A DNA stretch of 48,869 bases from Akkermansiaceae bacterium (lineage in GTDB: Bacteria > Verrucomicrobiota > Verrucomicrobiia > Verrucomicrobiales > Akkermansiaceae), in NCBI GenBank assembly GCA_029242935.1, contig JAQWSX010000043.1, positions 1 to 48,869 on the forward strand, in the 5' to 3' direction. The notes under the pieces are model-generated. The model was not told where the DNA came from and ran no database searches. It saw only the letters and a program-made list of their open reading frames with translations. The translations under genes were made by a program, and so were the position numbers. Positions within the stretch are counted from its first letter, which is position 1, and each line of letters begins with the position of its first letter. Shown here piece by piece: positions 1 through 48,869 of the stretch.

Positions 1-341
1 AGCCCAGCTCCTGGTTTCAAAAAGGAATGGCACAGCAACTCGATAATTTCATTAGAACCATTACCAAGAACGATATTCTCGAAAGCAACTCCGTGCTTCT
101 CTGCAAGCGCGGTTCTCAAGCGATACCCCCCGCCATCAGGATAAATATGGGCATTTTCGATTGCCTCAGCCATCGCAAGTTTCGCCTTAGGAGAAGGCCC
201 CAAGGGATTCTCGTTACTGGCAAGCTTTACAATCTCATCAGGTTCCAAGCCCAACTCACGCGCCGTCTCCTCGATCGGCTTCCCCGGCTCGTAAGGGACC
301 AAATCGCATACCCACTGATTCCCATAACCCGTAATGCTCAT
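1..341 (-). CDS. hisC: Histidinol-phosphate aminotransferase, N-terminal part (cut by window start)
   Basis: Pyridoxal-phosphate enzyme of histidine synthesis that transaminates imidazole-acetol phosphate with glutamate. Only the first 113 codons are present; the rest lies beyond base 1. The reading starts at the ATG at 341-339. It shows the family's N-terminal landmarks: a [11 protein letters not shown] segment, then [15 protein letters not shown], which in HisC carries the conserved S/N-E-N-P-x-G substrate loop, then [10 protein letters not shown] and a [11 protein letters not shown] segment that begins the PLP-binding domain. The menG/ubiE gene lies upstream on the same strand with about 57 bases between. 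Other class I/II aminotransferases share this fold, but the SNEN motif and the YPDG segment favour HisC. What is seen is intact; the active-site lysine is outside the window. Confidence 0.9.
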
Positions 342-397
342 GGCGCGAAGCTAGCGGACTTCCTCTTCACCGCAAGCCCCATTGAAAACAAGCCCAG

Positions 398-1078
398 TTA
401 ACTTTTTATCCCAGTGTAAATTGAAGCAATCCCACCGCTCAGAGGCCGACACTCGCAGCCTTGAAATTCAGCATTCTTAAAGAGCTCGATCATCTTCTCA
501 CCGTAGGGGAACTCTCCGATCGAACCTGCAAGATATTGGTAGGCGCCTCCCTGCCCAGTCAGCAACCCAGCCACCTTCGGGAGGATTTTATTTAGATAAA
601 ACCCATAGGGCTTCTTAAGAATTCCGCGCGGTTGCGAGAAGTCGAGAACTAGTAAGTGTCCACCCGGCTTGATCACCCGGCCCATTTCACGAAGAGCTTT
701 CTGCCAGTTTTCCATATTGCGGAGACCAAAAGCTGCCGTTACAACATCGAAACTGCCGTCCTCAAACGAAAGATTCATCGCATCCTCAACCTGTGTCTTT
801 TGCACACCTCCTTCGGTCGCATGAGCCAACATTTCAGGACAAAAGTCCGTCCCCAAAACTTTAGCCCCGGGACACCTTTTCTGAATTTCGAGGGCAAGAT
901 CTCCAGTTCCTGTCGCGACATCAAGCACGTGCTCCGGGTTCCAGCGACTCACGATCCGCCCCACTTTCCTTCGCCAGAGGATGTCAGTCCCCATACTGAG
1001 AACGTGATTGGTAACGACATAGCGATCAGCGATCTTGGCGAACGCTCCTTTGACGAATTTAGGGTCTTGTCCGCTCAT
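398..1078 (-). CDS. menG: Demethylmenaquinone (ubiquinone/menaquinone) C-methyltransferase
   Basis: SAM-dependent methyltransferase for the last step of menaquinone synthesis; orthologues are called MenG or UbiE. The 226-residue length is normal. Near residue 53 is the SAM-binding motif I, LDVATGTGDLALEI. The two family signatures are recognisable: ADRYVVTNHVLSMG..LWRR near the N-terminus and RVIKPGGHLLVLDFS near residue 135. A third conserved stretch, YQYLAGSIGEFP, lies near residue 180. The start ATG (1078-1076) overlaps the stop of the GNAT gene by four bases, so the two are translationally coupled. Menaquinone rather than ubiquinone is inferred from the likely phylum. Confidence 0.93.
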   Translation of the reverse strand: MSGQDPKFVKGAFAKIADRYVVTNHVLSMGTDILWRRKVGRIVSRWNPEHVLDVATGTGDLALEIQKRCPGAKVLGTDFCPEMLAHATEGGVQKTQVEDAMNLSFEDGSFDVVTAAFGLRNMENWQKALREMGRVIKPGGHLLVLDFSQPRGILKKPYGFYLNKILPKVAGLLTGQGGAYQYLAGSIGEFPYGEKMIELFKNAEFQGCECRPLSGGIASIYTGIKS

Positions 1079-1608
1079 GAATGATCTTCGGCCGATGGCT
1101 CGGGGAGAATATCCACGTAAATCCCAGGATCGCTACCCGGAATCTCAATCGCGCCCACCGTCTTTGCATAAAATTCCTTCGGGCCCACGCCGCCGATAAA
1201 GGCATAAGCGTATCCTGCTTCCCGCTGGGCTTCGAGAGATTTAAACAACAAGGCCTTTCCTAGCCCAAGTCCCCGCGCTGACTCAGCCACCCCTGTTGGT
1301 CCAAAATATCCCTTCGCTGTTGTTTCATAACAGGCAAATCCGAGGATTTCCTTACCCTGAGTTGCGATAAAACAAGCCACCGGCTGCCGCGAAAAAGCGA
1401 CCTGTACTTCACTTACCCACTTTGGGGAAAAATGAGCCTGTACGAATTCCTGCACTAGATGAAGCTCGTAAGCACCTGGCCGACGCAAAATCACCCCCCT
1501 TTCCCTGACCTTTGTGTAAAGGCCCTGACTTTCCGGCAAATCATAAAGCCGCACCAACATATCAATCATCGCGACTACAGGCTCACATTCATCGACCTGA
1601 AAATCCAT
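1075..1608 (-). CDS. GNAT-family N-acetyltransferase
   Basis: Acetyl-CoA-dependent acyltransferase fold; the substrate cannot be named. The acetyl-CoA pyrophosphate loop is RGLGLGKALL (the R/Q-x-x-G-x-G/A motif) about residue 120, preceded by the usual strand GYFGPTGVAESA. The following region contains YAFIGGVGPKEFYAKTVGA, typical of the GNAT C-terminal part. I place the start at ATG 1608; a TTG seven codons upstream (1629) is possible. The gene is coupled to menG by an ATGA overlap and follows the ABC exporter gene closely, so hisC, menG, this gene and the exporter may be co-transcribed. No pathway link is evident. Confidence 0.8.
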   Translation of the reverse strand: MDFQVDECEPVVAMIDMLVRLYDLPESQGLYTKVRERGVILRRPGAYELHLVQEFVQAHFSPKWVSEVQVAFSRQPVACFIATQGKEILGFACYETTAKGYFGPTGVAESARGLGLGKALLFKSLEAQREAGYAYAFIGGVGPKEFYAKTVGAIEIPGSDPGIYVDILPEPSAEDHS

Positions 1609-1654
1609 CTGCAAATTTCTCTGATTCAAAAATCGATCGACCGAGTTGAGATGA

Positions 1655-3433
1655 TCAGTTTAGAAGCTGGGTTTCAGCCAACAAACGGTAGGTCCCGTCT
1701 TTTGCCATGAGTTCGGAATGGCTTCCGTCTTCGACGAACTTACCATCCTTCAAGACCAAGATCTTGTCTGCGCTCTTCACGGTTCCAAGACGATGAGCTA
1801 TAATTAGACTGGTCCGCCCTATCATCAACTCGTTCAGAGCTTCCTGCACAAGCCGTTCGCTTTCGGAATCTAGCGCACTCGTGGCCTCATCAAGCAATAG
1901 AATTTTGGGATCTGCCAAAACGGCGCGGGCAATCGCGATACGTTGGCGCTGGCCTCCGCTCAGCTTCACCCCACGGGGGCCCACGATTGCATCGTAACCT
2001 TCGGGAAATTCATCGATAAACTCGTGGGCGTTGGCTTTCTGAGCCGCTTCCATGATCTCTTCTTCGCTCGCACCGGGACGACCATACTCGATATTTTCAC
2101 GAATCGTCCCACCAAACAACAGAACCTCTTGGGGCACCACCGCCATCGCCGCACGACGCGTCGAAACTGGAATCTCCCCGGAATTCTTGCCATCAAAAGA
2201 AAGGCAGCCCTCATCCCCTTCATAAAATCCGAGCAAGAGCGAGAAAACAGTCGATTTTCCGGCACCGCTGGGCCCGACAATCGCAACCCGCTCACCAGCA
2301 TTCACCTCGAAATCAACACCATTCAAAACCTGCGTTTCCTTCCTAGAAGGATAAGCAAAGACAAGATCTTTAGCTGAAATTGCGCCGGTCAAAGTTTCTC
2401 CACTTCCCCCGCGATGGTCCTCGATTTCGTGATTGAGTATTTCTCGAATGCGTTCGGTCGCCCCCTGAGTTTTCTGAAGCTGACTCATGATGTCAGGAAG
2501 GGATCCCAGAGAAGCACCCACAAAAATGCTAAACAGAATGAAGTGTGTAAATTCTTCACTCGTAATCTGCCCCTCGGACATCATGCCAGCTCCAAACCAA
2601 ACAACTACCGAGATTGTTCCAAAGAGGATGAAGATGATAAAACTTACAAACATCGCTCGAGCTTTCGATCCCTTGATCACCGTTCCAAGGAACAGATCTA
2701 GAGCACTTCGATATCGATCTTCTTCAAACTCCTCGTTTGAATATGCTTTGACGTCGGCGATTCCCTGCACAGCTTCTTCAGCCACAATATTACTCTGCGC
2801 CAACTGATCCTGCGCATCCTTAGACCATCGGCGGATTTTTCTGCCTACGATCGCAACGACGATTACGACTACCGGAATCATCGCCAGCATAAAAAGCGAA
2901 AGCTTTACCGAGGCGATAAAAATAAAAATCAAGCCGCCAAAAAAAGTGACCGATTGGCGAACCATCTGCGGAACTGTCGTGATCAGAGTCTCCTGCAGAA
3001 TTGCGAGGTCAGCTGAGAACCGCGATCCCACCTCTCCGGTACGTCGTTCCATAAACCAAGGCATCGGCAATCGCACCAACCGAGCAAAGACATCCTGACG
3101 CAAATCGCAGAGCGCGCTTTCGCCGGCTTTGATAAAGCCACGAACCCGCCAGTAAGCAACAAATGCCTGAACGCATAAGATGAGGAGAAGCGTCGACACA
3201 ACCTTGTTAATCTTCTCACTCACCTCGGAAGGATCAGCTCCCTCTTGCATCGCCTCCTGTGGAGAACCAATCAGACTTCCCAAAAAATACGGAAAAGCGA
3301 GCGAGAGCCCGCCAGTCACAAACAAAGCAATCACCGAAGGGATAAAGATCCTACGATACTTCCCCAAGTAACTATAGAGACCAAAAGTCTTCTTCCAATC
3401 AATGCGTCGAGATTTCTTTTCCGTTCCAGGCAC
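1655..3433 (-). CDS. ABC exporter half-transporter, permease fused to ATPase (MsbA/BmrA-like)
   Basis: A 592-residue fused exporter that should act as a homodimer in the inner membrane, exporting a lipid or hydrophobic compound. Residues about 25-320 form the type I exporter membrane domain with roughly six hydrophobic helices. The C-terminal ATPase domain has Walker A GPSGAGKST (near 385), the Q-loop PQEVLLF, the ABC signature LSGGQRQRIAIARA, Walker B ILLLDEATSALD and the switch histidine in IIAHRLGTV. All catalytic residues are present. Translation probably begins at GTG 3433-3431, with no better ATG nearby. The substrate cannot be told; MsbA-type lipid A flipping is plausible in a Kdo-making organism, but many paralogues look the same. 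Confidence 0.9.
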   Translation of the reverse strand: MPGTEKKSRRIDWKKTFGLYSYLGKYRRIFIPSVIALFVTGGLSLAFPYFLGSLIGSPQEAMQEGADPSEVSEKINKVVSTLLLILCVQAFVAYWRVRGFIKAGESALCDLRQDVFARLVRLPMPWFMERRTGEVGSRFSADLAILQETLITTVPQMVRQSVTFFGGLIFIFIASVKLSLFMLAMIPVVVIVVAIVGRKIRRWSKDAQDQLAQSNIVAEEAVQGIADVKAYSNEEFEEDRYRSALDLFLGTVIKGSKARAMFVSFIIFILFGTISVVVWFGAGMMSEGQITSEEFTHFILFSIFVGASLGSLPDIMSQLQKTQGATERIREILNHEIEDHRGGSGETLTGAISAKDLVFAYPSRKETQVLNGVDFEVNAGERVAIVGPSGAGKSTVFSLLLGFYEGDEGCLSFDGKNSGEIPVSTRRAAMAVVPQEVLLFGGTIRENIEYGRPGASEEEIMEAAQKANAHEFIDEFPEGYDAIVGPRGVKLSGGQRQRIAIARAVLADPKILLLDEATSALDSESERLVQEALNELMIGRTSLIIAHRLGTVKSADKILVLKDGKFVEDGSHSELMAKDGTYRLLAETQLLN

Positions 3434-3582
3434 GCTTCAGTGAAGCGATGACTCACCCTGCCGTCAAATCAGGACCGCCACCAAATTGTAGTAAATTTTC
3501 AGAGCCGAAACCGTGTGGAACATACCAAAGATTGGATTTCCGATTAGCTTAAACCACCGGATTTCGCCATACTTCCGCCGTA

Positions 3583-4350
3583 ATGGGGAAAAAAAAGCTA
3601 TTGTTTCTGGGCTTGGGCGCTTTGATCACGACCCTTTTCCTCTTCATCATCAACAAAAGAACAAACGCTCAAGGTTTGGACATTTCGAACAAAGACTACA
3701 AAAACGGCGCAAAACGATTTGCGGCGGTCAAAAAGAAGGTCGACCCGCGGCTCAAAAAGCTTTTTGAGGAAAAGGAACTCCAATGGGGATCCCCCGTCTT
3801 TATGCGCGCTTTCAAAAAGGAACGCCAGCTTGAGCTGTGGGTCAAAAAAGGAGACTCATTTATCCTTTTAAACAGCTATTTTATTGCCGGAACCTCCGGC
3901 GGGCCCGGCCCGAAGCTTCGCCAAGGCGACGGACAAATCCCAGAAGGATTCTACTTTGTGACTCCCCGCCAGATGAATCCACAAAGCAATTTTCACCTGT
4001 CGTTCAACATTGGTTACCCAAATCAGTACGATCAGGCTCACAGCCGGACCGGTGATTTCATCATGGTCCACGGTTCTAACGTCTCGATCGGTTGCATCGC
4101 GATGACGAACGCCAAAATTGAGGAGATCTACACCCTCGCCGATGCTGCTTTCAAGGGAGGCCAAAAGTTCTTTCGAGTCCACATCTTCCCATTTAAAATG
4201 ACAGATAAGGCCATGCAACAGAACTCCGGAAATAGCTGGCACTCCTTCTGGCAGAACCTCAAAACCGGCTACCAGATTTTTAAGGACACAAAATTGCCGC
4301 CAAACGTTACGGTCAAAGGGAAAAGATATCAGTTCGAGAAGCAGGATTGA
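3583..4350 (+). CDS. YafK-type L,D-transpeptidase-fold protein (murein processing)
   Basis: Secreted or membrane-anchored YkuD-fold enzyme of the YafK/ErfK group. The N-terminus has MGKKK then a hydrophobic segment (residues 5-23), fitting a signal anchor. The active-site signature is HGSNVSIGCIAMTN, with the presumed nucleophile Cys171 and the preceding His163. The central domain with GDGQIPEGFY and the NPQSNFHLSFNIGYPNQYD stretch is characteristic of YafK rather than of classical Ldt enzymes. E. coli YafK (DpaA/LdtF) removes Braun lipoprotein from peptidoglycan, so hydrolysis rather than cross-linking is possible; that is inference from the family. A secreted peptidase follows on the same strand after 52 bases. 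Confidence 0.87.
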   Translation: MGKKKLLFLGLGALITTLFLFIINKRTNAQGLDISNKDYKNGAKRFAAVKKKVDPRLKKLFEEKELQWGSPVFMRAFKKERQLELWVKKGDSFILLNSYFIAGTSGGPGPKLRQGDGQIPEGFYFVTPRQMNPQSNFHLSFNIGYPNQYDQAHSRTGDFIMVHGSNVSIGCIAMTNAKIEEIYTLADAAFKGGQKFFRVHIFPFKMTDKAMQQNSGNSWHSFWQNLKTGYQIFKDTKLPPNVTVKGKRYQFEKQD

Positions 4351-4402
4351 GACTGGCAATCAGAGACAACCGTCATACGGTCCCGATAGTTCCTTCCCAC
4401 AT

Positions 4403-6838
4403 ATGAAATTTTTCGCAATTTTTATTGGACTTGTGTCCGCATGCCTTTCCCACCCTGTCGAGTTCCACAACGATCCATTCCGCCAATTAGAGGAAGTCTG
4501 GCCAACCCCCACGGAATCGAGGATCGCCTCTGGAGCTCCCGGTCCCAAATACTGGCAGCAACGAGCCGATTACGACCTCAAAGTCACACTCGCTGAAAAA
4601 AGGAATCTTCTCACCGGAAACGGACGGATTGTCTATCACAACCAGTCTCCCCACACCCTTAAATATATCTGGATGCAGCTGGACCGGAACAAATTCACTC
4701 CAGGTTCCATGGGCCACCAAAGCAGTGAAGCTCCCCGCCTAGGCAAGATGCAATACGATTCATTCGAAGCTCTGCTTCTCAGGGGAAATTTCGATGGAGG
4801 ATTTAAGATCACCACGTTGACTGATGATGGTGGGACCGATCTTAAGCACCGAGTTGTCGATACCATGATGAGGGTTGATCTTCCCAAGCCTCTCAAGCCT
4901 GGCGAGAAATTCACCTATCGAATCGATTGGCACTACACCATCACCGACTCCCGCACAAGCCGGGGACGCAGCAATATGGAAAAATTTGAGAAGGGTGGAA
5001 AAATCTTCGAAATCGCTCAATGGTATCCACGTGTTTGTGCCTATACCGATGTTAGGGGATGGCAAAACAAAGCCTTTCTTGGACGCGGTGAATTCGCGCT
5101 CGAGTTTGGAAACTACCGGGTCCAAATCACCGCTCCGGACAACCATATCGTCGCATCGACTGGCGAACTCCAAAATGGAGACAAAGTCTTAAAGCCAGTT
5201 TGGCAAAAACGCCTTAAAAAAGCCGAGACCGTCAAATCCCCAATATTTATCGTCAATCCCGAAGAAGCGGCCAAAAACGAAGAATCAAAATCCAAAGGAA
5301 CCAAAACCTGGATCTTCGAAGCCAAGAACGTCCGCGACTTCGCCTGGGCCTCCTCCAAAAAATTTATCTGGGATGCCGTTCAGCACAAGCTAACCACCAG
5401 CCAGAAGCCAGTTTGGGCAATGTCCTACTACCCAAATGAAGCGGAGCCGCTTTGGAGCACCTATTCTACCCACTCCATTATCCATACTCTGAATTTCTAT
5501 TCGAAATACACCTTCGACTACCCTTACCCGGTCGCGATTTCCGTGAATGGCCCGGTTTATGGGATGGAGTATCCTATGATCTGCTTCAATGGTCCTCGGC
5601 CCGAAAAAGATGGCACTTATTCCGAAAGTACCAAAAACGGACTCATTTCAGTCGTGATTCACGAAGTAGGGCACAACTGGTTTCCCATGATCGTGAATTC
5701 GGATGAACGCCAGTGGAGCTGGATGGACGAAGGTCTTAATTCCTTTATCCAAATGCTCGCGGAGCAGGAATGGCGGCACAACTACCCCTCAAGTCCCACC
5801 CCTCGCAAAATTATCCGCTACATGACCAGCAGCAACCAGCGGCCAATCATGACAAACTCTGAATCCATCCTTCAGTTTGGACCCAACGCATACAGCAAAC
5901 CAGCGACCGGTCTTTCCATTCTCCGTGAAACCATCCTCGGCCGAGAAATCTTTGATGATGCGTTCAAGGAATTCAGCACACGCTGGATGTTCAAAAGCCC
6001 TGAACCAGCCGATTTCTTCCGGACTATGGAAGACGCCGCTGGAGTCGATCTTGATTGGTTTTGGCGCTCTTGGTTTTATACGACGAACCACGTGGACATT
6101 AGCGTCACCGGATTCACCCGCCACACTCTTGACCTCCAGCTCCAGAATCCGGACAAAAAAATGGAGGCCAAACAAAAGGAGAAAAAAGAAAGTGATAAAA
6201 AAAATATTGTCGCCGAACGCAACCGTGACATTCCGAAATACGTAAATGAAAACGAAGGCCTCAAGGATTTCTATGACAAAAAGAAGAAGCCCAAAGTTTC
6301 AGAAAGCGATCGTGAAAAATACAAAAAGATGCTTGCCGACCTAAAGCCTCAAGAGAAGAAACTTCTGAGGACAAACAAGCATCTCACTGTAGTAAACTTT
6401 GAGAATAAGGGGGGAGCGATCATGCCCATCCTAGTTCAACTCCACTTTAAGAACGGAAAGAAAGAGTCTCACCAAATCCCAGCCGAAATTTGGAAAAAAA
6501 ATCACGAAGCCGTCAGTAAGCTTTTCGTCACTCGCCATCCCGTAGAGAAGGTTTTAATCGATCCAACCGAGCAGACTGCCGATGCTGACCAAGAAAACAA
6601 CGTTTGGCCGCCGCAGATCAAAGAGGAGCCCTTCACGCTTGAGCGAAAGAACAAAGACTTCAACAACGAAATGAAGCGCGCCCGGGAAAAGAAGGCAGCG
6701 GAAGACAAAAAAAAGGCTGAGGAGAAAAAGAAAAAGGAAGCCACTAAAAAGGCCGAGGAAGAAAAATCTAAATCCGCAGGAAAGTCTAAGGATGAGAAAG
6801 AAGGTGAAGCTAACAAAAAGGCTAAGCCCGCGAAGTGA
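4403..6838 (+). CDS. Secreted M1-family (aminopeptidase N-like) zinc metallopeptidase
   Basis: An 811-residue gluzincin. The N-terminus (MKFFAIFIGLVSACLS) reads as a signal peptide with a Cys at 14. The zinc site is HEVGHNWFP at about residue 420 with the third ligand in WMDEGLNSF about 20 residues later. The substrate motif, GAMEN in classical M1 enzymes, appears as VYGMEYPM, a variant seen in M1 relatives with HEVGHxW. Residues 590-660 are lysine- and glutamate-rich. The last ~70 residues are an almost pure Lys/Glu/Ala tail (KKKAEEKKKKEATKKAEE style), probably disordered or helical. It likely trims peptides in the periplasm or outside the cell. The convergent diphosphatase gene ends 27 bases away. 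Confidence 0.9.
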   Translation: MKFFAIFIGLVSACLSHPVEFHNDPFRQLEEVWPTPTESRIASGAPGPKYWQQRADYDLKVTLAEKRNLLTGNGRIVYHNQSPHTLKYIWMQLDRNKFTPGSMGHQSSEAPRLGKMQYDSFEALLLRGNFDGGFKITTLTDDGGTDLKHRVVDTMMRVDLPKPLKPGEKFTYRIDWHYTITDSRTSRGRSNMEKFEKGGKIFEIAQWYPRVCAYTDVRGWQNKAFLGRGEFALEFGNYRVQITAPDNHIVASTGELQNGDKVLKPVWQKRLKKAETVKSPIFIVNPEEAAKNEESKSKGTKTWIFEAKNVRDFAWASSKKFIWDAVQHKLTTSQKPVWAMSYYPNEAEPLWSTYSTHSIIHTLNFYSKYTFDYPYPVAISVNGPVYGMEYPMICFNGPRPEKDGTYSESTKNGLISVVIHEVGHNWFPMIVNSDERQWSWMDEGLNSFIQMLAEQEWRHNYPSSPTPRKIIRYMTSSNQRPIMTNSESILQFGPNAYSKPATGLSILRETILGREIFDDAFKEFSTRWMFKSPEPADFFRTMEDAAGVDLDWFWRSWFYTTNHVDISVTGFTRHTLDLQLQNPDKKMEAKQKEKKESDKKNIVAERNRDIPKYVNENEGLKDFYDKKKKPKVSESDREKYKKMLADLKPQEKKLLRTNKHLTVVNFENKGGAIMPILVQLHFKNGKKESHQIPAEIWKKNHEAVSKLFVTRHPVEKVLIDPTEQTADADQENNVWPPQIKEEPFTLERKNKDFNNEMKRAREKKAAEDKKKAEEKKKKEATKKAEEEKSKSAGKSKDEKEGEANKKAKPAK

Positions 6839-6862
6839 TTGGCATCGCCAAGGCGACTTCGC
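6830..6862. terminator. Inverted repeat between convergent genes, possible two-way terminator
   Basis: GCGAAGT (6830-6836) pairs perfectly with ACTTCGC (6856-6862), and a nested TGGC/GCCA pair lies inside. It spans the stop codon of the peptidase gene and the gap before the end of the converging gene. No clear T-tract follows on either strand, so intrinsic termination is only suggested. Confidence 0.4.
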
Positions 6863-6865
6863 AGA

Positions 6866-8542
6866 TTAGTCGGAACGAAGCTTAATCGCTTGGCACACCG
6901 CCGGAAACAGTTGTTTCTTGCGAGAAACAACACCCGGAGCGGAAAATTCATTCACTCCGCTGCGAGTGAATGGAAGTTTACAAAGTAATTCTTCCCGCCC
7001 CACCGCGAGCAAAACACTGTCGTGCCGGCGGATGTCTGTGACCAAGATCGCACAAAGTTCGTAACGGTGTTCATGACGCAATCTTTCAAGTTCTTCGACG
7101 AGTTCTTCCTGACGTTTGGAAAGCCCCTTGAAGCTCGTCTCCTCTACCTGCGATAGACTAAGGAACACTCCATCTTCGTTAAATTCCTTCCGGTCAGTCC
7201 CAACGATCGCTTTCGCATCTGCATGCAGAAGCAAGGAACCGGAGGCAAAAAAAGCTTCGGCAAACTCATCCGCATCCACTTCAGCCAGTCCGGAAAGCCA
7301 AAGGAGCATGTCACGATCAACATCCGTGGTCGTAGGAGAGGTCAGATTAAGAGTATCAGAGACCAACCCTGCGCAAAGACAGAGAGCAACAGCGGCTTCG
7401 GGCTGCAGACCCCTTTCACGAAATCTTCGTGCCACAATCGTGGAAGAACTCCCAACCGGTTCGTTGATAAAACGGACGGGGTCGCGAGTGACTAGGTCAC
7501 CAGAAAGCCGGTGGTGATCGAGGATCTCTATGACCTTTGCTTCTTCGACCCCATTGACGGCCTGCGAAAACTCATTGTGATCAACCAACGAAAGCGAGGT
7601 TCTCGGAGGATCCACCAGATCCGATTTTGAGAAAACCCCCATCAACCTTCGGGTGCCAACCTCGACAACCGGAAAGAGATCCTGTGAAGACGCGGCAACC
7701 TTTCCACCGAACCGGCTCACTACTTCATTGGATGCTAGCGCCATAAAATCGTCGCTGATGATATTCCTGACCTTCCTAGCGCAGAGAGCTAGCTTAACGG
7801 TAGTCGCGGTATCGTGAGGGCTACACAAAATAATCATTCCCTTATCCTTGGCTTGGCGTGCAATCTCCTCGTCCGGCTTGTAACCACCAGTTACGATCAA
7901 GGCCCTCGTGCCATAATCAAGCGCTTGTTTGTGCACGAAGGGACGATCACCACAAATCACAAGATATTTACTGGCCAAGCCTTCTTCCCTGGCAGCCTCA
8001 AGACGACGACCCACCGTATCTTGGCTAGAAGCCCCCACCATCATGATCAGGCCCTCCTCGTCAGAAGGTGGTGTGGCCCCGCAATTCTCGGAAGCCCCCA
8101 ATGTCGCTCCAATATTCTCGAGGCTAGCATGAAGGATTTTCACATTCCGCCCATCGGTTGCCGGGGGCAGGAGAAGTTGCAATAAGTCAAGAAAGTGTAA
8201 AAGCCCCCTCACTTCCCCTCCATTATTCAGGACCGGTACCGCGCGCACTCCATGATCCACCATTAGGCGATAGGCCATGAGAAAGGTATCGTCCTGCCTC
8301 ACCGCGACCACTGTTTTACGACAAATCGACCCCGCCGTCGGGCGAACGTCATCCACTAACACCGGGGGTTCAAGTCCAGCCTGCTCGAGAACGATTTTGA
8401 CCCGTGGGGGAACTTCACCACAGCGAGCGGCAACCACCTCCGATTCGCCCGTCGCACGCAAATAAGCAGCATGGCCGATCGCAGCACAAATAGCATCTGC
8501 GTCAGGATTCCGATGCCCCAGCACAAACCAGGACTGTTTCAT
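6866..8542 (-). CDS. DHH-family manganese-dependent inorganic diphosphatase with CBS and DRTGG domains
   Basis: Family II pyrophosphatase-like enzyme, 558 residues from ATG 8542 (a GTG six codons upstream is also possible). It begins with the Mn-binding motif VLGHRNPDADAI. A CBS pair is split around the middle: DTFLMAYRLMVDHGVRAVPVLNNGGEVRG and, later, GVFSKSDLVDP. Between them lies a DRTGG-like segment (VICGDRPFVHKQAL...VTGGYKPDEE). The remaining active-site motifs VDHNEF and LDHHRLSG follow, then a DHHA2 C-terminal domain. This order matches CBS-DRTGG pyrophosphatases known from Clostridium, which are regulated by adenine nucleotides; regulation here is by analogy. The upstream membrane-protein gene ends 7 bases before this ATG. 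Confidence 0.9.
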   Translation of the reverse strand: MKQSWFVLGHRNPDADAICAAIGHAAYLRATGESEVVAARCGEVPPRVKIVLEQAGLEPPVLVDDVRPTAGSICRKTVVAVRQDDTFLMAYRLMVDHGVRAVPVLNNGGEVRGLLHFLDLLQLLLPPATDGRNVKILHASLENIGATLGASENCGATPPSDEEGLIMMVGASSQDTVGRRLEAAREEGLASKYLVICGDRPFVHKQALDYGTRALIVTGGYKPDEEIARQAKDKGMIILCSPHDTATTVKLALCARKVRNIISDDFMALASNEVVSRFGGKVAASSQDLFPVVEVGTRRLMGVFSKSDLVDPPRTSLSLVDHNEFSQAVNGVEEAKVIEILDHHRLSGDLVTRDPVRFINEPVGSSSTIVARRFRERGLQPEAAVALCLCAGLVSDTLNLTSPTTTDVDRDMLLWLSGLAEVDADEFAEAFFASGSLLLHADAKAIVGTDRKEFNEDGVFLSLSQVEETSFKGLSKRQEELVEELERLRHEHRYELCAILVTDIRRHDSVLLAVGREELLCKLPFTRSGVNEFSAPGVVSRKKQLFPAVCQAIKLRSD

Positions 8543-8549
8543 GATTCGC

Positions 8550-9158
8550 TCAATAGCCACGCCAAGCGGTCAGTCCGAGGGTCACAAATACCAGGCCCAG
8601 AGCTAACCCGCCGAGTGCAAGTCCACGCCAACGAGTATCCGAAGCCGTGAGCCAATTCACCCCATCTCGAAAGAGGTAAGGCATTCCCACAAAATAAAGC
8701 CCTTTAATGATCATAAGGTAGCAAAATGCCGGCATCAAGAATTGCAATGGAGCTTCCTCAAAATCGGAAGCATAGAGAAGTGGAGCAGAAGCCATCAGAA
8801 GGCAGAGACCCAAACCGCGAACAAAGAGAAACTCGCGAACAAAAAAGATCATCCCAAGGCAGAACAAGGGAACCCCGAACATGAGGTATGTTTTCACCTT
8901 GTTAAACTCTCCGAGATCCATGCTCAGCGCTGAAAAAATCCCTTTGTCAGGTGGCGCAACTAACAGCCAAAACCAAACCATCCCAAAACCTATAAAATAA
9001 GTTCCGAGATCGGCATTACGTGGCAACTTTAGGACGAATTTTTTTGAGGCCTCCGCCTTCAAAAACATCAAACCGTAAACTGCGACCAAAATAATCCCCA
9101 GAACTAACCCGGCGGTTCCGAGCGAGATTTCTTGGTAAGGATGAGGGCCTTCTTTCAT
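8550..9158 (-). CDS. Multi-spanning membrane protein of unknown function
   Basis: About 202 residues from ATG 9158 (a TTG three codons upstream is possible). Roughly six hydrophobic segments can be seen: LGTAGLVLGIILVAVYGLMF, the YFIGFGMVWFWLLVA region, TYLMFGVPLFCLGMIFF, LGLCLLMASAPLLYAS, LMPAFCYLMIIKGLYFVGM and LALGGLALGLVFVTLGLTA. I recognise no catalytic or transport motif. It sits directly upstream of the diphosphatase gene and downstream of miaB on the same strand, so it is probably in their operon. Such proteins are common and poorly characterised in Verrucomicrobiota. Confidence 0.75.
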   Translation of the reverse strand: MKEGPHPYQEISLGTAGLVLGIILVAVYGLMFLKAEASKKFVLKLPRNADLGTYFIGFGMVWFWLLVAPPDKGIFSALSMDLGEFNKVKTYLMFGVPLFCLGMIFFVREFLFVRGLGLCLLMASAPLLYASDFEEAPLQFLMPAFCYLMIIKGLYFVGMPYLFRDGVNWLTASDTRWRGLALGGLALGLVFVTLGLTAWRGY

Positions 9159-9212
9159 GAGCCGCAAAACTAAGTTCCCCTTCCCAGTGGTAAAGGCTTA
9201 AATCAGCTCTTC

Positions 9213-10643
9213 CTAATGAATCTCGGGCGTCCCATAAAGAGTGTAGCCAGTTGAGTCCTCAATCCTGACGTCAAGCAACTGCCCAGCCATTCTTTCGGCG
9301 TTACCATCAAAGATGACAATCTTGTTCTGGCTCGTTCGCCCGCTAAGGCGCTCTTTATTAGTTTTACTCGGCCCTTCGCAGAGCACTTGTTGAACGGTGC
9401 CAATCAATTTTGCGTTCTTCGAGGTAGTCAATTCCCCCTGGATTCGGAGTAATGTCTGGTTGCGTTCCTCCTTAATCTTATCGCTCAATTGCTCGTCCAT
9501 TTCGGCGGCCGGAGTATCTTTTCGTTTTGAGTAACGGAAGATAAAGCTGTTATCAAAACCAATCCGTTTCATGCACTCTACCGTCTCCTGGAAGTCTTCC
9601 TCAGTCTCGCCAGGGAACCCCACGATAATGTCCGTGGTGATTGCTAGATCCGGTCGTGCAGCCTGCATCTTCTCGCAGATCGTAAGGAACTTCTCGTTCT
9701 TGTAGGGTCGCCGCATCTTTTTAAGAATACGATCACTCCCGCTCTGCATCGGGAAGTGAATGTGTGAACAAAGCTTCGGCAGATAAGTGAAAGCCTTCAC
9801 CAAATCATCGCGGTAACCAATGGGATGCGGACTGGTAAAGCGAATCCTTTCGAGACCCTCGATCTCGTGCACTGCTTCCAAAAGTTGCACGAATGGTGAT
9901 TTACCATCAACCTTGGAAAACTCGGTCCGACCATAAAGATTTACAATTTGCCCCAGCAGAGTGACCTCCTTCACACCCTTGCCTACGAGCACCTTAACTT
10001 CATCAACAATATCGGGAATCGGTCTTCCTCGTTCTTTGCCACGTGTATCCGGCACAATACAAAACGAACACCGCATATTACATCCTTGCATGATACTGAC
10101 GAAGGAAGTCGCCTGTTGGCTTTCTCGAGGAATATGATCCCTGATGGTATTTTGGCTGCCTTCCTCCTCATCAGTGTCAACCATTCTCGCGGAGATAATC
10201 CGGTCCTGATTAATCTTTATGATTTCATCCTCAACCCGTCCTGTGACCATTTCCACCCCGACCTCGTCCATACGTGTCTGCAGGCGACGATTTAAAATGC
10301 TGTCCACATAGTCGAAAACGCGGTGATACTTTTGCGTCCCCACTACCAAATCAAGGTGAGGCACCCGGTCAAAAAGCTCTGATCCGCGACTCTGCGCCAT
10401 GCACCCCATAAAGCCATAGACAACGTGATCGCGGCTCTCACGATACTTCCCCATCATCCCCATTTTCCCCAAAGCTTTCTGCTCCGCCTGATCGCGAACA
10501 CTACAGGTATTAATCAAGATCGCATCAGCATCCTGTTCTTTGGGGGTGAGAGTGTAACCTCGTTCGGCAAACGTCTGAGCAACCTGCTCAGAATCCCGCT
10601 CGTTCATCTGTCACCCGTAGGTTTTGATAAAGACCTTTGGCAT
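9213..10643 (-). CDS. miaB: tRNA-2-methylthio-N6-dimethylallyladenosine synthase MiaB, putative selenoprotein (Sec11)
   Basis: Radical-SAM enzyme that adds a methylthio group to i6A37 of tRNAs reading UNN codons. Read from ATG 10643 the protein is 476 residues and begins MPKVFIKTYG-U-QMNERDSE, where U is an in-frame TGA at 10613-10611. MiaB proteins have cysteine at this exact place (YGCQMN); it is one of three ligands of the auxiliary Fe-S cluster. The other two are present in INTCSVRD (Cys47) and FMGCMAQ (Cys81). The radical-SAM triad is GCNMRCSFC (188, 192, 195), and a TRAM-like C-terminus is present. Starting instead at ATG 10607 would drop strand beta-1 and the first cluster ligand. A SECIS-like hairpin lies at 10574-10592. 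A TGC-to-TGA sequencing error is the alternative. Confidence 0.88.
10574..10592 (-). promoter_or_regulatory. Candidate bacterial SECIS hairpin in miaB
   Basis: On the minus strand an 8-bp perfect stem (TCTGAGCA with TGCTCAGA) closes on GGT; drawn with an opened A-T pair, the loop is AGGTT. The loop starts 25 bases after the TGA, inside the usual 16-37 window for bacterial SECIS, and has G in its first two positions. The E. coli fdhF loop is also of AGGU type. Confidence 0.75.
10611..10613 (-). other. In-frame TGA proposed as selenocysteine codon (MiaB residue 11)
   Basis: The codon on the minus strand is TGA where MiaB homologues have TGC/TGT for a cluster-binding cysteine. Ten codons before it and all codons after it match MiaB, so the frame is continuous. 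Confidence 0.8.
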
Positions 10644-10922
10644 TCGGCACACCGCTTACCCGCCATCATCGACTTTGCCAATCCTCAATTCAGCCTAGGG
10701 GACTTAGAACCTATTGGTCGATTGCCTATAATCTTTTTAAATTTGAAAGCGACCGACAGATTCAGGGGTTGATCGTCACGCCCAGAGGGTCTCTGATCTC
10801 GGTCGTGCAACCCCTCTAATACTACACCTTCAGAGAATACAATCCCTAGCTTGATCACCATTGCCCGCTCGCCCTAGAATTTAGGTTTCCCGAATATTTA
10901 GAATTCTGTATGTTCTTCAGCG
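10644..10922. other. Intergenic region between divergent miaB and the Xer gene
   Basis: About 280 bases that must hold promoters for both directions. AT-rich stretches occur near 10725-10745 and 10880-10910. TAGAATT occurs twice close to the Xer start (about 10876 and 10899), the second within the palindrome AGAATTCT. I could not assign convincing -35/-10 pairs and see no gene. Confidence 0.4.
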
Positions 10923-11825
10923 GTGAGCCCTCATACTGACAGCGAAGTCGATGCCTTCATCGAGTTCATGACCACCGAGAAGAATTCTTCTCCTAAGACA
11001 CTCGAGAACTACACCCTTGCGATTCGACTTTTTCGCGTGTGGCTCGACGATCAGTTTTTTAAATGGCGAGATCTTACCTCTGACCACTTTCGCGCTTATC
11101 TTTTCCAACTCCAAAAAGACGGTCTTGCTCGCAGCACAGTGCGGCTTCGCTTCGCAGCCTACCGCTCTTTTTATAAGTTCCTCGTTCATCGTCGCGGCTA
11201 CCCAAACAGCCCCGTCGCCGAGGTCGAACTTCCGAAGGCCGACAAGGCTCTGCCCGTTGTTCTGACCTTAACCCAAATCGAAGAACTTCTTGAACTCCCC
11301 ATGAAATCGGAACTTCAAGGCCAATCTCCATCTTGGATGCGTGAGCGTGACGCTGCCATTCTAGAGCTATTTTACTCTACCGGTCTTCGTCTTGCCGAGC
11401 TCGCTTCGCTCGATGTGAATGACATCGATTCCGTCAACGAATCGGTGCGAGTCATTGGAAAAGGATCCAAGGAACGCCTAGTCCCCATTGGTTCACACGC
11501 CATGAAAGCGATGCAAAAATACCGAAGCATCGCTGGGGTTCACGAAGGCCCTCTATTCGTTTCCAAACTTCGTAAACGTATCTCTACCCGGTCGGTAAAT
11601 TCGGTTCTCAAAAAGTATCTCACCCAGTCGAGTATCCCATTCAACGTCACTCCTCATAAGTTAAGACACTCCTTCGCAACTCACCTTCTGGATCATGGGG
11701 CCGATCTCCGTTCAGTTCAGTCCCTCTTAGGCCACGCCTCGCTTTCGACCACGCAAATCTACACTCACGTGACCAAGGAACGCCTTCGCGAAGCTTATAA
11801 CTCGGCTCACCCAAGAGCCAAGTAG
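10923..11825 (+). CDS. Tyrosine recombinase, XerC/XerD type
   Basis: A 300-residue site-specific recombinase, the usual length for the Xer proteins that resolve chromosome dimers at dif. The N-terminal SAM-like domain (residues 1-90) holds SPKTLENYTLAIRLF. The catalytic residues are visible: Arg in STGLRLAELASL, Lys in VIGKGSKERLVPI, the box HKLRHSFATHLLDHGADLRS, His in LLGHASLSTTQ and the nucleophile Tyr in IYTHV. Translation starts at GTG 10923; the ATG at 10911 is in another frame. No integron, transposon or attachment site is nearby, which favours a housekeeping Xer role, but XerC and XerD cannot be separated from this alone. Confidence 0.9.
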   Translation: MSPHTDSEVDAFIEFMTTEKNSSPKTLENYTLAIRLFRVWLDDQFFKWRDLTSDHFRAYLFQLQKDGLARSTVRLRFAAYRSFYKFLVHRRGYPNSPVAEVELPKADKALPVVLTLTQIEELLELPMKSELQGQSPSWMRERDAAILELFYSTGLRLAELASLDVNDIDSVNESVRVIGKGSKERLVPIGSHAMKAMQKYRSIAGVHEGPLFVSKLRKRISTRSVNSVLKKYLTQSSIPFNVTPHKLRHSFATHLLDHGADLRSVQSLLGHASLSTTQIYTHVTKERLREAYNSAHPRAK

Positions 11826-11833
11826 ACTCAGGT

Positions 11834-12415
11834 TTAATCCAGAAGTAGCTGATCGAGGTCTTCGATCCACTCGGTAGCGTATTCGTTTTCCGGATCAATT
11901 TTTAAGACCTCCTGAAAGATCGTCTTGGCCTCGGAAAATCGTCGCTGGCTGGCTAAGTAAAAACCAAGGCTGGAATAAGCTTCATCTTGCGCACACTGAT
12001 ATTTCAATCCCTCCCGCACCAGATACTCGGCCTTAGGAGCTTCCCCCTGATGAAAAGCCATATTAGCTGCCATTAAAAGCAACTCGCCTCGTGTTGTATT
12101 TTGCTCGTGGGCAAGACGATAGTGTTTTTCCGCCTCTCTAAATTCTCCTTTTTTCTCGTGAAGAGTCGCGAGATTAAACAAGAGCAATTCCTGAGACTCC
12201 GCTTCATCGCACAAATCCGTAACTCGGAGCAAAGTCGCTTCAGCTTGCGAAAAATTTCCAAAATCAATCAAGTCAGTTGCATACAAGAGCGTCGACATAA
12301 CATTTTCAACATCCTCTTGGGTGAGAATTTCTTCGTAGATCACACAGGCACTCGCAACCTGATCCGCCTCACGGGCTTCTTCGAGCACTTCGTAAAGCTC
12401 CTCAATTTCAGACAT
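11834..12415 (-). CDS. Tetratricopeptide-repeat protein
   Basis: A 193-residue protein with no signal peptide, so probably cytoplasmic. At least three or four TPR-like helical pairs are visible, for example LLLFNLATLHEKKGEFREAEKHYRLA, EAYSSLGFYLASQRRFSEAKTIFQEVLKIDPEN, with the typical Gly/Ala/Pro spacing. It is the last gene of a three-gene run: its ATG lies 8 bases after the stop of the terpenoid-cyclase-fold gene. A scaffold role for the large coiled-coil protein upstream is possible, but that is only inferred from the operon. It converges with the Xer gene, 8 bases apart. Confidence 0.82.
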   Translation of the reverse strand: MSEIEELYEVLEEAREADQVASACVIYEEILTQEDVENVMSTLLYATDLIDFGNFSQAEATLLRVTDLCDEAESQELLLFNLATLHEKKGEFREAEKHYRLAHEQNTTRGELLLMAANMAFHQGEAPKAEYLVREGLKYQCAQDEAYSSLGFYLASQRRFSEAKTIFQEVLKIDPENEYATEWIEDLDQLLLD

Positions 12416-12423
12416 AGGGAAGA

Positions 12424-13476
12424 CTACTCTTCATCCACCGTTTCGTCACGCTGGTAAATCGGCAACTGACGATAGGGAACGGTAAAAGCAAGAGTCATCA
12501 TCGCAGTTCCATAAACCTGGCCTGCCTCTCGGCTATACCATGAACCATCATCTTTTTGCTTTTTCAGGTAAGTCTCATACATCCAGTCAGCATAAGTTTC
12601 CCAATACCTCCCCCCAAGCTGGAACATGGCCTGAGCGTTATAGTAGTTTCCGTAGAATTCAAACTGAGCCCCTTCCAGCGCTCGAAAGCTCTCGAGAATG
12701 TAATCGGCCGCTTTAATGGTCGATGGCTTCCCGTGTTCCCCACAAAGCTCCAGACAAAGAAGCCCCATTCCAGTCAGGGAATTCTTGGAATTATGCGGAC
12801 TGGAATACCCAAAGTGACCATTTTTCTCCGAAAAGTTTCCGTAAAGATAAGCAACTGCGTCAGCGATCGCCTTATCCGGCACATCCGCCCCGTTGAGTTT
12901 TGCAGAGCGCAGCGCCATCAGAGCCCAACCACTGCATGAGGTATCTGAATCCCGCGAATTGGGATGATAACGCCAGCCACCTTGATGACGTGACGACTTC
13001 TGCACCGCCTGAGCACGTAGAATCAAAGCCAATGCTCGAGGGAGACTTTCATTTATCTTCTTTTGGCGATCCGGATCCACCATCCCGGAAACTTCTGATA
13101 AGAAAAGCGTGGCTATATTGTGTCCATACATGGGACCGCTGCCATACTGCCCCCCCGTGTAGAGTCCCTCCCGATTCTGTCTTCCAATCAAGAAATCGAT
13201 AATCTTATTCAGGGGTTCCGCATAAGGACCTTCTGTGGGGAGATGTCCGCGGGACAAAAAGGCCATTCCTGCGAGAGCCGGAATTCCACAGGAATTTCCG
13301 TAACTCCCAGGGTAGCTACCATCGTTCTGCTGGGAACGGGCCAAATAATTCAGACCTCGATCGACCGATGGGTCAACTTTATCCTTCCAATTGGCGAAGA
13401 CGGTCGGGGCAACTTCTTGTCCTGATGCGATCACGATAAGGAAGATTCCGAGGATGAGTGAGAAAAGCGTTTTCAT
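12424..13476 (-). CDS. Secreted prenyltransferase/squalene-oxidase-repeat protein (terpenoid-cyclase fold)
   Basis: A 350-residue protein with signal peptide MKTLFSLILGIFLIVIASG. The body consists of QW-like alpha/alpha-barrel repeats: GLNYLARSQQNDGSYPGSYG, FLIGRQNREGLYTGG, HQGGWRYHPNSRDSDTSCSGWALMALRSA and YLKKQKDDGSWYS. The DTSCSGWALMAL stretch is common in such proteins of Planctomycetes and Verrucomicrobia. Those are exported and lie in clusters with large DUF4175-like proteins; no cyclase activity is established and the DxDD acid motif of squalene-hopene cyclases is absent. Its ATG overlaps the stop of the upstream coiled-coil gene by four bases, so the two products are made together and may work together at the envelope. 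Confidence 0.85.
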   Translation of the reverse strand: MKTLFSLILGIFLIVIASGQEVAPTVFANWKDKVDPSVDRGLNYLARSQQNDGSYPGSYGNSCGIPALAGMAFLSRGHLPTEGPYAEPLNKIIDFLIGRQNREGLYTGGQYGSGPMYGHNIATLFLSEVSGMVDPDRQKKINESLPRALALILRAQAVQKSSRHQGGWRYHPNSRDSDTSCSGWALMALRSAKLNGADVPDKAIADAVAYLYGNFSEKNGHFGYSSPHNSKNSLTGMGLLCLELCGEHGKPSTIKAADYILESFRALEGAQFEFYGNYYNAQAMFQLGGRYWETYADWMYETYLKKQKDDGSWYSREAGQVYGTAMMTLAFTVPYRQLPIYQRDETVDEE

Positions 13477-16400
13477 TTCTTTTTAGAGACTTGCTCAAAG
13501 TATTTCTGCACGAGACCCCGGTAGTCCTCAGGTATTACCGCGCGGCGGGATCCACTGACATCCGTGTTGAGAGTGGCCTGGATCTTTTCCCAATCCGCAG
13601 CGTTGATTCCCAACTTGGCGAGCTCGGCTGGAACACCTTGGTCAGCCTGCGCCTGGCGAACTCCTTCCTTGGCTTCATCGCTGGGAGGAGCCGCTTGATC
13701 ACTAGGCTCTCCGGGTTGATTCGCCTGCGCCGGATCACCCGGCTTACCACCTTGCTTCATATTGGACATCGCTTCGCTCGCTGCCTGCTTCAAAGCCTCG
13801 GCAGCGGCCTGAGCTTGAGCTGCGGCCTGCTGCTGTTGTCCGGACTGCGCGGAATTCGCAGCCTGCGCACTCTTCTGCAAGGCCTCAGCCATCGCATCTC
13901 CCGGGGCTGGAGCCTGATTGGGATTCTCACCTTGCTCTGCAGCCTGGGCAGCTTGTTGAGCCAACTGTTGCGAAGCGCTTTGAAGTGACTGCTGAGCTTG
14001 GGCAAATTTCTGAGCAGCCTGTTGATGCTGTTGAGAAGCTTGCTGGGCCTGCCCATCTTGCTGCGCTTGCGAAGCCTGGCTCGCATTCTGAGCTCCTTGA
14101 TTGGCCATCTGGCTTGCCTGGCTTAATGGATCACCCTCAACCGCTGCAACATCATCGATCGCTTGAGCTAAATCAGCAGCCCGCTCGCTTTGCATTTCCT
14201 GTAGAGAAGCCAGAGCTTCCCCGGCACGACCTTCAGCAAGATCCTGCAAGGCCTCGGCAATTTCCTCCTGACGCTCTTGCAAAGAGTTTTGGGAGTCGGA
14301 AGCCTCAGCACCTTTAGAAAGTTCGGACGCTGCTGCCTGAGCAGCTTCCGCAGCAGCTTGGGAGTCTCCCTGCATCGCTTCCTGCAACGCGCTCTCTGCT
14401 TGAGCCAATGCTTCCGGAAGATCATTAGCTCGAGCTTCCTGCATCTCACGAGCTTCACTCAGCTCCTGCTGGGTCCCCTCGACAATTGCTTCCTGCTCTC
14501 GAGCTAAAGCTTGTTCAAGCGCATCAGTCAAACGCTCGGACTGCATTTTCTCGAGTCCTTGAAAGGCTTCGTTGGTGTTACCCTCCGCGAGCTCCTTAAA
14601 GGCCTCGGCGAGCGCCTCCTGCTGATTTTGAAGCGACTGCTGGGAGGGCGACGACTCGGCACCCTTCGCCAATTCCTCGGCCGCATTTTGGGCAGCTTCG
14701 GCGGCGGCTTTGGCATCAGCCTGCCTTGCTTCACTGAAAGCCTCCTGAGCTTGCTCAACTGCCTTAGGGAGAGTCTCGGCACGAGCCTCCTTCCCCTCCT
14801 GGGCGTTACTCAATTCCTCCTTCGCTCCCTCAAGAATATCTTTCTGAGCTTCAGCAAGAGCTTTCGCAACATCATCCGGATCAGCAATGTTTTGAGCTTC
14901 CTCAAGAGCAGCTTGGGCCTCAGCCGTATTTCCTTCCGCAAGAGCTTCGAAAGCTTCCGCCAACTTCTCCTGCTTGTTTTGAAGAGACTTCTGTGAACCT
15001 GACTCCTCGGCAGCTTTCGCTAATTCTTCGGCAGCATTCTGGGCTGCTTCGGCTGCCATTTCAGGATTATTTTTCTGAGCTTCATTGGCGGCCTTGTCCC
15101 CCTCTTCGGCGGCTTTTGCAAGATCCTCCGCTCGGCTCTCACCAGCCTTATTTGCCTCAGCCATTTCTTCGCGAGCTTCTTGCGCGGTTTCACTTTGTTC
15201 CTTCGCAAGCGCCTCGGCAATTTCACGCGGGTTAAGCAAATTTTGTAACTCTTCGAGTAATTCTTGAGCCTTTTCGGTTTCTCCATCAGAAAGAGCCTCT
15301 AGAGCTTCGGCGACCTTTTCTTGCTTATTTTGCAAGGCTTCTTGGGTTGGAGAATCTTCAGCATTTTTGGCAAGTTCCTCAGCTGCTTTTTGAGCTGCTT
15401 CCGCTGCTAGCTCTGGATTGTTCTTCTCGGCTTCCTCGGCAGCTTCGTTGGCTTGCTCGGCAGCATTGGCTAAATCTTCGGCACGACCTTCGTTATCACG
15501 CTTGGCCTCTGCCATTTCCTGTCGGGCTTCATGAGCGGCCTTCAGTTGTTCTTCAGCCAAAGCCTTCGCAATCTCACGAGGGTTAGCCATCTCTTGAATC
15601 TCTTCCAAAGTATCCTGAGCTTTCTCGGTATCCCCTTCAGCTAGCGACTCAAAGGCCTCAGAAAGCTTCTCCTGCTTTTCCTTCAGCGCTTCTTGAGATG
15701 GCGATTGATCAGAATTTTTTGCCAACTCCTCCGCAGCCTTCCTTGCTAATTCCGCTGCTTGCTCAGGCTTCGACTGACGCGCTTTGTTAGCAGCTTGTTG
15801 AGCCTCATTAATCGCTTTGTTCAGATCTTCAGCCCGATCACTCTCTTTATCCCGGCGCGCCTCGGCAAGTTCTTCGCGAGCTTCGGTCAAAGCGTTTTGC
15901 TGTTCTTGGGCGAGCGCATTCTTTAGCTGCTCAGCATTCATTTTCTGGGGAGCCGGCTCAGCTTGTTCGCTCAACTTTGAAAGCCCTTCTTGAGCGTTCT
16001 TCAACTCTTCAGCCTCATTAGAAAGCTCCATCGCTTGATCTGCCTGCGCCTCCATCGCGGCAGCTTTCGCTTCTGGTGATTGTGCCACCTCCTGACGAAT
16101 TTGTTCCTGCATCCGTCGCTGATCATTCTCCCAGTCCTGATCGGGAGTCTCCTCGGCGGCCTCGCGAGCTAGCTCCTCCTGCTTCTGGGCCATTTCCTGA
16201 AGCTTGGCCAAGTCATTGGTCTTAGGCTGGTCCTTTTGAACTTCCTGACGTAATTCCTGAAGATCATTAATCGCCTCTTCGCTTTCGCGGAGAGCATTAT
16301 CGATCTCGGATCTTCGGGCTTCGGGAGTGTCTTGAAGCGGAGCATTTTCAACCGACTTCTTTGCCTCATCGAGTTTCGCCACCGCTTGCTCCACGTCACC

Positions 16401-18197
16401 ACGTCGATGTTCCTGAACGCTCTGTTTCATTCGTTCGCTGAGTTCGGTGAGGTCTTCTTTCGCGTCCTCCAACTTTTCACGGGCCTGCGCAAGAACCTTT
16501 TCGGCACGCTCGCTGACTTGCTCTTTGTCAAGTTGGCCCTTTGCATCATGCATCTTGTTTTGAGCTTCTTGAACCTTCTTAATCGCTTCCTCGACAGTCT
16601 TCTGAATATCGCTGTCCTGATTGCGCAATTCCTGTCGCACCAGTGACTCGGCGTTCATATCCAGCTTAAATTCAAGCCATTCTGAATAGCCTACGCCAGG
16701 ACCTGAGAGTTCCTCAGGTCGGTTGTCACTAACGGCAAGACGCATCTTCAGTTGTTTCGCTCCCTTGTGCTTTGCCACAATATTACTCAGTAAAACCATC
16801 GCTTCCCCTTCCCAAAGTTTTCCGTTCGCACCATCGATCCGTTCAGGAAGAAGCTCAGCAAGCGATTCGACCGACTTACCATTCACTTCGAGTTCAATTT
16901 CAACCTTGGCGATCCCAATCTGCTCGATGGCAGAATAGACGAGAATCACCTGTTCGGTTGGTTTCACCCGAAACTCCCGTTGAATCGGAGTTAAAATCGC
17001 CACTTCCGGAGCAGGATCTTCCTCAGCAAAAAGCTGAAACTGTGCGGCATCAAGTTCGCGGCCCAAACGGTGCTTCACCTTCATTAAAGCAGATCCATCA
17101 AGTCCCGGTTTCAAAATCTGATTCCAGGTCACAATCGTTCCCCGCGCCGTAGGCTCCAGCTCTATCTCGCCCATCGACTCTGAATTAAAAAGAACCTCTC
17201 CCCGATCAATCGGAGTATCGAGACGCCCTTTCACGGTCACCTCGGTTCCCGCCAAGGCTTGAATCCCGATTCCCAGCGAAATCTCCCGATTTGGCCATTC
17301 GGTGTAAGATGGATATCGCAGGGTCACTGTCGGTTCTAGGAGACGCGGCAGCGGGTAAACCTTCACTTCGAAGCGATCGCTCTCGCTTCCTGCAACACGA
17401 GCGGAATATTTAAATCCAGCTTCTGCCGAATGGAGATGATACGAGTAAGTGTGGGTATCACCATCGGAAGAGCTTGGCTCAAGAGTCTCAGCCACGAGAT
17501 TGCCATTTTTCTCGATCACCAACTGCAGAGGCTTCTCCAAATCACCGGTATAGATAAGATCAATCTGAACTTCATCGCCTTCCAGAACCTCGAGGTCTCC
17601 CGGACTAATTTCGAAACGAAAAGCTCCGGCATTTCCCAACTCCGTAAATGGCGAAACTGCACGAGTCAAAAGGCGACTCATCTCACGCGGCCAGATCACC
17701 ACCAAAGCAACGATCGCCACCAAACAGGTCACAACCGACCACATGGATCGCCGCACACGACTTCCGGCTACTTCTTCATGCGGGTCAACAGTGCCAATAT
17801 CCGCAGCCGCTTCATTGGAAAGTTCCGTGAGCAACTCGGGAGAAATCCCCTCCGGATGATCGGAAAGCTCCAAGGCACTACTAATTCTCTCTTGAACCTC
17901 CGGGTGACGTTCCTCCAACCACCGCGCGAGCCTCACGAGCGAGATCTTCGTCAATAATGATTTTGCAATAAAAAGAATCGCTGCAATCCCTGCCGCAGCT
18001 AGCCACGCAAAGAAAAGCGTGCCCCGCGCCCACGAAGGCAAGGGCGCTAGAAAGAAATCGATGGCCACGATAGCGAGCAACCCAATAAGAACCACGCTCG
18101 CGGTTTTCAGCAAACCCCGAACAAGCTGAATCCACCTAATCCGCTGACGGAGTGACGTGAGACCTTTGGTGATCTCGGGAGGAATACTTGTTCGCAT
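13473..18197 (-). CDS. Giant membrane-anchored coiled-coil protein with five ~116-residue repeats (DUF4175-like)
   Basis: About 1574 residues from ATG 18197; an upstream in-frame ATG (18374) would add 59 residues that look non-coding. Residues about 30-80 hold two hydrophobic segments (TASVVLIGLLAIVAIDFF and LFFAWLAAAGIAAILFIA) and a third lies near 145 (VVTCLVAIVALVVIWP). A beta-rich periplasmic part (about 170-450) follows. From about residue 480 the chain is Glu/Ala/Gln-rich coiled coil. Within it are five tandem copies of a ~116-residue unit (A..EQ..A..EAR.E..EA, then AAEAAQ.AAEELAK, then LAEAFE.LAEG.T.EA). A Gln/Ala-rich tail comes next, then a short conserved-looking end (ADWEKIQATLN...YRGLVQKYF). 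It heads the operon with two downstream genes. Function unknown. Confidence 0.85.
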   Translation of the reverse strand: MRTSIPPEITKGLTSLRQRIRWIQLVRGLLKTASVVLIGLLAIVAIDFFLAPLPSWARGTLFFAWLAAAGIAAILFIAKSLLTKISLVRLARWLEERHPEVQERISSALELSDHPEGISPELLTELSNEAAADIGTVDPHEEVAGSRVRRSMWSVVTCLVAIVALVVIWPREMSRLLTRAVSPFTELGNAGAFRFEISPGDLEVLEGDEVQIDLIYTGDLEKPLQLVIEKNGNLVAETLEPSSSDGDTHTYSYHLHSAEAGFKYSARVAGSESDRFEVKVYPLPRLLEPTVTLRYPSYTEWPNREISLGIGIQALAGTEVTVKGRLDTPIDRGEVLFNSESMGEIELEPTARGTIVTWNQILKPGLDGSALMKVKHRLGRELDAAQFQLFAEEDPAPEVAILTPIQREFRVKPTEQVILVYSAIEQIGIAKVEIELEVNGKSVESLAELLPERIDGANGKLWEGEAMVLLSNIVAKHKGAKQLKMRLAVSDNRPEELSGPGVGYSEWLEFKLDMNAESLVRQELRNQDSDIQKTVEEAIKKVQEAQNKMHDAKGQLDKEQVSERAEKVLAQAREKLEDAKEDLTELSERMKQSVQEHRRGDVEQAVAKLDEAKKSVENAPLQDTPEARRSEIDNALRESEEAINDLQELRQEVQKDQPKTNDLAKLQEMAQKQEELAREAAEETPDQDWENDQRRMQEQIRQEVAQSPEAKAAAMEAQADQAMELSNEAEELKNAQEGLSKLSEQAEPAPQKMNAEQLKNALAQEQQNALTEAREELAEARRDKESDRAEDLNKAINEAQQAANKARQSKPEQAAELARKAAEELAKNSDQSPSQEALKEKQEKLSEAFESLAEGDTEKAQDTLEEIQEMANPREIAKALAEEQLKAAHEARQEMAEAKRDNEGRAEDLANAAEQANEAAEEAEKNNPELAAEAAQKAAEELAKNAEDSPTQEALQNKQEKVAEALEALSDGETEKAQELLEELQNLLNPREIAEALAKEQSETAQEAREEMAEANKAGESRAEDLAKAAEEGDKAANEAQKNNPEMAAEAAQNAAEELAKAAEESGSQKSLQNKQEKLAEAFEALAEGNTAEAQAALEEAQNIADPDDVAKALAEAQKDILEGAKEELSNAQEGKEARAETLPKAVEQAQEAFSEARQADAKAAAEAAQNAAEELAKGAESSPSQQSLQNQQEALAEAFKELAEGNTNEAFQGLEKMQSERLTDALEQALAREQEAIVEGTQQELSEAREMQEARANDLPEALAQAESALQEAMQGDSQAAAEAAQAAASELSKGAEASDSQNSLQERQEEIAEALQDLAEGRAGEALASLQEMQSERAADLAQAIDDVAAVEGDPLSQASQMANQGAQNASQASQAQQDGQAQQASQQHQQAAQKFAQAQQSLQSASQQLAQQAAQAAEQGENPNQAPAPGDAMAEALQKSAQAANSAQSGQQQQAAAQAQAAAEALKQAASEAMSNMKQGGKPGDPAQANQPGEPSDQAAPPSDEAKEGVRQAQADQGVPAELAKLGINAADWEKIQATLNTDVSGSRRAVIPEDYRGLVQKYFEQVSKKK
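14185..15925 (-). repeat. Five imperfect tandem ~348-bp coding repeats
   Basis: Each unit encodes about 116 residues of the coiled-coil protein: an EQ..A..EAREE.AEA start, a middle with AAEAAQNAAEELAK and an end with LQNKQEKLAEAFEALAEGNT. Boundaries are approximate. Units differ at many positions, so this is an old duplication kept by selection rather than a recent expansion. Confidence 0.75.
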
Positions 18198-18551
18198 AGA
18201 ACTATTACGCCTTAAACCAAGCCCGACTTTCGAGGATAAAGTGAGAATTTGACGATTGCATGAACTTGCAAGGAATGGCCGTAGTCCATGAATTCTGGTA
18301 TCCTTGCCGATCAAACAGCCCTCCCGAAGATTGATCTGAAGCTCTCCGAACTCAAGAATCCCTAGATAAAGCAAACGTTAAAGCGATCGAGATATTCAAG
18401 AACCGCCTAATCACAAAAGTCTGCAAACTGACTCCACTGTGCCCGAGCACCTCCGGGAGCCGACTTTTTTGACAACCCACCATTACATCCCTAGTAATAG
18501 GGTGAGTGGTAGTTAAGCGACACTTTCGCTGTCACACAAATCGACAATCTT
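18198..18551. other. Divergent intergenic region, promoters only
   Basis: About 350 bases between the coiled-coil gene (minus) and the cytochrome/DUF1549 gene (plus). No coding stretch with sensible codon use or homology is visible. The rightmost part carries a promoter candidate for the plus-strand gene, annotated separately. Confidence 0.5.
18469..18502 (+). promoter_or_regulatory. Candidate promoter with palindrome over the -10 region
   Basis: A perfect TTGACA (18469-18474) is followed after 17 bases by TAGTAA (18492-18497), a weak -10. The inverted repeat CCCTA-GTAA-TAGGG (18489-18502) covers the -10 and could be an operator. The gene it would serve starts at 18552. Confidence 0.4.
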
Positions 18552-21515
18552 ATGCCGAAATCCGCGCGTATCCTCACTCTCACACTCCTTCTCGCTCTCA
18601 ACGTGTTTGGAGAAAAAGCAATCTCCTTCGATCGGGACATTCAACCCATCCTTTCGGAGAATTGCTACTATTGCCACGGCACTGATCCCGAACACCGTGA
18701 GGGCGATCTCCGCCTCGACTTTCGTGAGGACGCCCTCGATGCCGGAGCAATCGTTCCGGGAAAGCCCGAAAAATCCGAGCTCATTGATCGAATTCACTCC
18801 AAGGATTCGGATGACCTCATGCCACCACCGGATTCCAAACGCAAGCTCACCAGCGAACAAAAAGACCTGCTAGCGCGCTGGATCAAGGAAGGTGCGGAAT
18901 ACACCGAACATTGGGCTTTCACCAAACTGAGTAAGCCGAGCGGGAAATCAATCGATGAAATCGTCTCAGAACACCTTGCCGAAGAAGGCTTGAAGCTTAA
19001 ATCCAAGGCAAAGCCCCATCAGCTCCTTCGTCGCCTGACTTTCGATCTCACCGGTCTCCCTCCTACTCCCGAGCAAATCGAAACATTCGATCCCGACAAT
19101 CTTGAACCCCTTGTTGATAAACTTCTTACTTCATCTGCCTACGGCGAGCACATGGCCACGCCATGGTTAGATGTTTCACGCTATGCCGACAGCTATGGCT
19201 TCCAGCAAGACCGAAATAGACGAGTCTGGCCATTCCGTGACTACGTCATCAATTCCTTCAATTCCAACAAACCCTTCGATCGATTCATCCACGAACAGAT
19301 TGCTGGTGACCTCCTGCCGGACGTCTCTCGCGAATCCCGAATCGCAACCACATTCTCACGTCTCCATCAGCAAAAGGTCGAGGGCGGCTCTGTTCCCGAG
19401 GAATTTCGCGTCGAATATGTTGCCGACCGCGTCCACACCTTCGGCACGACGTTTCTCGGACTTACCTTGGAATGCTCACGCTGCCACGATCACAAATACG
19501 ACCCTACCACCACCAAAGACTACTACTCAATCTTCGCTTTCTTTGACGATATTGATGAATCCGGTCTCTACTCATTCTTCAATGCCGATGCCACCCCCAC
19601 TCCTGCAATGCCTCTTCCCAATGAAGCTCAGGAAAAACAATTGGCAGAAGGCGAATCAGCGATTGTAGGCTCACTCGCCAAAGTGGAACAAACAGCGAAG
19701 GAATTTACGCCGACCCCAATCAATCCTAAAGATTTTTCCAGCCTTCAACCCGACCAACTCCTCCACCTTTCCTTTGATGATGGCAAAGACAAGGGAGCGA
19801 ACAAAGCGGTTCCCGGCAAAATGGGCAAAGCGATCAAACTCACCGGCGACGATGCCATCGGAACCAACGTTGGAGATTTTCATCGTGAGCAACCCTTCAC
19901 CGTGTCCCTTTGGCTCAAAACTCCCGACGTTAAAGATCGCGCTGTCATTTTTTCTCGTTCGAAAGCTTGGCACGACGCCGCCTCGCGAGGCTATGAACTT
20001 CTGTTGGTCGACAATCACCTTCAGTGGTCGCTCATTCACTTTTGGCCCGGAAATGCGATTTCAATCAAAACAAAAAAACCCATCAAACCTAATGAATGGG
20101 TTCACGTTAGTGTGACCAACGACGGCTCTTCATCTGCCCGAGGCTTACAGATTTATATCAATGGCAACCCAGCAGCCACCGAAATCAAATATGATAATTT
20201 AACCCGCGCTATTAAGGGTGGTGGTAATCCGCATATCCGACTCGGCGAGCGCATGCGAGATCGCGGCTTCAAGGAGGGGCTTATCGATGAGTTCCGCGTC
20301 TTCGGACGTAAGCTCTCCGATCAGGAAGTCAAAACCCTACCCGCCTCAGTTGATCCAGCCCCCAACCTAAAATCAACCTTAGCCCTAAACCCTTCTTACC
20401 AAAGCGCACTCAAGGAACTCCAATCCGCGCGCTCTGCCTACAATCGCCTCGAGGAATCGATCCCCGAAATCATGGTGATGAAAGAATCTCAGAAGCCAAA
20501 GCAAGCTTACATCCTCAAACGAGGTTCCTATGAAAATAGGGGGAAGCCAGTTGAGGCCACCTTCCCGGAGTTTCTACCAAACTTTGGAATAAAACCCACC
20601 AATCGACTTTCGCTCGCAAAATGGCTCACTCACCCCGGACACCCGCTCACCTCCCGCGTCATTGTTAATCGCTTCTGGCAATCCTTCTTTGGACTCGGAC
20701 TTGTCAGAACATCCGAGGATTTTGGAATACAAGGGGACCGCCCCGAACATCAGGAACTCCTCGACGATCTTGCCGCCCGCTTCATCGCTTCCGGTTGGGA
20801 TACTAAAGCGCTTCTGAAAGACATCGTCATGTCACGGGTTTATCAACAAGACTCATTCGCCAACTCGCTTGAATTGGAGAAAGATCCCGCAAACCGATTC
20901 CTCGCCCGCGGTCCCCGGCATCGCCTTCCCGCGGAGCAAATCCGCGATCAAGCTCTTGCCGCTTCGGGGCTTCTAGTTTCAAAGACCGGAGGTGCCTCGG
21001 TTCATCCCTACGATCTAGCAGAATCCTTCAAACCCTCTAAACCCACGATGGGCGAAGGGCTTTATCGCCGGTCACTTTACACTTACTGGAAACGCACTGG
21101 CCCCTCCCCTGCGATGATGGCTTTCGACGCCGTGAAGCGTGACGTCTGCTCCGCCAAACGCGAAACGACTTCGACCCCACTGCAAGCTCTCGTCCTTCTA
21201 AATGGGCTCCAATTTATTGAAAGCTCCCGTCATCTTGCAGACAAGGCCTTACAAAAGCACCCCGAAAAAAACGAGGCAGCGATTCAGGAAATCTATCTCC
21301 GCCTCGCATCCAGGAAGCCTGACAGAAAAGAAATCGAAATTCTTTCTATCGTTTTCAACGAGCAACTTTCCCATTTCAAAGCTAATCCGGAAGAAGCAAA
21401 GCGCTTTCTTTCACAAGGACACACCAAGACCAAATCCGCGACTCCTGAACTCGCCGCTATGACCACAGTGGCCCAAGCGATCCTCAATCTTTACGAGGTG
21501 AACACCAAGCAGTAA
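18552..21515 (+). CDS. Planctomycete-cytochrome / DUF1549 / LamG / DUF1553 multidomain protein
   Basis: A 987-residue exported protein of the family expanded in Planctomycetes and Verrucomicrobia. After a signal peptide ([20 protein letters not shown]) comes a PSCyt1-type cytochrome domain with a single haem motif CYYCH near residue 38 and its distal methionine region [14 protein letters not shown]1549 follows, with [19 protein letters not shown] and [17 protein letters not shown] and a [11 protein letters not shown] motif. Residues about 400-590 form a LamG/concanavalin-like domain ([11 protein letters not shown].., HIRLGERM). The C-terminal DUF1553 part shows [25 protein letters not shown] and [17 protein letters not shown]. 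These proteins are thought to serve in polysaccharide breakdown or electron transfer, but biochemistry is thin. The DUF1501 partner starts 6 bases downstream. Confidence 0.92.
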
Positions 21516-21521
21516 TCCAAC

Positions 21522-22973
21522 ATGAACAATTCCCCTCTTCTCAATCGGCGCGAAGTTCTCCGCGACTCCGCGCTCGGATTTGGCTCGCTCGCATTGGCTA
21601 ATCTTTTGCAAGCAGAGAACTCGTCGCTTTCTTCGCCACAGCTCCCGGCAAAAGCCAAGCGAGTGATTTTCCTCTTCCAGTCCGGCGGACCCTCACAACT
21701 CGATCTTTACGACCCAAAGCCTCTCCTCAACAAGAAACACGGCGAACAACTCCCCGACGAAGTGAGAGGCGGACAACGCCTCTCGACAATGTCAGGCAAC
21801 CAATCCTCTATTCCCCTCGCCGGTTCGCCTTTTAACTTTGCCCGTCATGGTCAGTCGGGTCAGTGGTTTTCCGAAATCCTTCCACACACAGCGAAGATTG
21901 CCGATGATCTTTGCATCGTTAAAAATATCTACACCGAGGCCATCAACCACGGCCCAGGTGTCACTTATCTTCAAACTGGATCTCAACTTGCCGGGCGACC
22001 CTCGATGGGTGCTTGGCTTCAATACGGTCTAGGAACCACTAACAACAACCTCCCGTCCTTTGTCGTGCTCGTCACTAAGAACAAAGGAGGCCAACCTCTC
22101 TTATCCCGCCTCTGGGGCTCAGGATTCCTCCCTTCAGAATACCAAGGAGTCCGTTTCCGCTCTGGAAAGGACCCTGTCCTCTATCTGACCAACCCCGATG
22201 GAGTATCGGAGAAGTCTCGCCGCATGCTCCTCGACCGGCTTGCCGAGCTTCACTCTCACCAACACAGCTTATCCCCAGACGGCGCAATTCAAGATCGTAT
22301 CAAGCAATATGAGATGGCCTTTAACATGCAATCAAGCGTCCCCGAAGTCGCTAACCTGACAAACGAGTCCGAGTCAACTTACAACCTTTATGGAAAAGAT
22401 TCCAAAAATCCTGGATCATTTGCTGCCAATTGCCTCATGGCCCGGCGACTCGCCGAACGAGGGGTTAAGTTTATCCAACTTTATCATCAGGGATGGGATC
22501 AGCACGGTGGCTTGAAAGGTGGCATTAGCCGTCAGTGTAAGGAGACCGATCAAGCCTCGGCCGCACTCATCACGGACCTCAAACAACGAGGAATGCTTGA
22601 TGACACCCTCGTTGTATGGGGTGGAGAATTTGGACGTACCAACTATTCGCAAGGCAAGCTCAGCGCGAGCAGCTTTGGTCGCGATCACCACCCGCGCTGC
22701 TTCTCCCTCTGGATGGCCGGAGGTGGCATCAAGCCCGGAATGTCTTTCGGAAAAACTGACGACTACGGCTACAACATTGTCGACAAATCAGGGACTCCCA
22801 TCTCTCCAGATAAACACAAATACGACGAGAATGCCGTTCATGTTCATGATCTACAAGCGACAATCCTGCATCTCCTCGGCATCGATCACACCGCTCTCAC
22901 CTATAAATTCCAGGGCCGTCACTACCGGCTCACCGACGTCCACGGCCAAGTGGTAAAGCCGATTCTGGCTTAG
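21522..22973 (+). CDS. DUF1501 protein (Tat-exported, sulfatase-like fold)
   Basis: A 483-residue partner of the DUF1549/DUF1553 protein; the two genes are usually paired in this superphylum. The N-terminus has a twin-arginine motif, NRREVLRDSALGFGSLALA, so folded export is likely. Alkaline-phosphatase-superfamily features of DUF1501 include IFLFQSGGPSQLDLYDPKP, the INHGPGVTYLQTGS stretch, LVVWGGEFGRTNYSQG and GRDHHPRCFSLWMAGGGIKPG. Near the end is HVHDLQATILHLLGIDHTALTYKFQGR, a family landmark. Sulfatase activity has not been shown for this family to my knowledge. The stop overlaps the converging nuclease-fold gene by four bases. Confidence 0.92.
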   Translation: MNNSPLLNRREVLRDSALGFGSLALANLLQAENSSLSSPQLPAKAKRVIFLFQSGGPSQLDLYDPKPLLNKKHGEQLPDEVRGGQRLSTMSGNQSSIPLAGSPFNFARHGQSGQWFSEILPHTAKIADDLCIVKNIYTEAINHGPGVTYLQTGSQLAGRPSMGAWLQYGLGTTNNNLPSFVVLVTKNKGGQPLLSRLWGSGFLPSEYQGVRFRSGKDPVLYLTNPDGVSEKSRRMLLDRLAELHSHQHSLSPDGAIQDRIKQYEMAFNMQSSVPEVANLTNESESTYNLYGKDSKNPGSFAANCLMARRLAERGVKFIQLYHQGWDQHGGLKGGISRQCKETDQASAALITDLKQRGMLDDTLVVWGGEFGRTNYSQGKLSASSFGRDHHPRCFSLWMAGGGIKPGMSFGKTDDYGYNIVDKSGTPISPDKHKYDENAVHVHDLQATILHLLGIDHTALTYKFQGRHYRLTDVHGQVVKPILA

Positions 22974-23731
22974 TCTTTTTTCTTCGCGTTCGCAGAGATC
23001 ACGACCGCAATTGGGCGGTGATCCGAAGCGACCGTCTCAGCGATCACGGTGTCCTGAAATTGGAAAACCGGGAGTCCTTTGGCAAAAAAGAAATCAATTT
23101 CAACTTTCGGTTCCGAAGCTGACCAAGTGTTTTTACGACCTTGCCGGAGCATCTTCCATCCATCCTTCTCCAGCTTCATAAGCGAATCACTTTTGGGTTC
23201 GGCATTAAAATCACCGGCCAAAATCACCGGGTATTTTCGGTCTTTCAGACCAGTCTGAAGGACCTTGATTTGCTGCACTCGAAGCGCTTCCTTGATCCAA
23301 TCATTGTGAATGCCCACGAAAGAGAATTTGCCGGGCCAGCTCGGTGACTTAACCACTACTTCCAAAGCGATTCTGGGTTCGGCACCTTTGGGGAGCTTGT
23401 GAATGATCGTCTCCTCAATGGGCAATCGCGAAAGTATCGCCATCCCATATTCTCCCCCCTGATAATCCATGAACTTTCCAAAGCGGTGCTCCATTTTGAG
23501 TAACTTCGCCAATTCCGCGGCCTGATCGACTCCGCCGCTCCGCTTACATCGATTATCAACTTCCTGAAGCGCAACGAGATCCGGCTTCTCCGCTGCAATC
23601 ACCTTTGCAATTCGCTCCAAGTCCAACTTTCCATCCATTCCTTCACCATGGTGGATATTGTATGCAACCAACCGGAGTTCCTCAGCAAACAAACAAGGCA
23701 AAATAAGAGACAGAATAACAAAAATCCTCAT
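22970..23731 (-). CDS. Secreted endonuclease/exonuclease/phosphatase-family protein
   Basis: A 253-residue protein with signal peptide MRIFVILSLILPCLFA. The metal-dependent EEP fold is recognisable from VAYNIHHGEGMDG, the metal-binding Glu in VALQEVDNRC, YGMAILSRLPI, LAGDFNAEP and the catalytic Asp-His in ASDHRPIAVV. Family members cleave nucleic acids, sphingomyelin or phosphoinositides; the short length and the N-terminal motif resemble secreted bacterial hydrolases annotated as metal-dependent hydrolases. The substrate cannot be chosen. The gene converges on the DUF1501 gene with a four-base overlap and has its own promoter region before 23890. Confidence 0.87.
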   Translation of the reverse strand: MRIFVILSLILPCLFAEELRLVAYNIHHGEGMDGKLDLERIAKVIAAEKPDLVALQEVDNRCKRSGGVDQAAELAKLLKMEHRFGKFMDYQGGEYGMAILSRLPIEETIIHKLPKGAEPRIALEVVVKSPSWPGKFSFVGIHNDWIKEALRVQQIKVLQTGLKDRKYPVILAGDFNAEPKSDSLMKLEKDGWKMLRQGRKNTWSASEPKVEIDFFFAKGLPVFQFQDTVIAETVASDHRPIAVVISANAKKKD

Positions 23732-23889
23732 TTGGATTTCTACGCTCCTTAAAGCAAAACTCTCACACCCAAACCTGAAATGAGTCGTTTTCGCTAAATT
23801 TAAACCGAAAACAACAAATTCCCCAAAATCCTTATTGATAACTTCGATAAAGCCTCCAAAAATTGCGCTGCTTCAATCGCCATATCTCA

Positions 23890-25290
23890 ATGACAATGTC
23901 CAAACTTACGGTTCCCGCCCTAAAACATATTCCTGAACTTGATCCCGGATTTGTCCCGGCCTCACTTTGGAATCAGGCATTTCGGGACAAGTGTTCGGGC
24001 GGGAATAGTCGCGAGATCAGGATTGCGGTGCTTCGCCCTGACGGAACGGGAACGGTCCACACCGAGCGTATTTTGACGAACGATGACGATGCATCAGCCA
24101 TCCTCAACTTCCGACTCATTGAACGTGTTGTGAAATTTCTCCTTTGGAGCTGCGGCGGAACACGGGTCGTTCTTGAGGATGCCTCCTCACTCGCTCAAGC
24201 TCTCTCGGACCAGTATTGCGAAGGGGGGAAACGCCACTTTGATGTCGATTACTCAAATCGTTTTTTTGGCGACACTTTGACTTTTTCATCGGAATCAACC
24301 GAAACATTCCCCATCCCACGGGTCACTGAGGAGTCTGAGAGCCAAATCGGACTGAAAGGAAATCGGATTGGCTTCGATCTCGGTGGATCCGATCGCAAAT
24401 GTGCGGCCGTTATCGATGGCGAAGTCGTCTTTTCTGAAGAAGTCACCTGGGATCCTTACTTTCAAAGTGATCCCACATACCATCGCGAGGGGATCATCGA
24501 CAGCATCCGCCTCGCCGCCGCCCACCTTCCAAAAGTCGACGCCATTGGAGGATCAGCCGCCGGAGTCTACGTCGATAGCAAGGTTCGTGCTGCCTCACTT
24601 TTCCGGGGCGTGCCTGATGAGCTTTTCGGTGAACATGTTGAAAATATTTTCTTTGAAGTCGCCGAGGAATGGAACGTCCCAATCCGGGTCGTGAACGATG
24701 GAGACGTCACTGCCTTGGCTGGCGCCATGTCGCTGAATGACGGATGTGTCCTAGGGCTTGCCATGGGAACGAGCGCAGCCGCCGGATACGCTGATGCCAG
24801 TTCCCAAATCACCCCGTGGATTTCCGAACTCGCCTTCGTCCCCATCGATTTTAGCGAAAACGCGGCCCAAGACGAATGGTCCGGCGATATCGGTTGCGCC
24901 GTTAACTATTTCAGCCAGCAAGCCGTTTCCCGACTCATCGAACCAGCCGGACTTAAAATCGATCCAGCTCTAGGAAAACCTGAAAAATTAATCCTTGTTC
25001 AAGAGGCGATGGAGGCTGGCGACGAGAAAGCAGCTGCAATTTACCGAACCATTGGCACTTATCTCGGCTACGCGATTCCCCAATTCGCGCGATTTTACGA
25101 CATCAGGCATATGCTTTTGTTAGGTCGAGTCCTGACTGGAAAAGGTGGTGAACTCATCATTTCAAAAGCCGAGGAAGTTCTCCGTGACGAATTCCCCGAG
25201 CTAGGAAAAACAATCTCCCTAAGCACCCCTGATGAAAAGATGAAGCGTCATGGCCAAGCGATCGCTGCTGCCAGCCTTCCCGAAATTTAA
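23890..25290 (+). CDS. ROK-like sugar kinase-fold protein with extra N-terminal domain
   Basis: About 466 residues from ATG 23890 (another ATG at 23896; a TTG at 23863 is less likely). Residues about 1-160 are an unassigned N-terminal domain. From IGFDLGGSDRKCAAVIDGEVVF the chain follows the ASKHA/ROK ATPase fold: phosphate-1 loop DLGGSD, the VVNDGDVTALAGAMS segment carrying the presumed catalytic Asp, and the phosphate-2 loop VLGLAMGTSAAAGYAD. ROK proteins usually have a C-x-C-G-x-x-G-C-x-E zinc motif near the HPG region; I do not see it here, so it is a divergent branch. Sugar phosphorylation is plausible but unproven, and no sugar genes adjoin it. Confidence 0.78.
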   Translation: MTMSKLTVPALKHIPELDPGFVPASLWNQAFRDKCSGGNSREIRIAVLRPDGTGTVHTERILTNDDDASAILNFRLIERVVKFLLWSCGGTRVVLEDASSLAQALSDQYCEGGKRHFDVDYSNRFFGDTLTFSSESTETFPIPRVTEESESQIGLKGNRIGFDLGGSDRKCAAVIDGEVVFSEEVTWDPYFQSDPTYHREGIIDSIRLAAAHLPKVDAIGGSAAGVYVDSKVRAASLFRGVPDELFGEHVENIFFEVAEEWNVPIRVVNDGDVTALAGAMSLNDGCVLGLAMGTSAAAGYADASSQITPWISELAFVPIDFSENAAQDEWSGDIGCAVNYFSQQAVSRLIEPAGLKIDPALGKPEKLILVQEAMEAGDEKAAAIYRTIGTYLGYAIPQFARFYDIRHMLLLGRVLTGKGGELIISKAEEVLRDEFPELGKTISLSTPDEKMKRHGQAIAAASLPEI

Positions 25291-25487
25291 GAGGCCCTGC
25301 GATGACAGCTTCGAAAGCAAAATCCTTGGTGACAGCAATGGCAAAAAGGATGATTTTCCTTAGCTAGGCTAACTTTCCGACGACTTGCGGCAGATTCCCT
25401 AAAAACCAGTAATTAAGGCAAAGTTCATCCTTGCCAAAGCGTTGCCCGACTTCTAGCTTCCGCCTCGGAAACCCAAATCCTGAATTT

Positions 25488-25643
25488 ATGTCCAAGCACA
25501 ACTCTCTCAAACGTAAAGGCGGCGCAACCGGCAAACGGTCAGTCATGAAGCGCTTTGAGCGCGTCAAGCTCATGAAAGAGCGTGGCGATTGGAAAGAAGG
25601 GCAAAGCGCCATCGGTCTCCCAAAGACCAAAGCTGAGGGGTAA
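25488..25643 (+). CDS. Small basic protein of the Chlamydiae/Verrucomicrobia lineage
   Basis: A 51-residue, Lys/Arg-rich protein. It begins MSKHNSLKRKG, continues with RSVMKRFERVKLMKERGDW and ends KEGQSAIGLPKTKAEG. I recognise this as the lineage-specific small basic protein family seen in Chlamydiae and Verrucomicrobia (TIGR04137, from memory), whose members share the MSxHxSL start, the R.ERI.K.. middle and the GLPK end. A ribosome-associated role has been suggested; that is not visible here. A strong terminator follows at 25680-25710, so the gene is probably a single unit. A longer open frame on the other strand over the same bases (25364-25690) is its shadow. Confidence 0.85.
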   Translation: MSKHNSLKRKGGATGKRSVMKRFERVKLMKERGDWKEGQSAIGLPKTKAEG

Positions 25644-25679
25644 ATTCCGCCTTCTGCGGGTGACCCAATCTTAATTTCT

Positions 25680-25710
25680 GGCGGGGCCATTTCTTGGTTC
25701 CGCCTTTTTT
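25680..25710 (+). terminator. Rho-independent terminator after the small basic protein gene
   Basis: GGCGGGGCC (25680-25688) pairs with GGTTCCGCC (25696-25704), nine pairs with two G-U wobbles, around the loop ATTTCTT, directly followed by six T (25705-25710). The rluB-like gene starts only 7 bases later, so its own promoter must overlap or lie upstream. Confidence 0.8.
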
Positions 25711-25716
25711 CTTGCC

Positions 25717-26451
25717 ATGAACCAACCCGAAGGAATCCGACTCAATAAATACCTCGCGTCAGCGGGCATAGGCTCGCGTCGGGCCTGCGACGCCATGGTC
25801 CAGCAGGGTGAAGTGGTCATTAACGGCGAGACTTGTCTGAGCCCCGGATATCGAGTTCAGCCCGGAGATTTCATCCGGGCGAGCGGACGAAGAGTCGAGC
25901 CTTTAGAACTTCAGTCGATCGTTTTACATAAGCCAGCCGGGCTGGTTTCTACCCGGAGCGACGAGAACAATAGGGCAACAATTTACGAATTACTTCCTCC
26001 GCGTCTCCATCACCTCGCCCACGTCGGGCGACTCGACCTTGATTCAGAGGGCCTCCTCATTCTCAGCAATGATGGAGAACTCACTCAAGCTCTCACTCAC
26101 CCGAGTCACAAGATTGAGAAACTTTACCAAGTAACGACCGAAAACGCCTTCGAAAACTCCATCCTCACTCAACTTGAGAAAGGTGTCTTTACAGAGGTCG
26201 GGAAGGCGCGCGCCGTATCGGTAAGGCGGATCTCGTCGCGCCGACTCGAAATGGTTCTCAATACCGGACTGAAACGTCAAATCCGCTACATGATTCAAGC
26301 TGTCGGACATCGGGTAAAACGCCTCGTCCGACTCAAGATCGGCGACCTAACGCTCGACACTCTGAAGCCCGGAAAATGGCGCTTTTTGGAAAAGTTCGAA
26401 CGAGACGCACTCATGGCTCTTTCTGAAAAGAAGCGAGGATCTAAAAAATAG
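25717..26451 (+). CDS. rRNA pseudouridine synthase, RsuA/RluB/E/F family
   Basis: A 244-residue enzyme that isomerises a uridine in ribosomal RNA. Residues 6-65 form an S4 RNA-binding domain (RLNKYLASAGIGSRRACDAMVQQGEVVING). The catalytic domain shows HVGRLDLDSEGLLILSNDG, whose Asp in GRLD is the nucleophile, then HPSHKIEKLYQV and the LNTGLKRQIRYMIQAVGHRVKRLVRL stretch typical of the small-subunit/RluB branch. The length and S4 domain suit RluB or RsuA; the exact target nucleotide cannot be assigned. A 9-bp hairpin separates it from acs. Confidence 0.9.
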   Translation: MNQPEGIRLNKYLASAGIGSRRACDAMVQQGEVVINGETCLSPGYRVQPGDFIRASGRRVEPLELQSIVLHKPAGLVSTRSDENNRATIYELLPPRLHHLAHVGRLDLDSEGLLILSNDGELTQALTHPSHKIEKLYQVTTENAFENSILTQLEKGVFTEVGKARAVSVRRISSRRLEMVLNTGLKRQIRYMIQAVGHRVKRLVRLKIGDLTLDTLKPGKWRFLEKFERDALMALSEKKRGSKK

Positions 26452-26472
26452 CGCTCGGGAACGAAAATTCAT

Positions 26473-26500
26473 CGACAATGAGCTTAATCAGTCATTGTCG
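26473..26500. terminator. Perfect 9-bp hairpin between the pseudouridine synthase gene and acs
   Basis: CGACAATGA (26473-26481) and TCATTGTCG (26492-26500) are exact reverse complements around a 10-base loop. There is no T-tract after it, so it may be a factor-dependent terminator or an operator in the acs leader, 34 bases before the acs start. Confidence 0.45.
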
Positions 26501-26533
26501 GTTGGGGCACGAATTTGTTAATCCAAGATCGAA

Positions 26534-28492
<1,959 letters not shown>

Positions 28493-28507
28493 CACTCGAC
28501 TCTCCGA

Positions 28508-29380
28508 ATGACCCAAGGACGTTACATCATCGCATCTCTTCTCCAGCACTTTGGAGTGAGGCGAAAAAGCAAGCGTATGACTGATGCTGCTTTTGAAACA
28601 CACTTAATGCAAGATGGAGAGGAGATCCTAGGCGCCTACTGTTGGGAGAATATTGAGCATATCGAAGAACTCTCGATGCAGTATTGGAGCCTCCGGCGCC
28701 TTAAACGTTCGGAGGAAGGCCTCCTTGCCGAGATCAAAGAAGCAGAGAAAATTTTGGCCGAAGGTCAAAAGGATCGGGCCTCGGAGGTTGACCGCTCAAA
28801 AATCCTAGGAGAAGCCTTCCTTGATGAGCGAACGACACTTTTTGAGTCAATTGAGGAAGTAAACAAAGATCGCGACATCATCATAGCTGAGGCAGCCCAA
28901 ACCAAAAGGAGGCACTCAGCTTTAAAAATGAAGGTCAAGGTCCTTCAAGAAGAAGAACTCCAAGAGAGTTCAGAGATTCAAAACGCTCGTAAAGAGCTTG
29001 CAGTTCTCCGTGAAACTTTCGCTAACGACAAGAACAGACTAGACATAATTGACGCTCAATCAGCGCAACTCAAATATCAATTAGGTCAAATCCAAGGGAA
29101 AATAGACCTTGAATCTGATTCTATGAGCGGAACCTCCGAGGTTTTCTCTCGGATTAGTAAAGCGAACCGCGGTATTACAAAAATCAGAGCTGATTTGGGT
29201 ATTATTCAAGAAGAACAAGCCATCCTTTTCCACGATGTTGGAAGGTTTCTAAATATTAATTCCACGCGTATCGACTGTCGCGAAGCTTGCCAAGGACACG
29301 GAGGAATTCAGGAGCAGACGCGCCTACTCCAGCAGTCCATTGACCTCAATCAAAAGCTTGTCGATAGACTAGGCCGATAA
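28508..29380 (+). CDS. Coiled-coil protein of unknown function
   Basis: A 290-residue protein without signal peptide or membrane segments. Residues 1-55 look globular (YIIASLLQHFGVRRKSKRMTDAAFETHLM, GAYCWENIEHIEELSMQYWSL). From about residue 60 to 235 heptads of coiled coil run nearly unbroken, rich in Glu, Lys and Ala. The last part has CREACQGHGGIQEQ with two of the four cysteines. I recognise no family. Its ATG is 15 bases after the acs stop, suggesting read-through, but a link to acetate use is not implied. It converges on dnaN. Confidence 0.7.
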   Translation: MTQGRYIIASLLQHFGVRRKSKRMTDAAFETHLMQDGEEILGAYCWENIEHIEELSMQYWSLRRLKRSEEGLLAEIKEAEKILAEGQKDRASEVDRSKILGEAFLDERTTLFESIEEVNKDRDIIIAEAAQTKRRHSALKMKVKVLQEEELQESSEIQNARKELAVLRETFANDKNRLDIIDAQSAQLKYQLGQIQGKIDLESDSMSGTSEVFSRISKANRGITKIRADLGIIQEEQAILFHDVGRFLNINSTRIDCREACQGHGGIQEQTRLLQQSIDLNQKLVDRLGR

Positions 29381-29418
29381 TCGGAACACCTTTTACTGCC
29401 GGAGAAGATAGCGAGTTC

Positions 29419-30516
29419 TTAAGATGTCACTCGCATTGGCATGAGGACATAGAGAAATGCATCCTCGGTGCGCAGCACTCCAGGGCTCATTTCATCGATG
29501 AGATCGAGATGGACCTCATCCTCCTCAAGACTCTTTAGCGGAGCCATCAGGAATTCCGGGTTGAAGGCAATTGAAAACTCCTTGCCCTCATACTTCACGT
29601 CAAGACTCTCATTAGCCTCACCGATATCTGGGCTATTTGCCATCACATCGACCTGGTTGGGACCAAAAGTCAATTTTACCGAATTTGATTTTTCAGACGA
29701 CAGAAGCGAAACACGCCGGGTAGTCTCAAGCAGCTGCTCTCTGCTTAAGGTCAAGCGCTCTTTTGAGTCACCGGGGATCACCTGCCGGTAATTCGGGTAG
29801 TTCCCTTCAATGAGCTTACTGACGATTATGCTAGAACCGATTTCAAAACAGACTTGATTATCCGAAAGTTTGAGAATCATGTCGCCCTCTGTGCCGAGTA
29901 GTCTCTGAAGCTCTTGGACTGCTTTACTAGGGATGATGAAATCAGTCTCATGACTTGAAGGGAATTCAAGCTCATGATCAACCATCGCAAGACGTCGGCC
30001 ATCAGTAGCAACAAGAGTCAATTTCCCTTCCTTAAACGAGGAGAAGATCCCATTTAACACATAACGGGTTTCATCTGTCGAAATCGCATAGGAAGTTTTC
30101 TTGAGGGCATTCCTAAAGATAGCTTGAGGGATTTTGTATTCCTTAGCCTCGCTGAATCCAGCAAGTGGTGGAAACTCGCCATCAGGAAGTCCAATGATCT
30201 TGAAGAAACTAGGACCGCTCTTGATGGAGGCCACATTTTTACCGTCGACAGAAACCTCGATTTCAGCAGAAGGGAGCTCCCTGATGATATTCACAAGTCG
30301 CTTTACAGGAAGAGTCGTTGCGCCAGCCTTGGAGACTTCGGCTTGAGCAGTGCCGCTCACACCCACATCTAAATCCGTGGTCGTTAAGCGAAGGCCCTCG
30401 TCCGAGGCTTCGATCAATACGTTGGAAAGAATGGGGAGAGTCGTGCGACTGCTAACCACATGCTGCACCTGCTGCAACCCATCTAAAAAGGCTTCCTTTG
30501 CGATTCTGAACTTCAT
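29419..30516 (-). CDS. dnaN: DNA polymerase III beta sliding clamp
   Basis: The ring-shaped processivity clamp. From ATG 30516 it is 365 residues, the normal length; an upstream GTG/ATG-like extension to 30579 would add 21 residues not found in the family. The N-terminus MKFRIAKEAFLDGLQQVQHVVSSRTTLPILSNVLIEA matches clamp domain I, then TTDLDVGV, and domain II/III landmarks SGPSFFKIIGLPDGEFP and YVLNGIFSSFKEGKLTLVATDGRRLA. The C-terminus ends LYVLMPMRV, the usual closing motif. A palindrome ACGGGCCCGT (30524-30533) lies 7 bases before the start. It follows dnaA by 85 bases, the classic dnaA-dnaN order. Confidence 0.94.
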   Translation of the reverse strand: MKFRIAKEAFLDGLQQVQHVVSSRTTLPILSNVLIEASDEGLRLTTTDLDVGVSGTAQAEVSKAGATTLPVKRLVNIIRELPSAEIEVSVDGKNVASIKSGPSFFKIIGLPDGEFPPLAGFSEAKEYKIPQAIFRNALKKTSYAISTDETRYVLNGIFSSFKEGKLTLVATDGRRLAMVDHELEFPSSHETDFIIPSKAVQELQRLLGTEGDMILKLSDNQVCFEIGSSIIVSKLIEGNYPNYRQVIPGDSKERLTLSREQLLETTRRVSLLSSEKSNSVKLTFGPNQVDVMANSPDIGEANESLDVKYEGKEFSIAFNPEFLMAPLKSLEEDEVHLDLIDEMSPGVLRTEDAFLYVLMPMRVTS

Positions 30517-30601
30517 AATGCAAACGGGCCCGTCAAGGCCACTCGGTTGGAAAATGCCCCTCGTTGCAATTCTTGGCAAGTATTTACTTAGGAATTAGAA
30601 A

Positions 30602-32089
30602 CTAATTTCGCCGCTCTAACGATGCGTTGAGCTTTTCAACTGCTCCCCTAACCTCAGGATCACTCTCAATATCAGATTTAACCTTCTTGCAGGCATGAAT
30701 CACGGTCCCGTGGTCCCGTTTCCCGAAACCATCTCCAATATCCACTAAAGAGAGCTTAGTTAGCTTGCGCGCCAAATACATCGCAATTTGGCGAGGGAAG
30801 GCAATACTCGCAGGACGGCGACGACTACTCATGTCCGAGAGATTCAAATTATAATAGTCTGCAACCGCTTTCTGGATCTGCTCAATCGTGACCAGATGAG
30901 TATTCTCGTCGCGTACCAAATCCCCCAAAAGCTCATCGACTTTCTCAATGGACATATTCTCAGGCGACAAAAAGCTGTAGCTCGCAACTCTCGTGAGAGC
31001 CCCTTCCAGACGCCTTACGTTGCTTTTAATCTGATTTGCGATGTGAACAACAATGTTGTTCTCGAGCTCCACCTTCCACTGTTCCATCTTGCGACGTAGA
31101 ATGGCGACCCGCGTCTCAAAGCCCGGAGGCTGCAACTCCACAGTTAGACCGCTTTCAAAGCGACTAATGAGGCGAGGCTCGAGCGTCTGAATTTCCGGAG
31201 CCGGACAATCACAGGTTAAAATCACCTGAGTTTGAGAATTGAGAAGGGCGTTAAAGGTATGAAAAAACTCGTCCTGCGTGCGCTCTTTCCCCGCGATAAA
31301 TTGAATGTCATCAATCAGCATCGCATCGACGTGCCGATAAGCCTTTCGAAAAGTGTCTAGATTTCCCTTTCGGACAGCCTCAATAAACTCATTCGCAAAA
31401 TGTTCGGCAGTCAAAAAGACAACCTTGGCCTTAGGGTCATTTGCCAGAAGTTGCTGGGCCACAGCCGACATCAAGTGAGTTTTTCCTAATCCAGCCCGAC
31501 CGTGAATAAAGAGTGGATTAAAACTGCGCCCTTCCTGGTGAGCAACCGCAGAGCAAGCTGCGTGGGCAAACTGACTATTATCTCCGACAACAAAGCTCTC
31601 AAAGTCGAAATCTGGATTAATGCCGAGACGTTTTAGTTTCCTCTGAAAGGCCTGGGTTTTCTCTTCCAAATCCGGAATGACTACCTTCATCGAATTATTT
31701 GCTCGAGCACCGCGCACTGCAATCTTTTGACTCTCCTGCTGAATGGGGATCTTTCCTACAACCGTTTCTGGAAGCAGATCAGCGTCAGCGTCTCCTTTTA
31801 CAACAATCTGTGGACTGCAGTGGATTCCAGCTCCCTCGGCAAAGGCAGCCCGCAATTCGTCCATGTAGTTTGTTTCAATCCAAATTTGATGCATGTCCGA
31901 CTGAACTGCAACCAGACCGTCCTGTTGGCCGGGGTTCACCAGTTCAGCATTCTTAAACCAGCGGGAAAACGCATCACCGCTGATATATTCGCTTAATTTC
32001 TCTCTGACCAAATTCCAAGTTTTGGAATTATTTTGGTCGCCTTGATTTTCGTTGTCATTTTCTTGGCCTCCTTCCTTTTCTTTACTCAT
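30602..32089 (-). CDS. dnaA: Chromosomal replication initiator DnaA
   Basis: AAA+ initiator that binds DnaA boxes and opens the origin. I start it at ATG 32089 (495 residues); a TTG five codons upstream is less likely. Domain I (about 25-110) has WNLVREKLSEYISGDAFSRWF, followed by a variable linker. The ATPase domain has FNPLFIHGRAGLGKTHLMSAV (Walker A), MLIDDIQFIAGKERTQDEFFHTFNAL (Walker B) and the sensor region LISRFESGLTVELQPP. Domain IV holds ASIAFPRQIAMYLARKLTKLSLVDIGDGFGKRDHGTVIHACKK, with the DNA-contacting RDHGTVIHA close to the consensus RDHTTVLHA. A Gly replaces the first Thr, a mild change in the box-reading loop. Confidence 0.95.
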   Translation of the reverse strand: MSKEKEGGQENDNENQGDQNNSKTWNLVREKLSEYISGDAFSRWFKNAELVNPGQQDGLVAVQSDMHQIWIETNYMDELRAAFAEGAGIHCSPQIVVKGDADADLLPETVVGKIPIQQESQKIAVRGARANNSMKVVIPDLEEKTQAFQRKLKRLGINPDFDFESFVVGDNSQFAHAACSAVAHQEGRSFNPLFIHGRAGLGKTHLMSAVAQQLLANDPKAKVVFLTAEHFANEFIEAVRKGNLDTFRKAYRHVDAMLIDDIQFIAGKERTQDEFFHTFNALLNSQTQVILTCDCPAPEIQTLEPRLISRFESGLTVELQPPGFETRVAILRRKMEQWKVELENNIVVHIANQIKSNVRRLEGALTRVASYSFLSPENMSIEKVDELLGDLVRDENTHLVTIEQIQKAVADYYNLNLSDMSSRRRPASIAFPRQIAMYLARKLTKLSLVDIGDGFGKRDHGTVIHACKKVKSDIESDPEVRGAVEKLNASLERRN

Positions 32090-32397
32090 TGGGTGTGCTT
32101 TCAAACAGATTATCTTTTATGAGATCGGCGTTAAGCTGCTCCTAGCTTTAAGTTTGCCGACCACTCAAAAAATGTCCCTAAGACTCGCCTTCGAAAATCA
32201 AAAACCTTCGAGAAATTTTTCAAAAAACGAGAGCCTTTGTTCCACAAGCGATCCACGCTTTAAAAAAAAAAAATACTCTGTCCTGATTTCTTAAGGCACC
32301 TTAATCAGTGCTTCATTTTTGACCCAATGAGCCCTCCACCTAGGGGGAAAATGCATCCTGATTGGATCACCTGAAAAATGCAGAATTGATCCGTGAT
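32090..32397. other. AT-rich intergenic region upstream of dnaA, possible origin part
   Basis: About 300 bases with no gene. It holds a 12-A tract (32262-32273), TGTTCCACA (32238-32246, seven of nine matches to the DnaA box) and CGATCCACG (32249-32257, six of nine). A short inverted repeat TTAAGGcaCCTTAA lies near 32292-32305. A position beside dnaA is common for oriC, but no perfect box occurs here. Confidence 0.4.
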
Positions 32398-33963
32398 CTA
32401 GGTGCCATCTTTCTTCGCAATAAAGCCACCGAACCAACCACAACAGTAAGTGATCGCTGCATTTAGTGGGAAAAACCACTCAGATGCCAGCTTGGGCCGC
32501 ATCTCCATCAAGCTCTCTGCCATGCCCCGCATCCCAATACTTTCAAGAACGATCATCAATTCTGGGCGAAACCATGCCACTAACAAAACCGACATAACTG
32601 TCCCAACGATTAGACCCCAAGTTGAAGACTTCCAAGGCAGCAGAGCCGCCATCAAAACTCCCAACAACGGCCCGTATGTGTAGGCAACCATTCCGAAGGC
32701 CAGCCCAATGAGATCACTGTCCTCATTATTTGAGTAGATCCACCAAAGCACGAGTCCGGCCAAAGTTAAAACAACTCCCCAAATACAAACGGCGACCCGA
32801 GACTTTTTGACCATTTCTGCCCCATCACCCTCACTCTCCATTCGATTGCGACCATAGATTATCGATAAACTAGTTTGACTGAGCGCCGCCAGAATCGAAT
32901 CCAGACTTGAGATTGCTGCCGCAAAGGCACCAGCAAGAATCAATCCACTAATCCCCATCGGGACTTCGTTTACGATCCAAGTTGGAAATACAAAATTTGA
33001 ATTCTCTCCAAACTTCGCCGCAAGGTCGGCATCAGGGACAAATTTTTGATACCAGGCAAACAGACCAGCTCCTACCGCTAGCATTAAAACGGTAATTACA
33101 ATTGAAATGCTACTCCATCGCATCGCCTTGCGAGCATCCTCTATATTCCCGCAACAAAACATCCTTTGCGTATTAAGCTGGTCCACTCCAAACGCCGTGA
33201 AATTCTGAAACGGCATTGCCAGCAATCCAACCCACAGAGTGTAGCGCAGACCTGGCTCCTGAAAAACAGAGGTCAAATTGAAGACTTTCATCTTATCTAC
33301 TTCTCTACCATCCACTACCACTTGATTTAACTGAACAACCTCACTCCACCCAATATGATAGATTAACAAACCCAGTGCCAGAACTCCTCCGCAAATAAAG
33401 AGCACAAATTGCATCACATCGGTCCAGATCACTGTTCTCATCCCACCCATAAAAGTCCAAAGAATCGCAATCACTCCAATCACGACAATACAGAGCCGGG
33501 CGTCGAGCCCTGTGACCACCTGAAGAATGATAGCCGTCACCAGAACTCGCACGCTCTGACCCAAAATTGATCCCAACGAAAAAAGACCAGTTACCAACCA
33601 ACGCGCCACCTCACCTAGGCGATCACCAATAAAGTCATAAGGACTATAAATCTCTTTTTCGTAGTAGAGAGGAACAAGCCATTGAGCCACGGCAAATCGG
33701 GCAATGATCGATCCTAGCCCCCATTGCAAATAGGTCCAGTCGCCCTCCAACGCATAAACCATTCCGGGGACACCAATAAATGTCAGCGCGCTGATCTCAG
33801 TCGCAATCATCGAGCCACTCACCGACCACCACGGCAAGGTCTTCCCGCCCAAGAAAAAGTCTTTGATATTGGCTTGGCTCCCCGACATGCGATGCCCAAT
33901 CCAAGTTGTCAAAACCATATAGCCAACTACCACGGCCCAATCCAATCCCGTAAATTCCATCAT
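32398..33963 (-). CDS. Sodium:solute symporter (SSS family)
   Basis: A 521-residue transporter with about 13 hydrophobic helices of the LeuT-fold SSS family (SGLT/PutP relatives). Characteristic stretches are DFFLGGKTLPWWSVSGSMIATEISALTFIGVPG in helix 1-2, then WTFMGGMRTVIWTDVMQFVLFICGG, FGVDQLNTQRMFCCGN and the AGAFAAAISSLDSILAALSQTS segment, whose Ser residues lie where the Na2 site is in the family. Members carry sugars, amino acids, sialic acid or vitamins with sodium; the substrate cannot be read. Sodium coupling suits a marine host. It diverges from kdsB. Confidence 0.9.
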   Translation of the reverse strand: MMEFTGLDWAVVVGYMVLTTWIGHRMSGSQANIKDFFLGGKTLPWWSVSGSMIATEISALTFIGVPGMVYALEGDWTYLQWGLGSIIARFAVAQWLVPLYYEKEIYSPYDFIGDRLGEVARWLVTGLFSLGSILGQSVRVLVTAIILQVVTGLDARLCIVVIGVIAILWTFMGGMRTVIWTDVMQFVLFICGGVLALGLLIYHIGWSEVVQLNQVVVDGREVDKMKVFNLTSVFQEPGLRYTLWVGLLAMPFQNFTAFGVDQLNTQRMFCCGNIEDARKAMRWSSISIVITVLMLAVGAGLFAWYQKFVPDADLAAKFGENSNFVFPTWIVNEVPMGISGLILAGAFAAAISSLDSILAALSQTSLSIIYGRNRMESEGDGAEMVKKSRVAVCIWGVVLTLAGLVLWWIYSNNEDSDLIGLAFGMVAYTYGPLLGVLMAALLPWKSSTWGLIVGTVMSVLLVAWFRPELMIVLESIGMRGMAESLMEMRPKLASEWFFPLNAAITYCCGWFGGFIAKKDGT

Positions 33964-34082
33964 AGGAACCTACAAACCTCAACCAGTCTGTCGATGACCA
34001 CTTATCCACAAAATGTCTCAACCACATGAATAGCCTTGTGAGGTTGAGGACCTCTGCATAATCTCTTGAAACCACGATTATA
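33964..34082. promoter_or_regulatory. Divergent promoter region with DnaA box and repeated CTCAACC motif
   Basis: The 119 bases between the symporter and kdsB contain a perfect DnaA box (34002-34010). CCTCAACC (33977-33984), CTCAACC (34017-34023) and the inverted copy GGTTGAGG (34042-34049) allow two alternative hairpins around the box. No -35/-10 pair is convincing. Confidence 0.45.
34002..34010 (+). promoter_or_regulatory. Perfect-consensus DnaA box
   Basis: TTATCCACA matches the strict E. coli R-box consensus. It lies about 1.9 kb from the dnaA start. A single 9-mer can occur by chance in a window of this size, so position matters more than the match. Confidence 0.5.
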
Positions 34083-34838
34083 TTGAGCGGGGAAAAAAAG
34101 AAATCTCATATTATTGGCATCATCCCGGCCCGCTGGGCCTCTTCCCGCTTCCCCGGAAAGCCCCTTCATCCGCTTTTAGGGAAACCACTCCTCCAACACG
34201 TTTTCGAACGGGCCATACTCTGTAGCGAACTGGACGAACTGGTTATCGCAACCGATGACGATCGTATCGCCGCTCTGTGCAAAACGATTGGAGCCAAGGT
34301 GATCCACACCCGATCCGATCACCCCACCGGAACAGACCGCATTGCCGAAGCCGCCGAACAATGCGAGGCCGCCACCCATGTCATCAACATTCAGGGCGAC
34401 GAACCTTTATTGGAGCCGGAGCTAGTCGATACCCTTGCACGGGAATTACGCAAAGACTGGGACCTCCCCATGATCACGGCCGGCAGCCCCCTTGATAATC
34501 CCGAGCTCATTGCCGATTCAAACATCGTCAAACTGGTCATCAATCGAAACCGAAACGCTCTCTACTTTTCGCGTTCTCCCATTCCCTTTCGCCGAAGTGA
34601 CGCCCCCTCTCTTCCTACCTACCGCCATTTGGGAATTTACGGCTACCGCGTCGACTTTCTTAAGCACTTCATCAACCTTCCCCCCTCGCCCCTAGAGATG
34701 GCTGAAGGACTAGAGCAACTGCGCGCACTCGAAGATGGCGCAACGATCCGCGTCCACCTCACCGAACACGAAGCCATCGGCCTCGACTCTCCTGATCAAA
34801 TCCCACTCATCGAATCCCTGCTCGCCTTATCTCAATGA
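34083..34838 (+). CDS. kdsB: 3-deoxy-manno-octulosonate cytidylyltransferase
   Basis: Joins Kdo to CMP, giving the activated sugar for the lipopolysaccharide inner core. The 251-residue length is standard. The N-terminal nucleotide motif is GIIPARWASSRFPGKPLHPLLGKPLLQHV, followed by ATDDDRIAALCKTIGAKVIHT and the metal/nucleotide motif HVINIQGDEPLLEPE. Later YRHLGIYGYRVDFLKHFINLPPSPLE is typical of KdsB. The start seems to be TTG 34083, as no in-frame ATG fits. The stop overlaps the pyrG start by four bases; PyrG makes the CTP consumed here. Confidence 0.94.
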   Translation: MSGEKKKSHIIGIIPARWASSRFPGKPLHPLLGKPLLQHVFERAILCSELDELVIATDDDRIAALCKTIGAKVIHTRSDHPTGTDRIAEAAEQCEAATHVINIQGDEPLLEPELVDTLARELRKDWDLPMITAGSPLDNPELIADSNIVKLVINRNRNALYFSRSPIPFRRSDAPSLPTYRHLGIYGYRVDFLKHFINLPPSPLEMAEGLEQLRALEDGATIRVHLTEHEAIGLDSPDQIPLIESLLALSQ

Positions 34839-36439
34839 AATACATCTTCGTCACTGGAGGAGTCGTCTCCTCACTTGGAAAAGGGCTCGCTGCAGCCTCC
34901 ATTGGGACCCTCCTCGAACACCGCGGGCTGAACGTCACCCTTCAAAAGTTCGATCCTTACCTCAACGTCGACCCGGGCACAATGTCTCCCTATCAACACG
35001 GAGAGGTTTACGTTCTCGATGACGGGGCCGAAACCGACCTTGACCTAGGGCACTACGAAAGGTTCACCCACAGCAACCTTTCCCAAATCAATAGTCTGAG
35101 CTCCGGACAAGTTTTTGAAAACGTCATTAAAAACGAGCGAGCAGGCAAATATCTGGGCGCCACCGTTCAGTTCATCCCCCATGTCACTGACGAGATTAAA
35201 GGACGACTTAAGAAGACAACCGAACTTAACAGGGAATCCGATGTCATCATCACCGAGATTGGAGGGACAGTTGGTGATATCGAGGGCCACCTTTTCCTGG
35301 AAGCACTCCGCCAGTTCGCCCTCGAAGTTGGCGATGAAAACGTCTGTTTCATTCACGTCACTCTCCTCCCAATGGTGAAAGCCGCTGGGGAAATCAAAAC
35401 AAAGCCAACCCAGCAATCGGTCGCAAAGCTTCGTGAAATTGGAATTCAACCAGACATCATTATCTGCCGAACAGAGCACCACCTCGATGACGACAATAGG
35501 CGGAAGATTGCGATGTTCTGCAATGTCGGGAAGAAGAATGTCGTGGCCTTCCGCGATGTCGAGAACACCATTTACGAATGCCCACTCGACCTTCGCAAAG
35601 ACAAGATTGATCGCCTCGTAGTCGACTCTCTCGGGCTCAAATCTGACACTCCCGACCTTTCAAAGTGGCAGAGTTTTGTGGACCGCTTGGTCAAACCCTC
35701 TAAAGTTACTTCGATCGCGGTTGTTGGCAAATACATCGAACTCAACGACGCCTACAAATCGATTTACGAATCACTCACGATCGCTGGCGCCGAGCACGAC
35801 ACCAGAGTCAACATTATCAAGATCGACGCTGAAAAGCTCGAAACGGAGGGCGCACAATCCATCATCGGAAATGTCAATGGCATCCTCGTTCCCGGCGGCT
35901 TCGGAGAGCGAGGTACCGAAGGGAAAATTTTAGCCGCCCAGTATGCCCGCGAAAACAAAATCCCTTACCTCGGAATTTGTCTCGGAATGCAGATTGCCAC
36001 CATCGAGTTCGCTCGAAATGTTTGTGGGTTGGCCGAAGCGAACTCGACCGAATTCAATAAAGAGACCGAGCACCCCGTGATCAGCCTTCAGGAAGAACAA
36101 CAAGGCATCGTCGACATGGGAGCATCTATGCGTCTTGGCTCATGCGCTTCGACCGTCTATCCGGGAACCAAATCCTTCGAGTTTTACGGCCAGACTGATA
36201 CGATTCATGAACGTCATCGTCATCGTTGGGAATTCAACCCGGCCTACCGTGAGAAGCTCGAGAAATGCGGGATCACTGTCGCTTCGGTTTCGAAAAACGA
36301 GGGCCTTGTCGAGATAATCGAAATCGCGGAGCACCCTTTCTTTATCGGAGCTCAGTTTCATCCCGAGTTTAAATCCAAACCAAATCAACCCCACCCGCTT
36401 TTCTCGGGACTTATCGCAGCTTCCCTGGAGAATTCATGA
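34835..36439 (+). CDS. pyrG: CTP synthase
   Basis: Makes CTP from UTP with glutamine as nitrogen donor. The 534-residue protein has the synthetase domain first: FVTGGVVSSLGKGLAAASIG (P-loop), KFDPYLNVDPGTMSPYQHGEVYVLDDGAETDLDLGHYERF and EIGGTVGDIEG. The glutaminase domain follows with GILVPGGFGERG, the nucleophile Cys in LGICLGMQ, and the His-Glu of FHPEFKSKP. All motifs are intact. It is coupled at both ends by ATGA overlaps, to kdsB before and nagZ after, so the three are one operon. Confidence 0.96.
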   Translation: MKYIFVTGGVVSSLGKGLAAASIGTLLEHRGLNVTLQKFDPYLNVDPGTMSPYQHGEVYVLDDGAETDLDLGHYERFTHSNLSQINSLSSGQVFENVIKNERAGKYLGATVQFIPHVTDEIKGRLKKTTELNRESDVIITEIGGTVGDIEGHLFLEALRQFALEVGDENVCFIHVTLLPMVKAAGEIKTKPTQQSVAKLREIGIQPDIIICRTEHHLDDDNRRKIAMFCNVGKKNVVAFRDVENTIYECPLDLRKDKIDRLVVDSLGLKSDTPDLSKWQSFVDRLVKPSKVTSIAVVGKYIELNDAYKSIYESLTIAGAEHDTRVNIIKIDAEKLETEGAQSIIGNVNGILVPGGFGERGTEGKILAAQYARENKIPYLGICLGMQIATIEFARNVCGLAEANSTEFNKETEHPVISLQEEQQGIVDMGASMRLGSCASTVYPGTKSFEFYGQTDTIHERHRHRWEFNPAYREKLEKCGITVASVSKNEGLVEIIEIAEHPFFIGAQFHPEFKSKPNQPHPLFSGLIAASLENS

Positions 36440-37503
36440 ACGCCTCTCGTTTGATTGTTGGCCTCTCTGGGCCAAAACTCACCCCGGAAGAAAAGTCCCT
36501 TTTTCGTGAGATCCAACCGGCCGGCTACATCCTCTTCTCGCGTAATCTAGTCTCAGCAGAACAAATCAGAGAGCTCACCGACTCGCTCAATTCGCTCTCA
36601 CGACACCGCCCTTTCATCTCGATCGACCAGGAAGGTGGACGTGTCTGGCGCACCCGAAAGTTTAGCTGTGCACCACCAGACGCCGCAACATTTACTGAAA
36701 AAGCGACCTCTCGTCAGATTTCACAATTTGGAGCTCTCACCGGCCAGCTCCTCGAAATTCTTGGCATCAATCTAAATTTCGCGCCCGTCCTTGATCTTGA
36801 TCATTTCCCAGAGCAAAACAATGGGCTTCGGGGAAGATGTTGGGGAAATCACTCCCAGACTGTCATCAACAACGCAGGCATTTTTAATCGCTGGATGCGA
36901 AAGCAGTCCATCCTCTCCTGTGGCAAACACTTCCCCACAAACGGACTTGCTCTGAGCGACCCTCATCATGATCTTCCCGTCGCCGATGTGAGCAAAGAGG
37001 ATTTATTGAAAGCAGATCTTCTTCCATACACCGCGCTCATGCCGGAGCTGGACGCGATCATGGCATGCCACCTCCACTTTCCAAAATTAGATCCAGAAAT
37101 GCCGGCTTCACTGAGCCGAACCATCCTCACAGGACTGCTTCGAGATCAACTTGGTTATAATGGGCTCATCCTCACCGACGACCTCGACATGGGAGCCATT
37201 GTAAATCACTACGGACGAGGCAATGACATCAAATTGGCCCTCGAAGCCGGGGCTGACATCGCCCTGATTTGTCACAACGTGGCCAATCTCCCGGAGGTTC
37301 TAAATGGTCTTCAGGTTGATGAGGACCTCGATTCCCTCCTTCGCATCGAGAATCAACGCTTCGACCTACGTCGCCCACCAGATTTCACCCTATCGAAGTG
37401 GAAGGATCTAAATGAAAAAATGACCCAGCTGACTAGCGAAGTGATAGAGAAGGAACGCTTTGAGCTGGATCGGCCAAGCCAAAGCCCTGTCGAAGAATAC
37501 TAG
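36436..37503 (+). CDS. nagZ: Glycoside hydrolase family 3, beta-N-acetylhexosaminidase (NagZ-like)
   Basis: A 355-residue GH3 enzyme likely to remove GlcNAc from recycled muropeptides in the cytoplasm, since no signal peptide is seen. ISIDQEGGRVWR and the catalytic Asp in LILTDDLDMGAIVNHYG are clear. The general-acid loop, normally KHFPGHG...DSH in NagZ, reads KHFPTNGLALSDPHHDL: the Gly-His is replaced by Thr-Asn, though a Asp-x-His remains. This places it in a divergent NagZ group and leaves activity slightly uncertain. Its ATG overlaps the pyrG stop by four bases, so wall recycling, CTP and Kdo synthesis are co-expressed. Confidence 0.87.
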   Translation: MNASRLIVGLSGPKLTPEEKSLFREIQPAGYILFSRNLVSAEQIRELTDSLNSLSRHRPFISIDQEGGRVWRTRKFSCAPPDAATFTEKATSRQISQFGALTGQLLEILGINLNFAPVLDLDHFPEQNNGLRGRCWGNHSQTVINNAGIFNRWMRKQSILSCGKHFPTNGLALSDPHHDLPVADVSKEDLLKADLLPYTALMPELDAIMACHLHFPKLDPEMPASLSRTILTGLLRDQLGYNGLILTDDLDMGAIVNHYGRGNDIKLALEAGADIALICHNVANLPEVLNGLQVDEDLDSLLRIENQRFDLRRPPDFTLSKWKDLNEKMTQLTSEVIEKERFELDRPSQSPVEEY

Positions 37504-37635
37504 GTTTTACGCCATTCAATAAAATTTAGTCCGCCCTTCGGATCATGATTTTATTTTCAGATCTACGCTTGGTGTCGCTCACGCCATTAAATCTTTATTT
37601 GACGATCATATCTTAACTTTGATTAACTGCTATTA

Positions 37636-38358
37636 ATGAAAGAAAAATTGATAGCCACAATGGCATTTTCAACCTTGGTCATATGGATCGCCCGGTCAGA
37701 ACCTGTCCCTGTCTTGTCTGATAACTGGCAAATTAAAACATCCAATGGACAGAAGATTCCTGCAGGCTGGGAACCTTTTAGTTTCGATAGTTTTGATGAA
37801 CAGGATCCCTTCCTTCTTCGTCGCAGCTCTTCATCTAAGTGGAATAAAAAGCAAAGTTGGAAAATAATGACAGCCGGATTCATAATTCCTGTAGGGTGGG
37901 AACCGTTTGGCTACGACGGAAACGATGAATCGGATCCGGTCCTACTGCGCCGGAGTTCTTCAACCAACTGGGATCTCAAGCAAAAATGGGAAATCAAGAC
38001 GGCGGGGCTAAAGATTCCAGTCGGCTGGGAACCCTTTGCTTATGATAGCAAAGATCAACTTGATCCGTTTCTTTTCCGCCGTTCTACGTCTGGAAAATGG
38101 GACAACAAACAAAAGTGGGAAGTCACGACTTCTAACGGACTAAATATTCCTGAAGGTTGGGAGCCCTTTGGCTATGATTGGAACGATCAATCCGATCCGT
38201 TCCTCCTGCGCCGATGCACGACAGGAAATTGGGATCCAAAGCAGAAATGGGAAGTCACAACTTCTAACGGACTAAAAATCCCTGCAGGATGGGAACCCTT
38301 TTCTTATGATAGTAAGGATCAATTTGATCCATTTCTACTCCGCCGCCGCATCAACTAA
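37636..38358 (+). CDS. Secreted GWEPF tandem-repeat protein, unknown family
   Basis: A 240-residue protein with N-terminal MKEKLIATMAFSTLVIWIARS, a probable signal peptide. The mature part is made of tandem units of 43, 43, 44 and 44 residues plus a truncated fifth. Each unit carries GWEPF.YD..D..DPFLLRR and then W..KQKWE..T.....IP. Trp, Asp and Arg positions are nearly invariant, which suggests a beta-rich or metal- or sugar-binding repeat held by aromatic residues. I recognise no family. The last unit stops just after LLRRR, so the array ends cleanly with the gene. A PEP-CTERM gene follows about 90 bases on. Confidence 0.82.
   Translation: MKEKLIATMAFSTLVIWIARSEPVPVLSDNWQIKTSNGQKIPAGWEPFSFDSFDEQDPFLLRRSSSSKWNKKQSWKIMTAGFIIPVGWEPFGYDGNDESDPVLLRRSSSTNWDLKQKWEIKTAGLKIPVGWEPFAYDSKDQLDPFLFRRSTSGKWDNKQKWEVTTSNGLNIPEGWEPFGYDWNDQSDPFLLRRCTTGNWDPKQKWEVTTSNGLKIPAGWEPFSYDSKDQFDPFLLRRRIN
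37783..38349 (+). repeat. Tandem ~129-132-bp coding repeats, 4.5 copies
   Basis: The DNA-level repeats underlie the GWEPF protein. The last two units are most alike, sharing the segment for KWEVTTSNGL and CTTCTAACGGACTAAA at both places, so the 3' copies arose latest. Start and end are approximate. Confidence 0.75.
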
Positions 38359-38449
38359 GTAGGTAGCGATCTTCGCCAGGCTCCTGAATCCGCTAAACAA
38401 AAGAAGACATAAATTTGACTCCGACCAACAAAAACAATAAATCTGCCCC

Positions 38450-39178
38450 ATGAACCACGGTTTTGGATTTGCCCTCGTTTTTCTTTCAGCCTCATCCGCA
38501 CTTCTTCCAGTGGGTGGTGCCATCATCAATCTAGTCCCAGGCGCCTCTAGGACCGACGACCCGGTGACTAATGTCGCAGATTGGACTCTTGATGCTGGAT
38601 ACGTGGTTGATGGAACCAATGATGTCATTTTCGAAGCAGGAGGAGACGGAACGGGCGTGGCACTTGTGGTAATCGGGTCCGACCTTACGGTTTACCAGGA
38701 TCGGGGAGATTATTTGGCCGCCTCACCCGCTGATGACTCCATGTTCTCCGTCGATATTTCCGAGTTCGCAGGTTCGGTAATTTCGATCCGACTTGATGCG
38801 GACCTTTCCACTGCGACCGACATTTTAACCGTCACCGCAACCGATGGATCATCAACAGTCACCAATGCGTTCACTCTCCCTGGCAATGTGGTGAATATTG
38901 CTGGTGGAAACGATACTGGCTTTGGGATGACGGCGGCTGATCTGGCAGGGATTGACGAAGATGCGAACCTGCTTCAATTCAATGCACCTTCATTTAAAGG
39001 AACCGGCGCAGATATTTTGGGAGCAGACTCACTTGCTGGAAACCTTTATGTCAACGAAGCCGCTCCAGCTACTATCCCTGCGACCAGCAGCTGGGGACTA
39101 ACAGCAGTTCCGGAGACTGGCTCAGCACTCTTGATTGGATTCGCAGGAATCTTGGCAGGCCTTCGCCGCAGACGCTAG
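38450..39178 (+). CDS. PEP-CTERM sorting-signal protein
   Basis: A 242-residue exported protein. The signal peptide is about residues 1-24 (MNHGFGFALVFLSASSALLPVGG). The C-terminus is a PEP-CTERM tripartite signal: VPETGSALLIGFAGILAGLRRRR, i.e. the VPE motif, a hydrophobic helix and a basic end. The middle is a beta-rich, Thr/Asp/Gly-rich body without a named domain, including DILTVTATDGSSTVTNAF. Such proteins are processed by exosortase, usually with extracellular polysaccharide production; no exosortase gene is in the window. Function of the body is unknown. Confidence 0.85.
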   Translation: MNHGFGFALVFLSASSALLPVGGAIINLVPGASRTDDPVTNVADWTLDAGYVVDGTNDVIFEAGGDGTGVALVVIGSDLTVYQDRGDYLAASPADDSMFSVDISEFAGSVISIRLDADLSTATDILTVTATDGSSTVTNAFTLPGNVVNIAGGNDTGFGMTAADLAGIDEDANLLQFNAPSFKGTGADILGADSLAGNLYVNEAAPATIPATSSWGLTAVPETGSALLIGFAGILAGLRRRR

Positions 39179-39344
39179 GAGCGATTCGTTATGGCCGCAC
39201 GTGTCAACCTATTCCTCTACCGGAATAAGCACAATGGAACCGGGAACAATCAGGGGCAGCAGCATGAAACCTCTTCCGGTCGCCAATAACATCTCACCTT
39301 TTTCCGCCCCACTCTCCCCTCTCCACTGCAAGTAAATTTCGAGT

Positions 39345-39359
39345 AGGATTAAAAATCCT
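39345..39359. terminator. Small hairpin between convergent genes
   Basis: AGGATT-AAA-AATCCT, six pairs and a 3-base loop, lies between the PEP-CTERM gene and the converging lipoprotein gene. On the plus strand TTTG follows. Weak but suitably placed. Confidence 0.3.
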
Positions 39360-39388
39360 TTGTTCCTTCGAAGAAGTAAATAACTCAG

Positions 39389-39880
39389 TTAACGCCGACC
39401 TGCAGCATTGAGCCGAGTGACGCGATAGGTAGCACCTTGCGACAATAACTTGACCTCATCACCGGCAACGATCGGGGCCGCCTTAGGATCAATTGCTTGC
39501 ACAACCGAGATCACCTCACCTTTCTCTAGCCGAATCGTGTATTCACGACCACTAGCGCGTGTTCTGGCTTCTTCTATTTTCGCTCCCACAACTGAACCCA
39601 CGGCACCCCCCAACACTGCCGCAATCTTCCCCCCTGCACCGCTGCCCGTGTTACGGCCAGCTATCCCACCCACAGCGCCACCTACAATCTCCCCTGCGCC
39701 ACTTTTTGTTCCTTCTATGACAACCTCGGCTACCTCTAATACTTTGCCAATTTTAACCTGTTGTAAAACACGGGCTTCACGACGCGAATAACTAGTGCCG
39801 GTTTGAGTCGCCGGAACGCAACTTAACAGTTGGAATACCAAGGCTGCGCAGAGCAGTCGGATTAAGGATGTGAACGACAT
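39389..39880 (-). CDS. Glycine-zipper outer-membrane lipoprotein (SlyB-like)
   Basis: A 163-residue lipoprotein. The signal peptide ends in the lipobox LLSC (Cys21). The centre is a glycine-zipper segment, GAGEIVGGAVGGIAGRNTGSGAGGKIAAVLGGAVGSVVGAKIEE, as in SlyB, Pcp and related outer-membrane lipoproteins. The C-terminal part (YTIRLEKGEVISVVQ..AGDEVKLLSQGATYRVTR) resembles the conserved SlyB tail, where beta strands follow the zipper. SlyB proteins stabilise the outer membrane under stress; that role here is inferred. The gene stands alone on the minus strand. Confidence 0.86.
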   Translation of the reverse strand: MSFTSLIRLLCAALVFQLLSCVPATQTGTSYSRREARVLQQVKIGKVLEVAEVVIEGTKSGAGEIVGGAVGGIAGRNTGSGAGGKIAAVLGGAVGSVVGAKIEEARTRASGREYTIRLEKGEVISVVQAIDPKAAPIVAGDEVKLLSQGATYRVTRLNAAGRR

Positions 39881-40108
39881 ACCTGAAATCTACTAAGAGA
39901 ACTCTCGCAAGTCAATCTCATGCCACTCTACTCGTTTCGTTCCCTGACAACCGAAGACAAGCTCGTTGGCATTTACGTTTAAAAAACACAGTCAGAACAC
40001 CCCCCCTCATTACAGGCACCTCTATTGGTGACCGTTTATGGGGTCTCCATCCCTTTCAGCTAAAAGAAACTTCCTAGCAAAGGCCTCTCTGCTCGTCTAG
40101 CCTGGCTC

Positions 40109-40681
40109 ATGGTTCACCTGAAAATTCTTCTTTGCTATTTTAGCCTCGGATTAGGTTCACTTTCTTTTGGCTCGAAGTCCCCTCCATCAACGCCCGTGGC
40201 AGTTACTATTGATGTGCCCAGCCCAGCTTGGACGATCAAAATCAGCAGGATCTACACAAAAACGAACAAGCTCCTCGTCGTGTGCCAAGCTCAGAAAAAA
40301 GAAGGCTTAGCTGCAGCCGTAATGTCAAAAGCTAAAGCATCAGTAAATATGCCAAGAAAGTTCCAAAAACTTCCTCGTGAAATCTATGTCACGGGACAGA
40401 CTTGGAATTATAGTGAAGGATATAAAGCTGTCACAGCTGAGGAGTTAGCAAAATTACTAGTTGGCGCTTCTGAAGTTTATTCACCGCCCAAACAGCTTAA
40501 TGAAAAATCTTTCATTGGCCTAACTCTAGACGAAGCACAAGCCCTTGCGAAAATTAATAAACGACCATCTCGGGTGGTAGAAATCGATGGCAAACCACAA
40601 GCCATAACAGCGGACTATCGCCCAGAGCGCTTCAACTTTTCTATCAAAAATGGAAAAGTTATTCGAGTCAACAAAGGCTAG
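40109..40681 (+). CDS. Secreted protein with I78-type peptidase-inhibitor-like C-terminus
   Basis: A 190-residue protein with signal peptide MVHLKILLCYFSLGLGSLSFG. Residues about 25-120 have no named domain. The C-terminal ~65 residues, FIGLTLDEAQALAKINKRPSRVVEIDGKP.. then TADYRPERFNFSIKNGKVIRV, follow the potato-inhibitor-I-like I78 pattern: G-x-x-x-x-x-A-x-x-x-A, R-V-V, and DYRPxRxN. I78 proteins inhibit serine peptidases. The match is by eye and moderate. The first half may be a separate domain that places the inhibitor in the envelope. Confidence 0.72.
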   Translation: MVHLKILLCYFSLGLGSLSFGSKSPPSTPVAVTIDVPSPAWTIKISRIYTKTNKLLVVCQAQKKEGLAAAVMSKAKASVNMPRKFQKLPREIYVTGQTWNYSEGYKAVTAEELAKLLVGASEVYSPPKQLNEKSFIGLTLDEAQALAKINKRPSRVVEIDGKPQAITADYRPERFNFSIKNGKVIRVNKG

Positions 40682-40818
40682 CGACCGCGTCGCTATCACC
40701 ACTCGGGAAATCTCTCCCTCGAACTTCAGTGACACAAATTTCGTCTGTTTCCCGCTTAAAGGTTTAGGAGGGTTCGCTCAACAGCGTCGCGGACCATAAC
40801 CGTTTAACTATTGAGCTT

Positions 40819-41184
40819 ATGAGACTTGCAATTGAAGCAGATGTTAGCCTTACGGGTGTGTTTATGGAGGAAGAACAAATCACCCTCAGTTATGAAGGAG
40901 AGATCGGTAAATATGGCCGTGTCTATTTTAGTCACAAATTGACCCCCTCGAATTCACAAGAAACAAAGGGTAGCTTTACAGGGTTCGCTAGGACTGTTCT
41001 GAATGATGGCGGTTCAATACGAGGGACACTTTCTGGAGTATGGAAAAGAAGCGGTCCAAATTTTCGCATTCATAGCTTGGATGACGCGATCGGTATTGAA
41101 GATCAAAATTACGTCGATATCACTGTCGACATTGTCACCAAGAAAGGATCATTAAAACTGTTCAATCTCTACGAACACTGGTGA
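40819..41184 (+). CDS. Small hypothetical protein, beta-rich
   Basis: 121 residues starting at ATG 40819, without signal peptide. Alternating hydrophobic residues suggest beta strands: EEQITLSYEGEIGKYGRVYFSHKLT, GSFTGFARTVLNDGGSIRGTLSGVWKRSG and NYVDITVDIVTKKGSLKLFNLYEHW. The pattern with a central GSIRGTLSG turn recalls small lipocalin-like or calycin barrels, but no family can be named. Codon choice looks coding. It stands alone, 137 bases after the preceding gene, with no ribosome-binding site that I can identify. Confidence 0.6.
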   Translation: MRLAIEADVSLTGVFMEEEQITLSYEGEIGKYGRVYFSHKLTPSNSQETKGSFTGFARTVLNDGGSIRGTLSGVWKRSGPNFRIHSLDDAIGIEDQNYVDITVDIVTKKGSLKLFNLYEHW

Positions 41185-41467
41185 TCAAAATGTTTGTTTA
41201 ATTTCTGATGATCGACATCAACCCGACAACCGGACTAAAACTAGCCCTCCGTTTTACCAAAAGAAACTCCCGAGCGCGCAACTTCAAAAATCACCCTCGC
41301 TAATCGCGCGCAAACTCCTACTTGTAATACCTTTTCTCCTCACAGGATCCACGCACCAGATCAACGAATACGTCGCCAAGGACACTCGTCAACACCCCGA
41401 GGGGCGAGCGAATCAGCCACGACTCTCACTCCTCAAATCGCTCCCGCTGCTTACCTCTATCAGCGCA

Positions 41468-41575
41468 TCATGGCCCGTGAAAGGAATGATCAAGAGCCCT
41501 GCCGAGCCCAAATTCCCCCGCGCAACCGACAAGGAAAACAGAAAGCAGAAGAACTAGGAACAGTTTCAATTTCAT
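41468..41575 (-). CDS. Very small lipoprotein (35 residues)
   Basis: Starting at ATG 41575 the frame encodes MKLKLFLVLLLSVFLVGCAGEF and thirteen more residues, stopping at TGA 41470-41468. It has a textbook lipoprotein signal: two lysines, a leucine-rich core and the lipobox LVGC at residues 15-18, giving an 18-residue mature peptide resembling entericidin-sized lipoproteins. Upstream lies a palindromic promoter-like region (41593-41622). It could be a true micro-lipoprotein or the remnant of a longer gene cut by the stop; the codons after the TGA do not resume a recognisable protein. Confidence 0.5.
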   Translation of the reverse strand: MKLKLFLVLLLSVFLVGCAGEFGLGRALDHSFHGP

Positions 41576-41592
41576 GATGTTTTTTGTAATTG

Positions 41593-41622
41593 TTATAAGA
41601 CGCTATCCACAGCCTTATAAGG
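41593..41622 (-). promoter_or_regulatory. Palindromic AT-rich element upstream of the small lipoprotein gene
   Basis: The perfect 10-bp palindrome CCTTATAAGG (41613-41622) and a second TTATAAG/CTTATAA inverted pair (41593-41599 with 41614-41620) lie about 20-50 bases before the ATG at 41575. TATAAC on the minus strand could be a -10. It may be an operator; no regulator is known. Confidence 0.3.
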
Positions 41623-41702
41623 ATATTAATAATCCAGATTGTCCGACTTCCTTACACAGGGCGACTCGCTTATATTTCTGCTCGAAAGCAAGTAATCAGT
41701 GA

Positions 41703-42272
41703 TCAGGGAGATACCTTCTTGTAGAGATCTTTGAGCTCACCAAGTGGTTTCCCATCCAGCTTAATGTTTTTCGATCTTAGCATGAACGATCTCCCATCAT
41801 TCGAAAAAACCCATTTTATATCACCCGTAATCACCCCACCACCTTTCTGGGCACCATCAACTTTCTCGCCATACTCCGTATCGCTTATCTTAAAGAGAGT
41901 CCCATAGCCAACCGTTCCGCCACTCGTAAGGTATAGACTTCGGATCTGAGATGTGGACGGATGGTAGTATAACCTCCAAGCGCTTTCCTCTGTCCCCTGC
42001 ATCGATTTCATCTCCAAAGCAGCCCCATCTAGGATACGAGTAACCTTGGTGTGGCCCTTGACCGTCTCTCCTCGAACCGCATTTGCACCTGGCCACTCGT
42101 TTATCCAAAGGATATCTGTATTCCAACGTCCCTCGAGGAGCCCACACAGTTCCCTGAACTCTTTAAGAGTCGAAGTCTTCACCGATAATTTTTCGTGATG
42201 ATCAGCAAAAACAGGGCTCATGGAAGTCACGCTCAGAAGCGCCGAAAGAAGCAATTTTTTCATTTTTTTCAT
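41703..42272 (-). CDS. Secreted hypothetical protein, possibly lipocalin-like
   Basis: 189 residues with signal peptide MKKMKKLLLSALLSVTSMSPVFA. The mature part begins DHHEKLSVKTSTLKEFRELCGLLEGRW, then NEWPGANAVRGETVKGHTKVTRILDGAALEMKSMQGTEESAWRLYYHPSTSQI. Phrases such as LLEGRW and the later GDIKWVFSNDGRSFMLRS resemble DUF1579-type proteins, where LxGxW starts a beta-barrel; this is only a resemblance. No enzyme motif is seen. Isolated gene on the minus strand. Confidence 0.7.
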   Translation of the reverse strand: MKKMKKLLLSALLSVTSMSPVFADHHEKLSVKTSTLKEFRELCGLLEGRWNTDILWINEWPGANAVRGETVKGHTKVTRILDGAALEMKSMQGTEESAWRLYYHPSTSQIRSLYLTSGGTVGYGTLFKISDTEYGEKVDGAQKGGGVITGDIKWVFSNDGRSFMLRSKNIKLDGKPLGELKDLYKKVSP

Positions 42273-42535
42273 TACGTTTTATTTTTGAGAGATAATTCCA
42301 ATAGCGTCTCTTTTGTTCATGCGTAGATATGATCAATTTTGTGTCATCAAGATTTCTCAAAACGAAAGATCTCTATCTTTTATGAGATTCCCCGGCCAAA
42401 ATCATACCCTTCCCCTAGTAAGTTCAGGGTAACCTACCCCCCTGAAAGTAACCTCCTAAGAGTCACTCAAAGTTCCTACACAAAGCACCTTCAAAATTTC
42501 TGGAGTTTAGCGATGCGTTTTCTATTATTCAGTTC

Positions 42536-43666
42536 ATGAACAAAAAACCAGATTCGAGCATTTTCTCAACAGGGCGCCGTAATTTCATTACCGGAGCGAC
42601 CGCCGCAATGGCTGCCGCGATCACCGCCAAAAAAACCGCTGCCGAAACGCCGCGCGATTGGACGGGCGTTATCCCGACGCGCTATCCTGACCCCGATATT
42701 GTTTCACTCGACGATCGCTTCAATAAGCTCAAGCTTGGCAACACTCCGATCCAACGCATTTACCATTCACCGGACATGCTCTGGGCCGAAGGGCCAGCTT
42801 GGAACGGCGTGGGCCGTTATCTCTTGTGGAGCGATATCCCGAATAATGTTCAGCACCGTTGGCTAGAAGAAGACGGCCATGTCACCAAGCAATTTCGCTA
42901 CCCGAGCGGTAACAGCAACGGCAACACTTTTGATTTCCAAGGACGGCAGATTTCTTGTCAACACGGCCCGCGAAAGGTCGTTCGCTACGAATACGATGGC
43001 AGCATCACGGTCTTAGCTGAGAAATTCGAAGGCAAATCACTCAACGCACCGAATGACGCAATCGTCCATCCGGAAGATGGCTCAATTTGGTTCACCGACC
43101 CAGGTTATGGCGGCCTCATGAATTACGAAGGCACTCGCGCAACGAACGGGTCAGTTCGTCCTTATCAAAAGGAAGCAGTCTATCGTATTGACGCCAAAGA
43201 CGGAAAAATCACAAAGCTAACCGACGAAATCTTCAAGCCAAATGGCCTCTGTTTTTCCCCAGACTACAAAAAGCTCTACGTCGCTGACACTGGTGCAAGT
43301 CATTATCCAGATGCTCCGAAAAATATTAAAGTTTGGGATATCGAAAGTACAAAGAGACTGAAGAACGGCCGCGAGTTTGCCTCCATGACGCTGGAAGTCG
43401 ACGGCGAGAAAAAAGCTGGTTTTGCTGACGGAATCCGCGCCGATGAATACGGTAACATTTGGGCCAGCGCCGGCTGGGTGGGAGACGGTTACGATGGTGT
43501 CCACATCTTCGCGAATGAGGACGGACAGCGAATTGGACAAATTTTACTTCCAGAAATTTGCTCAAACGTCTGCTTCGGCGGAACCAAGCGAAATCGGCTC
43601 TTTATGACCGCCAGCACTTCGGTTTACTCGATGTATACAGAGACAAAAGGCGCTCACATCAGTTGA
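42536..43666 (+). CDS. SMP-30/gluconolactonase-family lactonase, Tat-exported
   Basis: A 376-residue beta-propeller lactonase. The N-terminus has a twin-arginine motif, TGRRNFITGATAAMAAAITA, so the protein is exported folded. Family landmarks are the metal Glu in WAEGPAWNG, WSDIPNNVQHRW, SNGNTFDFQGRQISCQHG, LNAPNDAIVHPEDGSIWFTDPGYGG with the metal-binding Asn, KPNGLCFSPDYKKLYVADTG and the second metal Asp in GFADGIRADEYGNIW. SMP-30 enzymes hydrolyse aldonolactones such as gluconolactone; secreted Verrucomicrobial forms likely act on sugars from polysaccharides. All metal ligands appear present. Confidence 0.9.
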   Translation: MNKKPDSSIFSTGRRNFITGATAAMAAAITAKKTAAETPRDWTGVIPTRYPDPDIVSLDDRFNKLKLGNTPIQRIYHSPDMLWAEGPAWNGVGRYLLWSDIPNNVQHRWLEEDGHVTKQFRYPSGNSNGNTFDFQGRQISCQHGPRKVVRYEYDGSITVLAEKFEGKSLNAPNDAIVHPEDGSIWFTDPGYGGLMNYEGTRATNGSVRPYQKEAVYRIDAKDGKITKLTDEIFKPNGLCFSPDYKKLYVADTGASHYPDAPKNIKVWDIESTKRLKNGREFASMTLEVDGEKKAGFADGIRADEYGNIWASAGWVGDGYDGVHIFANEDGQRIGQILLPEICSNVCFGGTKRNRLFMTASTSVYSMYTETKGAHIS

Positions 43667-43854
43667 GATTTTAGTTTACAATAACTCTTTTACGCGGCCT
43701 CTCAGGAAGAAAACCAACCACTTTATCCAGAGAGTTTCTCGGACTGGTATTATCTTCGCGAGACTACCTTTACTGTAGGGTTTTGTTCGCATTGTAGGCC
43801 AATCGAGAAAACTATACGAAGGACCATGACCTTCGGTATTTATATTTGTTTATC

Positions 43855-44922
43855 ATGCATAACCCTCGAAATCCTATCATTACTCGACAAGCGAGGGAAT
43901 GGCCTGGTCCTATGATATCCGATACCAACAGCAATAGCAGTCCCCCCACTTCCTCAATAAGCCCTTCTCCCAATCCTCACGACTCTGACTTCTTTTTCCT
44001 CCCCACTCAAAAGATATTACTGTCCCTCATGGGAATATTGGGAAATATACTCCTAACATCATGCCATGGTCCACCTGGACCAGTGACACTAGCAACAAAG
44101 CTAGAAACAAGGGTCGCCGAGCTAGACGGTGAGGTCGGACTTTACGTCCACCACCTGCAGAAGAATCACTCGGTCCTCATAAATGCGGACGAGCTATTCC
44201 CCGCAGCCAGTATGATAAAGATCCCCATCCTAGCCTCGATCCTCGACAAGGTAGAGCGCGACAAACTTGGCTACCAAGACAAATTGACCTACACCAAAGA
44301 CCGCCTCTACCCCGGTGAAGATTTACTTGGCTCATTCGCTAACAACCAAAAGTTGACGCTCGAAAAGTTAGTTTTCCTTATGATCACAACCAGCGACAAC
44401 ACCGCTGCAGCCTGGTGTCAGGAATTAGCAGGGACTGGCACGACCATCAACACCTGGCTTAAGGAAAAAGGATTCTCGCGCACACGCCTCAACTCTCGCA
44501 CGCCCGGACGTACAGACGCACGGGACCGCTACGGATGGGGGCAAACAACTCCGCGTGAAATGGCACAGCTGCTGATACGCATTCGCAACCGTAAGCTTAT
44601 TTCGGCCGCGGCTGACGAGGAGATGGCACGCGCTATGGGCCGAATCTACTGGGACGGCGAAGCTCTTTCATCAGTTCCACCATCGATCGCAACGATAAGT
44701 AAGCAGGGTGCAATCAATGCGTCGCGTAGCGAGGTTGTATTAGTCCATGCTCCACACGGAGACTACGTGTTTTGTATTATAACCAAAAACCAGAAAGATC
44801 AGTCATGGAAACATGACAACCAGGGCTTTTCACTCCTAAGGGACATCTCCAAGATCCTGTGGGATTACTTCGAACCGCAACAACCCTACTCACCCGCCAG
44901 CGGCAGCGAGCAATACCGCTAA
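43855..44922 (+). CDS. Class A beta-lactamase-fold serine hydrolase, probable lipoprotein
   Basis: About 355 residues from ATG 43855; TTG 43846, ATG 43912 or a later ATG near 44029 are alternatives. A lipobox-like LLTSC sits after the hydrophobic KILLSLMGILGNI, so the mature protein starts there and the upstream ~50 residues are probably over-read. The serine motif is AASMIKIPIL (S-x-x-K), then TTSDNTAAAW (SDN) and SKQGAIN (K-x-G, with Gln for Thr). The omega-loop E-x-x-L-N motif is lost: the aligned place reads RTRLN, so the deacylating Glu is Arg. That argues against an efficient penicillin-hydrolysing enzyme and for a wall peptidase or other hydrolase. Confidence 0.8.
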   Translation: MHNPRNPIITRQAREWPGPMISDTNSNSSPPTSSISPSPNPHDSDFFFLPTQKILLSLMGILGNILLTSCHGPPGPVTLATKLETRVAELDGEVGLYVHHLQKNHSVLINADELFPAASMIKIPILASILDKVERDKLGYQDKLTYTKDRLYPGEDLLGSFANNQKLTLEKLVFLMITTSDNTAAAWCQELAGTGTTINTWLKEKGFSRTRLNSRTPGRTDARDRYGWGQTTPREMAQLLIRIRNRKLISAAADEEMARAMGRIYWDGEALSSVPPSIATISKQGAINASRSEVVLVHAPHGDYVFCIITKNQKDQSWKHDNQGFSLLRDISKILWDYFEPQQPYSPASGSEQYR

Positions 44923-45210
44923 TCCCGCACAGCAAGCTCGCAGACTATTTTTTTGGATGCGTAAATACCCTCTTCATTACCGATCTGATTAGCGTTTACA
45001 GGTCTATCGTAAAAACCATACCTCCCAGAGATTCGGGTAAAACAGAACGGATCCCAACACTACGCCAACAACCAAAGGAGGATCGACTCTTTTAAAGTCC
45101 TCTATTTTTAGATAGCGCCGATCTAAAATCGAGAAAGATCTGAAATACGATCTCTTAATTGCTCTGAATCTTAAGCTTGTGAGACATTGCAAAACCCTCA
45201 CATTGACGAA

Positions 45211-45978
45211 ATGAAAATGTTGTCGACTCGCTTTGTAGCCACATTTACCGCCTCTTTTACTTTGAGCTTTCAAGCTGTAGCGGCAGAAGAGCAAGCAAAG
45301 GTGCACCCATCCACCACTCCCGAGGTTCGCCTAGCCTCCTGGTGGTTCAACCGTCACGCGGAGAAGATCGCCGAGATTGAGAAGTCCAATAATCCAAAAG
45401 ATGAACGTAAGGTCGAGCTGCTTATAGTAGGTGATTCTATCACAAACAACTTTGACAAAAAGGGCCCCGGCGAGCCGGTCTGGAAAAAACACTTCGCTCC
45501 GCTCAACGCACTGAACTTGGGCTTTGGAGGAGATCGCACCAATCATGTTCTTTGGCGCCTCGACCACCTTCCCAAAATAAAACCAGCCCCTTTGGCTGCC
45601 TCATTAATGATTGGCACCAACAACATTTGCTGGGGTAGCGACAAGCCCAAACAAGCTGCCGAAGGAGTCCAAGAAATCACCCGAAAACTCAACGCTATGT
45701 ATCCCGAGATGAAAATACTTGTCTTGGGTGTTTTCCCTCGCCGGGAGCAACCCAATCACCCACACCGCAGGCAAATTGTAGAACTCAACTCCTACCTACC
45801 CGACTTACTTAAAGATATCCCAAACGTCAGCTTCATGGATATTGGGACCGAATTTCTCGATGAGAAGGGAGTTCTTTCAAGGGAGATGATGCCCGACACA
45901 ACCCACCCAAGTGAAAAGGCGCACGAAATCTGGGCCAAGTCGATTATCCCCAAGCTCAAAGAAATGATGGGTAACTAA
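45211..45978 (+). CDS. Secreted SGNH/GDSL-type esterase
   Basis: 255 residues from ATG 45211 (a TTG at 45187 is possible), signal peptide MKMLSTRFVATFTASFTLSFQAVA. The four SGNH blocks are present: Ser in LLIVGDSITNNF, Gly in LNLGFGGDRTNHVLWRL, Asn in LMIGTNNICWG, and the Asp-x-x-His in MPDTTHPSEKAHEIWA. The sequence resembles platelet-activating-factor-acetylhydrolase-like GDSL proteins, which in Planctomycetes and Verrucomicrobia often deacetylate sugars. The substrate is unknown. It lies 188 bases before the Sec thioredoxin-like gene on the same strand. Confidence 0.88.
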   Translation: MKMLSTRFVATFTASFTLSFQAVAAEEQAKVHPSTTPEVRLASWWFNRHAEKIAEIEKSNNPKDERKVELLIVGDSITNNFDKKGPGEPVWKKHFAPLNALNLGFGGDRTNHVLWRLDHLPKIKPAPLAASLMIGTNNICWGSDKPKQAAEGVQEITRKLNAMYPEMKILVLGVFPRREQPNHPHRRQIVELNSYLPDLLKDIPNVSFMDIGTEFLDEKGVLSREMMPDTTHPSEKAHEIWAKSIIPKLKEMMGN

Positions 45979-46166
45979 AGTAGGATCTTCTTCCCTTTAG
46001 TAACTGGGAACGCGTCTTGTTCTCCTCTTTAGATCTCAAGCGTGACGAAGACTTAATCCTGCACTCCTCCCCAAGCTTAATTTTTAGAATCACCACCCAA
46101 AAAAGAGAACTATTTCTCGTGGACTTGGATGTTTCTTTATTAGGGGGAAATTGGTATCATCCTAGA

Positions 46167-47135
46167 ATGAATTCACGATTGGCAATAGCGATCATGGCCC
46201 TATTAATAAAGGTGGCTCTTGGAGATGGCGTGGCGGAGGCGAACAAACTGATCAGTCAGTCTAGGAAAAATGACGTGGAGGCTATGGCAGTCCTTGACCT
46301 AGTGGTGAGTGATTTAAAGGAGGAAGGAGTAACTAAGGTCATCGAGTGGGTCATCGAGAATGGCTACGCCCAAGAAAGGAAGAAGGTCGGAGATCTAATC
46401 TGGTCGATCCCCGAGAATGATCAATTGATGGTGAAGTATGTAAAAATCTTGGGGTTTTATGGGGAAAGGGAACAACTAGAAGCAGTGATAAAGAAATTGC
46501 CCAGTGGGAACGTTCACCAAAGGGCCAAATTTCGACTCGCCTTATTAATAGCAGAGGACGCGCAAAGAGACTTAACGCTAACAGATACCGAACGTGCTAA
46601 GGAGAATCAGACAGTCGTGAACATTTTACATAAGCTGGAAAAAGAGGATGATTTAGATGAATTTCTCCAGCGCTGGATCAAGGATTTAAGATATAAGGTC
46701 ACCCACTTGGTGGTGGGTTGTGAAGCGCCAGAGATTGAAGGGTTCGATCAAGACGGAAAAAGATTCCGCTTGAGCGATTATCGGGGAAAAGTAGTTCTCC
46801 TGCCGTTTTGGGGTATCTGGTGAGGGCCCTGCAGATCGATGTTTCCCTACGAGCGGTCGCTCGTTGAAAAGTGGGAAGACGAACCTTTTGCTTTGGTCGG
46901 TGTAAACACTGACCCTCCAGAGCGGCTCTCAAAGTATGTCAAAAATGGCACGATTACTTGGCGTAATTTTCGAGATGGGAAAGCAGGGGGGCCGATTTCA
47001 AGCAAATGGGACATCGTAGGCTGGCCAACCATCTACGTATTGGATCATAAAGGAATAATCAGGCACGTGGGGCAGTTGAAAGAAGATCTAGATAAGACTT
47101 TAACGAAGCTCATCAGGGAGGCGAAGAAGAACTAA
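46167..47135 (+). CDS. Secreted TlpA/thioredoxin-like selenoprotein with W-U-G-P-C active site
   Basis: 322 residues with an in-frame TGA at 46821-46823 read as selenocysteine 219. The start ATG 46167 gives a signal peptide (MNSRLAIAIMALLIKVALG); an open frame continues upstream to 46017 but looks non-coding. Residues about 25-180 are a helical domain of unknown function. From about 183 the AhpC/TSA-TlpA fold begins (CEAPEIEGFDQDGKRFRLSDYRGKVVLLPFW). The active site is W-U-G-P-C, then MFPYERSLVEKW, FALVGVNTDPP and the cis-proline loop GWPTIYVLDHKG. The frame after the TGA is exactly the C-terminal half of the same domain. A SECIS-like hairpin lies at 46849-46864. Likely a periplasmic thiol-disulfide or peroxide redox enzyme. 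A single-base nonsense change is the alternative. Confidence 0.87.
46821..46823 (+). other. In-frame TGA proposed as selenocysteine codon (residue 219)
   Basis: It stands at the first, nucleophilic cysteine of the thioredoxin W-C-G-P-C motif. The codons on both sides (TGG before, GGG CCC TGC after) keep the motif otherwise intact, so the frame is unbroken. Confidence 0.82.
46849..46864 (+). promoter_or_regulatory. Candidate bacterial SECIS hairpin in the thioredoxin-like gene
   Basis: ACGAGC (46849-46854) pairs perfectly with GCTCGT (46859-46864) around the loop GGTC. The loop starts 31 bases after the TGA, within the usual 16-37 window, and its first two bases are G. The inner GAGC/GCTC pairs and the GGT loop match the miaB hairpin. 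Confidence 0.78.
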
Positions 47136-47232
47136 CCGGAACAAATATTTATCAAACGCCCGATAGGAAGTCCAAAATCATTGCGCATCTCAGGCTGCGA
47201 TGGTTGGCACTTTTTGAGCACAATATTGCGCA

Positions 47233-48869
47233 ATGAACTTTATTCTCGCCCCCATCTTACTCTTTCTACTCTCTGGCGCGATACTTGCCGAAAACTGGAA
47301 ACTCCAGCCTCTGAAGTATAATAATCCCGATCTCATCGTCGATCTAGGCGTCGGACTTTGGGCCTGGCCCCTGCCGATGGACTACGATGGGGATGGTGAC
47401 TTAGATTTGATCGTCTCATGCCCAGACAAACCCAGCAACGGCCTCTATTTTTTTGAAAACCCAACACAAGATTCCTCAGTCAAAATGCCGGTTTTTAGAC
47501 CGGGCGTCCACATCGCAAAAACCGGTCACAATATTCAGATCAGCTATGTCAAAGGTGAAGCACGTATCCTGCGCGAAAACCGGGAATATATCGACTTTCG
47601 TACCAACCAATTCAGCCGACTCGACAAAGTCTATCCCACTTCAAAAATTCACCAAGGCAAAGGCCGCACCCGCGCGAACATGTGGCGTTACATCGATTGG
47701 GAACAGGATGGTGATCAGGACCTCATCGTAGGAATCGGCGACTGGTCGGACTACGAGTGGGATCACGCCTATGATGCGCAAGGCCGCTGGCAGAATGGCC
47801 CACTGCACGGTTGGGTATATCTGATCAAGAACGAGGGCGGCAAATACACAAAGAATCCCGTGAAAATCGAAGCTGGCGGCGCACCAATTGACGTCTATGG
47901 CTGGCCAAGCCCGAACTTCGCGGACTTTGATGGAGACGGTGACCTTGACTTGCTATGCGGAGAGTTCCTCGATGGCTTCACCTATTTCCAAAATATCGGC
48001 TCCGCCACCAACCCAGAATACGGCGCCGGCTTAAAACTAGTGGGCGCAGATGGACAGGCTCTCGCGATGCACTTGCAAATGATCACGCCCACTGCGCTCG
48101 ATTGGGACAAAGACGGCGACTTTGATCTTATCGTCGGTGACGAAGACGGACGCGTCGCCTTAGTAGAAAATGTCTCTCCAGAAGGGGCGAGTCTTCCGGT
48201 CTTCAAGCAACCGATTTACTTCCAACAAGAAGCAGACGAGCTGAAGTTCGGCGCACTCGCCACACCATTTGCCCACGATTGGGATAAAGACGGTGACGAA
48301 GATATTCTTTGCGGAAATACCGCCGGCAATATTGCTCTCTTCACTAACCTCGATGGCAAAGGCACGAAATGGTCGGCTCCGGAATTACTAAAAGCTGATC
48401 ATAAGGTGTTTCGGATTATGGCGGGGGCAAATGGTTCGATCCAGGGGCCTGCCGAAGCAAAGTGGGGCTACACCACTCTATCGGTTGCAGACTGGAATGA
48501 TGACGGTCACGACGATATCCTAGTCAACTCCATCTGGCCCAAGCTTCAGTTGCTACGCAACACCGGAAGCGGCCTTACTCAAGAACCTCTTTCCTTTTGG
48601 TCAAAGGAGCTACCACCCGCCTTCTACTGGTGGCAAAACCTTGCTGAAAACCTGCAGATTCAATGGCGAACCACCCCACTCGCAACGGATTTTGATGCGG
48701 ACGGAAAGCTTGATCTCGTCATACTCGACCAAGAGGGATTCCTCACCTGCCAGAGCCGGGCCCGAATGGAAACCCGCATCTTTCTTGATGAAGATCTTCA
48801 TCCGGTGAGACTGAACGCCGTCACAGCAGGAGGCTCAGGCCGGGTAAAACTCGCGGTGGTCGACTGGGA
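47233..48869 (+). CDS. Secreted FG-GAP/VCBS repeat protein, C-terminus beyond the window
   Basis: 545 codons from ATG 47233 to the window end with no stop. Signal peptide MNFILAPILLFLLSGAILA. The mature part repeats calcium-binding FG-GAP/VCBS blades with D-x-D-G-D-x-D-L motifs: MDYDGDGDLDLIVS, DWEQDGDQDLIVG, ADFDGDGDLDLLCG, DWDKDGDFDLIVG, DWDKDGDEDILCG, DWNDDGHDDILVN and DFDADGKLDLVIL. This predicts a seven-bladed or so beta-propeller, held by calcium, typical of large exported proteins in this superphylum. No catalytic domain is visible before the edge. Its role may be adhesion or carbohydrate binding. Ninety-seven bases separate it from the Sec gene. Confidence 0.87.
   Translation, partial: MNFILAPILLFLLSGAILAENWKLQPLKYNNPDLIVDLGVGLWAWPLPMDYDGDGDLDLIVSCPDKPSNGLYFFENPTQDSSVKMPVFRPGVHIAKTGHNIQISYVKGEARILRENREYIDFRTNQFSRLDKVYPTSKIHQGKGRTRANMWRYIDWEQDGDQDLIVGIGDWSDYEWDHAYDAQGRWQNGPLHGWVYLIKNEGGKYTKNPVKIEAGGAPIDVYGWPSPNFADFDGDGDLDLLCGEFLDGFTYFQNIGSATNPEYGAGLKLVGADGQALAMHLQMITPTALDWDKDGDFDLIVGDEDGRVALVENVSPEGASLPVFKQPIYFQQEADELKFGALATPFAHDWDKDGDEDILCGNTAGNIALFTNLDGKGTKWSAPELLKADHKVFRIMAGANGSIQGPAEAKWGYTTLSVADWNDDGHDDILVNSIWPKLQLLRNTGSGLTQEPLSFWSKELPPAFYWWQNLAENLQIQWRTTPLATDFDADGKLDLVILDQEGFLTCQSRARMETRIFLDEDLHPVRLNAVTAGGSGRVKLAVVDW

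Follow-up and report, generated by a model that had tools for sequence, protein, structure and literature searches.

A predicted selenocysteine form of the tRNA methylthiotransferase MiaB in Verrucomicrobiota

Introduction

The miaB gene of a draft Akkermansiaceae genome has an in-frame TGA at its eleventh codon, the place of the first of the three cysteine ligands of the auxiliary [4Fe-4S] cluster of MiaB. Does this TGA end translation, is it an error, or is it read as selenocysteine (Sec)? The window, i.e., the whole stretch of DNA analysed here, comprises 48,869 nucleotides (positions 1-48,869 of contig JAQWSX010000043.1) from the Akkermansiaceae bacterium draft assembly GCA_029242935.1 (3.16 Mb, 219 contigs, 85.5% complete). 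A reading of the sequence alone had proposed a selenocysteine MiaB, and this proposal is supported by the recurrence of the TGA in other genomes, by a hairpin that is kept together with the TGA and by the presence of sel genes. From these sequence comparisons, we put the probability at about 0.93 that the product of this gene is a tRNA methylthiotransferase that genuinely works as a selenoprotein, with Sec predicted to be read at the UGA.

The miaB gene and its protein

The gene starts with MPKVFIKTYG-TGA-QMNERDSEQVA, contains this single in-frame stop and is then open to its TAG (Table 1). With the TGA read, the product scores 464.1 bits against TIGR01574 of NCBIfam (cut-off 355.3) and contains UPF0004, radical SAM and TRAM domains. 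Alignment to the solved MiaB structure 7mjv places the TGA on the YGCQMN cysteine, in agreement with the sequence-only reading, according to which the stop replaces this residue only. That reading had also described the other two cluster cysteines and the CxxxCxxC triad as intact, which extends to the aligned copies: C47, C81 and the triad C188/C192/C195 are kept in 96/96 aligned Verrucomicrobiota rows (62 Sec, 34 Cys), and at residue 11 each row has either Cys or TGA. We take C47 and C81 to be the second and third ligands of the auxiliary cluster. The available text of PMC5352715 describes the second [4Fe-4S] cluster of methylthiotransferases as held by a CX35-36CX32-33C motif in UPF0004; positions 11, 47 and 81 match this spacing, with the TGA (predicted Sec) instead of the first Cys.

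The protein resembles the known MiaB (TIGR01574; PDB 7mjv-7mjz) in its score over the cut-off, its three domains, its ligand spacing and its best fold matches, but differs in that the first auxiliary-cluster cysteine is a TGA accompanied by a SECIS-like hairpin inside the coding sequence. With a pLDDT of 80.5 and a pTM of 0.62, the AF2 model has medium quality, and it contains no cluster geometry. Its best PDB matches are the MiaB structures 7mjz and 7mjy (TM 0.58-0.59); the whole-chain rmsd is about 12.7, so the domain placement in the model is unreliable. The source genome also encodes MiaA (TIGR00174, 221.4 bits, over the cut-off), and supply of the i6A substrate is thus present. As only one UPF0004 protein was found in the 85.5%-complete assembly, no RimO or MtaB is seen there.

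Table 1. Positions of the miaB features in the window.
Feature	Position	Strand	Remarks
miaB, predicted selenocysteine form	9213..10643	minus	476 residues counting the TGA; TAG stop 9215-9213; TIGR01574
In-frame TGA, codon 11, predicted Sec	10611..10613	minus	aligns with the cysteine of YGCQMN
SECIS-like hairpin, 8 bp, GGU loop (10584-10582)	10574..10592	minus	comparison of Sec and Cys copies, and folding
Cys47	10503..10505	minus	presumed second auxiliary-cluster ligand (family knowledge)
Cys81	10401..10403	minus	presumed third auxiliary-cluster ligand (family knowledge)
Cys188-x3-Cys192-x2-Cys195	10059..10082	minus	radical-SAM cluster triad
UPF0004 (methylthiotransferase) domain	10338..10637	minus	sole one found in the source genome

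The TGA codon in related genomes

The set of relatives comprised 192 genomes, the source included, 179 of which had a MiaB match at a threshold of E 1e-80. Among the matches listed, internal stops were either absent or exactly one TGA, never TAA or TAG, and none of the 54 TGA genomes had more than one MiaB match at this threshold. We fetched 90 loci, i.e., all 54 TGA matches listed (source included) and 36 stop-free ones. The sequence-only reading had pointed to TGA or TGC at this codon in homologues as a check, and the 89 loci that were read bear it out, with TGA in 54, TGC in 29 and TGT in 6; as these loci combine all listed TGA matches with only a part of the stop-free ones, 54/89 is not a frequency. 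Randomly placed stops elsewhere in miaB, which would have spoken against a selenocysteine MiaB, were not seen: among the matches listed and read, the single stop is always at codon 11. The codon reading skipped one locus of the relatives (L205) and four of the GTDB loci described below (L083, L087, L097 and L140); in L087 and L140, the stretch ends within MiaB.

The TGA-bearing motif was also sought in 84,980 GTDB species genomes, which yielded 64 stretches, many from the same assemblies as the set of relatives. The N-terminus of this MiaB type was found in 59 of them, 58 under Verrucomicrobiota names and one called only 'Bacterium'. Named strains with a TGA-bearing miaB are Rubritalea marina DSM 17716 and R. 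profundi SAORIC-165. In an order-wide search, the pattern of the Sec form occurred in 53/386 genomes and 7/50 genera (reversed control pattern: 0), and 52 of the 53 genomes belong to the source's family. Wherever the TGA is read as a stop, miaB is probably annotated as truncated.

The exception in the order-wide search (G134) has all three sel markers. It is apparently the same assembly as locus L124, the place of selB being identical, and holds the only exact-pattern Sec form outside the source's family among the 386 genomes of the order. In the tree, it groups with Cys copies of family f2, which indicates a separate gain, retention or transfer.

A SECIS-like hairpin

Downstream of the TGA lies the hairpin U-CUGAGCA-GGU-UGCUCAG-A, whose stem has 8 bp when the outer U-A is counted; it starts 18 nt from the TGA. 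As given in the available part of a 2026 catalogue of prokaryotic selenoproteins (PMC13188914), bacterial SECIS elements have a loop of 3-9 nt, a stem of 4-16 bp, a G among the first two loop positions, a distance of 16-37 nt from the UGA and an MFE of at most -7.5. The miaB hairpin falls within all of these limits (loop 3 nt, GGU; stem 8 bp; loop at 26 nt; -16.4), and the perfect GG-loop hairpin at the right distance that had been noticed in the sequence is confirmed. Folding of the TGA plus 51 nt gave an MFE of -16.4 kcal/mol, with a hairpin-only centroid of -10.9. This is only modestly better than shuffled sequences (z -1.84; 10/200 shuffles fold equally well), too weak for folding energy alone to be accepted as proof of a SECIS element. 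Chance is excluded by the comparison of copies, not by folding.

This comparison drew on a coding-sequence table of 149 rows read, 142 usable and 99 distinct; L102, L117 and L108 were excluded from the Sec/Cys comparisons, the 96-row alignment and tree and the selection ratios included, as were L083 and L097, which are not in the table. Each of the 50 distinct Sec hairpin windows has 6-7 of the 7 core pairs and the GGT loop, whereas among 35 distinct Cys windows none has 7 pairs, 5 have 6 pairs and 21 have the GGT loop. The hairpin codons 19 and 20 (GAG and CAG) are each present in 50/50 Sec windows, compared with 17/35 and 21/35 Cys windows, respectively. In the Sec rows, synonymous diversity reaches its minimum at codons 18-22 (0.24, against a mean of 0.92 over 262 five-codon windows); the Cys rows show no dip at the hairpin (1.0-1.17 at codons 19-21). 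The 47 Sec rows have 95.7% of their cells paired and the 34 Cys rows 54.8%, although the Sec value barely exceeds that of shuffles (94.8%; 15/500 as high) because the hairpin columns hardly vary. Changes on both sides are seen at one hairpin pair only. The RNAalifold consensus of the Sec alignment has an extra lower helix and misses two apical pairs; our reading is based on the apical hairpin only. A scan of the window at Rfam gathering thresholds gave no match. Four TGT copies (L176, L177, L179 and L184) and one TGC copy (L180) keep 6/7 pairs, as expected if they recently departed from the Sec state.

Exchange of Sec and Cys and selection on the reading frame

Parsimony requires at least 13 swaps between Sec and Cys on a 96-row tree for which the codons of the Sec site and of the hairpin had been masked. 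A 99-row tree likewise gave 13 swaps, and its well-supported branches alone force 10 of these. On the supported branches of the 96-row tree there are 9 independent Sec/Cys pairs, and the hairpin (at least 6 pairs and GGT) follows the codon in 7/9 of these and goes against it in none (sign test p 0.016). With the strict definition (7/7 pairs), it follows the codon in 5.7/9 on average and never goes against it (median p 0.031). These natural swaps, 13 by parsimony and 9-10 on well-supported branches, provide matched enzyme pairs for the study of selenium at an Fe-S cluster, e.g., the closely related G075 (TGT) and G082 (TGA).

Is Sec then used as cysteine would be? Selenolate chemistry differs from thiolate chemistry, and Sec could be inserted without being the usual cluster ligand, to serve instead in redox chemistry or in the handling of chalcogen, the reaction being altered so as to yield, e.g., a methylseleno product. 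The clade does have a peculiarity that would suit such a change: GQIVNLYG, residues 231-238 (window 9953-9930, minus strand), is invariant or nearly so in the 96 Verrucomicrobiota rows, where the distant MiaBs L102, L117 and PDB 7mjv have GQNVN, a departure from a conserved motif of MiaB that is specific to the clade. However, GQIVNLYG is common to Cys and Sec copies, no residue sharply separates the two (largest frequency distance 0.57), and the frequent exchange of Sec and Cys suggests that both forms perform the same reaction. We give an altered reaction a slim chance.

Translation across the TGA can be judged from the codons around it. In a set of 62 distinct Sec genes, nonsynonymous and synonymous differences stand at a ratio of 0.10 at codons 2-10 and 0.31 at codons 25-60; at hairpin codons 18-24 the ratio is 0.97, the result of lost synonymous changes plus Q/R and M/T variants. 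The low ratio before the TGA means that the frame is translated on both sides. If the TGA were a real stop, synthesis would have to restart at the ATG at 10607, and an ORF from 9213 to 10607 does exist mechanically. Its product would be a 464-residue MiaB without the first ligand and the first strand. The strong purifying selection on codons 2-10 excludes such a restart as the normal product; it would also lose a position that is Cys or TGA in every aligned row, and it offers no reason for a hairpin that is kept only alongside TGA. We therefore reject a downstream restart, which is very improbable, in favour of readthrough with Sec.

Selenocysteine machinery

A search for selA, selB, selC and selD had been proposed along with the sequence-only reading, and three of the four were found in the source genome: selA (480.8 bits), selB (312.5) and selD (384.5) are all over their cut-offs, so a lack of all sel genes does not apply. 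No selC over the cut-off was found in the 85.5%-complete assembly, which is probably an assembly gap. Among the matches listed, the six closest relatives of the source by MiaB have a tRNA-Sec of 53-54 bits. We classed a match as selC if it was over the cut-off and at least 89 nt long, because shorter matches over the cut-off, which score as high as 53.6 bits, resemble other long-armed tRNAs; with this length filter, selC is present in 40/53 other TGA genomes. ARAGORN assigned the anticodon TCA to 8/8 tRNA-Sec loci scanned.

None of the 54 TGA genomes lacks all of selA, selB and selC, and 48 have at least two of them. Over the cut-off, selB is missing from 5/54, selA from 5/54 and, with the length filter, selC from 14/54; one marker only is found in 6/54. 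These missing genes are probably assembly gaps as well. At least one of the three markers is present in 24/92 stop-free genomes and none in 68/92, so the TGA and stop-free genomes differ with a Fisher p of 2e-21 that is not corrected for kinship. The comparison classed 54 TGA and 92 stop-free genomes of the 192; the remainder were 33 whose MiaB matches were partial or not listed, G134 with its TGA pattern among them, and 13 that had no match. As 24 stop-free genomes do have sel genes, the Sec form of MiaB is not obligatory where Sec is used.

The selD gene of the source genome (L216) holds its own in-frame TGA, in CGG-U-ASKLG, which we take to be the position occupied by Sec or Cys in SelD. 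Its downstream hairpin, UCACGCA-AGUCU-UGCGUGG, has an apex (GCA-AGU..UGC) that resembles the GCA-GGU-UGC of miaB. With its TGA and hairpin, selD serves as a positive control for the decoding of UGA as Sec. SelD is nonetheless a different enzyme, and its Sec is described in the available part of PMC13188914 as the catalytic residue of a selenium-binding loop, not a cluster ligand.

These results also bear on whether the TGA is read as Cys or Trp without selenium, by a suppressor tRNA, a changed code or leaky termination. A frame that is open across the TGA would be expected in that case too, yet the presence of the TGA tracks selA, selB and selC, the constraint on the hairpin is specific to TGA copies, and selD of the same genome has a TGA at its presumed Sec/Cys position. 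Moreover, TGA terminates 10/31 long ORFs of the window (a hand-picked set), i.e., it is an ordinary stop there, and we reject a change of the genetic code. We consider all such selenium-free decoding highly unlikely, and insertion of Sec remains our reading.

TGA-bearing miaB in other phyla

Five of the 64 GTDB stretches lie outside Verrucomicrobiota. Three of them (L083, L097 and L108; Omnitrophota, Elusimicrobia) are short 5' fragments of miaB with TGA at the same codon, joined to unrelated sequence, and in L108 the TGA fragment is closely followed by a miaB start that has TGC. Such an arrangement suggests an insertion, or else a duplication, at the 5' end of miaB. The other two, from a Hyphomicrobiales MAG (L102) and a Terriglobus MAG (L117), are full-length with TGA at codon 11. 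In the five genomes, where selB was the only sel gene sought, none was found over the cut-off. With no selB over the cut-off and with three of the five being fragments, we do not for now accept a Sec form of MiaB in other phyla. The TGA of L102 and L117 may be due to error, decay or something else, and their lack of selB over the cut-off indicates that a TGA at codon 11 can arise by error or decay. Although these two genes and the draft state of the source (219 contigs) would fit a sequencing error or pseudogene there as well, this is hardly credible for a TGA that is found, as the sole stop in long intact frames, in dozens of assemblies, including those of two named Rubritalea strains.

Relation to known selenoproteins

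The available part of the 2026 catalogue of 119 prokaryotic selenoprotein families (PMC13188914) contains no MiaB, methylthio- or Verrucomicrobi- terms, in line with the earlier remark that MiaB is not known as a standard selenoprotein family. A text search of the accessible text of the GOS selenoproteome (PMC2398784) likewise found no MiaB, methylthio- or radical SAM. No selenoprotein MiaB was among the best 25 of 29 NCBIfam matches. Among the matches listed from the open-licence literature, we found no report of a selenocysteine MiaB or methylthiotransferase, and a report may exist elsewhere. As far as this literature was searched, the predicted Sec form of MiaB is a new selenoprotein family in Verrucomicrobiota.

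The catalogue does include two other radical SAM selenoproteins, TIGR04167 and TrsS (NF045646), each with one Sec (PMC13188914 Table 1). According to its available text, these belong to families other than the methylthiotransferases, and TIGR04167 has a GxxU motif (PMC13188914). On Sec as an Fe-S cluster ligand, our search of the open-licence literature found nothing among the matches listed. The Sec of methanogen HdrA and of VhuD/FrhD is a cluster ligand. The same part of the catalogue lists these as verified selenoproteins and describes HDR as Fe-S cluster-containing; unlike the MiaB studied here, they are archaeal electron-transfer subunits, and archaeal SECIS elements are mostly located in the 3' UTR (PMC13188914). 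With the Sec form of MiaB, the selenoproteins gain a well-studied radical SAM enzyme, and Sec would be put at the cluster of sulphur incorporation.

Predicted mechanism and implications

Selenium is almost certainly inserted at the UGA of miaB, judging by the comparisons above. The SECIS-like hairpin, with its loop 26 nt after the UGA, would recruit SelB and Sec-tRNA(Sec), so that Sec would be inserted at residue 11. Sec11 would take the place of the first of the three auxiliary [4Fe-4S] cysteines, the rest being an ordinary MiaB, and from this position the cluster is predicted to be bound, probably, by one selenolate and two thiolates. The reaction itself, i6A37 to ms2i6A37, would be unchanged. 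As described in the available text of PMC10702137, the auxiliary cluster takes part in the incorporation of sulphur, and the methylthio group formed during the first half reaction is carried on it. The most likely benefit of Sec would be that the cluster withstands oxidation and the removal of sulphur better, or is restored more readily after them, and selenium could also aid the rebuilding of the cluster once sulphur has been taken.

As no second MiaB copy was found, MiaB synthesis, and hence the level of ms2i6A, would depend on selenium, with the proviso that a diverged copy might be missing from the drafts. This would link selenium supply to tRNA modification and the fine-tuning of protein synthesis. 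The tRNA-Sec anticodon loop is CTTCAAA or TTTCAAA, i.e., A36-A37-A38, in 5/5 loci viewed (L055, L057, L060, L062 and L066), which is presumably of the MiaA/MiaB substrate type, so tRNA-Sec may itself be modified by these enzymes. A bolder and rather doubtful extension is that MiaB here acts as a selenium gauge of tRNA modification, possibly with a feedback loop in which the selenoenzyme adjusts the very tRNA(Sec) needed to read its UGA, and has the first selenolate-bound auxiliary [4Fe-4S] cluster known in a methylthiotransferase. If it were true, lack of selenium would end synthesis after 10 residues, MiaB would be gone, and the tRNAs for codons starting with U would be without their methylthio group. 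As Rubritalea marina DSM 17716 is a named strain, the Sec form of MiaB is directly testable in it.

Gene neighbourhood

A promoter and terminator scan near miaB gave values inside the range of shuffled sequences. On the 3' side, miaB is followed by a 205-aa ORF at 9167-8550 (minus strand) with no Pfam match. This ORF is overlapped by a DHH/CBS/DRTGG/DHHA2 gene at 8560-6866 on the same strand, a possible operon.
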